Part shown: one piece after another, positions 1 to 64,000 of the stretch
Position numbering within the stretch: the first letter of the stretch is position 1
Layout of the letters: every line of letters starts with the position of its first letter
NCBI GenBank assembly: GCA_902768825.1
Contig: CACXMR010000009.1
Span: 41,702 to 105,701 of the forward strand
Length of the DNA stretch: 64,000 bases
Reading direction: 5' to 3'
Source of the DNA: an uncultured Ruminococcus sp.
Lineage (GTDB): Bacteria > Bacillota > Clostridia > Oscillospirales > Acutalibacteraceae
The notes under the pieces: generated by a model
Told to the model about the DNA's origin: nothing
The model's input: the letters and a program-made list of their open reading frames with translations, nothing else
Databases searched by the model: none
Program-made: the position numbers and the translations under genes

Positions 1-1075
1 CTCTTGCCAGCACCTTCAGCGGACTCAGTGCATCCAGTCCGGCACTAAGCGAACCAAGACGTGCCCTTTCTCTGTCTATGCAGCCCCTGCCGCTGTTTTT
101 CAGCCTGTCATAAAGGCTGTCCAGCCGCATCCTGCGTATGTGCACAAGCTCCTTTGGGGATCTCATAACAGCCGATGCTCTCAGTGCCGATAGTCTGAGC
201 TTCTCCATGGCTATCCTTGCAGCCACGGCTGAGATCATTCTCTTATGGCAGCGCTGCAGGTGTTCAAGCATCATATCCTTATCCGGTGAGACTATCTCAG
301 CACCCGCAGAGGGTGTTGACGCCCTGACATCCGCAACGAGATCGCATATTGTAAAGTCAGTCTCGTGACCCACCGCCGACACCACCGGTATTGAGCAGGC
401 GTAGATCGCCCTTGCCAGCGATTCATCGTTAAAGGCTGACAGATCCTCAGCGGAACCGCCACCCCGTCCAATAATGATTACATCGGCGCACTGCCTTTTA
501 TCAAAAAGCCTTACAGCTGCGGTAAGCTGGGCAGCAGCGTTTTCACCCTGAACAAGCACCGGACACAGCACTACCTCCAGAGCAGGGCACCGCCTTTTCA
601 GTATCCTCAGAATATCCTGCAGAGCCGCACCCGTAGGAGAAGTAATGACGCCTATCCTGCGTGGATAATCAGGAAGTGGCTTCTTGTGGCTCTCATCAAA
701 GAGTCCCTCCAGACGGAGCTTGTTTTTTAGCTGTTCAAAGGCAATGCTGAGAGCACCCGCACCATAGGGCTGCATATCCTCCACATAGAGCTGGAAGGAT
801 CCTGCTGCGTCATAAAGGGTGGCACGGGCACGCACCAGCACCTTCATGCCCTCCTTCGGGCTGAATTTGAGCATTCTTGCGCTGTTTGCAAACATCACCG
901 CCTTTACGGCGGCCTTCTCATCCTTCAGGGTCAGATAGATGTGTCCGGAACGGCTATGCACCGTAAGATTGGATATTTCCCCCTGCAGCCAGAAGGATCT
1001 CAGATGCTTGTCGGATTCTATGAGCATCCGCACATACATATTGAGTCCTGAAACGGTTAATATATTATCACTCAT
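1..1075 (-). CDS. xseA: Exodeoxyribonuclease VII large subunit, 3' end cut by window edge
   Basis: Large subunit of exonuclease VII, which with XseB degrades single-stranded DNA to acid-soluble oligonucleotides in the cytoplasm. The reading frame begins at the ATG complementary to 1073-1075 (MSDNILTVSGLNMYVR) and stays open to base 1, so about 358 residues are present and the C-terminal coiled-coil end is missing. The N-terminal OB-fold (LQGEISNLTVHSRSGHIYL, about residues 27-45) and the family motifs RRIGVITSPTGAA, IIIGRGGGSAEDL and PVVSAVGHETDF are all readable. It starts 5 bases after the ruvB stop and is the last visible gene of the ruv operon. Its partner xseB would be expected just outside the window. 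Identification is firm; only the end is missing. Confidence 0.95.
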   Translation of the reverse strand, partial: MSDNILTVSGLNMYVRMLIESDKHLRSFWLQGEISNLTVHSRSGHIYLTLKDEKAAVKAVMFANSARMLKFSPKEGMKVLVRARATLYDAAGSFQLYVEDMQPYGAGALSIAFEQLKNKLRLEGLFDESHKKPLPDYPRRIGVITSPTGAALQDILRILKRRCPALEVVLCPVLVQGENAAAQLTAAVRLFDKRQCADVIIIGRGGGSAEDLSAFNDESLARAIYACSIPVVSAVGHETDFTICDLVADVRASTPSAGAEIVSPDKDMMLEHLQRCHKRMISAVAARIAMEKLRLSALRASAVMRSPKELVHIRRMRLDSLYDRLKNSGRGCIDRERARLGSLSAGLDALSPLKVLAR

Positions 1076-1080
1076 ATCAC

Positions 1081-2121
1081 TTAATCAAACCTTATCTGTC
1101 CGTCCTGTGCATCGGGCAGCTCAAAGCCCATGTGCAGGCAGGCGGCTCTTGTTATGCAGCGGCCCCTGGGAGTACGGTTCAAAAAGCCTATCTGCATAAG
1201 ATAAGGCTCTATTACATCCTCAATGGTCACTGCCTCTTCACCTATCGCTGCAGCAAGAGTTTCAAGCCCCACAGGCCCGCCTCGGTAAAACTTCACTATA
1301 GCTGTGAGCATCCTCCTGTCGTTGGAGTCAAGCCCCAGCTCATCAATCTCCAGACGTTCAAGGGCGACCCTGGCCGTCTGAAGGGTTATCACCCCGTTGG
1401 ACATTACCTGAGCAAAGTCCCTCACTCTTTTAAGCATACGGTTGGCTATTCTCGGTGTTCCTCTTGAACGTGAGGCTATTTCCAGTGCACCCTCATCGTC
1501 TATGGCAATGCTTAGTATGCCCGCACTGCGCTTGATTATCAGCGCCAGCTCCTCGGGAGTATAAAGCTCAAGTCTCAGGGAAACTCCAAAACGGTCCCTG
1601 AGTGGTGCTGTGAGCTGACCTGCCCTTGTTGTCGCTCCTACAAGAGTGAAATGCGGCAGGGGCAGATGATATGAAGCCGCCATCTGACCCTTACCTGTGA
1701 CAATATCTATGGCAAAGTCCTCCATGGCAGGGTAGAGTATCTCTTCGACTGCCCTTGAAATGCGGTGTATCTCATCAATGAACAGCACATCTCCCTCGTT
1801 GAGGTTAGTCAGTATAGCCGCAAGATCTCCGGGTTTTTCGATGGCAGGTCCGGAGGTGATCCTGAGATTTACATTCAGCTCGTTTGCTATTATTCCCGAA
1901 AGAGTGGTCTTTCCAAGTCCGGGAGGTCCATACAGCAGCACATGGTCAAGGCTCTCACGGCGCTGCTTTGCCGCCTCGATAAAGACCGCAAGATTCTGCT
2001 TGACCTTTTCCTGACCTATATAATCCTCAAGCCTTCTCGGTCTCAAAGGGTTATCGCTGTCGCTGTCCCCCATGATCTCTGTGGGAGACACTATCCTGTT
2101 TTCAAAATCAAGCTCTTCCAT
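1081..2121 (-). CDS. ruvB: Holliday junction branch migration helicase RuvB
   Basis: Hexameric AAA+ motor that, loaded by RuvA, drives branch migration of Holliday junctions during recombinational repair. It is 346 residues long, the normal family size. Walker A GPPGLGKT lies at residues 65-72 and Walker B with DEIH at about 115-119. The sensor GATTRAG and arginine-finger region LRDRFG follow, and the C-terminal winged helix carries [15 protein letters not shown]. The first 25 residues are acidic and a little longer than in many orthologues. It lies 24 bases after ruvA and 5 bases before xseA on the same strand, so it is translated from the shared ruvC-led transcript. Confidence 0.97.
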
Positions 2122-2145
2122 ATTGTTTTCCTTTCCGTCCTGTGC

Positions 2146-2754
2146 TTACTGACGTCCTATCGCCCTGAGAGTTTCCGAGATTATCTTTTCCACCGGAAGA
2201 GACGGGTCTATGCCTTTCATAAAGGGCATTACCTCATCCGGCGTATACCCAAGCACAGCCAGAGCTCCTATAGCCTGAGCGAGATTGCCTCCTGCGGCAG
2301 GCACAGCCGGAACTGCCTCACCAAAGTCTGCGGCAGGCTCGGTTATACCCAGCTTCTTGATCTTGTCCTTCAGCTCAAGAATTATCCTCTGAGCCAGCTT
2401 ATTTCCCACTCCGCCGGCCTTTGTGAGAGCCTTGCTGTCTCCCAGGGATACAGCCAAAGCCACCTGCTCCGGGCTGAGCACCGAAAGTATTGACAGAGCC
2501 ACCTTTGCGCCCACCCCGCTGATGGACATCAGCATCCTGAAGCAGTTCATTTCCGCTGTGGTAGCAAAGCCGCATAGCTCTACTGCGTCCTCTCTGACCA
2601 GCATGTGGGTGTATAGCATAGCATTTTCACCGACTCTCGGCAGTGACCTGAGCGTATTCATGGTAGCCATACACTTATATCCCACTCCCCCGCACTCAAT
2701 GACCACAAAACTTGGGTCGGTATGTATTATTTTCCCGTTAAGACTGTATATCAT
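2146..2754 (-). CDS. ruvA: Holliday junction binding protein RuvA
   Basis: Tetrameric protein that binds the four-way junction and recruits RuvB. The start chosen is the ATG giving MIYSLNGKIIHTDPSFVVIE, because it is preceded by AAAGGAGATAACAAACCG. The frame stays open 30 codons further upstream, but that stretch overlaps the preceding phosphatase gene and does not resemble RuvA. The resulting 202 residues match the family. Domain I is an OB-fold (about 1-62), domain II carries the helix-hairpin-helix segments (ISGVGAKVALSIL and GVGNKLAQRIILELKDK), and domain III (about 150-202) is the RuvB-binding helical bundle. Part of the ruvC-phosphatase-ruvA-ruvB-xseA operon. Confidence 0.96.
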   Translation of the reverse strand: MIYSLNGKIIHTDPSFVVIECGGVGYKCMATMNTLRSLPRVGENAMLYTHMLVREDAVELCGFATTAEMNCFRMLMSISGVGAKVALSILSVLSPEQVALAVSLGDSKALTKAGGVGNKLAQRIILELKDKIKKLGITEPAADFGEAVPAVPAAGGNLAQAIGALAVLGYTPDEVMPFMKGIDPSLPVEKIISETLRAIGRQ

Positions 2755-2773
2755 CGGTTTGTTATCTCCTTTG

Positions 2774-3352
2774 TCATTTGACACCGTGGAATTCCTTGTG
2801 CAGACTGAAAAGCTCCTCCATTCCGGTGAGAGTCTGCCCCTCAAAATCCATTCGCAGTATATAGGGCATGAAGTCGATTATGCGCATAAACTGCTCGAAG
2901 CCGAATTCCGGACGGTAATGATTTATTATCGTAGAGAGGGCTGTCCCATGAGTCCCCACAAGAACAGTCTCGCCCTCGTATTTTGAAAGTATATCCCTGA
3001 CGGCTGCCACATTTCTTTCCTGAGTTGAGCCAAGGCTCTCGCCCCCCTCCTCATGGAAGTCAAAATCAGCCCACCGCCTGCGAAACATATCCCGAGTGTT
3101 CCCGCCCTGGTTATCACGCTCACGCAGACGCTCATCAAAGGTAAGCTCCAGGCCCTTGCTCTCCACTATAGGCATTATCGTAAGCACACTTCTTGTATAG
3201 GGGCTGGACACTGCTCTGTCAAACCTCACTCCTTCAAGTACCTCCGCAGCCCTCATCCTGTCATTCATGCCCTCCTCCGAAAGCACAAAGGTGCTGTTAA
3301 CACCCTGACGATAATCGGGCTGGGCGTGGCGCACAAAATAAAGAACGGTCAT
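2774..3352 (-). CDS. Histidine phosphatase (phosphoglycerate mutase-like) inside the ruv operon
   Basis: Member of the histidine phosphatase superfamily, 192 residues. The catalytic RHxQ-type motif is RHAQPDYRQG with the phospho-accepting His at residue 9, and the second histidine sits in VLVGTHGTALS. Conserved arginines are also present (AVSSPYTRSVLT, LRERDNQGGNTR). Members remove phosphate from sugars, nucleotides, cobalamin precursors or proteins, and the substrate cannot be read from this sequence. No signal peptide is seen, so it should be cytoplasmic. Its ATG overlaps the ruvC TGA in the order TGATG, which implies translational coupling, and ruvA starts 19 bases after its stop. Its place between ruvC and ruvA is not the textbook ruv layout. 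Confidence 0.88.
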   Translation of the reverse strand: MTVLYFVRHAQPDYRQGVNSTFVLSEEGMNDRMRAAEVLEGVRFDRAVSSPYTRSVLTIMPIVESKGLELTFDERLRERDNQGGNTRDMFRRRWADFDFHEEGGESLGSTQERNVAAVRDILSKYEGETVLVGTHGTALSTIINHYRPEFGFEQFMRIIDFMPYILRMDFEGQTLTGMEELFSLHKEFHGVK

Positions 3353-3861
3353 CAGGTATTCCTCCTTTTGTTAAGCAACGAACGCAGGGCCGTGCCCGAG
3401 CACTGGGCATGACATATGGCAATTGCCAGCGCATCAGCTGTGTCATCAGGCTTGGGAAGCGCATCAAGCTTCAATAGTCTCCTGGTCATCTCCATGACCT
3501 GTGCCTTATGAGCCTGTCCGTAACCCGTAACCGCTGTTTTGACCTGCAGTGGTGTATACTCACTGACAGGCAGGTTATTGTTGACTGCGGAAAGGAGTAT
3601 TACCCCTCTTGCCTGTGCCACGTCGATGGCGGTCTTCTGATTGTTCTGAAAGTACAATCGCTCAATTGCCACCTCGTCAGGATCGTCTTTTATTATCACC
3701 GATAACAAGCCGTTGTAAATCTGCTGCAGCCTAAGCGGAAACGGTGTGTCCGCCTCCGTTATTATTGCGCCGTGATCCACAGCATAATATCTGCCTCCGC
3801 TAAACTCTATCACTCCATATCCCACAATGGCATATCCCGGATCTATCCCTAAAATTCTCAT
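3352..3861 (-). CDS. ruvC: Holliday junction resolvase RuvC
   Basis: Dimeric endonuclease that cuts Holliday junctions symmetrically; first gene of the operon. The 169 residues match the family. Of the four expected acidic catalytic residues, Asp7 in MRILGIDPGYAIVG and Glu67 in EVAIERLYFQNN are clear, and the C-terminal pair lies in PKPDDTADALAIAI. The aromatic Phe of the YFQNN loop, which intercalates the junction, is kept. It is transcribed from a promoter at 3925-3953 and its stop overlaps the next gene by one base. Confidence 0.96.
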   Translation of the reverse strand: MRILGIDPGYAIVGYGVIEFSGGRYYAVDHGAIITEADTPFPLRLQQIYNGLLSVIIKDDPDEVAIERLYFQNNQKTAIDVAQARGVILLSAVNNNLPVSEYTPLQVKTAVTGYGQAHKAQVMEMTRRLLKLDALPKPDDTADALAIAICHAQCSGTALRSLLNKRRNT

Positions 3862-3924
3862 ATCTATGCTCCGTCTATCTGTCGGCTCTCTTTTACTGTA
3901 AGAGCCTGCAACTTATCGCTCTAT

Positions 3925-3953
3925 ATTTTAGCACAATTCCCCACAGGTATCAA
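3925..3953 (-). promoter_or_regulatory. Promoter of the ruvC operon
   Basis: Read on the minus strand, TTGATA (3953-3948) and TAAAAT (3930-3925) are separated by 17 bases. It points at ruvC and would start transcription near 3918, giving a leader of about 57 bases. No other good promoter is seen between the divergent neighbours. Confidence 0.7.
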
Positions 3954-4012
3954 GTATAAGCCGCCTAATAAATCAGGCTCTTTGATCCTCAGCTCCTGAC
4001 TCCGAAGCTGAG

Positions 4013-4052
4013 AAAAAAAGCTGCCGCAGACGTTCACAGACGGTGCGGCAGT
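4013..4052 (-). terminator. Intrinsic terminator after the small CxxC protein gene
   Basis: On the minus strand CACTGCCGCA pairs with TGCGGCAGC around a loop of about 15 bases and is followed by seven T residues. It sits 15 bases downstream of the 59-residue protein gene at 4067-4246 and insulates it from ruvC. Confidence 0.8.
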
Positions 4053-4066
4053 GATTTTACGGCGAT

Positions 4067-4246
4067 TCATCTTTTTGCAGGCTGTTCGGCCGAAGGCTTC
4101 TGTTCTCTGTATGTGTAGCTCACCTCTGTTGACGGGGTACTTTTCATAAACATATCCTTACGTCCTTTATTCATTCTTGCGCACTGCATACAGTAGATAG
4201 CTCTTCCCAGATTAAGACAATCCGCACATGAACTTTCCTCAGTCAT
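4067..4246 (-). CDS. Small cysteine-pair protein, function unknown
   Basis: A 59-residue protein not recognised as a known family. The start is the ATG at 4246, preceded by GGAGGTAATGAA; a longer frame upstream has no such site. The N-terminal half holds two cysteine pairs (CADC at residues 6-9 and CMQC at 18-21), a spacing that could bind one zinc ion or an Fe-S cluster. The rest is basic and polar, without a membrane segment. It is a single-gene transcript, with its terminator directly downstream. Reality as a gene rests on the strong ribosome binding site, the cysteine pattern and the terminator. Confidence 0.6.
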   Translation of the reverse strand: MTEESSCADCLNLGRAIYCMQCARMNKGRKDMFMKSTPSTEVSYTYREQKPSAEQPAKR

Positions 4247-4497
4247 TTCATTACCTCCTCCGCTGTGTTTTTCGGTATGTTGCATAAAGCGATCCAAATG
4301 ATCATTTAGTCCGAAGTGTATTCTACCATATTCAAAAGAGAAAAACAACCTTGACAGGCTTTTTGATGTCCAGCATTATGCCCAGAAAAAAACTTTGTTA
4401 AAAATCACCATTAGTGATGGAGCTGTTTTATGAATAATTACCCAGAGAGTGGCTATTCTCTTTGCATGAGAAATATTCAGGGATTCCGAAAGTGGGT

Positions 4498-4531
4498 GTT
4501 AATTCTCTCATAAAATAATGAGAGAATTAAC
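4498..4531. repeat. Perfect 14-bp inverted repeat upstream of acyltransferase gene
   Basis: GTTAATTCTCTCAT at 4498-4511 and its exact complement at 4518-4531 enclose six bases. There is no T run, so it is more likely a regulator binding site or mRNA structure than a terminator. It lies about 45 bases before the likely -10 element of the gene at 4691. The rest of the 444-base gap 4247-4690 is AT-rich, and apart from that -10 element nothing else is recognised in it. Confidence 0.6.
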
Positions 4532-4572
4532 ATCTTTGTCAGGAAATATACATAAATTATTCATTATTATCA

Positions 4573-4581
4573 TGCTATAAT
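4573..4581 (+). promoter_or_regulatory. Extended -10 promoter element for acyltransferase gene
   Basis: TGCTATAAT is an extended -10 (TGnTATAAT) with no good -35 box 17 bases upstream. Transcription would start near 4588 and leave a leader of about 100 bases before the gene at 4691. Confidence 0.45.
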
Positions 4582-4690
4582 TATGCAATAATCAATCATT
4601 ATCTGTATTCGTATAATTTCTCACCTGCTGCAAAGGAGATTTTCCTCAGACAGGAACGCATCAAAACACAAGATCAAGGAGCGGAAATGT

Positions 4691-5908
4691 ATGGAGTATG
4701 TGTTTACAGAGAGAGCACACCTCATGTGCCCAAACATGAATTTTGGTATAGCGCTGAAGGTAAAGGCCCCGTTTGAAGAATTGAAAGCAAGGAGAGCATT
4801 CCGCACATTGGCAGGAGCACATCCCTTCCTGAACGCAGTGATCGGATATGAAGGGGACAAAAATGCCTATTATTACGACGTCACCGATGAGCTGAAGGTG
4901 GATATCATCATAAAGGAAAATGAGCTTTCCGGAATCGAAGCCCATGAAATAATCTCTGAATATGATAAGCTTACCTCCTACGACTGGAATCTGATGAAGG
5001 AAGGCATGCTGAAGGCTGTGGTATGGAAAATGGGAAAATACACCTGCTTCCTGCTGGTGTTCCATCATCTGCTGACCGACGGCAGAGGTGCACTCAACCT
5101 TGCAAAGGAGCTGGCAAATCTCTATTCCGATAACATCATGCCGGAGGACTCCCCGGAAAAGCTCATATCCTCCGCAGATCAGCTTCCCAAGGATTCAAAA
5201 ATGTCCCTTATCAATAAAATGCTCATCAACAACGCAAACCGTGACTGGTCAAGAGAAAACCACAAGCCCCTGTCCTATCAGGAATATCGAGAATTCGCTG
5301 ACAGGTTTGTCAAGGAAGATCATGTAGCTCACTTCCTCAAGAGGACCGACAAAGAGGAAATGTCAAGAATAATTGGCACCTGCAGGGACGTGGGTATCAC
5401 CGTAAACGACCTGCTCATGGCAAGGATGTACCTTGAGGATAATATCGACAAGATCATAATTGCAAGCGACCTTAGAGAACGGTTTGATTTCTGCACAAAG
5501 GGTTCTCTGGGCAACTTCTCCACAGCCTTCAGTGTTGTTGTAAAAAAGAAGTCAAAGGATCCCTATGTGCTTGCAAAGGAGGTACACAAGGCTGTGCAGA
5601 AGGTGATTAGCAAGCCTGCCGATCTTTTTCTGGTGCTGCAGTGCTATGCAAATATCGATCCCGCTCTGCTTGACGCCACTTTCATGGCAAGCAGAAACGA
5701 ATATAAAAGCAAAGCCGCAGCCTTCATCGGCAAAACGCTTTTCGGCTTTGAGTCTGCATCCGGCTACAGCATTTCAAATCTCGGAAGGATCGAAAGCAGC
5801 AACATTTCCTCCGCATTCTTTATTCCTCCCGCATCACCTGCCATCAAAAAGACCCAGGGCGTTTTGACTGTCAACGGAAAAATGATGATCTGCACCAGTG
5901 AAAGATAA
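4691..5908 (+). CDS. Stand-alone condensation-domain-like acyltransferase (HHxxxDG), paralogue 1
   Basis: A 405-residue protein of the CoA-dependent acyltransferase/condensation-domain fold (chloramphenicol acetyltransferase, PapA and NRPS C-domain superfamily). The active-site signature HHxxxDG is present as FHHLLTDGRG at about residues 124-133. A second conserved-looking segment, GYSISNLGRI near residue 355, matches the C-terminal SNLG-type motif of this fold. No carrier-protein or adenylation domain is attached and no signal peptide is seen, so it should act in the cytoplasm on free or CoA-bound substrates. It is close in sequence along its whole length to the protein at 18944-20164 (shared N-terminus TERAHLMCPNM). 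The start follows AAGGAGCGGAAATGT. Donor and acceptor are unknown. Confidence 0.8.
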   Translation: MEYVFTERAHLMCPNMNFGIALKVKAPFEELKARRAFRTLAGAHPFLNAVIGYEGDKNAYYYDVTDELKVDIIIKENELSGIEAHEIISEYDKLTSYDWNLMKEGMLKAVVWKMGKYTCFLLVFHHLLTDGRGALNLAKELANLYSDNIMPEDSPEKLISSADQLPKDSKMSLINKMLINNANRDWSRENHKPLSYQEYREFADRFVKEDHVAHFLKRTDKEEMSRIIGTCRDVGITVNDLLMARMYLEDNIDKIIIASDLRERFDFCTKGSLGNFSTAFSVVVKKKSKDPYVLAKEVHKAVQKVISKPADLFLVLQCYANIDPALLDATFMASRNEYKSKAAAFIGKTLFGFESASGYSISNLGRIESSNISSAFFIPPASPAIKKTQGVLTVNGKMMICTSER

Positions 5909-5926
5909 AGCCCCACTAAAAAACAA

Positions 5927-5973
5927 TTGCTCCGCCGGAGTGACCCTCAAAGGATCAACTCTCAGCGGAGCAA
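5927..5973 (+). terminator. Probable terminator after acyltransferase 1
   Basis: TTGCTCCGC (5927-5935) pairs with GCGGAGCAA (5965-5973) and is followed by an A/T-rich tract with only short T runs, so it is a weak intrinsic terminator. Confidence 0.55.
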
Positions 5974-5988
5974 ATTTATTATAGAACC

Positions 5989-6230
5989 TGAATCCATGAA
6001 CCTCACAAAAGAAAATAGTTCATTTTCGGTGGGGTGCAGGTCTCCGTTGGAGAACTCTGCCGAAGGCAGAAGCACCAACCAAGGGCAGTGAAACAAGTGC
6101 CCTTGGGGTGCCGACAGGCGAGAGGCAGCGCATACGCACCCATTGGGTGATAATCAAAGAATAAAATTTGATGTAAAGCTCTGTTTCTCCTGCTTTCAGT
6201 TATTTTTACTATTTGAGTTGCACGGATTCA
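5989..6230. repeat. Possible small inverted-repeat element without coding capacity
   Basis: The ends resemble each other in inverted orientation: TGAATCCATGAACCTCA at 5989-6005 against TGAATCCGTGCAACTCA read on the other strand from 6230. Inside is a 9-bp hairpin CCAAGGGCA/TGCCCTTGG (6079-6087 with 6098-6106). The first 44 bases recur, diverged, at 59112-59155 with the same spacing to a TTCGGTGG block. This occupies most of the 344-base gap between two genes. It could be a MITE-like element or a diverged repeat carrying a structured RNA; no target duplication was identified. Confidence 0.4.
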
Positions 6231-6252
6231 TTAGAAGTAATGCTATGTCGGA

Positions 6253-7125
6253 TCAGCCCGCCCCGAAGAAGCTCAGGATATTAAAGCCTGTGGGCAGCGG
6301 GATAGTGCACATATAGACCGTCGCCAATACAACGCCGACTATTGCTATCACAAGGACAACTGCACGGTTCGGCAGGCTCTTGAATACTCCAACGATACCA
6401 AGCATAAACAGCACCACTGAATAAATCACGTTAACAAGGTTGTAGGCATCGCCGTGGGCATTGTCTCTCTTGCCCTCTTCAAGCACCTCACGTGACTCAG
6501 CAAGCAGTTCGTTTGCCGTAACAAAATACTTATCCATCATGCCCTCAACCTCAAAGGGTGACGCCATATCCTCTGTCATCTGTGAAAATGCCTCAAGAAG
6601 TATCTGGCTGCTGTTCTGTTCCCTGAAGGAAACGAGCTTTTCTTCGATAAGCTCTGCCTCAGCGGTATTACCGTTTAGTTTTGCGACCTCTGCATCAAAT
6701 GCGTAATCCATCATTGTGTTCCAGGCCATAAGGTCTGACAGATAGAGCTGCATTGCTGCATTGTACTCGGAATTGCCCTCAGAGGCGAGGTTGTTGCTTC
6801 TTGTGTAGTTGGTAGCCTGGTTGCCTCCGTGAAGAGATCCTATCCATGTAGCCCAGGCAGTGAGCAAAGCGGTGATACCAAGAAAAATAGCCACCACTAT
6901 TTCGATCTTTTCAGAAGAAAGACCCTTTTTCTTCTTTTTCCCTTTTGTCTTTTCCGCAGCAGGTTCCTCAGCAGCGGACTCCTCAGCAGCGGGTTCCTCA
7001 GCAGCGGACTCCTCAGCAGCGGGTTCCTCAGCAGCGGGTTCCTCAGCAGCGGACTCCTTGACAGCTTCCTCCTGCTCCTCAGCCGCAGCTTCTGTTTCGG
7101 TATTAGCCTTGGTTTCTTCAGACAT
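6253..7125 (-). CDS. Membrane protein with Ala/Glu-repeat N-terminal tail, function unknown
   Basis: A 290-residue protein not assigned to a family. The N-terminal 60 residues are a low-complexity acidic tail built of five-residue units of the type SAAEE or PAAEE, then a lysine-rich patch (KTKGKKKKKG). A first membrane segment follows (IEIVVAIFLGITALLTAWAT, about 73-92). After it comes a helical, polar region of about 110 residues and two closely spaced C-terminal membrane segments (about 225-245 and 250-270). The lysine patch before the first segment suggests the acidic tail is cytoplasmic. The repeat is encoded by near-identical 15-base units, so its length may vary between strains. Single-gene unit next to tRNA-Cys. 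Confidence 0.75.
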   Translation of the reverse strand: MSEETKANTETEAAAEEQEEAVKESAAEEPAAEEPAAEESAAEEPAAEESAAEEPAAEKTKGKKKKKGLSSEKIEIVVAIFLGITALLTAWATWIGSLHGGNQATNYTRSNNLASEGNSEYNAAMQLYLSDLMAWNTMMDYAFDAEVAKLNGNTAEAELIEEKLVSFREQNSSQILLEAFSQMTEDMASPFEVEGMMDKYFVTANELLAESREVLEEGKRDNAHGDAYNLVNVIYSVVLFMLGIVGVFKSLPNRAVVLVIAIVGVVLATVYMCTIPLPTGFNILSFFGAG

Positions 7126-7185
7126 ATTTTTCCCTCCGTTTTCCTAAACTAAATTCACCCCCGACTCAATGGGACGGGGGCGAGA

Positions 7186-7260
7186 TGGAGGCGTCACCCG
7201 GATTCGAACCGGGGAATCGGAGTTTTGCAGACTCGTGCCTTACCACTTGGCTATGACGCC
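7186..7260 (-). tRNA. tRNA-Cys (GCA)
   Basis: A full cloverleaf reads on the minus strand from 7260. Acceptor GGCGTCA pairs with TGACGCC, the anticodon loop CTGCAAA gives anticodon GCA, and the T loop is TTCGAAT. The discriminator T and an encoded CCA (7188-7186) follow. All arms are intact. Confidence 0.95.
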
Positions 7261-7388
7261 GTATATACCGAAAGCGATCGTGTTTCATCTGGATTATATC
7301 ATACATAAAACCAAAATGCAACCATATTTTGTCGGCACAGCCTCAACTGCTGATGATATGCGAAATGTTCACCTCATGTATGAAATAG

Positions 7389-7424
7389 AAAAATACCGCC
7401 GCAGGTTTTTCGCCTGCGACGGCA
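7389..7424 (-). terminator. Intrinsic terminator after TasA-like gene
   Basis: On the minus strand GCCGTCGCAGG pairs with CCTGCGGCGGT around a short A-rich loop, followed by TTTTTC. It lies about 45 bases beyond the stop of the secreted protein gene at 7471. Confidence 0.8.
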
Positions 7425-7470
7425 TGAAAGAAAAAGTGTTACAAACAAACCCGGATATGTTCTTTATCAG

Positions 7471-9009
7471 TTACCAAATATCAACCTCGGGTTTCATGCC
7501 AAACGGCCAGGGAGACCAAGCCCAAACACCGCCGGTCTGCGGATAGAATTTGACAGAATCTACCAATGCTTTATATTCATCAAAATACTGCTGCTGCATA
7601 GCAAGAACATCATCTGCGGTAACACCCTCTTTGACGTAACTCAGCTGCCAAGCCCAGCTGGAAACAGAGGTAGGTCTCATTCCATTGCAGCCGCCGATCA
7701 TAAACTGGCAGATAGCAACGTGTGCGTCAAGCGGACCGAATCCAAAATCAGCCTCGTACAGAGCATCCAGATCTACCTTACTCGCAAGATCGGTAACCGC
7801 TGCTTCAGAAGCTACATACATTGCTTCAAACAACTCATCATCGCCAATGCAAACCTTATTGTTCAGGGTCGGGAACACCGTCCACTTAGTCGCATAGCCC
7901 ACTGAGCAAGGACAGAAACTTGCCAGGTACATGGTCAGAACACCGGTCTCTGCATCGTACTCATAGTACTCACCGTTCTCGTTGGCAACAGTGGTCAGGG
8001 TGGTGTTACGATGGTTGACCTCGGTGAGATAAAGGTTTTTGCCTATGACCTTCTGAGCTGGAATGATCTTACCGTTCTTTATTTCGACAGGGTTGCCGTT
8101 CTGGTCAGTCATGCCGATGTCAAAGTATGCGGCAGTTATGCCATCACTGATGGTGACAGTTTTAACTCCATCGCTGTCGCTGATAAGATCGTTTACCGGA
8201 GAAAGACTTGTAACTCCTTCATCAACGGCGCCTTGCGGAACTACAAATCTAACGCCGTCGATATCGAGATCGCCGACAATTGTATCTCCGGATTCAGCAA
8301 CGGGGACGGAAATAGAGGTAAGGAAGTTCGTATTATCAGGCGTTGCGTCAGCATCCTTGTCGTAGTCAGCGTCAAAGCTGTCGCTCTCGTAGTTAAGCTG
8401 CATTGCAAGGATCTTGAGAGAGAAATCCGTGCCGATGCTCATATTCTGATACTCGTTGCCTGCTGTCTCCTGCATGTGCAGTGCAAGTGTTGCGAAGTCC
8501 TCTTTGTTGTCTTCTGCAGGAATAAGGGTGTCGTTGATAACGATTTCGCCGCTGATTGCCTGTCTGAGTGTGCCAAGTTTGTTCAGGTTTGCAAGATCAG
8601 TTGCACGGTTGCCGGTCTTGTTGACCTCTGCCGGGACATAGTAAACGTCGATAACATCCGCAAGATCGCTGACCTCACCGTTGGGGACGATAGTCATCGT
8701 GTACTTGAGCGCAAGGTTACCTGTCGTAGATACCTTGGCATTTACCCACTCTGTGTAGCCAGGCTCCCAGAGAACATAGTCGAATGCCTTCTTGCCCGGG
8801 TTTTCCTTAACCGACACATAATCGTTGTCGGTCTTGGTCTTTATGCCGAGATCAATGTTCAGATTGCCGGTTTTGATTATGTTACCTGTGCTTGCCACGC
8901 TGTCAGTAAACCATGCATAAGATGTGCCGATGAGCATGGTCGCACTGACAGAAAGTGCCAGAACACTCGCTATCAACGTGCGTTTGGTAACTCTTCCTGT
9001 TTTTGTCAT
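7471..9009 (-). CDS. Secreted TasA/CalY-like protein with SipW-type signal peptide
   Basis: The ATG at 9009 follows AAAAGGAGGAAATAAA and gives 512 residues. The N-terminus (basic start, hydrophobic core ASVLALSVSATMLIG, then TSYAWFTDSVASTGN) is the SipW-dependent signal peptide type found on TasA and camelysin proteins; the AWFTD segment marks the start of the mature fold. The next 180 residues have the TasA-like beta pattern (GNLNIDLGIKTK, LWEPGYTEWVNAKVSTTGNL). The C-terminal half is unlike classical TasA and ends in a Trp-rich segment (GGVWAWSPWPFGM). Several cysteines in that half could form disulfides. TasA-family proteins build extracellular matrix fibres in Bacillus; a similar surface role here is inferred. 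No sipW gene is next to it. Confidence 0.85.
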   Translation of the reverse strand: MTKTGRVTKRTLIASVLALSVSATMLIGTSYAWFTDSVASTGNIIKTGNLNIDLGIKTKTDNDYVSVKENPGKKAFDYVLWEPGYTEWVNAKVSTTGNLALKYTMTIVPNGEVSDLADVIDVYYVPAEVNKTGNRATDLANLNKLGTLRQAISGEIVINDTLIPAEDNKEDFATLALHMQETAGNEYQNMSIGTDFSLKILAMQLNYESDSFDADYDKDADATPDNTNFLTSISVPVAESGDTIVGDLDIDGVRFVVPQGAVDEGVTSLSPVNDLISDSDGVKTVTISDGITAAYFDIGMTDQNGNPVEIKNGKIIPAQKVIGKNLYLTEVNHRNTTLTTVANENGEYYEYDAETGVLTMYLASFCPCSVGYATKWTVFPTLNNKVCIGDDELFEAMYVASEAAVTDLASKVDLDALYEADFGFGPLDAHVAICQFMIGGCNGMRPTSVSSWAWQLSYVKEGVTADDVLAMQQQYFDEYKALVDSVKFYPQTGGVWAWSPWPFGMKPEVDIW

Positions 9010-9247
9010 TTTTATTTCCTCCTTTTCAAAATTATTATTTATCGGACGCTGACAAACCACATCCGACAATATTATACTATTACGCTATACCATCATTTTA
9101 CTAAGTTTTCAATATTAATACATAGAATTATCATACAAATTCACCTAATGCATTTTGGTTAAATAGAACAACTTTGTGATTTAATTCCAATAACAAATTA
9201 TTTTTAGATAAATAAAAAATCAACATATGTGCCTGTGACGACTCAAA

Positions 9248-9320
9248 TTATATGATAGTCTGACTGCACTTTTTCCTTGACCGCCATACACGAAAAAAGG
9301 CTGCACCATTTCGGTACAGC
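9248..9320. repeat. Left copy of 73-bp direct repeat flanking the tRNA-Leu islet
   Basis: Matches 11079-11151 base for base except at five positions. It ends in a hairpin (GGCTGCACC with GGTACAGC) that in the right copy is a clean intrinsic terminator of a minus-strand tRNA. The bases 9010-9247 before it are AT-rich and nothing is recognised there. Confidence 0.8.
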
Positions 9321-9454
9321 AGAAATAAATAATAAAGAAAAAAGAATAAAGAATAAATAATAATACAGAAACGCCCCATCAGACTATTTCTTATTTATTA
9401 TTTATTCTCTATTATTTATTATTTGAGCCCCGTCACATCGTGGCGGGGCGTTTC
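9321..9454. repeat. AT-rich long imperfect palindrome inserted in left repeat
   Basis: About 122 bases are present here that the right-hand copy lacks. CAGAAACGCCCC near 9366-9377 and GGGGCGTTTCTG near 9445-9456 are exact complements. The two AT-rich tracts (purine-strand AATAATAAAG, pyrimidine-strand CTTATTTATTA) can pair with each other. It looks like a small snap-back insertion and also contains a GCCCCG/CGGGGC hairpin. Confidence 0.5.
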
Positions 9455-9474
9455 TGCGAGTGACGGGACTTGAA
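9455..9474 (-). other. Short tRNA-Leu 3'-end remnant (left boundary)
   Basis: Twenty bases identical to 11164-11183, which are the acceptor 3' strand and half of the T arm of the tRNA-Leu copy. Beyond them similarity stops. Together with the 73-bp repeat this is what an attachment-site duplication at a tRNA 3' end would leave. The bases 9475-9740 hold no recognised gene. Confidence 0.6.
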
Positions 9475-9740
9475 GCTCTATGTGAACGGAATCGAGCATG
9501 AAAATGAGGATCGTGCTTTTGCTTGAGTTATATGGGTTTCCGGATAGTAGGTTGCTTTTTTGTATGCTGTGAACTTCGGTAATGTTCCGAATTTGTTCCA
9601 TACTGTTAATGCAAAACAGTTGTAAAGAGTATCATCTCCATGTGGTTCACCTCCTGTTTGAAATAGTAAAAGGACACCTGGCTGTGATAGTGGGTGTCCA
9701 TGAATTGAATTTATTGTTTTTTCGATTTATTTATTTTGTT

Positions 9741-10388
9741 TCAAACTGGATTACACGATCTTACAATTTGCGGAAGGAAAACAAAAAACAGAAAAACCAG
9801 AATAATACAACTCATTACAATTATTGTGTTCCTGTTCTCTTTCTTCTTTTCAGCTTCAAGTCTTTCTTGCTTAGCTTGCTCTTTCCGTCTTTTTTCTTCT
9901 TCTATTTTCTTTCGATAAGGAGTTAAAATAGTATTTTTAATTTCAGGGCATTCATCTAATAGTTTACGAATCTGGTGTTCAATATTATCAGCTTTAAAAA
10001 TAGCGTTTCTATATTCTCGGAGATATTCGCTTTTTTCTTTTTCGGCTTTTTGCTCCTCTTGCCTTTGTCTTCGGTTATATTCTTCGGCAGCATTATCTAG
10101 CGTTGGATTGCTGCCACTATATTCATATCGTTTGTGATAAGTTTCAAATTTTGTTACAGAATTTGTGGCCAATGCACTCGCTCTATAACACTCATGATCG
10201 AGCTGTTTTATCAATTGATTATATAACCGTGAAAACTCTTCCTCAAGTTTAGGATTCTTTTTCCGTAAAAAACTATTAATATCTTCAAGATTTGCTTTTA
10301 GTTCGTTTGCTCGTTCCCATAATTCTGCTTCTTGATGCATAAGTTCTCTGTGTTTCTCAAGATAATACCGGCTCATTTCATAGCCCAT
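9741..10388 (-). CDS. Coiled-coil, tail-anchored membrane protein of the tRNA-Leu islet
   Basis: A 215-residue protein that I do not recognise. It is almost entirely helical and charged: a first coiled coil (about 8-60), a middle region, and a second Lys/Glu-rich coiled coil (about 160-186). It ends in one hydrophobic segment IIVMSCIILVFLFFVFLP (about 190-207) and a short tail, which places most of the protein in the cytoplasm with a C-terminal anchor. The coding strand is AT-richer than its chromosomal neighbours, in keeping with recent acquisition. It is the larger of only two genes between the direct repeats. Function cannot be told from the sequence; anchored coiled-coil proteins occur among phage-defence effectors and phage proteins, but nothing here proves either. 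Confidence 0.65.
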   Translation of the reverse strand: MGYEMSRYYLEKHRELMHQEAELWERANELKANLEDINSFLRKKNPKLEEEFSRLYNQLIKQLDHECYRASALATNSVTKFETYHKRYEYSGSNPTLDNAAEEYNRRQRQEEQKAEKEKSEYLREYRNAIFKADNIEHQIRKLLDECPEIKNTILTPYRKKIEEEKRRKEQAKQERLEAEKKKENRNTIIVMSCIILVFLFFVFLPQIVRSCNPV

Positions 10389-10600
10389 GTTTGATCCCCC
10401 AATTTCTTTTCAGTTTTTTTGACACTTTTTACACATTACTACAAGTTGTCCAGAAAAAGAATACACATCAGCTAATGCTGTAAAAAGCTTAAAGTCAGTC
10501 AATCCTTTTGAGGACGGACAATATCCTTTTATATGCAATCTGCCAGTTTTAGTATTTTACAGATATTGTTGCTCCATATCCATCACATTAAATAGTTTGA

Positions 10601-10668
10601 TTGTCCTATAACAAGACAACTTTTCTTTAATGTAATGCTAACATAAAAATTGTCCTATGTCAAGACAA
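10601..10668. promoter_or_regulatory. Two operator-like dyads upstream of the islet Xre regulator
   Basis: TTGTCCTATAACAAGACAA (10601-10619) and TTGTCCTATGTCAAGACAA (10650-10668) share the TTGTC-N9-GACAA plan. The second extends to AAAAATTGTC/GACAATTTTT with ten paired bases. The centres are 49 bases apart and lie 50-100 bases before the regulator start, the usual position for autoregulation. The remainder of 10389-10717 shows nothing else. Confidence 0.65.
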
Positions 10669-10717
10669 TTTTTATGAAAGTGTGAAAAATATATCAAGAA
10701 TAATTGATGGAGACAGC

Positions 10718-10933
10718 ATGAATATAGTAGGATACAATATCAGAAAGTATCGGATTATGCGTAAAATGAGCCAACAAAAACTATCTGATAAACTGGAACT
10801 ATTTGGTGTATATGTTTGCAGAGGTTCTATTTCCCGAATAGAAGATAAAACAAGAACGGTAACGGACATAGAACTATTTGCAATATCAAAAGTATTGAAT
10901 GTTGATATTTGTGATTTGATCGAAGCAGAATAG
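10718..10933 (+). CDS. Xre-family HTH regulator of the islet
   Basis: A 71-residue one-domain DNA-binding protein. The ATG at 10718 is preceded by GGAG with five bases of spacing; a GTG start 36 bases upstream is possible but lacks a site. The helix-turn-helix runs through YNIRKYRIMRKMSQQKLSDKL and SISRIEDKTR and ends in VLNVDICDLIE, the typical Xre/Cro layout. It should repress its own promoter through the two dyads upstream and may also control the divergent coiled-coil gene, whose start lies about 330 bases away. Low GC, like the rest of the islet. Confidence 0.8.
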   Translation: MNIVGYNIRKYRIMRKMSQQKLSDKLELFGVYVCRGSISRIEDKTRTVTDIELFAISKVLNVDICDLIEAE

Positions 10934-11078
10934 CTTATTATCATATTTCAGCTCCATCTCGCTCCGTCTTTGCTCCAATTTCCGAAATAATGATTATGAT
11001 ACTTTTCCCTTATCGAGCATAGCCGTATTGAAAAACAGCCGTAAACCATCATACACAGAACACATAGAAACCCTCATC

Positions 11079-11151
11079 TTATATGATATCCCGACTGCAC
11101 TATTTCCTTGACCGCCATACACGAAAAAAGGCTGTACCATTTCGGTACAGC
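11079..11151. repeat. Right copy of 73-bp direct repeat, containing a tRNA terminator
   Basis: About 93 percent identical to 9248-9320. It contains GGCTGTACC (11130-11138) and GGTACAGCC (11144-11152) as a perfect 9-bp stem. On the minus strand the stem is followed by six T residues, so it would terminate the adjacent tRNA-Leu transcript. The bases 10934-11078 before it hold nothing recognised. Confidence 0.8.
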
Positions 11152-11160
11152 CTTGATTAC

Positions 11161-11234
11161 TGGTGCGAGTGACGGGACTTGAACCCGTACGTCATGCAAC
11201 ACACGCCCCTCAAACGTGCCTGTCTGCCAATTCC
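11161..11234 (-). pseudogene. Truncated tRNA-Leu (anticodon GAG) lacking its 5' acceptor strand
   Basis: Minus strand: from GGAATTGGCAGAC of the D loop through the anticodon loop TTGAGGG (anticodon GAG), a variable arm, T arm ACGGG-TTCAAGT-CCCGT, the acceptor 3' strand CACTCGC, A and encoded CCA at 11163-11161. The 5' side should begin GCGAGTG but instead reads into AAAAAATTCA, so the acceptor stem cannot form. The D stem is also imperfect. This looks like a displaced tRNA copy left by an integration or deletion event; an intact tRNA-Leu is not in the window. Confidence 0.7.
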
Positions 11235-11309
11235 TGAATTTTTTGAAAGCATATATTATTATATATGTGTGTATCATGTCGAAATCGGGCTCTGTGGGAG
11301 GGTATCTTT

Positions 11310-12386
11310 TTGGAACGGATAAAAAAACTCATCACAAAAAAGTATTTCTTTGTTGTCTTCTTCTTTACTCTTGTGGTGATACTTTCATTTGCATTGCATA
11401 TAACTATTACCGATGATGTCAACAGAGGAAAGCCCAAGGACGATCTTCCCAGAGCTGAGGCTACAGTAGTCAATACGCCAGACTCCTTTACCATCGAAGA
11501 AAACGGAAAAAATGAAGAAATGTATTCTAACATACAGATCGAAGTGAGTATCGGCGAAAACGAGAAACAGGTCACCTATCTCACCGGAACTGTTCCAAGG
11601 TCAGCATCCGGTACGCTTGACTATGGCAGCACCCTCAAGGTAAAGTATGACTCCAACGACCACAGTACATTCTATTTTGCCAATGACCCTGTTCCTCATT
11701 ACAGAGTGTTTATTTATGTCATTTACTCATTGCTGATAGTGATGTGTATTGTGGCAACAATTCTATCCTCGAAGATTGCCGAGCATCTTGCTCAGAAAAA
11801 AGCTGTTGAAGAGAATATGCGCAAAGTCAAAAGCAAGCATGAAGCTGATACCGAAGCCATGTCAGGTGGTTACCGGGGCATTGACGGCAATGAAGATCCC
11901 TATGCCGCTGTTGATCCCTTTGCCAAGGACACAACGGATTATAATGCAATATACGAACAAAACAGATTGCTTGACAATGCAGAATACAGTGCCGAAGGAA
12001 CATATTCTTCCTATGGTAACCCAATGGATGCACCCTTCGGAAGCGGTTCTGATTCTCCGTCCCCGTCATTCGGCACATCAACCGGAATGTCCGCAGACCT
12101 GCGCTCACCCGGTGCGCCGTCTGAGTCCCCTTATGCGACGGACAATGAACAGTATTATAGTGGCGGTGGGGATACAGCGCCAGAGACTGATAATTCTATG
12201 TACGGCATGCCCAATGCTTCAATGGACGCCCCATACGATCCCAACTCACCCTACTCAGGCTATGGTATGCCCAATGCCTCGATGGACACTCCTTACGATC
12301 CTAACTTGCCCTACTCGGGCTATGGCATGCCCAATGCCTCAATGGATGCGCCCTACGACCCCAACACACCTTACACAGGTTTGTGA
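11310..12386 (+). CDS. Two-span membrane protein with DUF3592-like domain and 20-residue C-terminal repeats
   Basis: The start chosen is the TTG at 11310, seven bases after GGGAGG; an earlier in-frame codon has no such site. This gives 358 residues. A first membrane segment (YFFVVFFFTLVVILSFALHI, about 13-32) is followed by an exported domain of about 95 residues (from EATVVNTPDSFTI) resembling DUF3592. A second segment follows (VFIYVIYSLLIVMCIVATIL, about 133-152). The long C-terminal tail is low-complexity, rich in Ser, Pro, Tyr and Gly. It ends in three 20-residue repeats beginning YGMPNASMD. With both spans crossing, the tail is cytoplasmic. A related protein lies at 13984, and the lipoprotein between them is on the same strand. 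Function unknown. Confidence 0.7.
   Translation: MERIKKLITKKYFFVVFFFTLVVILSFALHITITDDVNRGKPKDDLPRAEATVVNTPDSFTIEENGKNEEMYSNIQIEVSIGENEKQVTYLTGTVPRSASGTLDYGSTLKVKYDSNDHSTFYFANDPVPHYRVFIYVIYSLLIVMCIVATILSSKIAEHLAQKKAVEENMRKVKSKHEADTEAMSGGYRGIDGNEDPYAAVDPFAKDTTDYNAIYEQNRLLDNAEYSAEGTYSSYGNPMDAPFGSGSDSPSPSFGTSTGMSADLRSPGAPSESPYATDNEQYYSGGGDTAPETDNSMYGMPNASMDAPYDPNSPYSGYGMPNASMDTPYDPNLPYSGYGMPNASMDAPYDPNTPYTGL
12201..12380 (+). repeat. Three in-frame 60-bp tandem repeats
   Basis: Units at 12201-12260, 12261-12320 and 12321-12380 encode the 20-residue repeat at the C-terminus of the membrane protein. They differ mainly at third codon positions, so the repeat is old enough to have drifted under protein-level constraint. 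Confidence 0.85.
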
Positions 12387-12442
12387 TTTTACCGCCTGGG
12401 TCACATTATTCTGATATGAGGAAACATGAAGGAAGGAAAGAC

Positions 12443-13882
12443 ATGAAAAAGAGATTTCTAATGGCTATTGCCCTGTTGTCGGCAATTCTGCTTACAAGTG
12501 CCTGCAGCGGCTCCGTCTCACCATTTCAGAATTTACAGTCATCAGAGTCTTTTTCGGGCTTTGATTCCTCTGTAGCAGAGAGCTCTCAGGATGATAGCTC
12601 CGGGTCAAGCTCTGCTGAAAGCTCCTCCGAAGCGGAAAGCTCAGTCCCCCCTGCCCCCGAAAGCTCCACAGAATCTGATATTTCCCAGCTAAGCCAGGAT
12701 GAAAGCTCGGCAGTATCTGATATTTCCCAGCCGAGCCAGGACGAAAGCTCAGCAGGACCTGAAATCTCACAATCAAGCCAGGATGAAAGCTCTTTGACCA
12801 GCGAAGAAACATCAGACCCTGTTTCTGATCCCTCAGATGATGATATTTCCACTGTGGATTACATTGAAAGGAAATATTTTGTCAACAAGCTGACTCCATC
12901 GGAAAAGAAAAATTTTGCAATACTCTATCATTCAGCCAAAAGCTTCAAAGAAAAAGCAGTGTTCGGTGCTCCGATACAGGAACCGGAGCTTGACAGGCTC
13001 ATGTGGCTGCTGAACTACGACTGTCCGGAGCTGATACATCTGAAGGGGGATTATGGACTTTCATATAACGAAGACGGAAGCATCAGCGGTGTACGCTTTT
13101 TTTACAATATGACAGAGGATGAGTATTCCGGTTGCATGAAACAGTTAGATGACCTGTTTGATTCGCTGAAGCAGCAGACCCAGGGCATGAGCGAATATGA
13201 AACAGAAAAATATGTGTATGATCTCATGTTTAATGAGCTTGTGTATGATGAGACCACAGAGCGTTCCGGATCAGCCTATGGTGCGCTTATAGAACATTAT
13301 TCGAGGTGCGAGGGCATCAGCAAGGGCTTTGCCTGGTGCATGAATGAGCTGGGCATTGAAACTATGACCCTGTCAGGCATCCCGTTGTGGGAAAACTCAG
13401 GGTCGTTTTCCACTCATTCCTGGAACATAATAAAGCTTGAAGGGAATTATTATAATGTTGATCTGACGGCGGACAACCTGAGGAATGATAAGGATGAGTT
13501 TGTTGTGCCGCTATACAGCTTTCTGAACCAGAATGATGAGGTGCTGAGCAAAACCCATATGCCGCTTGATTTGTACAGAGAGCTTGGTGTCCCATCATGC
13601 GACACTAACCAGCTGAATTATCATATACTGATAGATCACGTTATCACTTCTGACGATGACAGCAAGTCCCGCCTGTGGGAAATGCTGGACGAAGCTTTCA
13701 CACCCGAGGGAGAGGTCTATATTCCAATAAGATTCTCTTCAGCAGGCACCTATGAAGCCTTTATAGATGATTGGGAAGGCTATTATAACGAATATATTGA
13801 TGAAAAAGGTCTTGACTATCGCTTTGCAAGGCTGTATTATAACGAGGTCGGAAAAACCGCTGCCCTGCACACTGAGGACTGA
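12443..13882 (+). CDS. Lipoprotein with transglutaminase-like domain
   Basis: The ATG at 12443 after GGAAGGAAAGAC gives 479 residues. The signal peptide ends in a lipobox LTSAC with the lipidated Cys at about residue 20. A Ser/Glu-rich linker of about 120 residues follows, with three copies of a repeat around DISQPSQDESSA. The C-terminal domain has the order of a transglutaminase-like (papain-fold) enzyme: Cys in SRCEGISKGFAW, His in FSTHSWNIIKLEG and Asp in YYNVDLTADN, all around residues 290-350. Such secreted domains act as peptidases, amidases or cross-linkers; the exact reaction is not evident. The domain sits on a long, possibly wall-spanning tether. It overlaps no neighbour but follows the membrane protein gene by 56 bases. 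Confidence 0.85.
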   Translation: MKKRFLMAIALLSAILLTSACSGSVSPFQNLQSSESFSGFDSSVAESSQDDSSGSSSAESSSEAESSVPPAPESSTESDISQLSQDESSAVSDISQPSQDESSAGPEISQSSQDESSLTSEETSDPVSDPSDDDISTVDYIERKYFVNKLTPSEKKNFAILYHSAKSFKEKAVFGAPIQEPELDRLMWLLNYDCPELIHLKGDYGLSYNEDGSISGVRFFYNMTEDEYSGCMKQLDDLFDSLKQQTQGMSEYETEKYVYDLMFNELVYDETTERSGSAYGALIEHYSRCEGISKGFAWCMNELGIETMTLSGIPLWENSGSFSTHSWNIIKLEGNYYNVDLTADNLRNDKDEFVVPLYSFLNQNDEVLSKTHMPLDLYRELGVPSCDTNQLNYHILIDHVITSDDDSKSRLWEMLDEAFTPEGEVYIPIRFSSAGTYEAFIDDWEGYYNEYIDEKGLDYRFARLYYNEVGKTAALHTED

Positions 13883-13983
13883 CCCGCTCGGCACTGTTTT
13901 GTGATGAATGAGTGCAGGAAGCTAAGTGCATTAATTTGCACATTACCCCGTGGTCCTTGCAGGAGAATGGAGGGATAAAAAGA

Positions 13984-14673
13984 ATGAAAAAGAAGCTATC
14001 CATCGAAAGGATAGGAAAAAGAGGAAGTATAGTAATGCTGATCGCCGGCATCCTTTGCCTTGCTTTTGGTATTTATTTGCAGATAAGGACAAACAATCTG
14101 CCGTTTTATGCAGTGGAACTAAAAGCCACTATAACCTCGTTTGAGGCATCTGACCAATCGAAAATGCAGACCACAACAACCTTTGTGAGCTATTTCCTCA
14201 ATGGTCAGGAATATACAAATGTTCCTCTGGGTCAATATGAGGGCTCATGGAAGATAGGCGATACGATCAATATCTGCTGCCTTCCGGACGATCCCACAAA
14301 AATCTGGACAAGAACCATGCAGTACAGAGGGATATTCTATATCATGTTTTCAATATCCTTCCTGCTTGTGGCCATCTACAAGCTTCTGCAGTTCAGAAGG
14401 AAAAAGGGAGAGCCGGACAGTGACATCGAAGACAGCGGAGAGGAAAAATTCAAGGTTTCATCCATTATCATACCCCTTGCAGCCGGCATACCGCTGACGA
14501 TAAACGGTGTTCTCTACTGGATAATGGAGCATTCCATACTTGGCATGATAATAGTCGCTCTCGGTGCTGCGGCGATACTTACCGGATTTTTCTCACTGCT
14601 TGATTATATCAGCTACAAAAAGGATAAGAAAAACGGCAATTCCGTGTCTGACTCTGGTGTCGGATCAGAATAA
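13984..14673 (+). CDS. DUF3592-type membrane protein
   Basis: The start is the ATG after GGAGGGATAAAAAGA, giving 229 residues. The layout is a first membrane segment (IVMLIAGILCLAFGIYLQI, about 15-33) and an exported domain of about 80 residues. That domain carries the DUF3592 pattern (ELKATITSFEASD, YFLNGQEYTNVPLGQY, KIGDTINICCLPDDP). A second segment at about 118-136 and two further segments near the C-terminus follow. A charged cytoplasmic loop (RRKKGEPDSDIEDSGEE) lies between them. The family is found in membrane proteins of unknown role. Third gene of a same-strand set with 11310 and 12443. Confidence 0.75.
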   Translation: MKKKLSIERIGKRGSIVMLIAGILCLAFGIYLQIRTNNLPFYAVELKATITSFEASDQSKMQTTTTFVSYFLNGQEYTNVPLGQYEGSWKIGDTINICCLPDDPTKIWTRTMQYRGIFYIMFSISFLLVAIYKLLQFRRKKGEPDSDIEDSGEEKFKVSSIIIPLAAGIPLTINGVLYWIMEHSILGMIIVALGAAAILTGFFSLLDYISYKKDKKNGNSVSDSGVGSE

Positions 14674-14688
14674 GCTTTAGGGCTGTGT

Positions 14689-15360
14689 GCCGGCGAGCCG
14701 CCGGTCCCGATTTCGCATTGTCTGAATTACTGAACTGAAACTTTACTGGTCGCGGCTCGAAGTTGTTCCGAAAGACGACAGCACAAAAGTTTTGGTCAAG
14801 CTTTTTCAGCGCAGAGCCTGCGCTCCCAACTCCGCGCCGGCGAGCCGCCGGTCCCGACTTCGCGTTGTGTGAATAACTGAATTGAGGCTTTACTGGTCGC
14901 GGCTCGAAGTTGTTCCGAAAGACGGCAGCACAAAAGTTTTGGTCAAGCTTTTTCAGCGCAGAGCCTGCGCTCCCAACTCCGCGTTGTGTGAATAACTGAA
15001 TTGAGACTTTACCGGTCGCGGCTCGAAGTTGTTCCGAAAGACGGCAGCACAAAAGTTTTGGTCAAGCTTTTTCAAAAGCTTGCGGAGTCCAGAGGCGGAG
15101 CCTTTGGTCAGGGGTTCGGGGGCGCAAGCCCCTGACTTATATGAATAAAAGCCTGATTCCGGGAGGAATCAGGCAATTTTTTTCGCCAAGCCGCCAGTCC
15201 CGACTCCGCGCCGGCGAGCCGCCGGTCCCGACTTCCCATTGTCTGAATTACTGAATTTAAGCTTTACCGGTCGCGGCTCGACGTTGTTCCGAAAGACGGC
15301 AGCACAAAAGTTTTGGTCAAGCTTTTTCAGCGCAGAGCCTGCGCTGCGCTGTGACAGAAT
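14689..15360. repeat. Block of about 145-bp intergenic repeats
   Basis: Four copies begin near 14689, 14836, 14979 (lacking its first part) and 15210. Each runs GCCGGCGAGCCGCCGGTCCCG, a variable TCTGAATTACTGAA-type stretch, CGGCTCGAAGTTGTTCCGAA, GGCAGCACAAAAGTTTTGG, and TTTTTCAGCGCAGAGCCTGCGCT. The units contain hairpins and no consistent reading frame. Shorter relatives occur near 41620-41780 and 46560. They fill most of the 761-base gap between two genes. Nature unknown: a dispersed non-coding repeat family or decayed element. Confidence 0.8.
15151..15183 (+). terminator. Intrinsic terminator within the repeat block
   Basis: GCCTGATTCC (15151-15160) and GGAATCAGGC (15165-15174) form a perfect 10-bp stem with a GGGA loop, followed by AA and seven T residues. 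It terminates rightward transcription before the aroA promoter. Confidence 0.85.
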
Positions 15361-15366
15361 TTTTGT

Positions 15367-15395
15367 TTTACTTTTGCTGAAAATCAGTGTATAAT
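15367..15395 (+). promoter_or_regulatory. Probable promoter of the aroA-aroC-pheA operon
   Basis: TTTACT (15367-15372), 17 bases, TATAAT (15390-15395). The -35 is a 4-of-6 match. Transcription would begin near 15402, about 33 bases before aroA. No T-box or other leader fits in that space. Confidence 0.6.
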
Positions 15396-15434
15396 GTAGG
15401 ATATACAGTTTTTTGATGATTATGAGGTGTGATT

Positions 15435-16715
15435 ATGAACAGTGTCAAAGTTGAACCTCGCAGACTGCAGGGTACAGTTTCGGTGCCGCCCTCAAAAAGC
15501 GCCGCTCACCGTGCAATAATCTGTGCAGCACTATCCGGAGGAAAAAGCTTTCTCCGACCTGTCGCCCTTTCTAACGATATCTCGGCTACCATTGCCTGTA
15601 TGAGGGAGCTTGGTGCCTCCATTACCCTTGACGGCGATACCCTCACCGTAGACGGGTCCGGCTTGCTGAGGCACGATAATAACAGGAATATCATTCTTGA
15701 CTGCGGAGAAAGCGGCTCCACTCTCCGTTTCCTGATACCTGTGGCAGCATCCCTGGGAGTCACTGCGGAATTTATAGGTCACGGCCGACTGCCGGAACGT
15801 CCTATCGGTGTTTTTTCCGACTGTCTGCCAGAAAAGGGCATTGCCTTTGACACCAAGGGCGGCCTGCCCCTCAATATCAGCGGCCGTCTCCAAAGCGGCG
15901 TCTACAGAGTGCCCGGAAACATAAGCTCACAGTTCATCACCGGATTGCTCCTGGCACTTCCAATGCTTGAGGGGGACAGTGAGATTGAGCTGACCTCTCC
16001 CCTTCAGTCCGCAGGATATATCGACATGACTACGGACATTATGAGATCCTTCGGTGTGGTCACTTCACGGACACCCACAGGCTGGAAAATAAAAGGCTCC
16101 CAGAGCTACAGTCCACGAAGCTTTACCATCGAAGGCGACTGGTCACAGGCTGCGTTTTTTATGACAGCCGCAGCCCTTGGCGGAAAAATAACCATAAACA
16201 ACCTTGATCCCAGCTCATTTCAGGGCGACAAGGCCTGCATGGAAATATACTCCCGCTTCGGAGCCGTGATAACAGAGGATCCATCCGGCAGTATGACCAT
16301 AGAGCACGGCAGTCTCCACGGCACTGACATAAACGCCGAGAACATTCCGGACATGGTGCCCGCCCTTGCGGTCACGGCTGCCCTCTGTGAGGGAGTGACC
16401 AGGATCAGCGGAGCCGAGAGACTAAGAATCAAGGAGTGTGACCGTCTTGCTGCTATGTCTGACGCCCTTTCAAGGCTTGGCGCAGATATCAGAGAGACGC
16501 CTGACGGTCTTGTAATAAAAGGCGTAAAAACACTGCGCAGCGGAAGCGTTGAGGGCTGCAACGATCACCGGATCGTTATGGCCATGTCCGTAGCCTCTTG
16601 CCGCTGTGAAGGCAGTATTACCATATCAGATATGGAGAGCATAAACAAATCATACCCCTCATTTTTTGAGGATCTTAAAAAGCTTGGAGGAGAATACAAT
16701 GTCATCATGGGGTAA
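15435..16715 (+). CDS. aroA: 3-phosphoshikimate 1-carboxyvinyltransferase (EPSP synthase)
   Basis: Adds enolpyruvate from PEP to shikimate 3-phosphate, the sixth step to chorismate. The ATG at 15435 follows GAGGTG by five bases; a GTG two codons earlier is the alternative. The 426 residues form the two-lobed inside-out barrel. Seen are the substrate-binding PPSKSAAHRAI near residue 20, DCGESGSTLRFLIP near 93, SQAAFFMTAAAL, the catalytic-region RIKECDRLAAMSDAL and the C-terminal NDHRIVMAMSVAS. It heads the operon, and its last 17 bases overlap the start of aroC. Confidence 0.96.
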   Translation: MNSVKVEPRRLQGTVSVPPSKSAAHRAIICAALSGGKSFLRPVALSNDISATIACMRELGASITLDGDTLTVDGSGLLRHDNNRNIILDCGESGSTLRFLIPVAASLGVTAEFIGHGRLPERPIGVFSDCLPEKGIAFDTKGGLPLNISGRLQSGVYRVPGNISSQFITGLLLALPMLEGDSEIELTSPLQSAGYIDMTTDIMRSFGVVTSRTPTGWKIKGSQSYSPRSFTIEGDWSQAAFFMTAAALGGKITINNLDPSSFQGDKACMEIYSRFGAVITEDPSGSMTIEHGSLHGTDINAENIPDMVPALAVTAALCEGVTRISGAERLRIKECDRLAAMSDALSRLGADIRETPDGLVIKGVKTLRSGSVEGCNDHRIVMAMSVASCRCEGSITISDMESINKSYPSFFEDLKKLGGEYNVIMG

Positions 16716-17784
16716 TTGCATAAGGCTTTCCATATTCGGAGAAAGCCACGGAAACGGGATAGGAGCGGTTATTGACGGTCTGCCTGCAGGAGAAATGATC
16801 GACACTGAGGCCCTCCTTCTGCAGATGGGCAGACGTGCCCCCGGAAAGGACAAGGCGGCTACTCCAAGGCTTGAAAAGGATCTGCCGGAGATACTGTCGG
16901 GAATGCTGGGCGACAGGACAACAGGTGCTCCGCTGTGCGCCATCATCAGAAACACCAACACCCGGTCTCAGGATTATGGCGAGATGATGACACGTCCTCG
17001 ACCCGCTCACGCAGACTATGCCGGCTACATAAGATATAACGGCTTTAATGATATAAGGGGCGGCGGTCACTTTTCCGCAAGACTGACGGCTCCGATAGTT
17101 TTTGCGGGAGCAGTGTGCAGGCAGATACTGGAGCGCAGAGGAATTATGGTCGCTGCACACATAGCCTCTGTCGGGGACATCCGTGATGAACGCTTTAATG
17201 GCACTGATATTTCACCGGAGCTGATGAAGAGGCTATCCACCTCTACCTTCGGGCTGATAGACCAGACCCGTGAGCAGCAGATGAGAGCTCTCATCGAGGA
17301 ATGCCGGCTTTCCGGAGACAGCATCGGCGGAACCATCGAGTGCGCCGTGACAGGCTTGTCTGCAGGTATCGGCTCCCCTATGTTTTATGGTATAGAGAAC
17401 GTTATCTCCTCCCTGATCTTCGGCATACCCGCCGTCAAGGGCATTGAATTCGGTTCGGGCTTTGACGGCTCGGCACTGAGGGGAAGCGAAAACAATGATG
17501 AGTTTTATTATGACGGCGACACTGTAAAAACAAGGACAAACAACCACGGTGGCATTCTCGGCGGCATCAGCTCAGGTATGCCTGTAATTTTCCGCACAGC
17601 CATGAAGCCTACCCCTTCCATCGCCCGTGAACAAAAAACCGTGGATATTAAAGAAAAAAAGGATGCTCTTCTTTCCATAAAGGGACGTCACGACCCCTGT
17701 ATTGTAGTAAGGGCAGTCCCTGTAATAGAGTCGGCGGCAGCTATAGCAATCACAGAGCTTTTGAAGGAGGCAGGTAAACTATGA
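16699..17784 (+). CDS. aroC: Chorismate synthase
   Basis: FMN-dependent anti-elimination that turns EPSP into chorismate. The ATG at 16699 is preceded by GGAGGAG with six bases of spacing and yields 361 residues. Signatures are LSIFGESHGNGIGAVIDG near the start, RPAHADYAGYIRYNGFND with the HAD histidine, RGGGHFSARLTAPIV, the FMN-site SIAREQKTVDI and the terminal GRHDPCIVVRAVPV. The gene overlaps aroA by 17 bases and pheA by four, so translation of the three is coupled. Confidence 0.96.
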   Translation: MSSWGNCIRLSIFGESHGNGIGAVIDGLPAGEMIDTEALLLQMGRRAPGKDKAATPRLEKDLPEILSGMLGDRTTGAPLCAIIRNTNTRSQDYGEMMTRPRPAHADYAGYIRYNGFNDIRGGGHFSARLTAPIVFAGAVCRQILERRGIMVAAHIASVGDIRDERFNGTDISPELMKRLSTSTFGLIDQTREQQMRALIEECRLSGDSIGGTIECAVTGLSAGIGSPMFYGIENVISSLIFGIPAVKGIEFGSGFDGSALRGSENNDEFYYDGDTVKTRTNNHGGILGGISSGMPVIFRTAMKPTPSIAREQKTVDIKEKKDALLSIKGRHDPCIVVRAVPVIESAAAIAITELLKEAGKL

Positions 17785-18911
17785 ACCTGGAGGAAATAAG
17801 AAAAGAGATCGACAGCATCGACAAGCAGCTTGTGGAGCTGTATACAAAGAGAATGGAATGTTCACGCCGGGTTGCGGAATATAAGCTGGAAAACGGCATG
17901 AGGATATTTGACCCTGAAAGGGAACTCAGGGTATTGGACAAGGTGGAGGAGAACGCCGGAAAATACGGTTTATCAGCCCGTCAGCTCTATGCCACTCTTA
18001 TGGAGCTGAGCAGAGCATTGCAGCATGAGCTTCTGGGCAGCGGAGAAAAGCTGCGCAACACTATACTTTCCGCAAAAGAGACTATACCCTATGACAGCAG
18101 CGACCTGAAGCTTGCCTGCTTTGGCGTTCCCGGAACCTATGCCGAGAGAGCCTGCAGAAATGTTTTCCCCAACAGCGATCCGGTCTTTTACCCTTCGTTT
18201 CAGGAGGTCTTTGCTGCTATTCAAAACAATGAGGCAAGCTTTGGCATAGTGCCCATAGAGAACAGCACCGCAGGTTCTGTGACCGAGGTGTATGACCTTA
18301 TGCTGAAATATCGTTTCTACATTGTATCGGCAGTGCAGATATCCATAGATCACTGTCTTGCTGCCAGAAAAGGGACCCGTCTGGAGGACATAAAAAAGGT
18401 CTACTCTCACCGTCAGGCTCTCATGCAGTGCTCGGATTTCCTGAGATCAAGGGGACTCTGGCACGAGGAATATCAGAGCACGGCTGCGGCAGCCCGGATG
18501 GCAGCAAGCTCCGAGGCTCAGGGCGTTGCCGCTATATGCTCAAGGGAAGCCGCTGAGGAATACGGCCTTGAGGTGCTGCTCAGCGGGTTCCAGAACGACC
18601 CGAACAACACCACCCGATTTATCGTAATTTCCAAGGAGCTTTGTATAGAAAAGGACGCCGACAAGATAAGCCTCTGCTTCTCGCTGCCCCACAGGACAGG
18701 CTCGCTCCACAACATTCTCTGCCGCTTTGCAGCAGACGGACTCAATCTCACAAAGATCGAGTCAAGACCAAAGCTCGGTTCCGGATTTGAATATCTGTTT
18801 TATCTTGATTTTTCAGGAAACATCAAGGATGATAACACCATGCCCCTGATGAGGGCGCTTTCAGATGAACTGACGGACTTTTCCTTCCTGGGCAACTATC
18901 GTGAGATCTGA
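17781..18911 (+). CDS. pheA: Bifunctional chorismate mutase / prephenate dehydratase (P-protein)
   Basis: Converts chorismate to prephenate and then phenylpyruvate, the committed branch to phenylalanine. The 376 residues show an AroQ chorismate mutase helix bundle (about 1-90, IRKEIDSIDKQLVELYTKRM). The dehydratase domain (about 110-285) has CFGVPGTYAERACR, FGIVPIENSTAGSV and the NNTTRFIVIS stretch. A C-terminal ACT domain (about 295-370) holds GSLHNILCRFA and the ESRP phenylalanine-sensing motif, so feedback inhibition by Phe is expected. Its start overlaps aroC by four bases. Absence of tyrosine or tryptophan genes nearby fits a short Phe-directed operon. Confidence 0.96.
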   Translation: MNLEEIRKEIDSIDKQLVELYTKRMECSRRVAEYKLENGMRIFDPERELRVLDKVEENAGKYGLSARQLYATLMELSRALQHELLGSGEKLRNTILSAKETIPYDSSDLKLACFGVPGTYAERACRNVFPNSDPVFYPSFQEVFAAIQNNEASFGIVPIENSTAGSVTEVYDLMLKYRFYIVSAVQISIDHCLAARKGTRLEDIKKVYSHRQALMQCSDFLRSRGLWHEEYQSTAAAARMAASSEAQGVAAICSREAAEEYGLEVLLSGFQNDPNNTTRFIVISKELCIEKDADKISLCFSLPHRTGSLHNILCRFAADGLNLTKIESRPKLGSGFEYLFYLDFSGNIKDDNTMPLMRALSDELTDFSFLGNYREI

Positions 18912-18943
18912 AGCATGGACAGTCACAAAGGAGAGAAATTATA

Positions 18944-20164
18944 ATGGAATACCTTTTTACGGAGCGTGCGCACCTGATGTGCCCCAATATGTGCTTCGGT
19001 ATCGTGATGAGAGTAAGCTCGGCATTTGACGAAAAGCGGATAAGAAGCTCTGTCTCGGCACTTGCAAGAGTACACTCGTTTCTGCGGGCATTTATCGGCC
19101 ACGAGGAGGAAAACAACGCCTACTACTACAAGATAACCACATCCTCACAGATCAGCGTTTCCATAAAAAAGGACGAGATCAAAGGCATCCTTTCTCCTGA
19201 AATCATGGAGGAATACGAAAAATTTACAGCAAATGACATCGACCTCTCTACTGAGGGAATGCTCTTTGTCACCGCATGGAAATCGGGAGAATTCACCTGC
19301 TTCCTTATGATCTTTCATCACCTGCTTGCAGACGGCAGAGGTGCCCTCGCCCTTGCCAACGAGCTTGCTTCTCACTATGCAAAGGGAACGGCTCCGAGAT
19401 TCGTTCAGGAAAAGCTCATTTCCTCACAGGATGAACTGCCCAAAAAATCAAAGCTGCCCTTTGTCAGCAAAGCGATCATCACAAGGGCAAACAACGAATG
19501 GGAAAGGGATAACTCTACTCCCCTGTCCTACAGTGATTACCATCGTTTTGCGGACAGCTTCCTGAAGACCGACAGCATAGCTCACACCGTTACAGCGATG
19601 GATTCCCATGAGACCGCAAAGCTTGCTGATAACTGCCGTGAGCACTCCGTTACGGTAAACGACTTTCTCATGGCAAGAATGTACATAAAGGAAAAGACAG
19701 ACAAGATCGTTATTGCAAGTGACCTGAGAGATCAGCTTTCGTGCTATGCTAAGGGCGCTTTGGGCAATTATTCCACGGCAGTCAGCATTATAGTAAAAAA
19801 ACGGACTGAAAACGAGCTTGCCCTTGCCCAGGAGGTCCATAAACGTGTTCAGAAAGCCATAAGCGATCCGGCTCAACTCTATCTCGTTCTGCAGTGCTAT
19901 GCTAATCTCAGTCCTGCCCTGCTGGACGCAGCCTTCACGGCAAGTAAGGGAGGCTTCCAGAGCAAACCCGCAGCCTTCATCGGCAGCAGTCTTTTTGGCT
20001 TTGGAAAACCGGAGGGCTTTTGCATAACTAACCTTGGCAAAACAGATAACAAAGTAATAGATTCCGCATATTTTATTCCGCCGGCTTCCCCGGCCATGCG
20101 CAAGACCCTGGGGGTAGTGACTGTTAACGGTAAAATGACTCTGTGCACAAGTGAACGGCCATAG
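18944..20164 (+). CDS. Stand-alone condensation-domain-like acyltransferase (HHxxxDG), paralogue 2
   Basis: A 406-residue relative of the protein at 4691-5908, sharing the start TERAHLMCPNM and the whole domain layout. The catalytic signature is IFHHLLADGRG at about residues 123-133, and the C-terminal motif is FCITNLGKTDN. It lacks carrier, adenylation or thioesterase domains and any signal peptide. The gene starts 32 bases after pheA on the same strand with AAAGGAGAGAAATTATA before its ATG, and no terminator separates them. It therefore most likely belongs to the aromatic amino acid transcript. A role acylating an aromatic amine or acid is a reasonable guess only. Function is otherwise unknown. 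Confidence 0.8.
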   Translation: MEYLFTERAHLMCPNMCFGIVMRVSSAFDEKRIRSSVSALARVHSFLRAFIGHEEENNAYYYKITTSSQISVSIKKDEIKGILSPEIMEEYEKFTANDIDLSTEGMLFVTAWKSGEFTCFLMIFHHLLADGRGALALANELASHYAKGTAPRFVQEKLISSQDELPKKSKLPFVSKAIITRANNEWERDNSTPLSYSDYHRFADSFLKTDSIAHTVTAMDSHETAKLADNCREHSVTVNDFLMARMYIKEKTDKIVIASDLRDQLSCYAKGALGNYSTAVSIIVKKRTENELALAQEVHKRVQKAISDPAQLYLVLQCYANLSPALLDAAFTASKGGFQSKPAAFIGSSLFGFGKPEGFCITNLGKTDNKVIDSAYFIPPASPAMRKTLGVVTVNGKMTLCTSERP

Positions 20165-20236
20165 CATCCCCCTGGGCAAGGATCGCTGGAGGCTCCCGTC
20201 AGCGTGGCAGGATAATGAAAATTTTTATAATCTATC

Positions 20237-20265
20237 TTGTAAATAATGAACTCAGGGAGTATAAT
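20237..20265 (+). promoter_or_regulatory. Promoter of the V/A-type ATPase operon
   Basis: TTGTAA (20237-20242), 17 bases, TATAAT (20260-20265). It is placed about 80 bases before the first ATPase gene and after the acyltransferase stop. Confidence 0.75.
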
Positions 20266-20346
20266 ATTACATGGAAAGCAGGTATAGAAAAGAACAGGCT
20301 TGCCTTTTCTTCTCTATGCCTTTGTTTTATAAGGGGGTGTTTTACC

Positions 20347-20658
20347 TTGGAGGATATGATCGCCAGAATTGTCGAAATGGACAAAAAGGCCAGAGACATG
20401 ACGGCAGAAGCTCAGCAGAGTAAACTCGATTTTGAAAATCAGGTCATTGCCAAAAGAGAAAGCATGAAGAATGATTTTCTTGAGCGAGCCAAAAAAAGAG
20501 TTGCTATCAACAGAAAGTCAGCTCAAAAAAAGGCCGACGCAGCCCTTAAGCAGATAGAGGAGCGTGACAGCGCAGTAATCCAGAGACTTGACAGTGTTTA
20601 TGCCAAAAACGGTGACATCTGGGTAAACGAGATAGTCGCCCGTGTGGTCAGTGAGTGA
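20347..20658 (+). CDS. V/A-type ATPase peripheral stalk subunit (H/G type)
   Basis: A 103-residue, almost wholly helical, Lys/Glu/Ala-rich protein (LEDMIARIVEMDKKARDMTA onward). It fits the H (NtpF, AhaH) subunit that pairs with subunit E to form the peripheral stalk. The start is read as TTG at 20347, after AGGGGGTG; an ATG three codons later lies too close to GGAGG to be favoured. A longer frame upstream runs through the promoter and is not coding. First gene of the ATPase operon. The assignment rests on coiled-coil character, size and position, since this subunit is poorly conserved. Confidence 0.75.
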   Translation: MEDMIARIVEMDKKARDMTAEAQQSKLDFENQVIAKRESMKNDFLERAKKRVAINRKSAQKKADAALKQIEERDSAVIQRLDSVYAKNGDIWVNEIVARVVSE

Positions 20659-20754
20659 TACTGCCATGCTGTCAGCCTGATGCGGGGCACCGTAAGGGAT
20701 TCCCACTCTCTGCAGTAATGACAAACTGTGCATGAAAGGAGCTGTGAGATAATT

Positions 20755-21789
20755 ATGTCATCAAAATCCTGTAATGCCGTCCTTGCAAAGTCCCGCGCAA
20801 TGTATGGAAAATGCCTGAAGGACGAGGATTACAGACAGCTTGTGGAGTGCAGGAGCGTATCTGAGGTGGCAGGCTACCTCAAAACACGGACCTGCTATTC
20901 GAGGTCGCTGACAGGTCTTAACGAAACAGAAACCCACCGTGGCCAGCTGGAGCCTCTGCTTCGTCAGGAGATATATCTTGACGTGTTTGCATTATCAAGA
21001 TATACCACAGACAACGCACTGGCAGTTTCGGATTTCGTGACCTCAAAGCTGGATATAGAACAGATCATCAGGTGCCTTATGATGCTCAATATCGGCAAGC
21101 CTGAGGAATATGCATTGTCAATGCCGCTTTCCCTTGACAAATTTGCCGCCCTCAGCTTTAAGAAATTGGCTGCCGTCAGAAGCTATGATGACCTGCTCAA
21201 CACAGTGCAGCGCACAAAATACTATCAGGTGCTGCTTTCCTTCCGCCCGAAGGAGGGCGAGGCGCTGAGGATAGCTGACATCGAGATCGCACTCAACAAC
21301 AAAAACTACAGCATGGCCATGGAGGAGATCTCGAAAATGAAAAACAAAGCCGAACAAAAGGAGCTGAGAGAGCTTTTCAACTCTGTGTTTGACTTTGAAA
21401 ACCTGGAGCGGATACTGAGACTCAAAAAATATCACGCACTGGACAGCGAAACGGTAAGATCCATGCTGATCCCCTATGGCAAGCTTTCAAAGAGGGTCAT
21501 CGAGGATTTTTGCAACGCTGACGACATCCATGACGTGTATGAGCTTGCTCGCTCCACCTATCTCGGAGGACCGTTGTCAAAGCTGCAGTATTATGACAAC
21601 ACCCAGATCTCTTTTGCGCTTATCAATGCATATTGCAAGCACCATCTGAGACTGTCTCCAAACCCCACGATCGTAATGATCTCATACATCTATCTCAAGC
21701 AGATAGAAATACTCAACATTATCAATCTTATCGAGGCGACCCGATATGGATTGTCTCCTGAAGAGAAGCTGAAGCTTCCCTTAAGATAA
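20755..21789 (+). CDS. V/A-type ATPase subunit C
   Basis: Funnel-shaped central-stalk cap (NtpC, AC39 or subunit d family) that joins the rotor ring to the D/F shaft. The start at 20755 (MSSKSCNAVLAKSRAMYGK) gives 344 residues, close to the usual size. The helical pattern AKSRAMYGKCLKDEDYRQLVE, DIEQIIRCLMMLNIGK and the C-terminal LRLSPNPTIVMISYIYLKQIE segment is typical. The next gene follows after 19 bases. Confidence 0.88.
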   Translation: MSSKSCNAVLAKSRAMYGKCLKDEDYRQLVECRSVSEVAGYLKTRTCYSRSLTGLNETETHRGQLEPLLRQEIYLDVFALSRYTTDNALAVSDFVTSKLDIEQIIRCLMMLNIGKPEEYALSMPLSLDKFAALSFKKLAAVRSYDDLLNTVQRTKYYQVLLSFRPKEGEALRIADIEIALNNKNYSMAMEEISKMKNKAEQKELRELFNSVFDFENLERILRLKKYHALDSETVRSMLIPYGKLSKRVIEDFCNADDIHDVYELARSTYLGGPLSKLQYYDNTQISFALINAYCKHHLRLSPNPTIVMISYIYLKQIEILNIINLIEATRYGLSPEEKLKLPLR

Positions 21790-21808
21790 TATCAGAGGAG
21801 GTGATACT

Positions 21809-23749
21809 TTGTCTGTAAAATCGGTCAAGGCTATCAGTATCATCGGCTTGATGCCGGAGCTTGACAATGTTGTCAGGCTTTGCGGCGATTCCTGTGCATT
21901 TCAGCCGGACGACGCTATGTCCTTTTATTCCGACACAAAAAACTTCGTGCCGCTGAATGACAAGAACCCCTACGCACAACCCATGCAGCAGCTCAAAAGC
22001 ACCTGCAAAACAGCGGGCTTTGAGCTTGGATATGCAGATAACTCCGAAACAGAGCTGACAGAAAGCGATGTGCTTGATTATGTAAACAGCTTTGTGGAAA
22101 AAACCGAGGATATGCTGACCCAAAAGCTGCTTATCGAGCAGAAGATAGACGACTACAGGCGGTCAATCGAACAGGTGGAACACTTCAAGGGCTGCGATCT
22201 GGACTTTTCGGAGATCGCCGGCTGTAAATATATCACACCCAGCTTCGGCAGACTGCCCAAGGAAAGCTATGAAAAGCTCTCAGAGTATTCGTCTAACCAA
22301 TACGCCATTTTCTTCCCCTTCACCAATGACGACACCCATTACTGGGGCGCTTATTTCACGATACCCGAACAGAAGGACGAGATCGACAGGATTTTCTCCT
22401 CACTGTTCTTTGAGCGTCTTGAGGTGCCGCCTATTGCGGGAAAACCCGACGACTATCTCAAATCATTACAGGCAGAGCAAGACGAGCTTAAAGAAAAGCT
22501 CAAGGAGATCCAGAGCGTTAGTGATTCCTTCTGGAAGGATGAAAAACAAAAATGTCAGGAATGCTATACAAAGCTTTCCGAGCTTGAATCCTACAATGAG
22601 ATAAAACGCTTTGCCTACCGCTATAACAAAAGCTTCATCCTCGCAGGCTGGGTTCCTGCAGATAAGGAAAAGGAGCTCACTTCAAAGCTCAACGCCATCA
22701 AAAGCGTGGAGTTTTCGGTGACGGATGCCAAGGACATCAAAAATGTCAAGCCCCCGGTCATCATGAAAAGTCCGCCCTTTATCAGGCGGTTTGAGTTTTA
22801 CGTCAAAATGTATGGACTGCCCTGCCATAACGAGGTGGATCCCACCACCTTTGTGGCTATCACCTATACCCTTTTCTTCGGCATTATGTTCGGAGACGTG
22901 GGTCAGGGGCTTGTTGTTGCCATTGTCGGCGCACTGATGTACAAGCTGAAAAAAATGGAGATCGGACGGATACTTGTCCCCTGCGGAATAATGGGAATGA
23001 TCTTCGGTTTCCTGTACGGCTCTGTGTTTGGCTTTGAGGATCTGCTCACGCCGATACATCAAAAGCTTTTCGGCACTCCGGGCAAGCTGATCGAGGTCAT
23101 GAAGCCCGAAAGTATCAATCTCATCATCTACGGTTCTGTTGCTATAGGCGTAGTCACCATCGCCGCCGCAATGCTCGTAAATATCGTGTCATCCCTCAAG
23201 CGGCGTGACTATGAAAGCGCATTTTTCGGGGCAAACGGCATTGCAGGCTTTGTCTTTTACGTTTCCCTGGTGGCAGGTCTTGTATGTCAGATGCTCTTGG
23301 GTCTTGAGGTGATGAATACTGCCTACATACTTGGCCTTATAGTCCTGCCGCTGATACTCATGTTCCTGAGAGAGCCTCTGGGTAGGCTTTGCAAGAAAAA
23401 GAAGGACTGGCAGCCCCACAGCTGGGGAGAGTATTGTGTGCAGAGCTTCTTTGAGCTGTTTGAGATGTGCCTCAGCTATGTCACCAACACCATGTCCTTC
23501 CTTCGTGTGGGAGCATATATCCTCGTCCATGCGGGCATGATGCTCGTGGTTTTCACCCTGGCGGAGATGGTCGGCGGAGTAGTCGGCTATACCCTCATAC
23601 TCATCATCGGAAACGGCATCGTAATGGCTCTGGAGGCGCTTCTTGTCGCTATCCAGGTGCTGAGACTCGATTACTACGAGATATTCAGCCGCTTCTACAT
23701 CGGTGAAGGCCGTCCCTTTACACCAGTTGTGGCAAAGAGGACGAAATAA
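21809..23749 (+). CDS. V/A-type ATPase subunit I (membrane stator, a-type)
   Basis: Membrane stator subunit carrying the ion half-channels against the proteolipid ring. The start is TTG at 21809 behind GAGGAGGTGATAC; 646 residues. The N-terminal half (1-340) is a long soluble hairpin of coiled coils (VEKTEDMLTQKLLIEQKIDD). The C-terminal half has about seven to eight membrane segments, beginning FFGIMFGDVGQGLVVAIVG and including FLRVGAYILVHAGMMLVVF, which holds the key membrane arginine of the family. Firm by family and operon context. Confidence 0.93.
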   Translation: MSVKSVKAISIIGLMPELDNVVRLCGDSCAFQPDDAMSFYSDTKNFVPLNDKNPYAQPMQQLKSTCKTAGFELGYADNSETELTESDVLDYVNSFVEKTEDMLTQKLLIEQKIDDYRRSIEQVEHFKGCDLDFSEIAGCKYITPSFGRLPKESYEKLSEYSSNQYAIFFPFTNDDTHYWGAYFTIPEQKDEIDRIFSSLFFERLEVPPIAGKPDDYLKSLQAEQDELKEKLKEIQSVSDSFWKDEKQKCQECYTKLSELESYNEIKRFAYRYNKSFILAGWVPADKEKELTSKLNAIKSVEFSVTDAKDIKNVKPPVIMKSPPFIRRFEFYVKMYGLPCHNEVDPTTFVAITYTLFFGIMFGDVGQGLVVAIVGALMYKLKKMEIGRILVPCGIMGMIFGFLYGSVFGFEDLLTPIHQKLFGTPGKLIEVMKPESINLIIYGSVAIGVVTIAAAMLVNIVSSLKRRDYESAFFGANGIAGFVFYVSLVAGLVCQMLLGLEVMNTAYILGLIVLPLILMFLREPLGRLCKKKKDWQPHSWGEYCVQSFFELFEMCLSYVTNTMSFLRVGAYILVHAGMMLVVFTLAEMVGGVVGYTLILIIGNGIVMALEALLVAIQVLRLDYYEIFSRFYIGEGRPFTPVVAKRTK

Positions 23750-23779
23750 ATTCAAGATTGATTAACGGAGGTTCCAATT

Positions 23780-24238
23780 ATGGCTATTCTGGATTATATA
23801 CTGCTGACTGTACCAGTTTTATTCCTCGTCGGCTCTGTGATCTACGCATATAAGACAGTCACAACCGGCAGACACACGAGAAAAAGAGCGGTCCTCTCAC
23901 AGATCGCATCCTTTGCCGCTGTAGGTGCCGTATGTCTCACAGTGGCCGCTATAACCGCCTTTGCTGCCGAGGGTGATCCCGCCGCTGCCGCAGAAGCGGC
24001 CGCAGCAGCTCCCAAGGACGGCATGGCATTCGGTCTTGCAATGGTCGGCGCAGCTCTGGCGACCGGTATTTCCGGCATAGGCGGAGGCATAGCAGTAGGA
24101 AACGCAGCACCTGCGGCTATCGGAGCAACCAGCGAGGATCCCAAGGCCTTTGGTAAGGCTCTTATCTTCGTTGCTCTCGGCGAGGGCGTTGCTCTCTATG
24201 GACTTCTTGTCTCCATTCTTATCATAAGCAAGGTCTGA
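23780..24238 (+). CDS. V/A-type ATPase subunit K (proteolipid ring)
   Basis: Rotor ring proteolipid, 152 residues. The C-terminal hairpin carries the ion site: glycine-rich GAALATGISGIGGGIAVGNA, then FGKALIFVALGEGVALYGLL with the ion-binding Glu at about 139. The N-terminal part has two more hydrophobic segments (about 7-24 and 38-62), then an Ala-rich stretch (ITAFAAEGDPAAAAEAAAAA). This is an arrangement seen in clostridial K subunits; the first part may be removed after AFA or stay as an extra hairpin. Whether it moves Na+ or H+ cannot be settled from these residues by eye. Confidence 0.92.
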   Translation: MAILDYILLTVPVLFLVGSVIYAYKTVTTGRHTRKRAVLSQIASFAAVGAVCLTVAAITAFAAEGDPAAAAEAAAAAPKDGMAFGLAMVGAALATGISGIGGGIAVGNAAPAAIGATSEDPKAFGKALIFVALGEGVALYGLLVSILIISKV

Positions 24239-24299
24239 TCCATTCATGGTCCTGCCATGTGTTGGTCAGGTCGCCAATCAAAGGAAAGGATCGGTCATA

Positions 24300-24608
24300 A
24301 TGAAGTTTTATCTGATCAGCGACAACGTGGATACACTGATGGGTATGCACCTGGCCGGCATTGACGGCGTTGTTGTGCATGAGGACAGCGAGGTCAGGGA
24401 GGCTCTCGAAAAAGCCATGGATATGGAGGACGTAGCGGTCATCCTTATGACGGAAAGACTGGTGAGCCTGTGTCCTGAGCTTGTGTATGACCTCAAGCTG
24501 AAAAGAAAGCAGCCGCTCATTGTTGAGGTGCCCGACAGACACGGCAGCGGACGTGCAAAGGATTCCATCACCCGCTACGTAAGAGAGGCCATCGGCGTTA
24601 AAATCTGA
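24300..24608 (+). CDS. V/A-type ATPase subunit F
   Basis: Small central-shaft subunit (NtpG, AtpF-archaeal type) that binds subunit D. The ATG at 24300 (MKFYLISDNVDTLMGMHLAG) follows AAAGGATCGGTCATA; an upstream open stretch of 18 codons is not conserved-looking. The 102 residues form a Rossmann-like fold with the family pattern AGIDGVV, VAVILMTERL and LIVEVPDRHG. Confidence 0.9.
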   Translation: MKFYLISDNVDTLMGMHLAGIDGVVVHEDSEVREALEKAMDMEDVAVILMTERLVSLCPELVYDLKLKRKQPLIVEVPDRHGSGRAKDSITRYVREAIGVKI

Positions 24609-24628
24609 TACTGTACGGAGGTGAGATC

Positions 24629-25231
24629 ATGCCCGATACGGTCAGCAAAACAGACAATTTTCTGAAGGCTATAGAAAAATATGCAGAAGAACAGCGTGGT
24701 AAGCTCAGGTCCGAAGCCGAGGAGTTTCAGGAGAGAGAGCTGAACACAGCGGAGGAGGAGGGTCTCAAGGAGGCCTATGACCTGGTACAGAAGGAAATGG
24801 CCGATATCAATGCGGAAATTTCCGGACAGATATCAAAGGCCGAATCCGACTTCCGCAAAAGGATATTTGAAAGACGCAGGGAAATCGAGGACGAGGTCTT
24901 TGATAAGGCCAAGCAGAGGCTCATAGAGTTCACAAAAACAGATAAGTATGCCTCTCTTCTGCTGGACAGTGCAAAGGAGATCAGCAGTGTGCTGAAATCA
25001 GAGGACATCGTGCTCTATGTCAGAGAATGTGATCTCAGATTTGAAAAGAGGCTGAAGGAGCTATTCCCTTCAGGCTGCGAGATCGCTGCATCTGACGACA
25101 TCATGATCGGCGGTATCACGGGAGTGAGCCGGAGCATGGGACTGATAGCTGACGAAACACTGGACACTAAGCTGTCCTATCAGCGTGATTGGTTCCACGA
25201 GCATTCGGGTCTGACCGTTGTTGAAAAATGA
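24629..25231 (+). CDS. V/A-type ATPase subunit E (peripheral stalk)
   Basis: Partner of subunit H in the peripheral stalk. The 200 residues consist of a long N-terminal coiled coil (about 5-110, EEQRGKLRSEAEEFQERE) and a C-terminal globular domain (about 115-195) that packs on the catalytic head. DDIMIGGITGVSRSMGLIAD is the recognisable E-subunit segment. Spacing to the catalytic subunit A gene is 133 bases, the largest gap in the operon, with no clear terminator in it. Confidence 0.9.
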   Translation: MPDTVSKTDNFLKAIEKYAEEQRGKLRSEAEEFQERELNTAEEEGLKEAYDLVQKEMADINAEISGQISKAESDFRKRIFERRREIEDEVFDKAKQRLIEFTKTDKYASLLLDSAKEISSVLKSEDIVLYVRECDLRFEKRLKELFPSGCEIAASDDIMIGGITGVSRSMGLIADETLDTKLSYQRDWFHEHSGLTVVEK

Positions 25232-25364
25232 AGGCAGCGCCTGTAAGCTGCATTGAGTCGGAGCATCTGATCCACAGAGCTGCTTCGATGCTTTCCGGAG
25301 GGAAAACGCCCCGACAGGGACGAAGCTTTTCTGGTGAGGCCTTAAAAAAGGAATGATTTGATAA

Positions 25365-27119
25365 ATGGCAACCAAAGACGTTATTTATGGAATAAACGGT
25401 CCTGTTGTTACCGTCAGAAACACCCGAAGCTTTTCAATGATGGAGATGGTCTATGTCGGCGAGCAGCGTCTCGTGGGCGAGATCATCGGCATAAACGACA
25501 AATACACAACTGTTCAGGTTTATGAAGAAACAACGGGACTAAAGCCCGGAGACCCTGTTACAGGCACTGGCGCTCCCATGAATGTGCTGCTGGGTCCCGG
25601 AATAATCGATAACATATTTGACGGCATAGAACGTCCTCTGAAAGCTATCGAGGAAGCAAGCGGCTCCTTTATCTCGAGGGGTGCGGCAGTGTCTCCTCTC
25701 GATCTGGAAAAAGAGTGGGACGTTACCGTAAAGGTGAGCGTCGGCGACAGTCTCACCGGTGGAATGATCTATGCCACCTGCCCTGAAACGGCAATAATCG
25801 AGCACCGGTTTATAGTGCCTCCGGAGCTTGGTGGTACTGTTGTCAGGGTCGCAAAAAACGGAAAATATAAGCTTATGGATACGATAGTCACCATAAGGGA
25901 CAAGAGCGGCACAGACCACGAGCTTACTCTCTGCCAGAAATGGCCCATCAGAAGTGCCCGCCCCTGCAGGAGCAGACTTCCCGCCACCGTGCCGCTGATA
26001 ACGGGTCAGAGGGTCATCGACACCATGTTCCCCATCTCAAAGGGCGGAACAGCTGCCATTCCCGGAGGCTTTGGCACAGGCAAAACCATGACCCAGCACC
26101 AGCTTGCTAAATGGTGCGACGCCGATATTATCGTCTATGTAGGCTGCGGCGAGCGTGGAAACGAAATGAGCCAGGTGCTTGATGAATTTTCGGAGCTTGT
26201 TGACCCGAAATCAGGCAGACCCATGACAGACAGGACAGTGCTCATCGCCAATACCTCTAATATGCCTGTTGCCGCACGTGAAGCCTCCATCTACACAGGT
26301 CTTACTCTTGCGGAATACTACCGTGACATGGGCTATCATGTAGCTATCATGGCTGATTCCACATCGAGATGGGCGGAGGCTCTGCGTGAGATCTCTGGTC
26401 GTCTGGAGGAAATGCCCGCCGAAGAAGGCTTCCCTGCATACCTCCCCTCCCGTCTTTCCGAGTTTTATGAGAGAGCCGGCAGAGTGGATACGCTTTGCGG
26501 CACAGAGGGATCGGTCACTATCATCGGCGCCGTGTCTCCCCAGGGCTCTGACTTTTCCGAGCCTGTGACCCAGAACACAAAACGATTTACACGCTGCTTC
26601 TGGGCTCTTGACAAGTCTCTTGCCTATGCCCGTCACTATCCTGCCATCAACTGGATGAACAGCTACAGCGAGTATTTCACAGACCTTGACCCCTGGTTCC
26701 GCAAGAACCTGGGAGACGATTTCATAAAATACAGGAACAAGATCACGTCGATACTTCACGAGGAAAGCTCTCTCATGGAGATCGTCAAGCTCATAGGCTC
26801 GGACGTTCTGCCCGACGACCAGAAGCTGGTCATCGAGATAGCCAAGGCTATCCGTGTAGGCTTCCTGCAGCAAAACGCCTTTCATGCCGATGACACCTTT
26901 GTTCCCCTCGAAAAGCAGAAGCTGATGATGAAAGCAATACTCCATCTTTATTCAAGATCCCGCAAGATCATTGCGGCTGCAATACCTATCTCCCGCATAA
27001 TGGAGCTGGGACTGTTTGAGCGTCTCGCAAAAATGAAGTATGACATTCCCAACTCAAAACCGGAGCTATTCGACACCCTTATCTCAGACATTGACTCCGC
27101 CCTGGCAAGTCTTGCTTGA
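25365..27119 (+). CDS. V/A-type ATPase catalytic subunit A
   Basis: Catalytic ATP-hydrolysing/synthesising subunit, 584 residues, normal length. Seen are the Walker A GGFGTGKT at about residues 230-237 and the catalytic Glu in [14 protein letters not shown]. The [20 protein letters not shown] segment and the non-homologous region typical of A subunits before the P-loop are also present. Together with B it forms the alternating hexamer. The start ATG lies at the end of a purine-rich stretch; GGAATGATTTGATAA serves as ribosome binding region. Confidence 0.97.
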
Positions 27120-27166
27120 CGGGCGGAATGGCGAACAATTATCTATTTGTATTGGAAGTGAAATGA

Positions 27167-28612
27167 ATGATTCTTGATTATATCGGTGTCAAGGAGATAA
27201 ACGGATCTCTGATCGTGCTTGACGGCGTTGAAAACGCTTCCTTTGAGGAGATGGTGGATATCCGCCTGGAGAACGGTCTTTACCGCCATGGAAGGATAGT
27301 TCAGATAGACGGCAAAAGGATAGTCGTTCAGGTCTTTGAGGGCACTAAATCCATTTCTCTTGATAACACCCGCACACGTCTCATGGCAAGACCTATGGAG
27401 CTTGCACTTTCTCCTGAAATAATGGGGCGTGTCTTTAACGGTGCCGGCAGACCCATCGACGGTCTTGGAGAGATTTATCCCGTTAAGAGGGCAAATGTCA
27501 ACGGCATACCGATGAACCCGGTTTCTCGTGTTTATCCGAGAAACTATATTAATACAGGTATCTCCACGATAGATACCCTGATGACGCTTATCCGTGGGCA
27601 GAAGCTGCCTATATTCTCCGGATCAGGTATGAAGCACAACGAGCTTGCCGTTCAGATCGTCAGACAGGCAAAAATAGCCGATGCTGACGGCGACAACAAA
27701 TTCGGCATCGTCTTTGCGGCCATGGGCGTAAAAAACGACGTCGCTGATTACTTTAGACGGAGCTTTGACGAAAGCGGAGTCCTCTCAAGAGTTGTGATGT
27801 TCCTCAATCTTGCAAACGATCCTATCATCGAGAGGACACTGACCCCAAGATGCGCTCTCACAGCCGCAGAATATCTTGCCTTTGAATGTAATATGCACGT
27901 TCTTGTCATAATGACGGATATTACTTCCTATGCCGAGGCTCTGCGTGAGTTCTCCTCGTCAAAGGGAGAGATCCCCGGCAGAAAGGGCTTCCCCGGATAT
28001 CTTTATTCCGATCTTGCCTCACTTTATGAGCGTGCCGGAATGATAAAGGGCAGCAGCGGGTCTGTAACTCAGATACCGATACTGACCATGCCCAACGATG
28101 ATATCACCCACCCTGTGCCGGACCTGACGGGATACATTACAGAGGGTCAGATAGTACTGGACAGACAGCTCGAAGGTGCAGGCTTCTATCCTCCCGTATC
28201 GGTGCTGCCTTCACTGTCAAGACTTATGAAGGACGGTATTGGTCAGGGCTACACAAGGGCAGACCATCAGCCCCTTGCCAACCAGCTTTTTGCATCCTAT
28301 GCAAGAGTGCAGGACGCAAGATCACTGGCATCCGTCATCGGTGAAGAGGAGCTTTCCCCTGTAGATAAGAAATATATGGAGTTTGGCAAGCTGTTTGAGC
28401 AATACTTTGTAAATCAGGGCTTCCATGAGAACAGAACCGTCGAACAAAGCCTCGACCTTGGCTGGAAGCTTCTCTCCACACTTCCGAGATCAGAGCTTGA
28501 TCGTGTGGACGACGCACTGCTTGACAAATATTACATTGAGGACAAGGAAAACCTGAGCTTCCACACCTTTGCATCCGAGCATGGCGTGGGCAAGGATGAC
28601 GATGACGCTTGA
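27167..28612 (+). CDS. V/A-type ATPase regulatory subunit B
   Basis: Non-catalytic partner of subunit A in the hexamer, 481 residues. In the P-loop position it has [14 protein letters not shown] in place of a Walker A lysine motif, as expected for [37 protein letters not shown] and [22 protein letters not shown], each read in parts, are strongly conserved family segments. It lies 47 bases after A and 18 before D. Confidence 0.96.
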
Positions 28613-28630
28613 TAGCAAGGAGTGAGAATA

Positions 28631-29260
28631 GTGGCTGTTCAGGCAGTACCCACAAAAGGAAATCTGATGACCTCAAAAAAGTCTCTGTCACTGGCCAGAA
28701 CGGGCTATGAGCTTCTCGACAAGAAGCGCAACATTCTCGTCCGTGAAATGATGACTCTGATAGACAAGGCCACAGAGATACAGACAAAGATCGACCAGAC
28801 CTTCAGCAAGGCCTATCTTGCGCTTCAGAGGGCAAACATTACCATGGGATATATCGACGCTATCGCAAAGTCAGTGCCTGAGGACGATTCCCTGAGGCTC
28901 AGCTACAGAAGTGTAATGGGCGTTGAGATACCTATTGTGACCATTGATGAAAGCCCGGTGGAAAAAACTCTTTATTACGGTCTTGGAGTCACAAACTCGG
29001 CCTTTGACGAAGCCTATGTATGTTTCAGAGAGGTAAAGCGCCTTTCCGCTCACTTGGCGGAAATCGAAAACAGCGTTTACCGTCTTGCCGACTCGATCAA
29101 AAAGACGCAGAAGAGGGCGAATGCACTCAAAAACATAATGATACCAAAATTTGAGGAGACAGTAAAGTTTATCTCCGATGCTCTCGAAGAGAAGGAGCGT
29201 GAGGAGTTCTCCCGACTCAAGGTCATCAAGGCTCAAAAAACCAAAGCCGAAGAAGAATAA
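28631..29260 (+). CDS. V/A-type ATPase central shaft subunit D
   Basis: Rotary shaft subunit. The start is read as GTG at 28631, eight bases after AAGGAG, giving MAVQAVPTKGNLM and 209 residues. Two long antiparallel helices make up most of it (LARTGYELLDKKRNILVREM near the start, KKTQKRANALKNIMIPKFEE near 160-180). The conserved PTKGNLM start and NALKNIMIPK motifs identify it. Last gene of the operon, followed three bases later by a terminator stem. Confidence 0.95.
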   Translation: MAVQAVPTKGNLMTSKKSLSLARTGYELLDKKRNILVREMMTLIDKATEIQTKIDQTFSKAYLALQRANITMGYIDAIAKSVPEDDSLRLSYRSVMGVEIPIVTIDESPVEKTLYYGLGVTNSAFDEAYVCFREVKRLSAHLAEIENSVYRLADSIKKTQKRANALKNIMIPKFEETVKFISDALEEKEREEFSRLKVIKAQKTKAEEE

Positions 29261-29262
29261 AA

Positions 29263-29305
29263 ATCAGGCATGGCAAGTGATAAGCTTACCATGCCTGATA
29301 TTTTT
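29263..29305. terminator. Bidirectional terminator after the ATPase operon
   Basis: ATCAGGCATGG and CCATGCCTGAT form a perfect 11-bp stem around a 15-base loop. T-rich tracts follow on both strands, so it can stop the ATPase operon and the convergent lipoprotein gene. Confidence 0.85.
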
Positions 29306-29438
29306 GTGTAAAAGGATCGTGCAATCAAAAAACTGCCGGATCCGGATAAGGAAAAACACATACGTTCTCACAGGGAACAAATGACCTACCGGTCACATCG
29401 TCACCTGTGACAGCAGTGTGCACTGCAATAAGCTAAAC

Positions 29439-30017
29439 TTACTCCTGCTCAGGAGCAGCTGCCTTTGTAAAGACATATGCAGGATTCTCCTGGCTTGTAA
29501 GATTTGTGCCGTCAAATGTAAACAGCTGGGTGTCACCTGTAACGAGAGTTAATACAGCGCCTTCCATTGTCCATGTGCCCTCTCTGGTCTCGCCCTCTGC
29601 ATTTGTAGCTGATGCGGTACCGTCAACAGCAAGGGTAAAGGAAGCGACTATCTCTGCTCCTGCGGTACCGTCAACAGCAAGGGTAAAGGAAGCGACTATC
29701 TCTGCTCCTGCACCTAATACATAAGTGCCTGCTACATCCTCAGCAGCATATGCGGAAGCCTGTGAAGGCTGTTCTGAAGAAGCTTCACTGCTCTCCTCGG
29801 TCTTTGACTCCTCAGTCTTTGACTCCTCAGTCTTGGACTCTTCTGTCTTGGACTCTTCTGTCTTTGACTCTTCTGTCTTTGACTCTGTTGTGCTCTGTGC
29901 GGATGTTGTGCTGCTCTCGGCCTTTTTATCGTCCTTTTTTCCGCAGCCTGCGCCAGCACAAGCTATCATGCCCACTACAAGGGCAATAGCAATCAGCTTT
30001 TTAATGTTTGATCTCAT
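29439..30017 (-). CDS. Repeat-bearing lipoprotein with GTW-type beta domain
   Basis: A 192-residue predicted lipoprotein. The signal peptide ends in lipobox CAGAGC (Cys at about 25, followed by GKKDDKK). A linker contains six tandem SKTEE units. The C-terminal domain, from AGTYVLGAGAEIV through EGTWTMEGAVLTLV to AYVFTKA, resembles the small beta-barrel domain of the four lipoproteins at 46.7-49.5 kb. It carries an exact 48-base duplication, so the 16 residues GAEIVASFTLAVDGTA occur twice in a row, which should disturb or extend a beta hairpin. No function can be given. Confidence 0.78.
   Translation of the reverse strand: MRSNIKKLIAIALVVGMIACAGAGCGKKDDKKAESSTTSAQSTTESKTEESKTEESKTEESKTEESKTEESKTEESSEASSEQPSQASAYAAEDVAGTYVLGAGAEIVASFTLAVDGTAGAEIVASFTLAVDGTASATNAEGETREGTWTMEGAVLTLVTGDTQLFTFDGTNLTSQENPAYVFTKAAAPEQE
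29613..29708. repeat. Exact 48-bp tandem duplication inside lipoprotein gene
   Basis: 29613-29660 and 29661-29708 are identical, including all third codon positions. The copy event is therefore recent or maintained by slippage or conversion. Confidence 0.95.
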
Positions 30018-30239
30018 TGTTTACGACATCCCTTCATTGTTGTTTTCATCGGCACTTTCGCCTAAGCAAAATGCCTGTGGTGATATTATAATACAATTAG
30101 CAAAATTATTCATCATAAAAGATGCCTAATTTATTGCTTGTTTTTTTATAATTAGCAGGCATATTACACAGTTATCTACTTTACAAAGCAAAATTTCGCA
30201 CTATTATCACAGTTTCTCACCTAAGTGTATCAGGTGCTG

Positions 30240-31055
30240 CTAAACTCCTGTCAAATCTTTTATATCTCCGAAGGTGTAGCCCATCTCTTCCCACTTTGTG
30301 AGCAGCTCATCAAGAATATTGCAGTTTGTCTCGGATGTACTGTGAAGCAGCACTACAGCCCCGTTGTGGATGCGGGGTATCAGCTTGTCAAAGGCTTCCT
30401 CCCGTGTAGGCTGAGCCTCGTTGTACCAGTCAACGTATGCAAGGCTCCAGAACACTGTATGATAACCCATACTCTTTGCCATCTTGAGGTTATCGGTGCT
30501 GAATTTTCCCTGAGGAGGACGATAGAGCTTCTTCATATCCTGACCCGTGGCTTCCTTGTACAATTCCTCAAGCTCCGTCAGTTCCTTACTGAAGCTCTCC
30601 TTGTCAGAAATGGACGCCATGTCGGGATGGGTCATGGTATGATTGCCAACCGTGTGACCTTCATCGACCATCCTCTTTACAAGCTCGGGAGATGAGCTGA
30701 TAAAGTTTCCCACGAGAAAGAATGTCGCCTTTACATTATGCTTTTTAAGAGTATCAAGGATCTGTGCGGTATAGCCGTTTTCATAACCCGCATCAAAGGT
30801 CAGATAAATCGTCTTTTGTGAGGTGTCCCCAAGATAAAGGGCGTCATATTTTTGCAGCTCATCATTTGAAGCATTACCCCTTGGGATCCCGTCAGAGGTG
30901 TTGAAGCTCAGACCCCAGTTATTGTCCGATGCCGCTGTTTCTACGACATTCCCTGATGTCAGACCTGCGCCGAGAAGCATCACCAGCACAAGTGCAGGGA
31001 TAAACAGCAATGCCGTGATTATTGTTTTTTTCCTGAGTATAAAATACAAATCCAC
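30240..31055 (-). CDS. pdaA: Polysaccharide deacetylase, PdaA-like
   Basis: NodB-fold deacetylase of 271 residues with one N-terminal membrane segment (about 10-29), so the enzyme domain is outside the membrane. Motifs in order are TFDAGYENGYT (catalytic Asp), HTVGNHTMTHPDM (the two zinc His), YRPPQGKFS, and VVLLHSTSETN near the end. The AGYENG variant and the overall order match PdaA, which removes acetyl groups from muramic acid before delta-lactam formation in spore cortex. That would hint at sporulation or at cell-wall modification in a non-sporulating relative. Other NodB enzymes cannot be fully excluded. Confidence 0.85.
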   Translation of the reverse strand: MDLYFILRKKTIITALLFIPALVLVMLLGAGLTSGNVVETAASDNNWGLSFNTSDGIPRGNASNDELQKYDALYLGDTSQKTIYLTFDAGYENGYTAQILDTLKKHNVKATFFLVGNFISSSPELVKRMVDEGHTVGNHTMTHPDMASISDKESFSKELTELEELYKEATGQDMKKLYRPPQGKFSTDNLKMAKSMGYHTVFWSLAYVDWYNEAQPTREEAFDKLIPRIHNGAVVLLHSTSETNCNILDELLTKWEEMGYTFGDIKDLTGV

Positions 31056-31103
31056 CGCCCCTTTTCCCTATTATATTAAAATAGATATGCGGCAGGGCTG
31101 GGT

Positions 31104-31595
31104 TTAAGACCGTCTCGGTGAATGAATGAGCAATCTTTTAAGCCTGGGACGGTATTCCTCGATTAGTTCGGCGGCACAGGAGAGCATATATTCATAGAGT
31201 GCCTCTGACTGCCCCTGGTTGTAATAGCTCTGGGTAAGGCGGTAATATACAAGCCCGGCGGTCACATCAAAGCAAAAGGAGCCCTCGGATATCATATCGT
31301 TTATCATGCACACCGCAAGGGCAATGTCAGTAGTGATATCGGCTGTGATACAGCAGCTGACAGGGGCAAGCAGGGTCACGAGCATTCTGGAGGTATCGAT
31401 GGAAAAGGTGATGGGTATGTCCTTGTCACCTGCACAGACCAGACAGGTGACGGAGTTATCGCTTTTTACATCATAGATAATATCGTTCCGGTTAAGCACA
31501 GAGCATAGTATTGAGCAGGCCTGTGATCGGGGCAAAGCAGCGGTCGGCAAGATGATCTCTCCTCTTTGTTTGTAGGTATCTTTTCCGGAAAGCAT
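31104..31595 (-). CDS. Small cytosolic protein, YbjN-like fold suspected
   Basis: A 163-residue protein without signal peptide or membrane segment. The pattern IIYDVKSDNSVTCLVCAG, ITFSIDTSRMLVTLLAPVS and GSFCFDVTAGLVYYRLTQSY resembles YbjN/type III chaperone-like domains. The tail (EEYRPRLKRLLIHSPRRS) is basic. YbjN proteins are poorly understood and thought to act as chaperone-like regulators. The match is by eye and not strong. It is followed by pdaA on the same strand after 48 bases and may share its transcript. Confidence 0.6.
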   Translation of the reverse strand: MLSGKDTYKQRGEIILPTAALPRSQACSILCSVLNRNDIIYDVKSDNSVTCLVCAGDKDIPITFSIDTSRMLVTLLAPVSCCITADITTDIALAVCMINDMISEGSFCFDVTAGLVYYRLTQSYYNQGQSEALYEYMLSCAAELIEEYRPRLKRLLIHSPRRS

Positions 31596-31785
31596 TGCCG
31601 GAAAGTAATGTACATTATATATATCACAGCGTTGATGAATAAATGAGCGAAAAATGCGCTTTGATCAGAAAAAAGACGGCGGATACTCTCTCGGAAGGAT
31701 CTGCCGGAAGAATAATACAACAAAAAAACACACTGCCATGCACTATTTTTCTAAATAATTCCCTGCCCGTTTTTCCCTGTGAAGC

Positions 31786-31814
31786 TTGATTATTGGCGGC
31801 TTTAATGTTACAAT
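31786..31814 (+). promoter_or_regulatory. Promoter of the GlfT2-like gene
   Basis: TTGATT (31786-31791), 17 bases, TACAAT (31809-31814), giving a leader of about 50 bases before the start at 31870. The rest of 31596-31785 is a divergent intergenic stretch with nothing recognised. Confidence 0.65.
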
Positions 31815-31869
31815 AAAGTGTCAGAGTTTATAAATTCATATAGCAGTATAAGATTTAGGAGTGTATGAT

Positions 31870-33696
31870 ATGAAGCTGCAAAGCCTGCTTTTTCCGCAGA
31901 CGGGTATCTGTACTGAAGAGGAAATGTACTTTCGCAGAGAGGGTGAAGGCGAGATCGACTTCACCTGGGAAAAGAAAGCCACCGATATGCACCGAAATTC
32001 AACGCTGACCTTCGATACCTATTTCAACGGCTGCTCCGCTGAAAAATGGTTCAAATACACAAAGGTTAAAAGGATAAGCATTTCTCTGCGCGTCAGAGGC
32101 TTTTTCAGGATCATTCTTATGCGCAAGGAGAAAAATCTTGACAGCATTACCACAAAATATCTCCTTGAACAGAGCTTTGGCCGGGAGGATGAAGAAGGAG
32201 TCTATACATTCCCCTTTGAAAGCGAATCCAACAACGGTGTTTTTTGCTTCCAGGTCACCTGTCTGAGTGAGACCGGCACCCTGCTGGACGGCTGGTATGA
32301 GGGTGAGGTGGCTCCGGAAGACGTAAGACCCGTGAAGCTTGCTCTTGATATCTGCACCTTTAAACGTGAGGTATTTGTCATCAAAAACGTAAAGGAGCTT
32401 TATGAGTGCTTCCTCAATAATCCTGAGTCCGGCATGAAGGACAGTATTGAGATTTTCATTTCTGATAACGCCAAGACCCTTGACCCTAAGGAAGTGCTGC
32501 TCTGTGACAAGGTGCACGTTTTCCCGAATAAGAACACCGGAGGAGCCGGAGGCTTTACAAGAGGCATGATCGAGATAATGAAGTGCCGTGAGCAGCGGAA
32601 AATCACTCATGTGCTGGTAATGGACGATGACATAATAATCAATCCCGATTCAATATACAGGACCTTTGTGATACTCTCACTTCTCAAGGATGAATATAAG
32701 GATGCCTTTGTTGGAGGCGCTATGCTCAGGCTGGACACCCAGAACATACAGACAGAGAACGGCGCAAGATGGAACAAGGGATATCTGATATCACACAAAT
32801 CAGGTCTTGACCTGAGCGAGGTAGAGGCCTGCCTTTATAATGAGTTTGAAGAAAAAACAGAATACAACGCCTGGTGGTACTGTGCCTTCCCTGCCGACAT
32901 CGTCACCGAAAAGAACCTTCCCCTGCCTATCTTCATCAGAGGCGATGACGTGGAGTATGGCCTGAGAAATCTGAAAAACCTTATTCTCATGAACGGTATC
33001 TGCGTATGGCACGAGCCCTTTGAAAATAAGTATTCCTCATCCATGTATTATTACATTTTCAGGAACAGGCTGATCGACAACTCTGTGCATGACCTTAAAT
33101 ACAAAAGGAAAATGTTCATAAATGATCTGGCAAAGCAGGTCAAGCGTGAGCTGGTATTCTACAGATATAAGAACGCCGAGCTGCTTCTGGACGGAGCAGA
33201 GGATTTCTTTAAGGGTATCGACTGGCTCATGGCTCAGGACGGCGAGGAGCTGCACAAAAGCGTCATAAGCAGAGGCTATAAGCTGCAGGATATAAACGAC
33301 ATTTCAATGCCCTTTAGCTATCCGGAATATGAGCGTGCCTGCAAGACTCCGGAGCCTAACTGGATCACAAGAAAATGGAGAAAGCTCACCGCTAACGGCT
33401 TGGTGCTTCCCTGTCAGAAGAGACCTGAAAACGAAATGCCTGTTATCGCCCCCACCTTTACTGCAAGACCTGTAAACTTCTACCGTGCTCATAGGGTGCT
33501 GCATTACGATTTTTCAAGCAGACGTGCATTCGTCACCGAAAAAAGCTCAAAGGACACACTGCGTCTGATGATGAGACTGTGGAAGCTTGACATGAAATCC
33601 AGAACAAAATACCGCAAGACCGTCAGGGCCTTCTTTAATCGGGGACACGAGCTTATGGAGCTTGAGTTCTGGAAGAATTATCTTGATCTGAAATAA
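31870..33696 (+). CDS. GlfT2-like galactofuranosyltransferase 1
   Basis: Family 2 glycosyltransferase of 608 residues; the ATG at 31870 follows AGGAG by eight bases. The N-terminal beta domain (about 1-150) precedes a GT-A fold. LDICTFKREVFVIKN opens the nucleotide-sugar site, VMDDDIIINPDS carries the metal-binding Asp triad (near residue 255), and FIRGDDVEYGLRN the catalytic acidic pair. WHEPFENKYSS supplies the histidine, the same set used by GlfT2 of mycobacteria. It probably polymerises galactofuranose from UDP-Galf at the inner membrane face; UDP-Galf would come from the mutase at 44404. A paralogue lies at 42568. No membrane segment is evident. Confidence 0.85.
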   Translation: MKLQSLLFPQTGICTEEEMYFRREGEGEIDFTWEKKATDMHRNSTLTFDTYFNGCSAEKWFKYTKVKRISISLRVRGFFRIILMRKEKNLDSITTKYLLEQSFGREDEEGVYTFPFESESNNGVFCFQVTCLSETGTLLDGWYEGEVAPEDVRPVKLALDICTFKREVFVIKNVKELYECFLNNPESGMKDSIEIFISDNAKTLDPKEVLLCDKVHVFPNKNTGGAGGFTRGMIEIMKCREQRKITHVLVMDDDIIINPDSIYRTFVILSLLKDEYKDAFVGGAMLRLDTQNIQTENGARWNKGYLISHKSGLDLSEVEACLYNEFEEKTEYNAWWYCAFPADIVTEKNLPLPIFIRGDDVEYGLRNLKNLILMNGICVWHEPFENKYSSSMYYYIFRNRLIDNSVHDLKYKRKMFINDLAKQVKRELVFYRYKNAELLLDGAEDFFKGIDWLMAQDGEELHKSVISRGYKLQDINDISMPFSYPEYERACKTPEPNWITRKWRKLTANGLVLPCQKRPENEMPVIAPTFTARPVNFYRAHRVLHYDFSSRRAFVTEKSSKDTLRLMMRLWKLDMKSRTKYRKTVRAFFNRGHELMELEFWKNYLDLK

Positions 33697-33803
33697 ACCC
33701 AAGGATCGCACCGGAAAACGGTGCTCCGGATGCGGCTGAATAGAACATGCGGGAACCCACTGTCATCCCCGTATTGCAAATAAAGAATAAAGGAGTTGTA
33801 TCT

Positions 33804-36800
33804 ATGAGCAATCCCGAAGTACCCGGAAATAACGAAGCACTGGAAAAGCAGTATGATATAGGAATAGTCGGTCTGTGGTATGGCCTGAACTATGGGTCTG
33901 TTTTGACCTATTACGCATTGTATGACGTGGTTAAAAAAATGGGCTACAGTGCGGTAATGGTAAACAAGCCTGAGGTGCTTTGGCGTCAGAAATATGCCGA
34001 TAAGGATACCATAGCCAACAGGTTTATATATAAGTATTGTGAGAACAATGTCACAAAGTGCTATCACAGCTCAATTGACTATAAGGTTCTTAACAAAAGC
34101 ATCAATACCTTTATAGTCGGCTCGGACGTAGTATGGCATTACTATATCTGCGGCCGGGATGCCGGACAGTTCTTCTTCCTTGACTTTGCAAACGACGACA
34201 AGAAAAAGATCGCTATGGCAAGCTCCTTTGGCGAAGGATATGAAGCTCCTGAGGGAGACCGGATGTGGTCTGAGCACTTCATGAAGAAATTCGATTATAT
34301 CGGTGTGAGAGAGGATGAGGCTGTAAAGATCTGCCGTGATTCCTTCCATTGTGATGCGGACAAGATCATGGATCCTGTGTTCCTGTGCGACAGGCAGGTC
34401 TATCACGACCTTGCGGCTAACTCTTCTGTGGATGAAAAGGAAAGATATATTTCCAGTTATTTTCTCGGCCCCGGCGAGGAAAAGGCCAGACTCTTCCTCA
34501 AGATCGCAGAAATACTTGACTGTAAATATTACTGTCTGCCAAACCCCAACAATCCGGATAACTTTACTATAAAGACAGGGCTTCCCGCTGTAAAGGATCT
34601 CTCTGTAGAGGATTGGCTCAGATATTTTGAGCACACCCAGTGCTATGTGGGAGACTCCTTCCACGGACTGTGCTTCTCTATCATATTTGGACGTCCCTTT
34701 GTGTGCATAGTCAATCAGGGACAAAGCCTTGCCCGCTTTAAGACACTGCTTGCTACAGTCGGGCTTGAAAACCGACTGATTAACATTGATAAGGAGGATA
34801 TTTCCCCGGATGTCATCGAAAAACGCATCAGGGATATCCTTGCCCAGAAGATCGACTATGAAAAGGTGTGGAAGATCATTGACGAGAAGTCAAAGGTCTC
34901 ATACGATTGGCTGAAAAACGCCATAGAATCCGAAAAGAGGGCCAAGCCCATTGAAAATGAGTATCCCAGAGTGAGAACGAACAAGATGCAGGACGGTGAT
35001 CCCGAAACAGTTGCGGGTTTGCCGGAGGATGTGTGCACCGGATGCTCTGCCTGCATGAATATATGCCCCGAAAATGCCATTAGCATGAAGGAAAACCGGG
35101 ACGGCTTCATCATGCCCTTTGTGGACAGTGAAAGATGCAAAAAATGCGGCAAGTGCATAGATATTTGCCCTGCTCTAAATACTGCGGTGAGAAACGTCCC
35201 GACTCCTGAGATATATTCAGCTATGGCTCAGAACGATGTTCGCCGTCAAAGCTCAGCAGGAGGAATGTTCAGCGTGCTTGCCGAGGGCTTCATTGAAAAG
35301 GGCGGCTATGTATGCGGTGCGGTTCTTGACAGCGGCGACATGGAAATCCGCCACAAAATCGCCGACAACACCAATGATATCATCCCCATGCGAAAAGCCA
35401 AGTATGCACAGAGCAATATCGGGATGCTCTATCGTGACATTAAAAAACTGCTGGATGACGAAAAGAATGTAATGTTTACAGGCACTCCCTGTCAGGTCGC
35501 AGGTCTATACGCTTTCCTTGAAAAGGACTATGACAACCTGTACACTGTGGATGTTGTCTGCAACGGCGTACCCTCTCAGAAGCTGCTGAAAACCTACGTA
35601 GAAGAAATCTCTCTCCTGCCCTCTGTTTCCACTGATGACGAGCCGCCAAAGCCTGTCCATGTTTTCTTCCGCAACAAAAAGCGCCCGGGCATTGCGAGCA
35701 ATCACTCTATCCGCATTCAGTTTGACAACGGCAGGGAATATGAAGGCACTCTCAGGGACGATGATCCCTTTGAACACGCTTATCACGACAGGCTTGCTCT
35801 CAGAAAGTCCTGCTCAGACTGTGCGTTCTGTGAGTTCCCACGTCAGGGCGATCTGTCCATAGGCGATTTCTGGGACATTAGCGAGATAGAGCCGGGAATG
35901 TCCGACAGACTGGGCACATCTTTAGTATTCGTGAACAACCCCAAGGGCAGACAGCTTTATGATTCCATAAGGCACCGCCTTTTCAAGCGCAAGCTGATGA
36001 AGATAAAGACCGACGATATCAAAAAGAACCGCCTCAGCGCCTTAAATCCCGCAAATCCGATGCGTGAGAGGTTTATGAACCTGCTGCGCAGCCACAGCCT
36101 TGCGGATAGCGTGAGGATGGTCACCAAAAGTCAATACGATGTGGGTCTTGCAGTCAATTTCTATGCCACTAATTTCGGCGGCGCCATGACTCATTATGCG
36201 CTCTACCATGTGCTTGAGGATCTGGGTTACTCCACTCTTATGATCGAGCGTCCCCAGACCGCAAAAAACATCGACAAGGTAACCGACGCCTACGGCAAGA
36301 TACACCTTGCACCTCTGTATCCCTCCTATTCGGTTTCAAAGACCTACAGCAACAAGGACGAGATGAGGCGACACCTCAACAACAAATGCGATATGTTTGT
36401 TGTCGGCTCCGACAAGCTGTTTAACTATAATCTTTACACCGCTCTCGAAAAATACACCTCCCTTGACTGGGTCAGCGATTCAAAGAAGAAGATCGCCTAT
36501 TCCGCCTCCTTTGGACGCACCTACGGCAATCCCCAGGTGCACAGTGAGCTTGCTTTCTTCCTGAGACGCTTTGATTACTTCTCCTGCCGTGAGGACAGCG
36601 GCGTCAGGACCGCAAAGGAAATCTACGGCGTTGAAAATGCCGACTGGGTGCTTGACCCTGTTTTCCTCTGCGACATGAAGCATTATCAGACTCTCATCAA
36701 CCGCTGCAAGCGCAAGACTCCGGAAAAGCTCATCAGCGCCTATATTCTTGATCCCTCAGAAGAAAAGGCTTATTTTGTACGCTACTTCATGGACAAATAT

Positions 36801-37766
36801 GAAGCAGAGTCGGAGGTATTTTCTGAATATCAGAGACAAAAGCCCTACTATGCACCCCTTGGCGACCTGTACAAGACTCCGCTTTGCACCGAGGAAAGAC
36901 TGCAGAGCATTGCAAACTGTGATTTCTTCGTGACGGATTCCTTCCACGGTATGTGCTTTGCAATCCTGATGAAAAAACCCTTTGTTGCTATCGTCAACGA
37001 AACACGCGGCGCTTCGAGGTTCTTTTCTCTTGCCAAGATGCTCGGTATTGAGGACAGGCTGATAACCGACCTCTCAGATTTTGATATGACACGCTTTGAT
37101 GAGCCAATTGACTATGATAAGGTCTATACACTCCTCAACACTGAGCGTGAACGCTGTCTCAGGTGGCTCAAGGATGCCCTTGCTGCACCCAAGTTGGCTG
37201 CCATGACAGAATATGACATCATGCGTGATCTTATTGATGAGCAGAAAAAGGAGATAAACAGTCTCAGAGAACTCATCATAAGCATGAACTCAACCATGAC
37301 GCCAAAGCTCTCTGCAAAAACCGACATCAAGGACTATATCCCCTCTCTCAAGGACAACAGGACCGGAAATATCATTGTCATCTCAGTGAAGGACACTCCC
37401 GGACTTGCAATGAATTCCTCTATCGTTGCAGACCTCAACCTGCTGGGGCTGAAAACTAATCTTGAAGGTCAGCATGGACACAGCTATGTTGCGGTCATCA
37501 ACAACGGCAGCGTGGTATATGAACAGCTTGGCCAGAATGAGGAGCCGATAGTCTTTGACACTGATATAGGACCAAACAGACTGCACATTACAAGCCGTGT
37601 CTATAAAAACGGAAATGAAGCAGTGATAGATATCAACGGCAAAAACTATTCGGTCAACGAACGGGGTCTTAATATCGTTGTTTATAATAAGCTGACAAAG
37701 TCATTGGTTGACTCAGTAAGCTTTGACACCCACACAAACAGCTTTTCCTGCAAACGTAATAAGTGA
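33804..37766 (+). CDS. Giant fusion: pyruvyl transferase - Fe-S/F420-type oxidoreductase - pyruvyl transferase - ILEI-like domain
   Basis: One uninterrupted frame of 1320 residues; the ATG at 33804 follows AAAGGAG. Domain 1 (about 16-390) is a polysaccharide pyruvyl transferase (YDIGIVGLWYGLNYGS, VGSDVVWHY, GDSFHGLCFSIIFGRP). Domain 2 (about 405-460) has two 4Fe-4S motifs, CTGCSACMNICP and CKKCGKCIDICP. Domain 3 (about 480-760) is an FrhB/FdhB-type beta subunit (SSAGGMFSVLAEGF, FTGTPCQVAGLYAFL, CSDCAFCEFPRQGDLSIGDF). Domain 4 (about 775-1165) is a second pyruvyl transferase (DSFHGMCFAILMKKP). After a short coiled coil, residues about 1195-1320 look like an ILEI domain (RTGNIIVISVKDTP, INGKNYSVNERGLNIVVYN). 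It presumably adds pyruvyl ketals, with reductive or oxidative chemistry, to the neighbouring glycan. Such domains are normally encoded separately. Confidence 0.85.
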   Translation: MSNPEVPGNNEALEKQYDIGIVGLWYGLNYGSVLTYYALYDVVKKMGYSAVMVNKPEVLWRQKYADKDTIANRFIYKYCENNVTKCYHSSIDYKVLNKSINTFIVGSDVVWHYYICGRDAGQFFFLDFANDDKKKIAMASSFGEGYEAPEGDRMWSEHFMKKFDYIGVREDEAVKICRDSFHCDADKIMDPVFLCDRQVYHDLAANSSVDEKERYISSYFLGPGEEKARLFLKIAEILDCKYYCLPNPNNPDNFTIKTGLPAVKDLSVEDWLRYFEHTQCYVGDSFHGLCFSIIFGRPFVCIVNQGQSLARFKTLLATVGLENRLINIDKEDISPDVIEKRIRDILAQKIDYEKVWKIIDEKSKVSYDWLKNAIESEKRAKPIENEYPRVRTNKMQDGDPETVAGLPEDVCTGCSACMNICPENAISMKENRDGFIMPFVDSERCKKCGKCIDICPALNTAVRNVPTPEIYSAMAQNDVRRQSSAGGMFSVLAEGFIEKGGYVCGAVLDSGDMEIRHKIADNTNDIIPMRKAKYAQSNIGMLYRDIKKLLDDEKNVMFTGTPCQVAGLYAFLEKDYDNLYTVDVVCNGVPSQKLLKTYVEEISLLPSVSTDDEPPKPVHVFFRNKKRPGIASNHSIRIQFDNGREYEGTLRDDDPFEHAYHDRLALRKSCSDCAFCEFPRQGDLSIGDFWDISEIEPGMSDRLGTSLVFVNNPKGRQLYDSIRHRLFKRKLMKIKTDDIKKNRLSALNPANPMRERFMNLLRSHSLADSVRMVTKSQYDVGLAVNFYATNFGGAMTHYALYHVLEDLGYSTLMIERPQTAKNIDKVTDAYGKIHLAPLYPSYSVSKTYSNKDEMRRHLNNKCDMFVVGSDKLFNYNLYTALEKYTSLDWVSDSKKKIAYSASFGRTYGNPQVHSELAFFLRRFDYFSCREDSGVRTAKEIYGVENADWVLDPVFLCDMKHYQTLINRCKRKTPEKLISAYILDPSEEKAYFVRYFMDKYEAESEVFSEYQRQKPYYAPLGDLYKTPLCTEERLQSIANCDFFVTDSFHGMCFAILMKKPFVAIVNETRGASRFFSLAKMLGIEDRLITDLSDFDMTRFDEPIDYDKVYTLLNTERERCLRWLKDALAAPKLAAMTEYDIMRDLIDEQKKEINSLRELIISMNSTMTPKLSAKTDIKDYIPSLKDNRTGNIIVISVKDTPGLAMNSSIVADLNLLGLKTNLEGQHGHSYVAVINNGSVVYEQLGQNEEPIVFDTDIGPNRLHITSRVYKNGNEAVIDINGKNYSVNERGLNIVVYNKLTKSLVDSVSFDTHTNSFSCKRNK

Positions 37767-37789
37767 GACGGAAAGCTGCAGACTGCCAC

Positions 37790-37818
37790 TTGAAAAATCC
37801 GAAAATGTGTGATATAAT
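37790..37818 (+). promoter_or_regulatory. Promoter of T-box-pheS-pheT
   Basis: TTGAAA (37790-37795), 17 bases, TATAAT (37813-37818), starting a leader of about 285 bases that contains the T-box. Confidence 0.8.
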
Positions 37819-37829
37819 GATGCTCGTAT

Positions 37830-38078
37830 CGTAGTCAAACGCCCTGACGAAGAGAGTAGTTACAGGATCGCCTACAGAGAGCGCCCCAAGGCTGAGAGGG
37901 GTGCGGAAGAAATGTAATGAAGTTCACTTCTGAGCGGTGCGGCTGAAATGACAGGTGTCAGTGTAGGCCGTGACGGTTGGTGTCGTTATTCACTGGTGAG
38001 AGTCCGCTCAGGCGGAAATCAGGGTGGTACCACGGAAATAATTCGTCCCTGCGTGTTTTGCGCAGGGGCTTTTATTTT
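37830..38078 (+). promoter_or_regulatory. T-box riboswitch (phenylalanine) controlling pheST
   Basis: Contains the T-box core AGGGTGGTACCACGG (38021-38035) followed by AAATAATTCGTCCCTG, the antiterminator. The competing terminator CCCTGCG/CGCAGGG (38047-38053 with 38061-38067) ends in CTTTTATTTTT. Upstream lies a long stem I with the AGAGAG-type bulge. The triplet TTC followed by A at about 37923-37925 is the likely specifier and matches tRNA-Phe. Uncharged tRNA-Phe would allow read-through into pheS. Confidence 0.92.
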
Positions 38079-38108
38079 TCCGAAGAATTATTAATATCGG
38101 AGGTTACT

Positions 38109-39161
38109 ATGGACGAAAGAATTTTAAAGCTAAAGGAAGAATTGGAAAGCAAGGTCTCGGAAGCCGCTGACCTTATGGGTCTTGACGCCATAAGAGTAGG
38201 CTATCTGGGCAAGAAGGGCAGCATTACAAGCCTTGTAAAGGGAATGAAGGATCTTGCTGCAGAGCAGAGAAAGACCTTCGGCGCCGAGGTGAACAAGCTC
38301 AAGGAATATGCCGCTCAGAGGATCGAGGAAAGAACCGAGGAGCTGAAGAAAAAGCAGATAGAGCTTGAAATCAAGGCAATGCCTAAGTTTGATATCACAA
38401 CACCATCGGCCTGCAGCTGCGGCTCATATCATCCTATCACCCTTGTGCAGAGGCAGTGCGAAAGAATATTCAAGTCAATGGGCTTCACTGTTGAGGATTA
38501 TTCAGAGGTGGTCACTGACTATGAGTGCTTTGAATCCCTGAATATCCCAAAACACCACCCCGCAAGGGATATGCAGGACACCTACTACCTGACAAACGGC
38601 CAGCTCCTCAAATCTCAGACCTCAGCCGCTCAGAATGCTATCCTCAGAAAGTACGGCCCCGCCCTTATTGAGAACGGCACACCCATAAGAGCCATCTTCC
38701 CCGGCCGCTGCTTCCGTAACGAAGCCACCGACGCCTGCCATGAAAACACCTTCTTCCAGATGGAGGGCGTTATGGTTGACAAGGATATTTCCATCTCCAA
38801 TCTGATATACTTCATGAAGACCATGCTCTCAGAGGTATTCCGCAAGGATATCAGGGTAAGGCTCCGTCCGGGCTTCTTCCCCTTTGTGGAGCCGGGCTTC
38901 GAGCTTGATATCAGCTGTCTCATCTGCGGCGGCACAGGCTGCCCCTCATGCAAGCACAGCGGCTGGCTGGAGCTTTGCCCCTGCGGTATGATACATCCCA
39001 ATGTACTGCGTGAGGGCGGGATCGACCCCGATAAGTACACAGGCTTCGCCTTTGGTCTGGGTCTTACAAGACTTGCCATGATGAAGTATGGCATCAAGGA
39101 CATAAGAGATCTCAACAGCGGCAGCCTGAAGGCGCTTTCGCAGTTCACTGACGATGAATAA
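38109..39161 (+). CDS. pheS: Phenylalanyl-tRNA synthetase alpha subunit
   Basis: Catalytic subunit of the alpha2-beta2 enzyme that charges tRNA-Phe. The ATG at 38109 follows GGAGGTTACT; 350 residues. The N-terminal coiled coil (about 1-85) is followed by the class II core. Motif 2 is FRNEATDACHENTFFQMEG and motif 3 is FAFGLGLTRLAMMKYG. The FEPGFE-type stretch reads FVEPGFELD. A CxxC-rich insertion (CLICGGTGCPSCKHSGW, near 268-284) looks like a zinc knuckle or remnant, a less common feature. Controlled by the T-box upstream; pheT starts 15 bases after it. Confidence 0.96.
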   Translation: MDERILKLKEELESKVSEAADLMGLDAIRVGYLGKKGSITSLVKGMKDLAAEQRKTFGAEVNKLKEYAAQRIEERTEELKKKQIELEIKAMPKFDITTPSACSCGSYHPITLVQRQCERIFKSMGFTVEDYSEVVTDYECFESLNIPKHHPARDMQDTYYLTNGQLLKSQTSAAQNAILRKYGPALIENGTPIRAIFPGRCFRNEATDACHENTFFQMEGVMVDKDISISNLIYFMKTMLSEVFRKDIRVRLRPGFFPFVEPGFELDISCLICGGTGCPSCKHSGWLELCPCGMIHPNVLREGGIDPDKYTGFAFGLGLTRLAMMKYGIKDIRDLNSGSLKALSQFTDDE

Positions 39162-39176
39162 GGGAGGAAAAAATAC

Positions 39177-41549
39177 ATGTTTTTATCAATGAACTGGATC
39201 GAGGATTTTGTTGACCTCAGCGGGCTTGATAAGCTTGACCTGATCCATAGATTTTCACTTTCCACTGCAGAGGTGGAAAACGAGATTTTTTTCAAGGGTA
39301 AGGATCTCAGCGCAGTAGTTGTCGCTGAAATAAAATCAGTAGAGGAGCATCCCAAGTCAAAGAAGCTCCACCTGCTGAAGGTCGATGCCGGCGACGGTCA
39401 GCTCACCGACGTTGTTTGCGGCGCACCTAACGTAAGGGTCGGCATGAAAACCGCCTTTGCAAAGCTTGGGGCAAAAATCGGAGAGATAACCATTGCTCCG
39501 AGAGACCTTGCGGGATTCACTTCCTTTGGTATGTGCTGCAGTGAGGCCGAGCTGGGCATCAGCGATGACCACTCCGGCATTATGGAAATAACAGACGAGG
39601 TGGCAACTGGCACAGATCTGAAGTCCGTTTATGACATTGATGATATAATCTTTGAGGTTGATAACAAGAGTCTCACCAACCGTCCCGACCTCTGGGGACA
39701 CTACGGCATAGCAAGGGAGTTTGCCGCCCTTGCAGGAAGAGAGCTCAAGGCTCCGGAGCTTGCTGATCTTACAGTATACGATGATCTCCCGGCGGTAGAC
39801 ATGAAGATCGAGGACACGCTCTGCAAGCGCTACAGCACAATGAAGGTGGAGAATATCAGCAGGAGCGTCAGCCCTGTAAATATCCGCATAAGACTGTTCT
39901 ACTGCGGGATGAGGGCCATCAACTATCTGACAGACCTTACAAACTATCTTATGCTGGAAATGGGTCAGCCCATGCACGCCTTTGATGCAAGAAAGGTAGA
40001 AAAGATCAGGATAAAGCGCTTTGACAAGCCCTTTGTGTTCAAGACCCTTGACGGCGTTGAGAGAAACATTGACGAAAATACCCTGATGATATGCAATGAC
40101 AACACACCTGTCGCAATTGCCGGTATCATGGGAGGTCTTGATTCGGAGATCGTAGAGGATACGACCACCCTGACCCTTGAATCCGCTAACTTTGACGCTG
40201 CCTCTGTGAGAAAGTCCACTGTCAGGCTCAACCATAGAACTGACGCTTCCATGCGCTATGAGAAGAGTCTTGACCCGGAGATGACGGTGCCTGCAATAGC
40301 AAGATTCCTCTTCCTGCTGAGGAAGTATGACGGAGATGTGCGTGTCGTTTCAAGGCTTACAGATGAGTATGCAGTGAAGTTCCCGCCTGTAACCCTGACC
40401 TTTGACCAGAAATTTGTTGACAGATATACCGGAATCAGCATTGACGGAGATACTATTGTCAAGACCCTCACAAGCCTTGGCTTCTGCGTGGAGCACAGCG
40501 GTGACGAGTTTAGTGTAAAGGTGCCCTCCTGGAGAATAACCAAGGACGTAACCATGAATGCTGATATCATAGAAGAGATAACAAGAATCTATGGCTATGA
40601 CAACTTTGAGATAAACACCACACGCTCTCCCCTCTACCCTGTCAGAATGTCTAAGGTAAAGAGCGATGAGGAAAGGATCAAGGACCTTCTTGTCAAGAAG
40701 TTTGCTCTGCATGAGCTTCACTCATATGTATGGGCATACAGTGATGAGCTGAAGGCTCTGGGTATTCCTGTAGAGGATAACGTAAAGCTTGCAAACGCCA
40801 CCAACCCGAATATCCAGACCCTGAGAAATTCCATCATTCCCACTCAGCTTTGCCAGGTAAAGCTCAACACAGCCTACTCACCGGAATTTGGAATCTTTGA
40901 GATCGGAAGAGTGGTAAAAGGTCTTGATGAAAACGGACTTTGCGATGAGCACAAAATGCTTGCTGTCACACTTTTCAGCAAAACAAGCAGTATTCGTGAT
41001 CTTTATTTCAGGCTCCGTGACATACTTGCTTCAATGGCAGCAAATATCAAGCACAGCACTCTTACCTTTGTGGAGACAGCTCCCGCACACAGCTATGAGC
41101 ATCCCGTAAATCTCAACAAAATACTGCTGGACGGCACCGAGCTTGGTGTCATGGGCATAGTTCATCCCACCATTGGCAAGAACATAGACAAAAAGGCAAA
41201 CATCGTGTTTGCTGAAATTGATGTAGAGAGCTTCGCCGGCTGCCGTGATAAGGGAATCCATTATGACGAGCCGTCAAAGTATCCCACCATGGAATATGAT
41301 CTGAGCATGGATATCCCTGAGGGCGTGCTTTATTCAGACCTCAAGGAATGTTGGGAAAAGGAAGGCGGAGAGCTGCTCAAAAGCGCATCCATCGTTGACA
41401 CCTATGACACTGACGATATCCACAGGATTACTGTAAGGCTGGTATTCTCATCACCGGAGAGGACCCTTTCAACTACAGAGGTGCAGGCTATCGTTGACAA
41501 GGTAATGGACAACCTCGCAAAGAAAAACGTTACCATCAAGCAGCAGTAA
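39177..41549 (+). CDS. pheT: Phenylalanyl-tRNA synthetase beta subunit
   Basis: Beta subunit, 790 residues, with the full domain series. These are an EMAP/OB tRNA-binding domain (about 40-150, VVVAEIKSVEEHPKSKKLHL), the B3/B4 editing domain (about 205-385), B5 (about 405-475), the degenerate class II core and a C-terminal anticodon-binding ferredoxin-like domain (about 695-790, YPTMEYDLSMDIPEGV). Length and order are normal. A hairpin GGGGGAC/GTCCCC follows the stop but lacks a T run. Confidence 0.95.
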   Translation: MFLSMNWIEDFVDLSGLDKLDLIHRFSLSTAEVENEIFFKGKDLSAVVVAEIKSVEEHPKSKKLHLLKVDAGDGQLTDVVCGAPNVRVGMKTAFAKLGAKIGEITIAPRDLAGFTSFGMCCSEAELGISDDHSGIMEITDEVATGTDLKSVYDIDDIIFEVDNKSLTNRPDLWGHYGIAREFAALAGRELKAPELADLTVYDDLPAVDMKIEDTLCKRYSTMKVENISRSVSPVNIRIRLFYCGMRAINYLTDLTNYLMLEMGQPMHAFDARKVEKIRIKRFDKPFVFKTLDGVERNIDENTLMICNDNTPVAIAGIMGGLDSEIVEDTTTLTLESANFDAASVRKSTVRLNHRTDASMRYEKSLDPEMTVPAIARFLFLLRKYDGDVRVVSRLTDEYAVKFPPVTLTFDQKFVDRYTGISIDGDTIVKTLTSLGFCVEHSGDEFSVKVPSWRITKDVTMNADIIEEITRIYGYDNFEINTTRSPLYPVRMSKVKSDEERIKDLLVKKFALHELHSYVWAYSDELKALGIPVEDNVKLANATNPNIQTLRNSIIPTQLCQVKLNTAYSPEFGIFEIGRVVKGLDENGLCDEHKMLAVTLFSKTSSIRDLYFRLRDILASMAANIKHSTLTFVETAPAHSYEHPVNLNKILLDGTELGVMGIVHPTIGKNIDKKANIVFAEIDVESFAGCRDKGIHYDEPSKYPTMEYDLSMDIPEGVLYSDLKECWEKEGGELLKSASIVDTYDTDDIHRITVRLVFSSPERTLSTTEVQAIVDKVMDNLAKKNVTIKQQ

Positions 41550-41821
41550 CCTGCGGTCAGGGGGACTTTTACGAAAAGGTCCCCCAACACCCCCGAAAAC
41601 GCTGTTTGCGGGCGGAGAGCCTCCGCTCCCAATTCGCGGGGTTCGCTTCACTTCGTTCCGCTCTGTGTACGAACCAAAACTGTACCCTCGCAGATGATAC
41701 TATCTTCACACGGAAATTGTAATATTGCGCCTCAATGACATACAACGCGAAATTGGGAGCGCAGGCTCTGCGCCGGCAGCTTGCCGCTGAAAAGGCTTGA
41801 GCAAAACTATTACAACAAAAA
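41550..41821. other. Intergenic region with repeat fragments
   Basis: A 318-base gap between convergent pheT and the 97-residue protein gene. It holds a hairpin around 41560-41586, a GC-rich stretch (GGAGAGCCTCCGCTCCCAATTCGCG), a GGTTCG/CGAACC hairpin, and GGGAGCGCAGGCTCTGCGCC near 41755. The last is an inverted relative of the repeat at 14.7-15.4 kb. No gene is seen. Confidence 0.55.
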
Positions 41822-41860
41822 CTCCCGGCAGGAAATGATCCTGTCGGGAGCTTTTCTTTT
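41822..41860. terminator. Bidirectional terminator
   Basis: CTCCCGGCAGGA (41822-41833) pairs with TCCTGTCGGGAG (41839-41850) around five bases. T tracts on the plus strand (CTTTTCTTTT) and on the minus strand (TTTTTGTTG) let it serve pheT and the convergent gene. Confidence 0.85.
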
Positions 41861-41867
41861 GTTGGGA

Positions 41868-42161
41868 TCAGGCGCCGGCTTCCTTCAAAGCCTTCTGCAG
41901 CCAGACACTTGCAATATCTATCGCAAGAAACAGATTTGACTTTTCACTTGCCTTGACTATTGCCTTCCTTGGACTCAGGTTCGGGTCCGTGCTGATGAGC
42001 TGGATGGAAACCTTATCGGCAACCTCCAGATCGGCTGAGGGCTGCTTGGACTTTACCACCATCTTGATGACATAGCTGTCCTTCATGTCACCATAGTAGA
42101 GAGTATCTCCGCAGCGCACCAGCGGCTTGCCTTTGTACTGAAAAAATTTTGCTTCAGACAT
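41868..42161 (-). CDS. Conserved-looking 97-residue protein, function unknown
   Basis: Small soluble protein that I cannot assign. It starts MSEAKFFQYKGKPLVRCGDT after a clear GGAGGC site and has a beta-rich first half (DTLYYGDMKDSYVIKMVVKS, VSIQLISTDP). The C-terminus is helical (IDIASVWLQKALKEAG). No membrane segment, signal or cysteine pair. It lies 55 bases downstream of ireB on the same strand and ahead of a strong terminator, so the two probably form a transcript. Confidence 0.7.
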   Translation of the reverse strand: MSEAKFFQYKGKPLVRCGDTLYYGDMKDSYVIKMVVKSKQPSADLEVADKVSIQLISTDPNLSPRKAIVKASEKSNLFLAIDIASVWLQKALKEAGA

Positions 42162-42216
42162 GAGCTGCCTCCTTCTGTGATGCTATATTTATTGTTGGGA
42201 ATATTGATCGGAGCAA

Positions 42217-42462
42217 TTATGGTTTAAGGTAGCTCTTCAAAAGTACCTCAAGAAGATCATCCCTGTCGATCTTGCGTATCAGGGATCTCGCATTCTTATG
42301 TGTGGTGATATACGTCGGATCCTCTGACAATATATAACCTACGATCTGGTTGATTGGATTATAGCCCTTTTCTTCAAGTGCCTTATATACAGTTGTGAGA
42401 ATTGCTCTGATACTGTCGTCTCTGTTGTCCGTCAGAGAGAACACCATTGTCTTGTCATGCAT
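42217..42462 (-). CDS. ireB: IreB family regulatory phosphoprotein (UPF0297)
   Basis: An 81-residue protein with the nearly invariant family segments [40 protein letters not shown] and [11 protein letters not shown]. In Enterococcus IreB is phosphorylated on threonines by the PASTA kinase IreK and affects cephalosporin tolerance; the N-terminal Thr5 (MHDKTMVF) corresponds to that region. In many Firmicutes it sits beside ruvX and a DUF1292 gene; here the DUF1292 gene is 20 kb away. Confidence 0.93.
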
Positions 42463-42567
42463 CTATACCACCTCCGTCCCTATATCATACCACACATTGC
42501 CGCAAAACACAATAGCTTTTTATCCGGAGCGCATTTTTCAGCAAAAACGCCCAAAACACCGGAGCAT

Positions 42568-44349
42568 TTATTTTGTCAGATCACTCAGGTGATTCTTATA
42601 GCCCTTGCGGATGTGTGGATACATTATCAGGAATTTTACAGATTTATACATCAGCTTAAAGATATTTTTCCAAAGCTGAGATTTTTTCTGGACAGTTACA
42701 TACCCCTTACCTCTCGATAAGTCGTAGTGGAGCACTCTGCTGTGCTTGTAGAAATTCACTATCCGGCAGCCCGCAAGATCCGTCATAGAGTAATTGTCCT
42801 TATCCTTCCGGTAAAACACCTTTGGAATAAGATAACCATTCATGGAAAGAGCCTGTTTTTTGAGGCTTTCGGGCTCAGACAGGGCTTTGTCATACTTTTC
42901 ACGGTCAAAGCTCACTCCCTCCTGACTGAGAAGCTCCTCATCGCTGAGCAGCGGCTTGCAGGATGCCATAAGCTCCACATTGAGCGCCGCTGTATCGGTC
43001 TCAAGGAAATGCTTCCAACCCTTGAGGTAGTCGTCATAAGCACGGAAAATAATATCCGCCAGGAAATACCTCTGATAGACAGTCTGCTTCATGACGCTGA
43101 GTATCAGCTTGCGGACCTGAAACATTCCAAAGGGCTTCTGGTTGTTCACCGATGTCAGGATAAGCTCATTGCGCTTTATGTAATACTCCTGAAAGCCGTC
43201 ATACTTCCCCTCAAAATCATCATGCCAGACAGCAATTCCACCCAAGACGGCTATATGAGACGCACACCTGAGAGAATACTCGATATCGTCCTCCTTGACG
43301 AAAAACTGGAGAGGATAGCCGTGCTCCTTCTGCCATGACGCAGGAAAGCAGAAGAACCACCAGGCATTGTAGCTTCCCTCGGGATAGCTGACAGTGCCAA
43401 AAACATTCTCTCTGACAGTCATGTCCAGCCCCTTGCCTATAGAGGTGAGCCGTTTACCGTCCCAAAGTGCCCCCGCCTCATGCTGGGTCACACGGTCGCT
43501 AAGCAGCAGCATGGTGCCGCCTGCCGCAAGGTCGGAATATTCGTGACTCCTGAGCCTCATAAGAGAATAGACCCTTAACAGCATCTCGCAGTCAAGGACA
43601 ATATCATCATCCATAAAAAGTATATGGGTAAAACCCCTGCCGCTGTTCACTGCTTCACGATAACCCCTCGTAAAGCCTCCGCTGCCGCCGGTGTTGTCAT
43701 TGGGGATAAGGGTGACAAACCTATCCTCGATAGCAGCCCTGTCAAGGGTCCTGCCGTTATCCACAATGTAAAAATGTATATTCCCACTGTTAAAAACAGT
43801 GCTTCCTTCAAGGTATCTGCGTATCTCGCTGTGATTATGCAGGAGAAACTTCTCCCTGCGGTAGGTGCAGATCACTACAGCGATGTTTACGTCATTGGTC
43901 CTTTCGCTGCCGCAGAGGAACTCGCCGCCGTAAAGCTCTCCCTTCTCAGAGGACAGGGAAAAATAAACATTTTCATAGTCCTTTTCCAGCGCCCTGCTTA
44001 TATCCACAGTATGCTCAGAGACAGTGCTGATGTCGGCGCTCTCCTCCAAAACAAGCTCCTCACAAAAGCTCTCTCCTGCTCCCTTTACCCCAAAAACACG
44101 CAAAACAAAGAAACCGCAGACTCTCAGCCTCAATACCAGGGCTGACGGCTTGCAGTATTCCTTGTATCTTTTCAGCGGAAGTGAATTGAAATAGGTATCA
44201 AAGGTCACTGTGCCGCTGATATTCAGTTTTGTCTCCCCATCGCAGCGATGGACGGAGCCGCCGCTTATGCGGTAGTACAGCTCCGTTTTTTCACATATTT
44301 CCTTTCGTGGGAACAAAACGCTGCGAATCACCGATAATGAATCATTCAT
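42568..44349 (-). CDS. GlfT2-like galactofuranosyltransferase 2
   Basis: Paralogue of the protein at 31870, 593 residues. The order is the same: N-terminal beta domain with LNISGTVTFDTYFNSLPLKR, then VVICTYRREKFLLHN, the metal site LFMDDDIVLDCE, KEDDIEYSLR, and WHDDFEGKYDG. The C-terminal 200 residues are helical and end in a basic region (FLIMYPHIRKGYKNHL) that could lie on the membrane. It probably extends galactofuranan with a different linkage from paralogue 1. It is followed upstream, on the same strand, by glf (54 bases between them) and the DUF4422 gene. Confidence 0.85.
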   Translation of the reverse strand: MNDSLSVIRSVLFPRKEICEKTELYYRISGGSVHRCDGETKLNISGTVTFDTYFNSLPLKRYKEYCKPSALVLRLRVCGFFVLRVFGVKGAGESFCEELVLEESADISTVSEHTVDISRALEKDYENVYFSLSSEKGELYGGEFLCGSERTNDVNIAVVICTYRREKFLLHNHSEIRRYLEGSTVFNSGNIHFYIVDNGRTLDRAAIEDRFVTLIPNDNTGGSGGFTRGYREAVNSGRGFTHILFMDDDIVLDCEMLLRVYSLMRLRSHEYSDLAAGGTMLLLSDRVTQHEAGALWDGKRLTSIGKGLDMTVRENVFGTVSYPEGSYNAWWFFCFPASWQKEHGYPLQFFVKEDDIEYSLRCASHIAVLGGIAVWHDDFEGKYDGFQEYYIKRNELILTSVNNQKPFGMFQVRKLILSVMKQTVYQRYFLADIIFRAYDDYLKGWKHFLETDTAALNVELMASCKPLLSDEELLSQEGVSFDREKYDKALSEPESLKKQALSMNGYLIPKVFYRKDKDNYSMTDLAGCRIVNFYKHSRVLHYDLSRGKGYVTVQKKSQLWKNIFKLMYKSVKFLIMYPHIRKGYKNHLSDLTK

Positions 44350-44403
44350 CCAACATTCTCCAATTCAGAATGTCACAAAGGTTCTTCGACTGAGGACACC
44401 CTA

Positions 44404-45504
44404 TCAGTCACCAAACTCCTCAGCAACAGCAGCAAGTGCAACGTCGATAACCTTATCCATATCATAATACTTATAGTGACCGAGACGTCCGCCAAAGATA
44501 ACATCCGGAGTTGCGTCAGCAAGCTTTTTATACTCCTCATAGAGCTTGTTGTTCTTTTCGTTGTTGACAGGATAGTAAGGCTCTACGCCGGGCTTCCATT
44601 CTGAGGAATACTCTCTTGAAATGACAGTCTTGGGCTGTGTGCCAAACTCAAAGTGCTTGTGCTCGATGATCCTTGTGTAGGGCACCTCTCTCTCAGTGTA
44701 GTTTACCACTGCATTGCCCTGATAGTTGTCAGTATCAAGCACCTCTGTCTCGAATCGGACTGAGCGGTACTCCAGAACACCCAGCTTGTAGTCAAAGAAG
44801 CGGTCGATCTGACCTGTGAATACTGTCTTCTTTACCTTGTCTGCATTGTCCTTTATCCACTCGAAATAATCAGTGTTTGTGAGGACATCTATACCCTCAA
44901 GCATCTTCTCTACGATAGCCGTATAGCCGCCCATGGGTATGCCCTGATATCTTGCGTTGAAATAGTTATTGTCATAGGTAAAACGCAGAGGAAGTCTCTT
45001 GATAATAAATGCAGGAAGCTCAGTGCAGGAACGACCCCACTGCTTCTCGGTATAGCCCTTTACCAGCTTTTCATATACATCACGGCCCGCAAGGCTGAGA
45101 GCCTGCTCCTCAAGATTCTGAGGATCTGTTATGTTAAGGTCTGCGATCTGGTCTGCAATGATCTTCTTAGCCTCAGCGGGAGTTTTTATATTCCACATAC
45201 GGCTGAAGGTATTCATATTGAAGGGGAGGTTATAAAGCTCGTCCTTATAAACTGCTATCGGAGAGTTGATGTAGTTGTTGAATTCTGCAAACTGATTGAT
45301 ATAATCCCATACCTTCTTGTCGTTTGTATGGAAGATATGAGCGCCGTACTTGTGGACATTGATGCCCTCGACCTTTTCGCAGTAGATATTACCTGCGATG
45401 TGGTCCCTCTTATCGATAACAAGTACCTTCTTGCCTCTCTTGTTTGCTTCATAGGCAAAGATAGAACCAAAAAGTCCTGCGCCTACTACCAGATAATCGT
45501 ACAT
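44404..45504 (-). CDS. glf: UDP-galactopyranose mutase
   Basis: Flavoenzyme that converts UDP-Galp to UDP-Galf, the donor for galactofuranose polymers. The ATG at 45504 (MYDYLVVGAGLFGSIFAYEA) follows AAAGGAGTGGAACTAACA; 366 residues. Seen are the FAD-binding GAGLFG near residue 10, KYGAHIFHTND around 60, the lid region (EKQWGRSCTELPAFIIKRLP) and the C-terminal FGGRLGHYKYYDMDKVI. Its neighbours, two GlfT2-like enzymes, use the product. Confidence 0.96.
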   Translation of the reverse strand: MYDYLVVGAGLFGSIFAYEANKRGKKVLVIDKRDHIAGNIYCEKVEGINVHKYGAHIFHTNDKKVWDYINQFAEFNNYINSPIAVYKDELYNLPFNMNTFSRMWNIKTPAEAKKIIADQIADLNITDPQNLEEQALSLAGRDVYEKLVKGYTEKQWGRSCTELPAFIIKRLPLRFTYDNNYFNARYQGIPMGGYTAIVEKMLEGIDVLTNTDYFEWIKDNADKVKKTVFTGQIDRFFDYKLGVLEYRSVRFETEVLDTDNYQGNAVVNYTEREVPYTRIIEHKHFEFGTQPKTVISREYSSEWKPGVEPYYPVNNEKNNKLYEEYKKLADATPDVIFGGRLGHYKYYDMDKVIDVALAAVAEEFGD

Positions 45505-45615
45505 TGTTAGTTCCACTCCTTTATTATTTTGCAAAGCACCGATGCATCAAGCACCTATTGCACTGCTGTCGTATTGTTTGCTGCCCCGGATGCAGCTGTG
45601 CTCCCTGACTGCATA

Positions 45616-46503
45616 TCAGCCCTTGAGCTTGCGGAGTAACCCTCTCCTGCGGGAGCCCGGCGGACAAAGTCTGTAAAGGTTCTTGTCAAAGGAGAGATTC
45701 TTCTCCGTCACCCCGCCCACTGCGGCAAAGTGCGCCCTTGGCAGCTCCGCCCAGGGTATGTCTGTTTTGTTTTTCAGGTATGTCATATATATTCCGAAAA
45801 GCCTCTCAGCAAGCTTGCCCTGCTCTCTGGGATATTTGAAGCGTTCCGGCTTGCGTTTATCATATTCAAAAAGGATATCGAAAAGCCACTGGCTGTAGTC
45901 GCAGAAAAGCTCCCTATCCATAACAAACATATTACAGAAATATGAGTAGCTTTGTCCGAGATAAACCCCTGCGCTCTCAGAATAATCCGGATAAAGATCA
46001 TCTATAACGGCACACAACAGCGAAAGGTCGTCATAGCCCTTCCTGTCGTTCTTGTCATAGTATCTTGACACCGACTGATAGATATTCTCACTCAGGGGAG
46101 CGACTATGCGGTATCTTTTCATCAGGGAGCTGATTGTCTTATAATCTATCTTCAGCCGCCTGACGGCCTCAGCATCCGGCTCGTCAAATATGCGATACGG
46201 CTTCTTTGAGCGTCTTTTGTTATCACTGGCAAAGGGTGCTGTATCTGAAAAATCAAAGTATCTCCTCTGGTGCAATATACCGCCAAAGTCGAAATCGCAG
46301 TTTTTCCATGCCCAATACTGCACAGTCAGCTCGCAGTAGCTCGGGTTCAGCTCAGAGATGTTTTCACCCGCATCATCACAAAGCTCCAATTTCGGGTCGT
46401 CCTGAGAATAAAGAGCCGCACCTGCCGACACAGGAGCAAGAATATCGCCTATCCCGTCCGAGGCGCCCTTGAATACACTGATATATAGCTTTATTTTATT
46501 CAT
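45616..46503 (-). CDS. DUF4422 protein, capsule-type glycosyltransferase
   Basis: A 295-residue protein with the DUF4422 pattern: NKIKLYISVFKGASD at the start, ISELNPSYCELTVQYWAWKN, GILHQRRYFDFSD, YRIVAPLSENIYQSVSRYYD and SYFCNMFVMDRELFCDYSQW. The family occurs in capsule and exopolysaccharide loci and is treated as a glycosyltransferase. No membrane segment is seen. It precedes glf on the same strand by 111 bases and completes the galactofuranose group. Confidence 0.85.
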   Translation of the reverse strand: MNKIKLYISVFKGASDGIGDILAPVSAGAALYSQDDPKLELCDDAGENISELNPSYCELTVQYWAWKNCDFDFGGILHQRRYFDFSDTAPFASDNKRRSKKPYRIFDEPDAEAVRRLKIDYKTISSLMKRYRIVAPLSENIYQSVSRYYDKNDRKGYDDLSLLCAVIDDLYPDYSESAGVYLGQSYSYFCNMFVMDRELFCDYSQWLFDILFEYDKRKPERFKYPREQGKLAERLFGIYMTYLKNKTDIPWAELPRAHFAAVGGVTEKNLSFDKNLYRLCPPGSRRRGLLRKLKG

Positions 46504-46595
46504 AATTCATACCACGTTCTATTGTAGCATACTTTCTGACACAATTCAACTGTTTTTCCCGCACCGGCGAGCTGCCTGTCCCTACTACGTGCCGG

Positions 46596-46634
46596 AAAAA
46601 GGGCACATACACCGCAAAAGAGATGTATATGCCC
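46596..46634 (-). terminator. Terminator of the first lipoprotein gene
   Basis: On the minus strand GGGCATATACA pairs with TGTATGTGCCC around a 12-base loop and is followed by TTTTTCC. It lies 46 bases past the stop of the gene at 46680. Confidence 0.8.
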
Positions 46635-46679
46635 CATGCCTTTTGTCAAAAAACAGAGTACTGCCAATACTGCACCCTA

Positions 46680-47507
46680 TCAGCTCTTAACAAAATAACC
46701 GCCGTCAAAGGCTTCTGCGCTCATCCTGCCGTTGCTGTAGTGGAAATCCAACGTCTCGCCCACAAAGGTAATGTAGATAGTATCACCCTCGGCAGACCAC
46801 TGACCATCTGATACGGAGCTGGTCTCTCCGCTCATGCTCATGGTCATGCCGGCAACACCGCTGCTATCAAGTGTAAACACTATCTCCATGTTTAACATCT
46901 GAGCGATAGCCTGGGCATAGGACGCCTCTTCGGGAGACATTGAGCTAAAATCATATTCAAACTTCCATGTGCCTACATACTCCGGCATAACCCCGCCCTT
47001 GGGTTCAACATTCGAGTAAACATAGCTGCTGTCATCATCCCAGATGTCGCTGTCGTCGTCTAAGATATCGCTGTCGTCGTCTAAGATATCGCTGTCGTCG
47101 TCTAAGATATCGCTGTCATCATCCAAGATATCGCTGTCGTCATCCCAGATGTCGCTGCCATAACCGACACTCGGCTCACTTGCAGGGCCGGCTGACACAA
47201 CCTGGCTGCTCTCGACCTTGCTGATCTCGGGCGGAACAATGCTTACTTCTGAGCTTGTGTCAGAAACCGTAGAAACGACAGAAACAGGCTCCGTAGAGCT
47301 CTCAACTACGCTGCTCGCAGGTGTCACAATGCTGGACTGGGTGTCACTCTCAACAAGGGATTCTGTACTCCAGAGAAAAGGATTTGACACGCCGGAAGCA
47401 TCTGAACCTGAGTTTTGCTGACCGCCTCCGTTGTTACAGGCAGCCATACAAGCCACCATAGCCACAGAAAGTGCTGCCGCAAGGACGACTGTAAGTTTCT
47501 TTTTCAT
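46680..47507 (-). CDS. Lipoprotein of the GTW cluster with DDDSDIL repeats
   Basis: The ATG at 47507 is seven bases after AGGAGG; 275 residues. The signal peptide ends in MVACMAAC (lipidated Cys near 22, then NNGGGQQ). A Ser/Val-rich linker leads to a run of six DDDSDI(L/W) units encoded by 21-base repeats (47036-47160). The C-terminal beta domain follows (GTWKFEYDFSSMSPEEASYA, VFTLDSSGVAGMTM, GQWSAEGDTIYITF, and terminal YFVKS). The acidic repeat could bind calcium or act as a spacer. The end domain is shared with the next three genes. Confidence 0.8.
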   Translation of the reverse strand: MKKKLTVVLAAALSVAMVACMAACNNGGGQQNSGSDASGVSNPFLWSTESLVESDTQSSIVTPASSVVESSTEPVSVVSTVSDTSSEVSIVPPEISKVESSQVVSAGPASEPSVGYGSDIWDDDSDILDDDSDILDDDSDILDDDSDILDDDSDIWDDDSSYVYSNVEPKGGVMPEYVGTWKFEYDFSSMSPEEASYAQAIAQMLNMEIVFTLDSSGVAGMTMSMSGETSSVSDGQWSAEGDTIYITFVGETLDFHYSNGRMSAEAFDGGYFVKS

Positions 47508-47588
47508 CAAAAAACCTCCTTATTAAATTAAGCTTTGTGCCTGATACCCCCAAAATACTGAAAAACACCGCATCAGGCTCTTTCTTGA

Positions 47589-47618
47589 ATTATATATCAT
47601 TTTATGCAGGGGTGTCAA
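47589..47618 (-). promoter_or_regulatory. Promoter of GTW lipoprotein 46680
   Basis: TTGACA (47618-47613), 18 bases, TATAAT (47594-47589). The spacer ends AAAATGATA as in the promoter at 48430-48459. Confidence 0.8.
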
Positions 47619-47710
47619 CCTGTAAAGCCATATTATAACTTACAATTCTGTTATCACTCTCATATTATTATGTTAATCCACAGAAAAATCAGATTATTGC
47701 CGCTATATTA

Positions 47711-48343
47711 CTATTTTACGAAGCTCATGCCCTCATAGTTCACGCTTACAAGAGTATCCAGATAATAAACAAAGACCTCCGTAGCCTCTCCAATAACGAT
47801 ATAGATATAACCGTTCTGCACTCCCCATGCGCCCCGAACAGTGGCATCACCGTAGATTCCTGCAGCTGAACCGTCAAGGTTGAGCACGATGCTCGTGTGA
47901 GCCATTCTGTCCTCAGCGCTGCTCAGGTCGCTGCCTGACAGCTGTGTAGTGTCCAGCTTGAGGAACCATTTACCTACAAGATCATTTGGATGTGCCATCT
48001 GCTCAGTGCCATATGAAATAGAGCTTTCGGCGTTTGACGCTTCCACGCTTGATTCTGCCGCAGGCAAGGATGTTCCGCTTTCCGCAGGTGAAGGCCCTAT
48101 AATCTCAGATACTTCCGACGCAGAGGCAGCACTCTCCCCAGAGGACTGTTCCGCTGTGCTCACGGCTTCTGACTGACCGGCAGAACTGACATCGGTGGCT
48201 TCGGATATCTTCTCGCCCACAGAAGCCTCAGACGTCTTGTCCTGATCAGCCGTCTGTGTATTACATGATGCGGCAAAGCACACTGCCACAGACAGGGCAA
48301 GTATTGCAGCAAGCGTTTTTATTTTTTTATAATGCTCCTTCAT
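47711..48343 (-). CDS. Lipoprotein of the GTW cluster, Ser/Glu linker
   Basis: A 210-residue lipoprotein. The signal peptide ends in CFAASC (Cys at about 27, then NTQTADQ). An 80-residue linker rich in Ser, Glu and Ala is followed by the shared C-terminal domain (VGKWFLKLDTTQLSGSDL, TSIVLNLDGSAAGIYG, GAWGVQNGYIYIVIGE, ending SFVK). Transcribed from its own promoter at 48430-48459. Function unknown; the domain recalls small lipocalin-like binding barrels. Confidence 0.78.
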   Translation of the reverse strand: MKEHYKKIKTLAAILALSVAVCFAASCNTQTADQDKTSEASVGEKISEATDVSSAGQSEAVSTAEQSSGESAASASEVSEIIGPSPAESGTSLPAAESSVEASNAESSISYGTEQMAHPNDLVGKWFLKLDTTQLSGSDLSSAEDRMAHTSIVLNLDGSAAGIYGDATVRGAWGVQNGYIYIVIGEATEVFVYYLDTLVSVNYEGMSFVK

Positions 48344-48429
48344 AATCCACTCTCCGTTTTCGCTGATAATCTTTTATAGGGCAGCAGGCAATATCACTTC
48401 CCTGCTGGCCGCAAAATTCTTCCTGATAA

Positions 48430-48459
48430 ATTATATATCATTTTCCGAACAGCTGTCAA
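48430..48459 (-). promoter_or_regulatory. Promoter of GTW lipoprotein 47711
   Basis: TTGACA (48459-48454), 18 bases, TATAAT (48435-48430). The last nine spacer bases, AAAATGATA, and the bases after the -10 match those of the neighbouring paralogue's promoter. Confidence 0.8.
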
Positions 48460-48581
48460 CTGGAATAATCGGGAACACCAGACCAATCACTTACAAATTA
48501 TGCCTGACGGCTCAGCTCTCATATTGCCAATGCAAAAAGAAAAGCGGACACGTTTCCGCATCCGCTAAAGCTGACGTTGTA

Positions 48582-48989
48582 TTACTTTTTGATTATGCAG
48601 ATACAACCTGTTGCAGGAATAAACTTGCCGTCCTTGTAGGTATAGGTCGTGCTTCCTGCTCCGGCTGTGGTAGCACCAGTAGGATCGCTGATTGTCAGAG
48701 TGCCTTTTTCATATTTCCAGCTGCCCTGAAGCTTGTTTTCAGACTCACCCATCTTGGCAGAGACGATCAATACACCGTCCTCCTTAAACTCAAGCACAGC
48801 ATTCATGGCCTCAACCATCGACTTATACATTTCAGCCTCCTGATAGTTAGTCAAGCTGCTGTCCACCGTGAGACCCCACGTACCGACGATATTTACATCA
48901 TCTTTTCCTTCACTGATGCAGGCTGCCGCAGAAAAAACCAGCACAGCCGCCATAACAAGCAGGGCAAGAACTTTTCCTATCTTTTTCAC
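48582..48989 (-). CDS. Short lipoprotein of the GTW cluster
   Basis: A 135-residue protein. The signal peptide ends in FSAAAC (Cys near 24, then ISEGKDD). There is no long linker, and the beta domain begins at once (IVGTWGLTVDSSLTNYQEAE, LEFKEDGVLIVSAKMG, GSWKYEKGTLTISDPTGAT, ending CICIIKK). It is closest to the protein at 49048, shares the SDPTGA/TDPTGA segment with it, and is separated from it by 58 bases on the same strand, so the two are probably an operon. Confidence 0.78.
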   Translation of the reverse strand: MKKIGKVLALLVMAAVLVFSAAACISEGKDDVNIVGTWGLTVDSSLTNYQEAEMYKSMVEAMNAVLEFKEDGVLIVSAKMGESENKLQGSWKYEKGTLTISDPTGATTAGAGSTTYTYKDGKFIPATGCICIIKK

Positions 48990-49047
48990 TCTGACACACT
49001 CCTTACACGATCATATTTTATCTGTCCTGAGCAAAGCGCCAGCGCTA

Positions 49048-49482
49048 TTACTGCTTAACAAAAGGCATATACTCAGCGCCTGTGATAACAAGCTTGCCGT
49101 CAACGAGCTTCATTTCGCCTGAGCCCTCTGTTGCTGAAGCCTGCTGATTGAGTGCACCTGTAGGATCGGTTACCTTAACTGTTGTGCCGTCGAAGGTGTA
49201 TTCGCCCTCTGCAGCGCTTGACTGACCCATAGCTGATACATTGATCATTACCTTGCCGTTGTCAGCGAAGGTGAGGGACATATCCATAGCGCCCATAAGA
49301 GCCTCATACATTGAAGCCTGAGGCTTCATATCCTCAGGAAGCTTGCTTGAATCGAAGGTCATCTTCCATGTGCCAACGATAGAAGCTGCGCCGCTGCCGC
49401 CGTTGCCGCCGCAAGCTGCTGTTGCAAGAATCATGAATACTGCCAGGAAAACCACGATCATTGATTTACATACTTTTTTCAT
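49048..49482 (-). CDS. Short lipoprotein of the GTW cluster, first in its transcript
   Basis: A 144-residue protein with lipobox LATAAC (Cys near 24, then GGNGGSG). The domain reads IVGTWKMTFDSSKLPEDMK, MSLTFADNGKVMINVSAMG, GEYTFDGTTVKVTDPTGAL and ends YMPFVKQ. The AUG follows an AGAGGAG site. It is preceded by a promoter of the same layout as the other members. It probably originated the neighbouring copies by tandem duplication. Confidence 0.78.
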   Translation of the reverse strand: MKKVCKSMIVVFLAVFMILATAACGGNGGSGAASIVGTWKMTFDSSKLPEDMKPQASMYEALMGAMDMSLTFADNGKVMINVSAMGQSSAAEGEYTFDGTTVKVTDPTGALNQQASATEGSGEMKLVDGKLVITGAEYMPFVKQ

Positions 49483-49624
49483 TTTAATTTCTCCTCTATA
49501 TGTTTTTTACAAAAACCGACAAGAGCCGGTTAATGCCGGATAAATCAGAGATCATCGGAAGCCTCCGTCACAAAACAGCCCATTGAGCAAAAAGGAAGCA
49601 TATTCCAATAATCCCATCACAATA

Positions 49625-49654
49625 ATAATACAATAAATTAATATGAGATGTCAA
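49625..49654 (-). promoter_or_regulatory. Promoter of GTW lipoprotein 49048
   Basis: TTGACA (49654-49649), 18 bases, TATTAT (49630-49625), the same 18-base spacing as the two paralogous promoters. Confidence 0.7.
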
Positions 49655-49712
49655 CTAAACAAATCCGATTTTATACCAAATAAAATTACAATATTGTATC
49701 TTTTAAATAGCG

Positions 49713-50198
49713 TCATCCCGAATAAACGGTGGATTCTCCCCCGGCGGCGATGAACATATCCGCACTCAGCGCAACAGAAATGGATAATATTTCATCCTCA
49801 GGGACACATATATTCAGCTCATAGGCATCTCCGTATTTTGACCAGCATTTCTTCTGAGTCATTATCGGACTTTTATCAACATCAAACAGAGAAAACCTCC
49901 CTGTAGTAATATCCCCTGCAAATCTGTAGCAGCTTCCATATATCCTGAAGGAAAAGCAATCCCTGATAACCGGCAGGAGAATAAAAAAACCTGCCTGACA
50001 GCGTACAGTGAAATACCTCATGAGAAACTGCTTGTGATAAATTTCCGACACTGGAATTTCTGATGTATTCAATATCGTAATCCTCTGCTTGTTGCCTTCT
50101 GTCTCAACGTTAACCGTGTAGCGGCAGTCACCTGACTCGTCAAATATGCGAAACCCTGTCCCGTCATCTGAAAACACCCTCTTCACAAACAGCTTCAT
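49713..50198 (-). CDS. LURP-one-related (YxjI-like) protein
   Basis: A 161-residue protein matching the LURP-one/YxjI group of the tubby-like fold. It starts MKLFVKRVFSDDGTGFRIFD, continues through a beta series (YRFAGDITTGRFSLFDVDKS) and has the family-like IMTQKKCWSKYGDAYELNI followed by ADMFIAAGG. No signal peptide or membrane helix. Bacterial members have no settled function and may bind lipid. It is the third gene after Xre and ImmA on the same strand (44 bases from ImmA) and likely shares their control. Confidence 0.75.
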   Translation of the reverse strand: MKLFVKRVFSDDGTGFRIFDESGDCRYTVNVETEGNKQRITILNTSEIPVSEIYHKQFLMRYFTVRCQAGFFILLPVIRDCFSFRIYGSCYRFAGDITTGRFSLFDVDKSPIMTQKKCWSKYGDAYELNICVPEDEILSISVALSADMFIAAGGESTVYSG

Positions 50199-50242
50199 CT
50201 CTGCTTCACCTCCTGTTTATCTCCTTGGGAATAATCTGCCCC

Positions 50243-50680
50243 TCAGGCATTGAAGGTCTTGTCAGCCACCGACATGGGGATGTGGGCAATCTTTGAGATA
50301 TCCTCAGTCGTAACGGATTCAAGACCCGACAGCTCTGACATCTCACCCTCCATCAGGAGCCATGCGGCAAAGGAATCCGCCTCCCGCTCGAAGCGTGACA
50401 CACAAAAGTATGTATTCGTACTCAGATTAAGAGAATTAGTGCCCTTATGCAGCAGAACGTGACCAAGCTCGTGAGCCACGGTAAAACGTCTTTCGTAGTA
50501 TCCAAGAGCGCTGTTCAGGACAATAAAGGACATATCCTTCATCCTGACAGTAAAACCGTTTACAGAGGCAGGAAGCTCCTGATCCACAACCGTTATGCCC
50601 AGCCTGTCACAGAGAGCAAAGGGATCAGCTATATGATATCTGCCGATCAGCTCCCTTACATACTGTCTGATCTTATCCAT
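50243..50680 (-). CDS. ImmA/IrrE family metallopeptidase
   Basis: A 145-residue zinc peptidase of the COG2856 group. The zinc motif HELGH lies in FTVAHELGHVLLHKGT at about residues 70-85, and a Glu-containing helix (EREADSFAAWLLM, near 105) supplies the third ligand. Members paired with an Xre repressor cut or inactivate that repressor on a signal such as DNA damage, as in ICEBs1 or the IrrE/DdrO system. Here the Xre gene lies 57 bases upstream on the same strand, so that role is likely. Confidence 0.9.
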   Translation of the reverse strand: MDKIRQYVRELIGRYHIADPFALCDRLGITVVDQELPASVNGFTVRMKDMSFIVLNSALGYYERRFTVAHELGHVLLHKGTNSLNLSTNTYFCVSRFEREADSFAAWLLMEGEMSELSGLESVTTEDISKIAHIPMSVADKTFNA

Positions 50681-50737
50681 AATATTCCAATTATCCTCCG
50701 ATCATATTTCAGCGGTCATAATAAGCCTTCCGACTGC

Positions 50738-51130
50738 TCAGACGCCGCCCTCGATTTTTCTTCTGTGCTGCTGCTGTGCAATGGCAGCCACCACCCTGAT
50801 GGCATCAATGATCTTCATTCTGTCCTCACTGTTAAGCGGCACTCCGTCAAACATAAGCCCCTCCTCACTGGTAAGGCGTCTTGTAAATTCATCAAAAACC
50901 TCAGATACCTCGACACTGCTTTCCGATACAGCTTTTTCCGAACCAATAAAATAATCCCCGCTTACGCCAAAAATCCCGCACAGCTTTGAAAGAATCCTGC
51001 TGTCAGGCTCTCTCCTGTCCTGCTCGTACATTCCCACCGCCGACGGTGATATCCCCAGTCTTCCTGCAAGCTCCGACTGTGTGAGCCCCGCCTGCTTTCT
51101 GAGCTGCTTTATCTTGCTTCCCAATGTCAT
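50738..51130 (-). CDS. Xre-family repressor paired with ImmA
   Basis: A 130-residue regulator; the ATG at 51130 is nine bases after TTGGAGGG, and a longer upstream frame has no such site. The helix-turn-helix is GSKIKQLRKQAGLTQSELAG then SPSAVGMYEQDRREPDSRIL (residues about 4-60). The rest (about 70-125) is a charged region likely used for dimerisation and as the ImmA target. It probably binds the TACAC-N5-GTGTA dyads, one of which lies 79 bases before its start. Confidence 0.88.
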   Translation of the reverse strand: MTLGSKIKQLRKQAGLTQSELAGRLGISPSAVGMYEQDRREPDSRILSKLCGIFGVSGDYFIGSEKAVSESSVEVSEVFDEFTRRLTSEEGLMFDGVPLNSEDRMKIIDAIRVVAAIAQQQHRRKIEGGV

Positions 51131-51208
51131 TGTGATCCCTCCAAGGCTGCGATCCGGGACATCCTCTGATGTCTGATATCCTGACCAGCTATCTGACTGC
51201 ATTATACC

Positions 51209-51221
51209 ACACGATTAGTGT
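51209..51221. promoter_or_regulatory. Operator-like dyad 1 (ACAC-GATTA-GTGT)
   Basis: First of three copies of an ACAC-N5-GTGT dyad, in the promoter region of the Xre gene. Flanks are less symmetric than in the other two. Confidence 0.6.
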
Positions 51222-51436
51222 AATTTCAAGGGGTAATATGTAAATAATAAAATACTTTATCTATAATGTTCCATTTATTGTACTATCGAAATTTTGTTCG
51301 ATTTTCCTATTGATTTTTTTAGAAAATGGGCTATAATTATACTTATACAGGTCAAATCAGGAAGAAAAAGTGGACAATTCCACGAAAATCAGCAGATTAG
51401 TTCCTGAAATGACCGTCAGTTTTTTTATCGTTTATC

Positions 51437-51451
51437 TACACGGTTTGTGTA
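51437..51451. promoter_or_regulatory. Operator-like dyad 2 (TACAC-GGTTT-GTGTA)
   Basis: Second copy, with symmetric outer T and A. It sits in the middle of the 474-base divergent gap 51131-51604, which otherwise shows only AT-rich sequence and a GTGG/CCAC hairpin near 51370. Confidence 0.65.
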
Positions 51452-51574
51452 TTTCTGCTGAGTTTATACACAGACCATAAAACATATCCTTTCTGAAAGC
51501 CGGGTGAGAAGCATATTGACATAATCAACAGTAATACCGTATAGTTGAAGCCGTATATTTTTTTACATCGACAT

Positions 51575-51589
51575 TACACGCATTGTGTA
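51575..51589. promoter_or_regulatory. Operator-like dyad 3 (TACAC-GCATT-GTGTA)
   Basis: Third copy, ending 15 bases before the ATG of the rightward gene at 51605, so a bound repressor would block its transcription or translation start region. Confidence 0.65.
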
Positions 51590-51604
51590 GAAAGAGAGGT
51601 CAAA

Positions 51605-51808
51605 ATGACATATTCACAGTGGGCAGACGAATACACCGACAGCGCAGACAAGCTCAAGGAAAAAATAGATCTTCTCAAGGCTGAGCTGGAAACAGCCAAC
51701 CTGAACGAGCTGCCGGATCTTTATTTCAGGATCAACACGCTTCATTCTATGTACACGGAATGTGTAAGAATAGCGAACATTCTCAGAAAAAGAAAGGGTG
51801 AAGTCTGA
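51605..51808 (+). CDS. Small coiled protein, first of rightward accessory pair
   Basis: A 67-residue helical protein (MTYSQWADEYTDSADKLKEK, then a coiled segment to the C-terminus). The ATG at 51605 follows AGAGAGGT. Not recognised. Its TGA overlaps the ATG of the sigma-like gene as TGATG, so the two are translated together. An anti-sigma or partner role is possible but unproven. An operator-like dyad lies directly upstream. Confidence 0.65.
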   Translation: MTYSQWADEYTDSADKLKEKIDLLKAELETANLNELPDLYFRINTLHSMYTECVRIANILRKRKGEV

Positions 51809-52107
51809 TGAGAACATCACGAAAAAGGCTTTCGCTGACAGACAGGCTGTGCGAATACGGTTCATATCTGCAGTACAGCAGTGTGACCATGAGCAAATCC
51901 GAAAAGCGCAAAAGAATGGAGAGCTTCCTGCGCATAGCCCTTGACAAGGAGCTGACCGAAAGGCAGAAGGATTGTGTGCGGTATTATTATTTTGAACAAA
52001 TGCACGTGGATGACATTGCAGAGATCTTAGGACTCAAGCCCACAACCATCTACAAGCATCTGAGGCTTGCAAAAAAGGCTCTGAAAAAATGTGCCGTTTA
52101 TTTATGA
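51808..52107 (+). CDS. Sigma-70 region 4-like DNA-binding protein
   Basis: A 99-residue protein. The C-terminal half is a sigma region 4 type helix-turn-helix (LDKELTERQKDCVRYYYFEQ, MHVDDIAEILGLKPTTIYKH, LRLAKKALKK). The N-terminal half is basic and has no region 2. Such truncated sigma-like proteins are common in phages and conjugative elements as late regulators. It is coupled to the gene before it by a one-base overlap and to a 37-codon frame after it by four bases. Confidence 0.8.
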   Translation: MRTSRKRLSLTDRLCEYGSYLQYSSVTMSKSEKRKRMESFLRIALDKELTERQKDCVRYYYFEQMHVDDIAEILGLKPTTIYKHLRLAKKALKKCAVYL

Positions 52108-52217
52108 ATAAAAAGAAGCCTTTGAGCAAAACTATACATATCCGGAAGCTTTTTGAGGTCATCTGTGATTTCCGCCGGAATATCCTGAGACTTACGCTGC
52201 CGGTAAAATCCCGATAA
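52104..52217 (+). CDS. Possible coupled 37-residue basic mini-protein
   Basis: The ATG overlaps the TGA of the sigma-like gene as ATGA. The frame MNKKKPLSKTIHIRKLFEVI continues to CDFRRNILRLTLPVKSR and TAA at 52215. It is strongly basic. It may be translated by re-initiation, or be chance; nothing else supports it. Confidence 0.3.
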   Translation: MNKKKPLSKTIHIRKLFEVICDFRRNILRLTLPVKSR

Positions 52218-52246
52218 ACGGAATACACTAAAGGGAGGTCGGAAAT

Positions 52247-52465
52247 ATGCTCGACAGAATAGCCCTTATCCTTCTTATCATCGGAGGACTAAACTGGGGT
52301 TCCATCGGAATCTTCCAGTTTGACCTGGTCGCCTGGATCTGCGGCGGTCAGACCGGTATTGTCAGCAGGATCATATACACTCTCGTCGCACTTTCTGCGA
52401 TCTGGTGCATATCACTTCTTTTCAGAGACAGGAAAGAAGTCCACACGCTTCCGGAGGCGTCATAA
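52247..52465 (+). CDS. DUF378 membrane protein
   Basis: A 72-residue protein of the DUF378 (YuzA-like) family with two membrane segments (IALILLIIGGLNWGSIGIF at about 5-23 and IIYTLVALSAIWCISLLF at about 42-59). The diagnostic GGLNWG motif lies in the first. The ATG follows GGGAGGTCGGAAAT. Function of the family is unknown. It ends in a strong terminator. Confidence 0.88.
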   Translation: MLDRIALILLIIGGLNWGSIGIFQFDLVAWICGGQTGIVSRIIYTLVALSAIWCISLLFRDRKEVHTLPEAS

Positions 52466-52494
52466 CAAAGCCTCCATTTTACTGTCTCTGCAGC

Positions 52495-52540
52495 AAAAAA
52501 GCCTCGCTCAACCTATCAAGGCTGTAGCGAAGCTTTTTTG
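52495..52540. terminator. Bidirectional terminator between DUF378 and GH13 genes
   Basis: AAAAAAGCCTCGCT and AGCGAAGCTTTTTT pair with one mismatch around an 18-base loop; A and T runs on both sides serve both strands. Confidence 0.85.
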
Positions 52541-52611
52541 TTTATATTGTAGAATTGGTCATCCTGAAACGAGATGGGTCAATTTCCTATGGGATCAAGT
52601 CCGTCTGCCGC

Positions 52612-54618
52612 TTAGTCGGTCACGATCATGTCGCTGACCTCGGGCTCGGGATCAAGCTCTGCACCTTCAGGAACTGAAGCACCCTCTTCATCGGTCTCTT
52701 CCTCCTCCGGAACAACCTCATCAGTCAGCTTGAGCATATCCTCAGGAACCTTATCCGTGAGAACAAACCCACAGGAGAACGGCGCTATTGTAAGCTCACG
52801 ACCGTCAAGAACCGTGTTCATAAAGGTGGTGCCGTTTTCAAACTCCTCCGGCACATAAAACTTTATCTCATAATCCGCAGCGTTGAACACACAAAGAAGC
52901 TGTTCCTCCCTGCTCCTCCTGATGTAACCCATGGTCCTGCCGGTGGAGCCGTAATTGATCAGGTCACCGTCAACCAGACACTTGCAGGAATGACGCATCC
53001 TTCCAAGATCCTTATACCACTGCAGCAGATCCTTGTCCTCTCTGCCCCACGGGAACGTAGCTCTGTTGAAGGGATCCTTATAGCCCTCAACTCCCGCCTC
53101 GTCACCGTAATAAATACATGGAACACCGGGAAGTGTATAAAGGATTCCGCTTGCCACACGCATCTTCATAAGGCCATATTTTCTCTGCTCAGGTGTGAGC
53201 TTCATGGATGCCTGCCACTCACGACCTCTGCCGTGCTGTCTTTCGCCGGCAAGCAGGGTAATAACACGCTCCGTATCATGGGTGCCAAGAAGGTTCATAA
53301 GAGAGCGCAGCACAGGGCGGGGATAGTTTTCCACAACATTGAGAACAATCTCCAGCATCTCACGCCCGTCACCGCAGTCAAGGAAGCCCAGGATAGCGTC
53401 TCTGAAAGGATAGTTCATAACGCTGTCCAGCTCCTTGCCGTAAAGGAAACGTCTGCGGGAACCGTAGCTCTCTTTGTTGGACGCATCCTCCCAGACCTCT
53501 CCCAGGAGCAGTGCCTCCGGATCCTCGCTCTTTACCGCCTCACGAATATACTCGATAAACTCATCCGGCAGCTCGTCAGCCACATCAAGTCGCCAACCAC
53601 TGTTTCCGCAGCGGATCCACTTACGGATAATACCGTTTTCTCCGTTGATATATTCATTAAAGGAATTGGAAAGCTCCTCTACCTCCGGAAGTGTATCAAA
53701 GCCCCACCAGGAATTATATATATTCGGCCACTCGATAAACTTATACCATGTGTAATAGGGCGACTGCTTTGAGTTGTATGCTCCGTTGTCCTTATATCTG
53801 CGTTCACGGTTAAAATATTTGCTGTCGCTGCCGGTGTGACTGAAAACTCCGTCATTGATTATATGAATACCAAGCTTTTTAGCTTCGGCACACAGCTCAC
53901 GGAAATCATCCTCTGTACCCAGTATGGGATCGATTTTTTCATAATCTCCGGTATCATAGCGGTGATTTGAGTATGCCTCAAAAATAGGATTCAGATAAAC
54001 GCAGGTAACGCCCAACTCGGCAAGATAAGGCAGCTTCATGGTTATACCCTTGAGGTCGCCCTGGAAGAAATCGGAGTTGGTTATCATGCCAAACTCGTTA
54101 GGGCGCCAGTCGGGAATACTATCCCAGTCGGTCTGGAGCTTTTTGTCCGGATAAACGCCCTCTTTCTTTTCACCCGAAAAGCAGAACCTGTCAGGAAAAA
54201 TCTGATACATGATGCCTCCCGGCAGCCATGTGGGAGTCTCGAAATCCTTGTCGTAACAGGTAAGCTGGAATCTTGGCTCATTCTCGCTGAGAGCAAGATA
54301 TCCCTCTCCTCCAAAGCCCTTCATAATGAATCTGCGCCCATATCTTGTATCCATTCCGAAGTGGTACCAATACAGTCCGATCCTGTCCAGCAAAAGATCA
54401 CATTCCCAGACCTCATGATCGTCATCAACCATTCCTGCCCAGAACATACCGTTTACAAGGGTATCACCGTACCTGTCATCCTTTACTGCCAGCACTGCAC
54501 CCGAACAGCCAAGGTCTCTCGGAAGGATTATTCTGAAATGGATGTTTGTCCCCAACGGGATAGCACCTGTAGGACATCGGTATTCCTTTTCTCGAGAATT
54601 AAAAAGCATCATAATCAT
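52612..54618 (-). CDS. GH13 alpha-glucan hydrolase (neopullulanase/cyclomaltodextrinase type)
   Basis: A 668-residue cytoplasmic enzyme with no signal peptide. An N-terminal beta domain (about 1-140) precedes the barrel: GGIMYQIFPDRF, VTCVYLNPIFEAYSNHRYDT and INDGVFSHTG. The nucleophile Asp is in GWRLDVADEL (about 343), the acid/base Glu in LLGEVWEDASN (about 373), and the third Asp in GTHDTERVI (about 448). The N-terminal extension and the NPIFEAYSNHRYDT form place it with neopullulanases and cyclomaltodextrinases. A C-terminal beta domain is followed by an unusual acidic tail of about 45 residues (VVPEEEETDEEGASVPEGAE). It likely degrades imported maltodextrins or internal glucan. Confidence 0.9.
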   Translation of the reverse strand: MIMMLFNSREKEYRCPTGAIPLGTNIHFRIILPRDLGCSGAVLAVKDDRYGDTLVNGMFWAGMVDDDHEVWECDLLLDRIGLYWYHFGMDTRYGRRFIMKGFGGEGYLALSENEPRFQLTCYDKDFETPTWLPGGIMYQIFPDRFCFSGEKKEGVYPDKKLQTDWDSIPDWRPNEFGMITNSDFFQGDLKGITMKLPYLAELGVTCVYLNPIFEAYSNHRYDTGDYEKIDPILGTEDDFRELCAEAKKLGIHIINDGVFSHTGSDSKYFNRERRYKDNGAYNSKQSPYYTWYKFIEWPNIYNSWWGFDTLPEVEELSNSFNEYINGENGIIRKWIRCGNSGWRLDVADELPDEFIEYIREAVKSEDPEALLLGEVWEDASNKESYGSRRRFLYGKELDSVMNYPFRDAILGFLDCGDGREMLEIVLNVVENYPRPVLRSLMNLLGTHDTERVITLLAGERQHGRGREWQASMKLTPEQRKYGLMKMRVASGILYTLPGVPCIYYGDEAGVEGYKDPFNRATFPWGREDKDLLQWYKDLGRMRHSCKCLVDGDLINYGSTGRTMGYIRRSREEQLLCVFNAADYEIKFYVPEEFENGTTFMNTVLDGRELTIAPFSCGFVLTDKVPEDMLKLTDEVVPEEEETDEEGASVPEGAELDPEPEVSDMIVTD

Positions 54619-54733
54619 TAACCCCTTCTACCAAATCATATATGACACTTTCCCCTCAGCACAAGGCCCACAGCCCGTCTGATCCGCATGGAGAAGTGCA
54701 GACGCACAGTCATATCATTGATATTCGGATAAT

Positions 54734-54762
54734 ATTATAATCCCTCAAAATCCCGATGTCAA
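54734..54762 (-). promoter_or_regulatory. Consensus promoter of the GH13 gene
   Basis: TTGACA (54762-54757), 17 bases, TATAAT (54739-54734), about 115 bases before the gene. No clear operator or CRE site was found beside it. The rest of the gap 54619-54954 shows only a weak GGCTT hairpin after hflX. Confidence 0.8.
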
Positions 54763-54954
54763 GGGCATTTTTAAACCATAAATTGCACAATTATATCCAT
54801 ATTTGTAAATTCTTGCCACGTCCAGAAAAATGACCTGACCCGCTGTTTTGGGTTTCGGCGTTATTATCATAAATTGTCAAACAGGACGAATTATTATGTA
54901 ATATTATCATCAAGCCTCAGGCTTTGTCCACAAGTAGTCTGCGCCGTTGGCATA

Positions 54955-56208
54955 TCAATTCAGCTCATAGGGCTTTACCTTGTGCCAAAGGGACTCCTCA
55001 ACTACCGCCTCCGCAAGGACCCCGTCAGTGGTATACTCTTCCTTTTGAAGCGCACCCACCGCTCTGAGCTCCGAGAGCATGGATACCTTGTCGAAGGGCA
55101 CCAAAAGCCTGAATCTCCTGAGCTTTACAGGAAGATTATCCTCCACCGCAGCCAAAAGCTCGTCAATGCCCTTGCCAAGCTTAGCACAGATATGTACGCT
55201 GCCCCGGTCCCTGGGAAGATCCTCAGGGTCCTCCACCAGATCGCATTTGTTAAAGACTGAGATTATCGGTCTGTCTGTGCAGCCAAGCTCACGGAGAAGA
55301 GAATTTGTCACATCCAGGTGCAGCCTGTATTCCTCGCTTGACGCATCACAGACATTAAGGATGATATCAGCGTCAGCGGCCTCCTCCAGGGTGGATTTGA
55401 AAGCCTCCACAAGATGGTGTGGCAGTCTGCGGACAAGCCCTACTGTGTCTATCATCATAACCGAGACCCCGCTGGGCAGCTTTAATGCTCTTGACGTGGG
55501 ATCAAGGGTCGCAAAAAGCTTGTCTTCGGAAAGCACTCCCGCCTGAGTAAGGGTGTTCATCAGGGTCGACTTGCCTGCATTGGTATAGCCAACTATGGCA
55601 ACGCTTATTATTCCGTCCTTGCGACGGCGTTCACGGTGACGTTCCCGTCTGTCGGTCATTTCGGCAAGACGCTCCTTCAGATATTCTATCCTCCTGCGGA
55701 TGTGCCGCTTGTCAGTCTCAAGCTTTGTTTCGCCGGGGCCTCTTGTGCCCACGCCGCCGCCGAGACGTGACATTTCCTTGCCCTTGCCCGAAAGCCTCGG
55801 CATCAGATAGCGAAGCTGGGCAAGCTCCACCTGCAGCTTGCCTTCGTTAGACCTTGCACGAATGGCAAAGATATCAAGTATGAGCATGGTGCGGTCTATT
55901 GTGCGCACATCAGTCTCTGACTCAATGTTCCTTATCTGTGTAGGGGTCAGCTCCATGTCAAACACGATAAAATCTATCTCATTCTGAGCGCAAAAATCCC
56001 TGATCTCTTCAAGCCTGCCCGAACCGACTCCGGTAGCGGAATCAGGCTTGTCTCGCTTCTGAACCATAGATGCCACAGGCTCGGCGCCCGCACTTTTTAC
56101 AAGATCATAAAGCTCCTTCATTGAGCTTTCGCAGTCATAGTCCCCGGTATCAACTGCCACCAGCAGTGCTCTCTGTATTTTCTCTGAATTCTCATATAAT
56201 GACGGCAT
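54955..56208 (-). CDS. hflX: Ribosome-associated GTPase HflX
   Basis: GTPase that splits or rescues stalled ribosomes. The ATG at 56208 follows GAGGGGAATTCA; 417 residues. The N-terminal HflX domain has GSGRLEEIRDFC and LTPTQIRNIE. A helical hairpin (LKERLAEMTDRRERHRERRR) links to the G domain. G1 is GYTNAGKSTLMN, G3 is DTVGLVRRLPHHLVEAF and G4 is NKCD. The GGGVGTRGPGETKLETDKR segment is also diagnostic. Single-gene unit. Confidence 0.95.
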   Translation of the reverse strand: MPSLYENSEKIQRALLVAVDTGDYDCESSMKELYDLVKSAGAEPVASMVQKRDKPDSATGVGSGRLEEIRDFCAQNEIDFIVFDMELTPTQIRNIESETDVRTIDRTMLILDIFAIRARSNEGKLQVELAQLRYLMPRLSGKGKEMSRLGGGVGTRGPGETKLETDKRHIRRRIEYLKERLAEMTDRRERHRERRRKDGIISVAIVGYTNAGKSTLMNTLTQAGVLSEDKLFATLDPTSRALKLPSGVSVMMIDTVGLVRRLPHHLVEAFKSTLEEAADADIILNVCDASSEEYRLHLDVTNSLLRELGCTDRPIISVFNKCDLVEDPEDLPRDRGSVHICAKLGKGIDELLAAVEDNLPVKLRRFRLLVPFDKVSMLSELRAVGALQKEEYTTDGVLAEAVVEESLWHKVKPYELN

Positions 56209-56421
56209 TGAATTCCCCTCTCTTTTACTATAATGTAACAATATGATATCATAAAGGGCATAACAATACAAGCAATTATCCGGCGATCAACAAAATCGGA
56301 AAGGTTTATCAAGGAAGTTGCTCTAATTTAAAAATTTCTATTTCATTCTTCGACAGTATGTGATATAATATTTTGGGTATTTACATTATGCCTGATTACA
56401 CTACAAAAGAGGTACTGCCTT

Positions 56422-57897
56422 ATGAAAAAAGAATATGACGTACTTATTGTCGGTTCCGGCGCCGCAGGGCTTTATGCTGCATTACAGTTTCCTGAGGATG
56501 TAAGCGTGCTCCTTATCTCTAAAAGAGAGCTTACCCTCTCAAATTCCTCTCTCGCTCAGGGCGGTGTTGCCGCTGTACTCGACAAAAGCAACGATAACTT
56601 TAAGCTGCACATAGCAGATACACTCATTGCAGGCAAATACAAGAATAATCTTGAGGCCATCGAGGTGCTGGTCTCCGAGGGACCCTCTGACGTGCTCCGG
56701 CTCAAGGAGATGGGCGTTGCCTTTGACCTTGACGAAAGCGGAAAGCTCCAGATGACCCTTGAAGCCGGTCACTCAAGACACCGCATTGTACATCACAAGG
56801 ACTCCACCGGCCGTGCTATAGTCGATGTTCTGATCGACAAGGTGCGCACCCATAAGAATATTGATATTTTTGACAACACCATGCTCTACAAGCTGGATAA
56901 AAACGAGAAGGGCTTTTATGCGGGTCTGCTTCTTGCCGACGGCACATCCCGTGTTATCGCTGCCCGCTACTGTATCCTCGCTTCCGGCGGTATCGGCAGA
57001 GTATATCAATACACCACAAATTCGGCAATAGCTACCGGCGACGGCATCACGCTTGCTTTTATGCTGGGCGCAAGGATAAGAAACCTCAGCCGCATACAGT
57101 TCCACCCCACCGCCTTTGCTGCGGAAAACGACCGTGAAAGGTTCCTCATCAGCGAGGCTGTCCGTGGAGAGGGCGCAGTGCTCCTGAACTGTGACGGTGA
57201 GCGTTTTGCCTTCAAATACGACGAGCGTGGAGAGCTTGCACCAAGAGACGTGGTATCCAACGCCATCATGCTGGAATCTATGGCAAAGGGCAACGAAAAA
57301 TTCTATCTGGACATCACCCACAAGGACCCTGAGTTTGTAAAGAAGCGCTTCCCCATGATCTATGAAAAGTGCCTTGAGGAAGGCATTGACATAACAAAGC
57401 AGTGGATACCTGTATTCCCCTGCCAGCATTATCTGATGGGCGGCATTGACGTTGACCTCTATGCCCGCACAACCGTTGACAGGCTCTATGCTGCCGGAGA
57501 GTGCTCTCACACGGGAGTTCACGGCGCCAACAGACTTGCCAGCAATTCACTGCTTGAGGCTCTTGTGTTCTCACGCAGGGCAGCAAACGACATCACTTCA
57601 AAGCTCCAGAATGAAGAAAGGACATCCTTCGGTGATTTTACCGAGCATGACGATCTTGGCGGCAAGACTATGCCTCACGGCTTCCGCACCGAGATACGCA
57701 AGCTCATGCAGGAAACATATTTTGTTATTCCAAAGCCCGACCAGATGCCCGACAGCCTCAGGCGTGCAAAGGAAATACTCACCGACCTGACCGGCGGAGA
57801 GTATGAGATCGACCACAACTTTGTAGAGGCGAGAAGCCTTGCGACAGTCGCCTGCATTGTGCTTGAAGAGGTATTAAAAAACACCGAAAGCATCTGA
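56422..57897 (+). CDS. nadB: L-aspartate oxidase
   Basis: FAD enzyme making iminoaspartate, the first step of de novo NAD synthesis. The 491 residues begin with the dinucleotide-binding VLIVGSGAAGLYAAL. SLAQGGVAAVLDK, HSRHRIVHHKDSTGRAIVD, RIQFHPTAFAAEN, RGEGAVLLN and the flavin-end CSHTGVHGANRLASNSLLE follow. The start is the ATG at 56422, although only a weak site (AAAGAGGTACTGCCTT) precedes it. nadC follows; nadA is not next to it and must be elsewhere. Confidence 0.95.
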   Translation: MKKEYDVLIVGSGAAGLYAALQFPEDVSVLLISKRELTLSNSSLAQGGVAAVLDKSNDNFKLHIADTLIAGKYKNNLEAIEVLVSEGPSDVLRLKEMGVAFDLDESGKLQMTLEAGHSRHRIVHHKDSTGRAIVDVLIDKVRTHKNIDIFDNTMLYKLDKNEKGFYAGLLLADGTSRVIAARYCILASGGIGRVYQYTTNSAIATGDGITLAFMLGARIRNLSRIQFHPTAFAAENDRERFLISEAVRGEGAVLLNCDGERFAFKYDERGELAPRDVVSNAIMLESMAKGNEKFYLDITHKDPEFVKKRFPMIYEKCLEEGIDITKQWIPVFPCQHYLMGGIDVDLYARTTVDRLYAAGECSHTGVHGANRLASNSLLEALVFSRRAANDITSKLQNEERTSFGDFTEHDDLGGKTMPHGFRTEIRKLMQETYFVIPKPDQMPDSLRRAKEILTDLTGGEYEIDHNFVEARSLATVACIVLEEVLKNTESI

Positions 57898-57975
57898 TGC
57901 TGCAGGATTCATACACCAAAAAAGCTCCGGGGCAATACGGCATCGCCCGGAGCAAAACAGGAGGAAGATAAAACC

Positions 57976-58812
57976 ATGCTTCTCAACAAATTCTATTTGG
58001 ATGATCTGATAAAATCAGCTCTTCTTGAGGATATAAACTACTGCGACGTCACCACCGACTATCTCATTCCGGAGAACCAGCAGAGCGACGGAAACTTCAC
58101 CTCAAAGGCTGACGGCATAGTCTGCGGAGTGGGTGCGGCTCTCAGGGTCTTTGAGCTGCTTGATGACACAGTAAAATATGAGATTCTGAAGAACGACGGA
58201 GACGCTGTTAAAAAGGGAGACATCATCCTTACCATCAGCGGAAAGACAAGGGCGCTGTTAAAGGGCGAGCGCACTGCACTCAATCTCATCCAGCACATGA
58301 GCGGGATCGCCACCGCCGCAAACAAATATGTAAAGATCGTTGAAGGCACCAGCGCTTCCATCGCAGACACAAGAAAGACTCTGCCGGGACTGCGGGCGCT
58401 CCAGAAATACGCTGTAACAGCAGGTGGCGCCAAAAACCACCGCTTTAATCTGTCTGATGCCGCTATGCTGAAGGACAACCACATTGACGCTGCCGGCGGT
58501 ATCACTAAGGCAATAACCGAGCTGCGCAAAAAGATCGGTCACATGACTAAGATCGAGGTGGAAACAAGAAACCTGGATGAGCTGAGGGAAGCACTTGAAG
58601 CAAAAGCCGACATCATCATGCTTGACAACATGAGCCCCGAGCTGATGAAGCAGGCGGTAGAGATCACTGCGGGCCGTGCCGTCCTGGAAGCCTCCGGCGG
58701 CATTACGGACGAGACTCTGCGAGCCGTGGCCGAAAGCGGTGTTGACATCATTTCCGTTGGCGCACTCACCCACTCCGTCAAAGCGTTTGACATATCAATG
58801 TACATCAAATAA
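57976..58812 (+). CDS. nadC: Nicotinate-nucleotide pyrophosphorylase (quinolinate phosphoribosyltransferase)
   Basis: Converts quinolinate and PRPP to nicotinate mononucleotide. It has 278 residues with an ATG after GGAGGAAGATAAAACC. Seen are LLEDINYCDVTTDYLI, GERTALNLIQHMSGIAT, the basic substrate pocket DTRKTLPGLR and GGAKNHRFNL, LKDNHIDAAGG, and the C-terminal EASGGITDETLRAVAESGVD. It lies 78 bases after nadB. The spacer holds a hairpin (GCTCCGGG with CCCGGAGC) that could attenuate or protect the message. Confidence 0.96.
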   Translation: MLLNKFYLDDLIKSALLEDINYCDVTTDYLIPENQQSDGNFTSKADGIVCGVGAALRVFELLDDTVKYEILKNDGDAVKKGDIILTISGKTRALLKGERTALNLIQHMSGIATAANKYVKIVEGTSASIADTRKTLPGLRALQKYAVTAGGAKNHRFNLSDAAMLKDNHIDAAGGITKAITELRKKIGHMTKIEVETRNLDELREALEAKADIIMLDNMSPELMKQAVEITAGRAVLEASGGITDETLRAVAESGVDIISVGALTHSVKAFDISMYIK

Positions 58813-59020
58813 TCAGGGCTTTGCACCACCCCTTCAGGGCTTTGCCCCGAACCCCTCAGGGCTTTGCCCCGAACCCCTCAGGGCTTTGCCCCGAACCCCT
58901 CAGGGCTTCGCCCCGAACCCCATCAGGGGCTCCTCGCCCCTGAACCCCCTCAGGGCTTCGCCCCGAACCCCATCAGGGGCTCCTCGCCCCTGAACCCTCG
59001 GCAGGGAACAAGTTCCCTGC
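58813..59020. repeat. GC-rich short tandem repeats after nadC
   Basis: Five to six copies of a 22-23 base unit reading CAGGGCTTTGCCCCGAACCC, with later copies changed to CTTCGCC. They alternate with a longer form containing the hairpin CAGGGGCTCCTCGCCCCTG. The region from 58813 to 59198 has no gene. Confidence 0.85.
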
Positions 59021-59068
59021 ACCCGCCTTGCCTCTATCGTCAGGGTAACAGTACCTCAGATAAACAAA

Positions 59069-59107
59069 AACACGGCAGCCTCATAAAAAAGGTGCCGTGT
59101 TTTTTTA
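59069..59107 (+). terminator. Terminator of the nad genes
   Basis: ACACGGCAGCC pairs with GGTGCCGTGT around an A-rich loop and is followed by a run of T residues (59101-59106), beyond the repeat block. Confidence 0.8.
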
Positions 59108-59111
59108 TACC

Positions 59112-59155
59112 TGAATCCGTGAAACTCCACAAAGTATAAAATACGTCTTCGGTGG
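59112..59155. repeat. Diverged relative of the left end of the element at 5989
   Basis: Begins TGAATCCGTGAAACTCCAC and reaches TTCGGTGG after the same 36-base spacing as at 5989-6032. No matching right end was found here, so it would be a truncated or degraded copy. Confidence 0.35.
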
Positions 59156-59198
59156 TTGTCAGAAGGGGGAGCAAACTCACCCTCAGGTTAATATTTCA

Positions 59199-59882
59199 TT
59201 AACGAGTTGAGGTGCTGCCTACACCGGTTTCTATCTTTACGGTCCCCTGTTTTTTACCGCTCAGATCCGGAGTGTGGACATTTCCGATGCCTGTCTTGAT
59301 ATACATATTGTTGTCAGATGCCGGCACGTTGACGCTGCCGATACCTGTTTTGATATCCAGATCCTTGATCTTTGCTTCCTTGGAGATATCCACGTCTCCA
59401 ATTCCTGTCTCCACATAGAGCTTTGAAATGAAGGGATCACCCTCCATATCAATGTTGCCAAGGCCTGTTTTCAGATTGACAATACTATACTCTCCTCCGG
59501 TGAGGTGCAGCACAACCTCATGTGCGGAAAAACCGTTGCGAATAGCTCTGTCAATGGAAATATTCCTGTTGTCATCCTTGACGGTAACATAAAGGGTGCC
59601 CTCGCTCACATGAATGTCATAGTCATATTCATCTGAGTAATAGACCTCAACAGTGCTCTCCTTATTGTCAGCGGAATAATCCAGCTTGACGCCGTCAACA
59701 GCTGTTACTACCACAACGCTGCTGTATGGTTCATCAACACCAACGACCCTGAGCTGACGGTTATCGCTGAAAAGATTCTCCATGCTCCAGCCCGTTGACG
59801 ACAGTGAAACTGCAGCAAGACCTGCACCGACTACAACCAATGAGAGGGACAGGATCAATCCTACCTTTGTTTTTGTTTTCAT
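59199..59882 (-). CDS. DUF4097-type beta-helix membrane-anchored protein
   Basis: A 227-residue protein with one N-terminal membrane segment (VGLILSLSLVVVGAGLAAVS, about 7-26). The rest is an exported repetitive beta structure: KTGLGNIDMEG, ETGIGDVDISKE, KTGIGSVNVP, KTGIGNVHTP and ETGVGSTSTR, each about 19-20 residues apart. This is the DUF4097 pattern, thought to be a surface beta-helix. It follows a DUF1700 gene by 21 bases on the same strand; in many Firmicutes the two occur with a PadR regulator, which is not present here. Confidence 0.85.
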   Translation of the reverse strand: MKTKTKVGLILSLSLVVVGAGLAAVSLSSTGWSMENLFSDNRQLRVVGVDEPYSSVVVVTAVDGVKLDYSADNKESTVEVYYSDEYDYDIHVSEGTLYVTVKDDNRNISIDRAIRNGFSAHEVVLHLTGGEYSIVNLKTGLGNIDMEGDPFISKLYVETGIGDVDISKEAKIKDLDIKTGIGSVNVPASDNNMYIKTGIGNVHTPDLSGKKQGTVKIETGVGSTSTR

Positions 59883-59903
59883 TAATAATTCCCTCCCAAG
59901 CGC

Positions 59904-60584
59904 TTACCTGATAAGTCTGTAATGACCTGTTACAAGCTTTATTAGTCTGTTAAGACCCATCATCATAAGAATTGACAAGCCAAGCAGTATCATACCTCCG
60001 CCGATGAAAAGCAGACCTCTCATGGCAGCACCTGCAAACAGCGGGAAAAAGCCTACTAAGGTCGCAGCGGCGCCTGCAATGAACACTCCCACGGCAGCGA
60101 TGTACATACCGATAAGGGCCGGCAAAAACAAAATGCAGGCCACGATTATCAATATTATACGCTCAGTGCTGGCTCCCGGCACCATATACCTTCCCGGAGA
60201 GCGATTATCTCCGTTGGGTGCGTTCCTCACTGTACCGGAAACGGACTCATAGCTTCCGGGCCTCTGATAATTAGGAGGCTGATAGTATGAGTTATCCGAC
60301 GCACCAGAGGAAACACCTCTGTCAAAGCCGTCGCCATACCTGTCTGAGCCATAGGACCTGAAGCTGTCAAAATCCTCCTCGCTCTCCACTCTTGTGCGTA
60401 TCTTTGCAGCAAGAGCATCGGGAGTGCCAAGAGAAGCAACAGCCTGTTCTTCGTTCATGCCGTTTTCTACCATACTGTCAATAATATCCGAATAACCCTT
60501 CAGATACATATTCAGTTTCTTTTCGGGAATATCGGAAAGTCTCATTCTGATTTCCCGTTCAAATGACATCTTATCCAATTTCAT
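59904..60584 (-). CDS. DUF1700 family membrane protein
   Basis: The start is uncertain between ATG codons at 60587, 60584 and 60569; 60584 is used. The first 70 residues match DUF1700: MSFEREIRMRLSDIPEKKLN, then GYSDIIDSMVENGMNEEQAV and ASLGTPDALAAKIRT. A polar, Tyr/Ser/Gly-rich linker leads to three or four membrane segments from about residue 140 to the end. Cotranscribed with the DUF4097 gene. The family is linked to envelope stress regulation by association only. Confidence 0.82.
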   Translation of the reverse strand: MKLDKMSFEREIRMRLSDIPEKKLNMYLKGYSDIIDSMVENGMNEEQAVASLGTPDALAAKIRTRVESEEDFDSFRSYGSDRYGDGFDRGVSSGASDNSYYQPPNYQRPGSYESVSGTVRNAPNGDNRSPGRYMVPGASTERIILIIVACILFLPALIGMYIAAVGVFIAGAAATLVGFFPLFAGAAMRGLLFIGGGMILLGLSILMMMGLNRLIKLVTGHYRLIR

Positions 60585-60710
60585 CATTCCTTCTGTGACA
60601 AAATAAATTCCCACACCTAAAATATACATAATAAGTCAAAAATTGTCAAGTAGGAGAATGATCGGTAATATTTTGAAAAAATAAGCAAAACCCGACAATA
60701 AATTAATCAC

Positions 60711-60751
60711 AAACAAAAACAAAGGCCCCGGCAAACGCTGCCGAAGCCTTT
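60711..60751 (-). terminator. Intrinsic terminator at the 3' end of the large non-coding RNA
   Basis: On the minus strand AAAGGC, TT, CGGCA form a stem with TGCCG, GG, GCCTTT around a five-base loop. The stem is followed by GTTTTTGTTTG, a T-rich tail pointing away from the RNA candidate. Confidence 0.8.
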
Positions 60752-61650
60752 TAAAGTTCTTGAGAAAGAAACTGAAGTAAGCAATATTGAAAAGTTCAAA
60801 TTCTCATGGGACTCATTCCTAAACTCATACTTAAATATCCATTGGCTCGCAGAAACAAACCTTAAAAATCGGGATATTACATGGGACTCAGTCCTTATCT
60901 TGAATTTTATATAGAAAACTGCTTTCAGTTATGATCCTATCATAATACGAAACGCATACGGCAGAAGATCTAAACACCAACCCGCCTCGGATCAGAGACC
61001 CTTAATGCTCTGCTTACAAGATCGGCCGCAATACCGACCCGCAGTATACCAAACGATCATCAATATACTGTGAAGCTTTCGTATCACAACGGAGGAAAAT
61101 ACTAAGTTCAGCCTCTCAGACACCATTTCTCTACTTCAATAAGAGACGATCCCCGTGTGTCAACGGTTGCGGCACTGATATGACTCAGGGCCCTATATTA
61201 AATTGTGAGTTCTCAAAATGTCAGACACCCTGCTGCCTCGAGAGGATGTAAAAGCGGGTTGAGCAGCGTGACCGTCATCGTCGGGCTCTCCATACAACTC
61301 AGGGACCTGTCCGAACTCACAGCATAAACAGCTAAATATTGAAGCGGTGCGATATCAGAGCTCCAGCAAAGCGAAGATGAAAAGGCACATAGCTCGCAAA
61401 GCAAATCTGTTCTTAATCTGTCCCATCCTTGTTGAAGAGGTCACACCAACGGGTGCGACAAAAGTCTGACTAACCGGTTCTAATTCGCCCATCGGAGCTT
61501 GCCTCCCTTCGTGGATTTGATCAAAAAAAGAGCTAACCGTTTAATGCTGCATGGCACCCAAAGAAGCCTTTCAGCGTTTCGCAGAAGCACCACACAATCC
61601 GGTTTGTTGAGCTATACACTTGGTACTTTGCTTTGCTCTTTTTTTATCTT
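60715..61650 (-). ncRNA. Candidate large structured non-coding RNA, about 930 nucleotides
   Basis: No protein gene fits in this stretch on either strand, yet it has a consensus promoter at 61657-61684 and a terminator at its far end. Exact or near-exact helices nest in it: 61320-61313 with 61212-61205 (GTGAGTTC/GAACTCAC), 61272-61269 with 61223-61220, and 61267-61263 with 61236-61232. Local hairpins are GTCGCACC-CGTT-GGTGTGAC (61459-61440), CAGTATA/TATACTG (61042-61070) and TTATGAT/ATCATAA (60929-60945). GAGTCCCATG occurs twice near the 3' part. Size and ornateness recall the OLE, GOLLD and ROOL RNA classes, but I cannot match it to any of them from memory. It is not rRNA, tmRNA, RNase P RNA or a group II intron as far as can be read. 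Confidence 0.65.
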
Positions 61651-61656
61651 GATTAT

Positions 61657-61684
61657 ATTATACCACTAATTTGTATTTTGTCAA
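61657..61684 (-). promoter_or_regulatory. Consensus promoter of the large non-coding RNA
   Basis: TTGACA (61684-61679), 16 bases, TATAAT (61662-61657), both boxes perfect. It is preceded by an A/T tract of the UP-element kind (TTTTCAAAAAAGTTTAAAAA on the minus strand). It is one of the best promoters in the window, with a predicted start near 61650. Confidence 0.85.
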
Positions 61685-61741
61685 TAGTTTTTTTAAACTT
61701 TTTTGAAAATTTATATGGCAACTTGCTGGTAAGATTCCCTA

Positions 61742-61770
61742 TTGACTTATCCTGCTTTTTATCGTAGAAT
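61742..61770 (+). promoter_or_regulatory. Promoter of the DUF1292 gene
   Basis: TTGACT (61742-61747), 17 bases, TAGAAT (61765-61770), divergent from the large RNA promoter. Confidence 0.7.
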
Positions 61771-61777
61771 AGTATGC

Positions 61778-61950
61778 ATGGGGAACGCTGACGGGAATCA
61801 TTTTCCTGCTACGGTGTGAGCAGGTCATTATTCCGACACCCCTTGGGTGCTGTGATCAGTCGTTATCCTTTGACAACATCCGATTTACCGTGCCTGCGGG
61901 ACAATGACTCCTGCCTGATGCGGTGCGACTTTGACTTTTGATAAGGAGAT
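61778..61950 (+). other. Long, hairpin-rich leader of the DUF1292 gene
   Basis: About 180 bases of untranslated leader. It holds CCTGCT/AGCAGG (61805-61824), CACCC-CTT-GGGTG near 61837-61849 and further G/C-rich paired segments before the ribosome binding site. No known riboswitch core was recognised. Confidence 0.4.
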
Positions 61951-61956
61951 TTGAAA

Positions 61957-62286
61957 ATGAACAACAACATTGACAACGAGGATATCTTTGACGCTGACCT
62001 CATCTCTCTGACAGATGAAGAAGGCAATGAGTACGAATTTGAGGTTATCGACGAGATAGACTATAAGGACGGTCATTACTATGCCCTTCTCCCCCTCTTC
62101 GATGATCCCGAAAACGAGATCTATCAGGATGACACCTATATGATCTTTGAGGCTGTTGAGGACGAAAACGGCGAGCCCCAGCTTGCTGAGATCGAGGACG
62201 ACGATCTTCTCGATGAGCTTGCCGCTATCTTTGAGGAAAAGATGGCTCAGGACGAGGAAGCTGACGAGGAGGACGAGGAAGAGTGA
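61957..62286 (+). CDS. DUF1292 family acidic protein
   Basis: A 109-residue, very acidic cytosolic protein. The ATG at 61957 is eight bases after AAGGAG (a TTG two codons earlier is the alternative). The family core is ADLISLTDEEGNEYEFEVID, ALLPLFDDPENEIYQDDTYM and IFEAVEDENGEPQLAEIEDD. The C-terminus is almost all Glu and Asp (DEEADEEDEEE). DUF1292 proteins are widespread in Firmicutes, often near ireB and ruvX, and have no settled function. Confidence 0.9.
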   Translation: MNNNIDNEDIFDADLISLTDEEGNEYEFEVIDEIDYKDGHYYALLPLFDDPENEIYQDDTYMIFEAVEDENGEPQLAEIEDDDLLDELAAIFEEKMAQDEEADEEDEEE

Positions 62287-62369
62287 TCCCTGAGAGGATC
62301 ATTTTTCCCCGCTTCGGGACAAATCAGGAATGCTTTTTCATAAAAAAGAAAAATATCATAAATTACCTA

Positions 62370-62398
62370 TTGATTTTTTAAAGTAAATGTAATATAAT
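62370..62398 (+). promoter_or_regulatory. Promoter upstream of the 6S RNA candidate
   Basis: TTGATT (62370-62375), 17 bases, TATAAT (62393-62398). A second TATAAT at 62428-62433 without a -35 box lies just before the RNA's likely 5' end, so initiation at either or processing is possible. Confidence 0.7.
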
Positions 62399-62436
62399 AA
62401 TATCAAACAAAAGATAAATGTTTTGTTTATAATTTC

Positions 62437-62620
62437 TGCCCAATTCGTTGTATGTGTCTATTTAACCCTACACTTTTTAATCCGGGAGCTCGCCTCCCGC
62501 AGCGGACTTCAGACCTCCCGCCACGGCGGACGAAGGGAGTATGAAACTGTGGGGAGGGCACCCACCTGCTTAACTCGTAGGCAGGTTATTTAAGACACAG
62601 ACGGTTGGGCGGATTTTTTC
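62437..62620 (+). ncRNA. ssrS: Probable 6S RNA
   Basis: The 5' part GCCCAA...CGT...TGTGTCT (62438-62459) pairs with AGACACA...ACG...TTGGGC near 62592-62610, closing an RNA of about 180 bases. Next comes a large open bubble (ATTTAACCCTACACTTTTTA). The other side of the bubble has the small hairpin ACCTGC/GCAGGT. Apical arms are CGGGAG/CTCCCG and CCTCC/GGAGG with CCAC/GTGG. This closing-stem, bubble and apical-stem plan is that of 6S RNA, which mimics an open promoter and binds sigma-A polymerase. TTTTTT follows the closing stem. Identification rests on architecture only. Confidence 0.55.
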
Positions 62621-62657
62621 TTTTATTCTGAGTAAACCTAATACTACTTGATGATTG

Positions 62658-62685
62658 CGGCAGACCCTGGGTCTGTCGTTTTTTT
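62658..62685 (+). terminator. Second intrinsic terminator after the 6S RNA candidate
   Basis: CGGCAGACC (62658-62666) and GGTCTGTCG (62670-62678) form a 9-bp stem with a CTG loop, followed by seven T residues. Confidence 0.85.
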
Positions 62686-62770
62686 GCACTCCGACGCAGG
62701 AACGGCTCAGTCGGAAGCTGTAGGATATTCACAACTATTAAAAATATCTGCAAGGGTTACAATATTGTAG

Positions 62771-62799
62771 TTGAAAAATGCAAAATAACATCATATAAT
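62771..62799 (+). promoter_or_regulatory. Promoter of the DUF4358 gene
   Basis: TTGAAA (62771-62776), 17 bases, TATAAT (62794-62799), about 34 bases before the start at 62840. The remaining bases 62686-62770 show nothing else. Confidence 0.75.
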
Positions 62800-62839
62800 G
62801 TAAATGGTCTTAGTTTATGCCTGTATGAGAGGTGAATTT

Positions 62840-63370
62840 ATGAAAAAGGAGTCCGTCAAAAAAAATATAATACTTACGATTATCGTTCTTTCTATAATAT
62901 TGGTCACTACAATTATCACTGTTATGATACTTCTGGGGACGCAACGCAAGCCCGTCCAGAATAATGAGCTCAGACTCAGTGCTGATGATGTTGTCTCACG
63001 GGTAATCAAAAAAATGAATTACAACAACCTGACCCCCATTTCAAAGCAGAATATATCAAGATACTACGAGATTCCAAAGGACGCTGTGACTGACTATGCA
63101 ATGTACATTTCAGGTCGGTCGGGCTCAGAGGTGGAAATAGCCTGCTTCAAACTCAAGGATGAGGATTCCCGCCAGACGCTTACAAGCGCAATTAACGAAT
63201 ACCTTGTCGGCAAGACCTCCACCGACACCAGCGGAAGCTCTACACTGACATCCTCGGCGGTATCTGTGCATTACCCTTATGTGCTTGTGGTGGTCGCTCA
63301 GGACTGCGATACAGCCGTAAAGTCCTTTGAGACAATTATCAGCGACAGTCTGAAATCATCAACTCAATAA
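62840..63370 (+). CDS. DUF4358 membrane-anchored protein
   Basis: The ATG at 62840 follows GAGAGGTGAATTT; 176 residues. One N-terminal membrane segment (IILTIIVLSIILVTTIITVMIL, about 10-31, read in two parts) anchors an exported domain. That domain has the DUF4358 pattern: LSADDVVSRVIKKMNY, ISRYYEIPKDAVTDYAMYIS, SEVEIACFKLKDEDS and YPYVLVVVAQDCDTAVKSFE. Family function unknown, occurring widely in Clostridia. A terminator follows. Confidence 0.85.
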   Translation: MKKESVKKNIILTIIVLSIILVTTIITVMILLGTQRKPVQNNELRLSADDVVSRVIKKMNYNNLTPISKQNISRYYEIPKDAVTDYAMYISGRSGSEVEIACFKLKDEDSRQTLTSAINEYLVGKTSTDTSGSSTLTSSAVSVHYPYVLVVVAQDCDTAVKSFETIISDSLKSSTQ

Positions 63371-63398
63371 CACAGCCAAAATGGTTCTATGCAAATCG

Positions 63399-63437
63399 AA
63401 AGGCACCGGAGCAATATCTCCGATGCCTTGTTTTTTT
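63399..63437 (+). terminator. Terminator of the DUF4358 gene
   Basis: AAGGCACCGGAG pairs with CTCCGATGCCTT around a six-base loop and is followed by G and seven T residues. The T run overlaps the stop codon of the convergent gene. Confidence 0.85.
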
Positions 63438-64000
63438 ATAATTTCCTGGTTGCTTCCTTGATGGGAATTTTACCGAAGATTTGTACTTCATATTCCGGGC
63501 GCTCAAGCCCCATGCCATAACAGATATCGGTAAACCGTATGCGTACCCCGTCAAAGGAGTCGTTTACCCTCAGGGAATAAGCACATCTGTACTTTTTCTG
63601 ATTTATCTGACTGAGCTCACCGCCGCTGACAGCCTGATAGCTATAGAGATAGAGAGAGCTGTTTGCCGTATCATCCGGTCTCTGGATGTGTAATTCATAG
63701 CGAACATCAGCCCTGGAATAAAAATAGTAATCCGAAAACGAAACGTCGCTTTCTCCGGTGTTATACATGACCTCCAGACTGGTCTCACTGGGCACAAAGC
63801 CCCTCGGAACCAGCGTGGCGGTAAAGCGGTCACGGATTTCCACATCACTGCAGTTGACAACGACCTTGCATTTTCCGGCAGACACGGACACAGCCTCGCA
63901 TCTGCAGCTCATGCGGCCATCAGAAAAAGCCACATCATAGACAAAGAGTCCATCCACGTCTGCATTGAACTCTATGTCAAATTCGACCCTGCAATCCGGC
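63436..64000 (-). CDS. C-terminal part of an unrecognised protein, cut by window edge
   Basis: The frame is open from the right edge (reading CRVEFDIEFNADVDGLFVYD) to a TAA at 63436, so the visible 187 residues are the C-terminal part and the start lies outside. It is beta-rich (RMSCRCEAVSVSAGKCKVVV, then YYFYSRADVRYELHIQRPDD) and ends in a polar region. No motif, signal or membrane segment allows assignment; a beta-sandwich domain attached to a glycosyltransferase or a surface protein is possible. Confidence 0.6.
   Translation of the reverse strand, partial: PDCRVEFDIEFNADVDGLFVYDVAFSDGRMSCRCEAVSVSAGKCKVVVNCSDVEIRDRFTATLVPRGFVPSETSLEVMYNTGESDVSFSDYYFYSRADVRYELHIQRPDDTANSSLYLYSYQAVSGGELSQINQKKYRCAYSLRVNDSFDGVRIRFTDICYGMGLERPEYEVQIFGKIPIKEATRKL

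Follow-up and report, generated by a model that had tools for sequence, protein, structure and literature searches.

What does a predicted bacterial transcript of nearly a kilobase do if it matches no catalogued RNA family and, at first sight, encodes nothing? We addressed this question for a minus-strand locus in a 64,000-nucleotide stretch of Ruminococcus DNA (the window, to which all positions refer unless another locus is named). The preliminary description of the locus reported a perfect TTGACA-N16-TATAAT promoter and an intrinsic terminator, and both were borne out. The sigma-A-type promoter (61684-61657, minus strand) matches the consensus at 12/12 positions, carries a TG before the -10 box, and is the sole 12-of-12 sigma-70 match in 59500-63000, a region in which 19 promoter-like sites were found vs 6.4 +/- 2.8 in shuffles. 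An AGTT..AAAAAC-like element at 61699-61685 abuts the -35 box on its upstream side, recurs as a loose pattern in 49/52 homologues, and is possibly a regulator site or an UP element. Setting the start from the -10 box and the end from the terminator, we predicted an RNA of about 0.94 kb (61650-60712, minus strand) that ends in a hairpin with a 14-pair stem (7 G-C) and a T-rich run (60752-60720, minus strand; the terminator scan placed stem and T run at 60751-60721). From the promoter we infer that this RNA is strongly transcribed and abundant.

A DNA search of 99 genomes returned matches in 56, all of them within the 61 genomes of the same genus (the source genome included), and no match in 38 genomes from other families of the order; in some of the 56, the matches span the promoter or the ORF1 block only. 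Absence from related strains, which the preliminary description had said would count against an RNA gene, is contradicted by this recovery in 56 of 61 genus genomes. Of the 64 loci fetched at the outset, the 5' alignment excluded nine (one duplicate, six promoter-only places, one fragment and one locus without a 5' end), and with two named loci added it came to 57 homologues; the full-length set comprises 52, as five ran into a contig end or had no visible terminator. Six places on relatives' other contigs (L057-L062) match the promoter region and not the RNA, and no Rfam family was found there. A pattern for the ORF1 start recovered 51 stretches in named genomes, 47 with the promoter upstream; the records bearing it are mostly metagenome assemblies, many from the rumen (uncultured Ruminococcus, Clostridiales, Clostridia and Ruminococcaceae UBA bins). 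Matches L076, L078, L084 and L113, from which the promoter is absent, were dropped as chance. The promoter is kept across the genus alignment, and a T-rich tract preceded by a hairpin lies 824-1062 nt past the TATAAT box in 44/57 homologues, with ends derived from the scan; eight further 3' ends were set by eye. Terminator-like sites showed no excess in the scan as a whole (4 vs 3.1 +/- 1.8 in shuffles).

The chromosomal setting is also kept. A divergent DUF1292 gene (61957-62286, plus strand; PF06949, E 5.4e-17) lies upstream in 37 of 43 loci for which 900 bases or more of upstream sequence were available, and beyond it is the gene for 6S RNA (62430-62619, plus strand; RF00013). Of 29 relatives fetched, 20 were scanned, and each of the 20 has 6S beside DUF1292. 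Past the terminator, the window has a same-strand gene pair (59199-60629, minus strand) with HAAS (just below cut-off) and DUF4097 domains, accompanied by an 11-of-12 promoter (60649-60621). That the HAAS gene follows the terminator on the same strand would suit a reading of the RNA as an attenuator or long 5' leader; yet this gene and the next were not found in 22/22 relatives with at least 3.5 kb past the ORF1 start, so that no conserved downstream gene was found (0/22 loci), and the terminator-like ends recur in homologues. We consider this reading, already disfavored, extremely unlikely. Because the synteny with DUF1292 is kept and the downstream genes are not, the RNA looks like a vertically inherited core locus without a fixed downstream gene.

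The preliminary description had linked the locus to the OLE, GOLLD and ROOL classes and called for a comparison with Rfam. Rfam 15 gave nothing within the predicted RNA at the gathering score and, at E up to 10, weak chance matches only, with no OLE, GOLLD or ROOL among them; the same library recovered the 6S RNA and a T-box leader (37835-38053, plus strand). In 20 relatives' loci 6S alone was recovered, and relaxing the threshold to E up to 3 in five relatives yielded 6S, a single RNase P and, for other families, weak chance matches. In relative L157, an RNase P RNA gene occupies 1168-1513 of its locus on the opposite strand, near the counterpart of the large RNA. Membership in ROOL, GOLLD, OLE or raiA was rejected, as the covariance models found no match in the window (E up to 10) or the relatives, and a diverged tmRNA, RNase P RNA or SRP RNA was rejected because each has an over-cut-off match elsewhere in the same genome (partial for SRP).

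The size, promoter and many conserved motifs would nonetheless suit an RNA-only ornate assembly of the ROOL/GOLLD kind, and PMC12286853 reports a ROOL from cow rumen DNA. In that same paper, ROOL and GOLLD are phage- or prophage-encoded and often near tRNAs, whereas the large RNA is a syntenic chromosomal locus and the only tRNA found in the 64-kb window lies at 7186-7260. The genus sequence had no match in phages or plasmids, nor did its exact pattern occur in viral contigs, and a phage or plasmid origin was rejected on these grounds. Together with the Rfam result, they make an assembly of this kind very unlikely, and the proposed link to OLE, GOLLD and ROOL is not supported.

We then asked which parts of the RNA are conserved. 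Alignment A1 took 48/52 homologues, and the homologues share the blocks CAAGATAA at the start, GACTGC (in many), GAAGGGAGGCAAGCTCC.ATGGGCGA, GACGATGACGGTC, ACAATTGAATA and GGCTGAAC, followed by copies of GGA.TGA.TCC.ATG ahead of the terminator. An AATT.AATA-like stretch, ACAATTTAATA in the window (61206-61196, minus strand), is found in 52/52 homologues (AATCGAATA in one). The preliminary description had proposed nested long-range helices, the outer of which (P1) pairs GTGAGTTC (61320-61313) with GAACTCAC (61212-61205); variants of P1 include GTAAG/CTTAC in many other species and GTAGTTTCCT/AGGAAATTAC in one. Inside it, P2 pairs GCCC (61286-61283) with GGGT (61230-61227) and the hairpin GACGATGACGGTC spans 61282-61270, all on the minus strand, the hairpin being drawn from the alignment and the covariation count.

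Covariation was quantified in alignment A2, which covers 15 pairs (P1, the inner helix and the hairpin) in 38/52 homologues. Of its cells, 90.9% pair, and 31 have both sides changed vs 9.2 +/- 4.7 in shuffles; sliding the helices out of register drops pairing to 27-55%. Both-sided changes occur in 3/4 pairs of P2, which were chosen by scanning A2 itself, while the P1 pairs were taken from the preliminary description. These figures flatter the structure: P1 was not found in several of the 14 homologues excluded from A2, and the alignment that served to choose the inner pairs also scored them. Across all 52 homologues, the longest helix at the place of P1 averages 7.3 pairs vs 5.8 in shuffles, and several homologues do not show P1; folded in full, the RNA shows no exceptional stability (z = -0.74, with 5/20 shuffles folding equally well). 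The named helix and the inner hairpin are thus present and covary in the 38 homologues taken, as the preliminary description had anticipated, whereas the outer helix is missing from some relatives. This covariation, with some pairs selected on the alignment that scores them, is what would be expected of a structured RNA. The broader picture of a large, promoted, terminated, conserved and partly structured locus is supported, and it lies outside Rfam.

The view that the locus has no coding capacity did not hold, as it overlooks two micro-ORFs and a 45-codon open reading frame, ORF1 (61492-61355, minus strand), with a hairpin inside it. ORF1 is preceded by GGAGGCAAGCTCC (61506-61494, minus strand), a putative ribosome-binding site in which the Shine-Dalgarno sequence lies inside a possible 4-bp hairpin. 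Its ATG stands behind a Shine-Dalgarno-like site in 52/52 full-length homologues, and its length is 24-26 codons in 39/52; in the window, as in the two relatives nearest to it, the frame is different and ORF1 runs to 45 codons. The RNA could accordingly be a dual-function transcript whose product is the ORF1 peptide, which in many relatives reads MG[ED].EPV....SWCEVF..EKT or near. The frame deviates in 8/52 loci, however, the window among them, and codons with a single difference were synonymous in 1903/6497 cases vs 1528 expected, an excess of only about 25%; the peptide is therefore not strongly kept and appears weakly constrained. A Pfam search (E up to 1) found nothing for it, and the corresponding peptides of other genera have little in common past the N-terminus. 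We regard a functional ORF1 product as decidedly unlikely. Open frames of at least 60 codons occur in many single loci, at scattered positions on both strands and with none seen in common, and an antisense gene, hinted at by CTCCTAT near the 3' end in one subgroup, was dropped for this reason.

The most telling feature of the locus, missed by the preliminary description, is an array of candidate ribosome-binding sites with minimal ORFs. The window carries two copies on the minus strand near the 3' end: copy 1 (60894-60877) reads GGACTGAGTCCC ATG TAA, a start directly followed by a stop, and copy 2 (60819-60796) reads GGAATGAGTCCC ATG AGA ATT TGA. The motif GGA-N-TGA-N-TCC-N-ATG, or a near variant, occurs in the 3' third at least once in 52/52 homologues and at least twice in 49/52; L035 and L041 have a second copy, aligned as GGAATGATACCAATG, that escapes this pattern. 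Copy number ranges from one to four, with at least three in seven homologues and four in one of these. Close relative L002 has four 3' copies, of which copies 2-4 lie at 834, 888 and 942 past the TATAAT box; this 54-nt spacing suggests tandem duplication. In the source genome, both matches to the motif (at most one mismatch) fall in the large RNA, and a reversed-pattern control gave one.

We evaluated how soon each frame opened by these ATGs closes. Copy 1 is ATG-stop in 49/52 homologues (48 TAA, one TGA), and a stop within 10 codons is found in 52/52 in frame vs 16 and 15 in the other frames and a maximum of 37 in shuffles. Conservation of ATGTAA through pairing with upstream sequence was rejected (longest helix 6.2 vs 6.0 in shuffles). 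The downstream sequences of copy 1 are closely related, forming 7 clusters at 60% identity and 1 at 50%, so that copy 1 weighs less and is weak alone. At copy 2, a stop within 10 codons follows in 49/49 in frame (median 3) vs 24 and 20 in the other frames, and shuffling the downstream sequence gave an early stop in a mean of 24 and a maximum of 35 of 49; as background, 46% of 825 other ATGs in the same RNAs reach a stop within 10 codons. Among the copy-2 stops, ten different distances and all of TAA, TAG and TGA are represented, and the sequences downstream form 31 clusters at 60% identity and only 5 at 50%. Because distances, stop codons and downstream sequences all vary, shared ancestry alone is unlikely to account for the copy-2 stops. 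With a Shine-Dalgarno-like site, a start and an in-frame stop within a few codons, the copies have the composition of putative minigenes.

Is the arrangement also found outside the genus? R1, a covariance model built on the 5' block, matched 2/394 genomes of the order, both from the same genus, and none outside it; we therefore used synteny plus the motif for distant relatives. Among other genera of the family, 108 genomes with DUF1292 were available, and the region upstream was read in 69, a few shortened by contig ends. An apparent diverged version of the RNA is found there, in several cases with a consensus promoter, GG..GAGTCCAATGG or similar, and later copies. The motif occurs in 23/69 regions and, by the same pattern, in none of the other 46; 41 copies were counted in 69 regions vs 0.45 expected from mononucleotide shuffles. 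A wider pattern gave at least one copy on one strand in 26/71 regions and at least two in 11. The first ATG copy opens an ORF of 18-30 codons at 17/22 sites, and the later ATG copies (11, in 8 loci) meet a stop within 4 codons in 10 vs 1 and 2 in the other frames, P being about 9e-6 against local background ATGs with copies treated as independent. These later frames are mostly ATG-NNN-stop, with NNN and the stop varying (ATG-GCA-TAG, ATG-CAA-TAA, ATG-TTC-TGA).

Eleven copies in other genera carry AAG in place of ATG and have an in-frame stop within 4 codons in 9/11 (3 and 4 in the other frames); these are perhaps remnants of ATG copies, or else starts of very low strength. Such GGGTGAGTCCAAAG-like copies with early in-frame stops are kept in L128, L130, L133, L156, L157 and L168. 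Across 25 order-level loci from other families, L215 alone shows the architecture: at the same place, it has a TTGACA-TATATT promoter, a 20-codon ORF1 and, read by eye, four micro-ORFs (ATG-TAC-AGG-TAA, ATG-AAA-TAG, ATG-AAA-TAA and ATG-ATT-TAA). In L213, also from another family, the ATG of a single motif opens 50 codons without an early stop. Judged by synteny plus motif, the RNA looks to have spread beyond the genus.

The stretch from Shine-Dalgarno to ATG can form either a hairpin of 2-4 bp (GGA/TCC, GGAG/CTCC) or an extended pairing with the 16S tail (AGGAGGTGA.TCC), both of which include the Shine-Dalgarno sequence. Duplex energies were scored with an assumed 16S tail, the genus's own 16S 3' end not having been found. 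On this basis, nine sites of other genera scored between -12.9 and -21.1 kcal/mol, with shuffle p values from 0 to 0.05; the ORF1 site of the window scored -18.3 kcal/mol (p 0.003), and pairing was weak at the window's two 3' copies (-10.3 kcal/mol, p 0.03, and -8.3 kcal/mol, p 0.25).

A motif that is repeated, variable in copy number and in some copies of other genera carries AAG for ATG could also be the site of an RNA-binding protein, with GGnTGAGTCCnATG serving in CsrB-like repeats as a protein sponge and the start-stop frames as by-products. This account gives the frame-specific stops no role, and CsrA was not found in any of the 61 genus genomes, on which ground a CsrB-type sponge was rejected; for a sponge in general, we consider the explanation quite unlikely.

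The early stops are specific to the frame and variable in distance and codon, and the simplest account is that ribosomes initiate at these sites and have to terminate soon, without a useful peptide being made. We therefore favor, tentatively and with rather less than full conviction, a structured, vertically inherited and strongly promoted RNA that would work by binding ribosomes at minimal ORFs and so lower or sense translation capacity. Initiation would take place at ORF1, which in most relatives has about 18-30 codons, and at the 3' sites, one to four in number, where ribosomes would stop at once or after 1-9 codons, giving initiation and termination without a protein. Most probably, initiating ribosomes (with initiator tRNA) would be retained or cycled on the RNA, which would thereby lower or sense free translation capacity much as its neighbor 6S RNA holds RNA polymerase. 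What the sequences themselves show is that promoter, terminator and helices are conserved and that early stops are in excess in one frame only; abundance, ribosome binding and a titrating or sensing role are inferred. Against the ribosome-catching reading stand the AAG copies with early stops, which plain AUG initiation leaves unexplained, the weak constraint on the ORF1 peptide, the weak 16S complementarity of the window's two 3' copies, the lack of any R1 match outside the genus, the 46 of 69 family regions in which no motif was found and, for action in trans, the minigenes of PMC8708949, which are reported to act in cis and not in trans.

The main rival is that bound ribosomes merely stabilize the RNA, shielding it from ribonucleases, and that function resides in its conserved folded domains. 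Structured domains are indeed kept between ORF1 and the 3' sites, and, according to PMC8708949, a minigene site may protect an mRNA through the ribosomes it binds; stability alone leaves unexplained why several sites are kept and early stops favored, and we hold it to be unlikely. A bolder version of the ribosome-binding reading, in which the RNA would be the first known class of dedicated ribosome decoy, a strongly promoted core component of a group of gut Clostridia that presents ribosomes with several binding sites, each leading into a start-stop or two-codon ORF, and tunes or reads free ribosomes as the 6S-adjacent translational counterpart, is possible but doubtful.

How does the locus compare with known systems? 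We know of no named RNA class that exerts global translation control through minimal ORFs offered to ribosomes, and no paper describing such an RNA was among the matches listed in the open-access literature. Sponges of the CsrB/RsmZ type bear repeated GGA-containing motifs in one RNA, as is seen here, but our RNA belongs to a genus without a CsrA match and has an ATG and a stop after the motif. ROOL, GOLLD, OLE and raiA/ModT resemble it in being structured RNAs, from bacteria and phages, that are large or abundant; unlike them, it has no covariance-model match and a different genomic setting.

Similar in composition are the bacterial two-codon minigenes of PMC8708949, which likewise consist of a Shine-Dalgarno sequence, ATG, one codon and a stop and can inhibit translation. 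In that paper, toxicity is reported to be highest for two-codon ORFs that combine a strong Shine-Dalgarno sequence with UAA, the cause being peptidyl-tRNA recycled too slowly. Those are single cis sites in mRNA leaders, whereas here one to four sites lie in a conserved, terminated and structured RNA of their own. The phage lambda bar minigenes are alike in the order of Shine-Dalgarno, ATG, codon and stop. The Staphylococcus aureus STAR repeats are reported in PMC13009471 to be repeated elements that recruit ribosomes, as we propose here; they comprise sORFs of variable length at genomic repeats, in contrast to one structured RNA locus with start-stops.

The locus is best read, we propose, as a new class of structured RNA capturing ribosomes at minimal ORFs. 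If so, minimal ORFs would be the means by which a dedicated bacterial RNA influences ribosomes, and selection could act on the starts and stops of a 'noncoding' transcript although no peptide is selected; pipelines for noncoding RNAs and for small proteins could both miss such transcripts. A parallel in role is 6S RNA, which binds RNA polymerase as a decoy of a core machine. Its target differs from the one proposed here and its gene is separate, but it would share with the large RNA the decoy role and is also its conserved neighbor.
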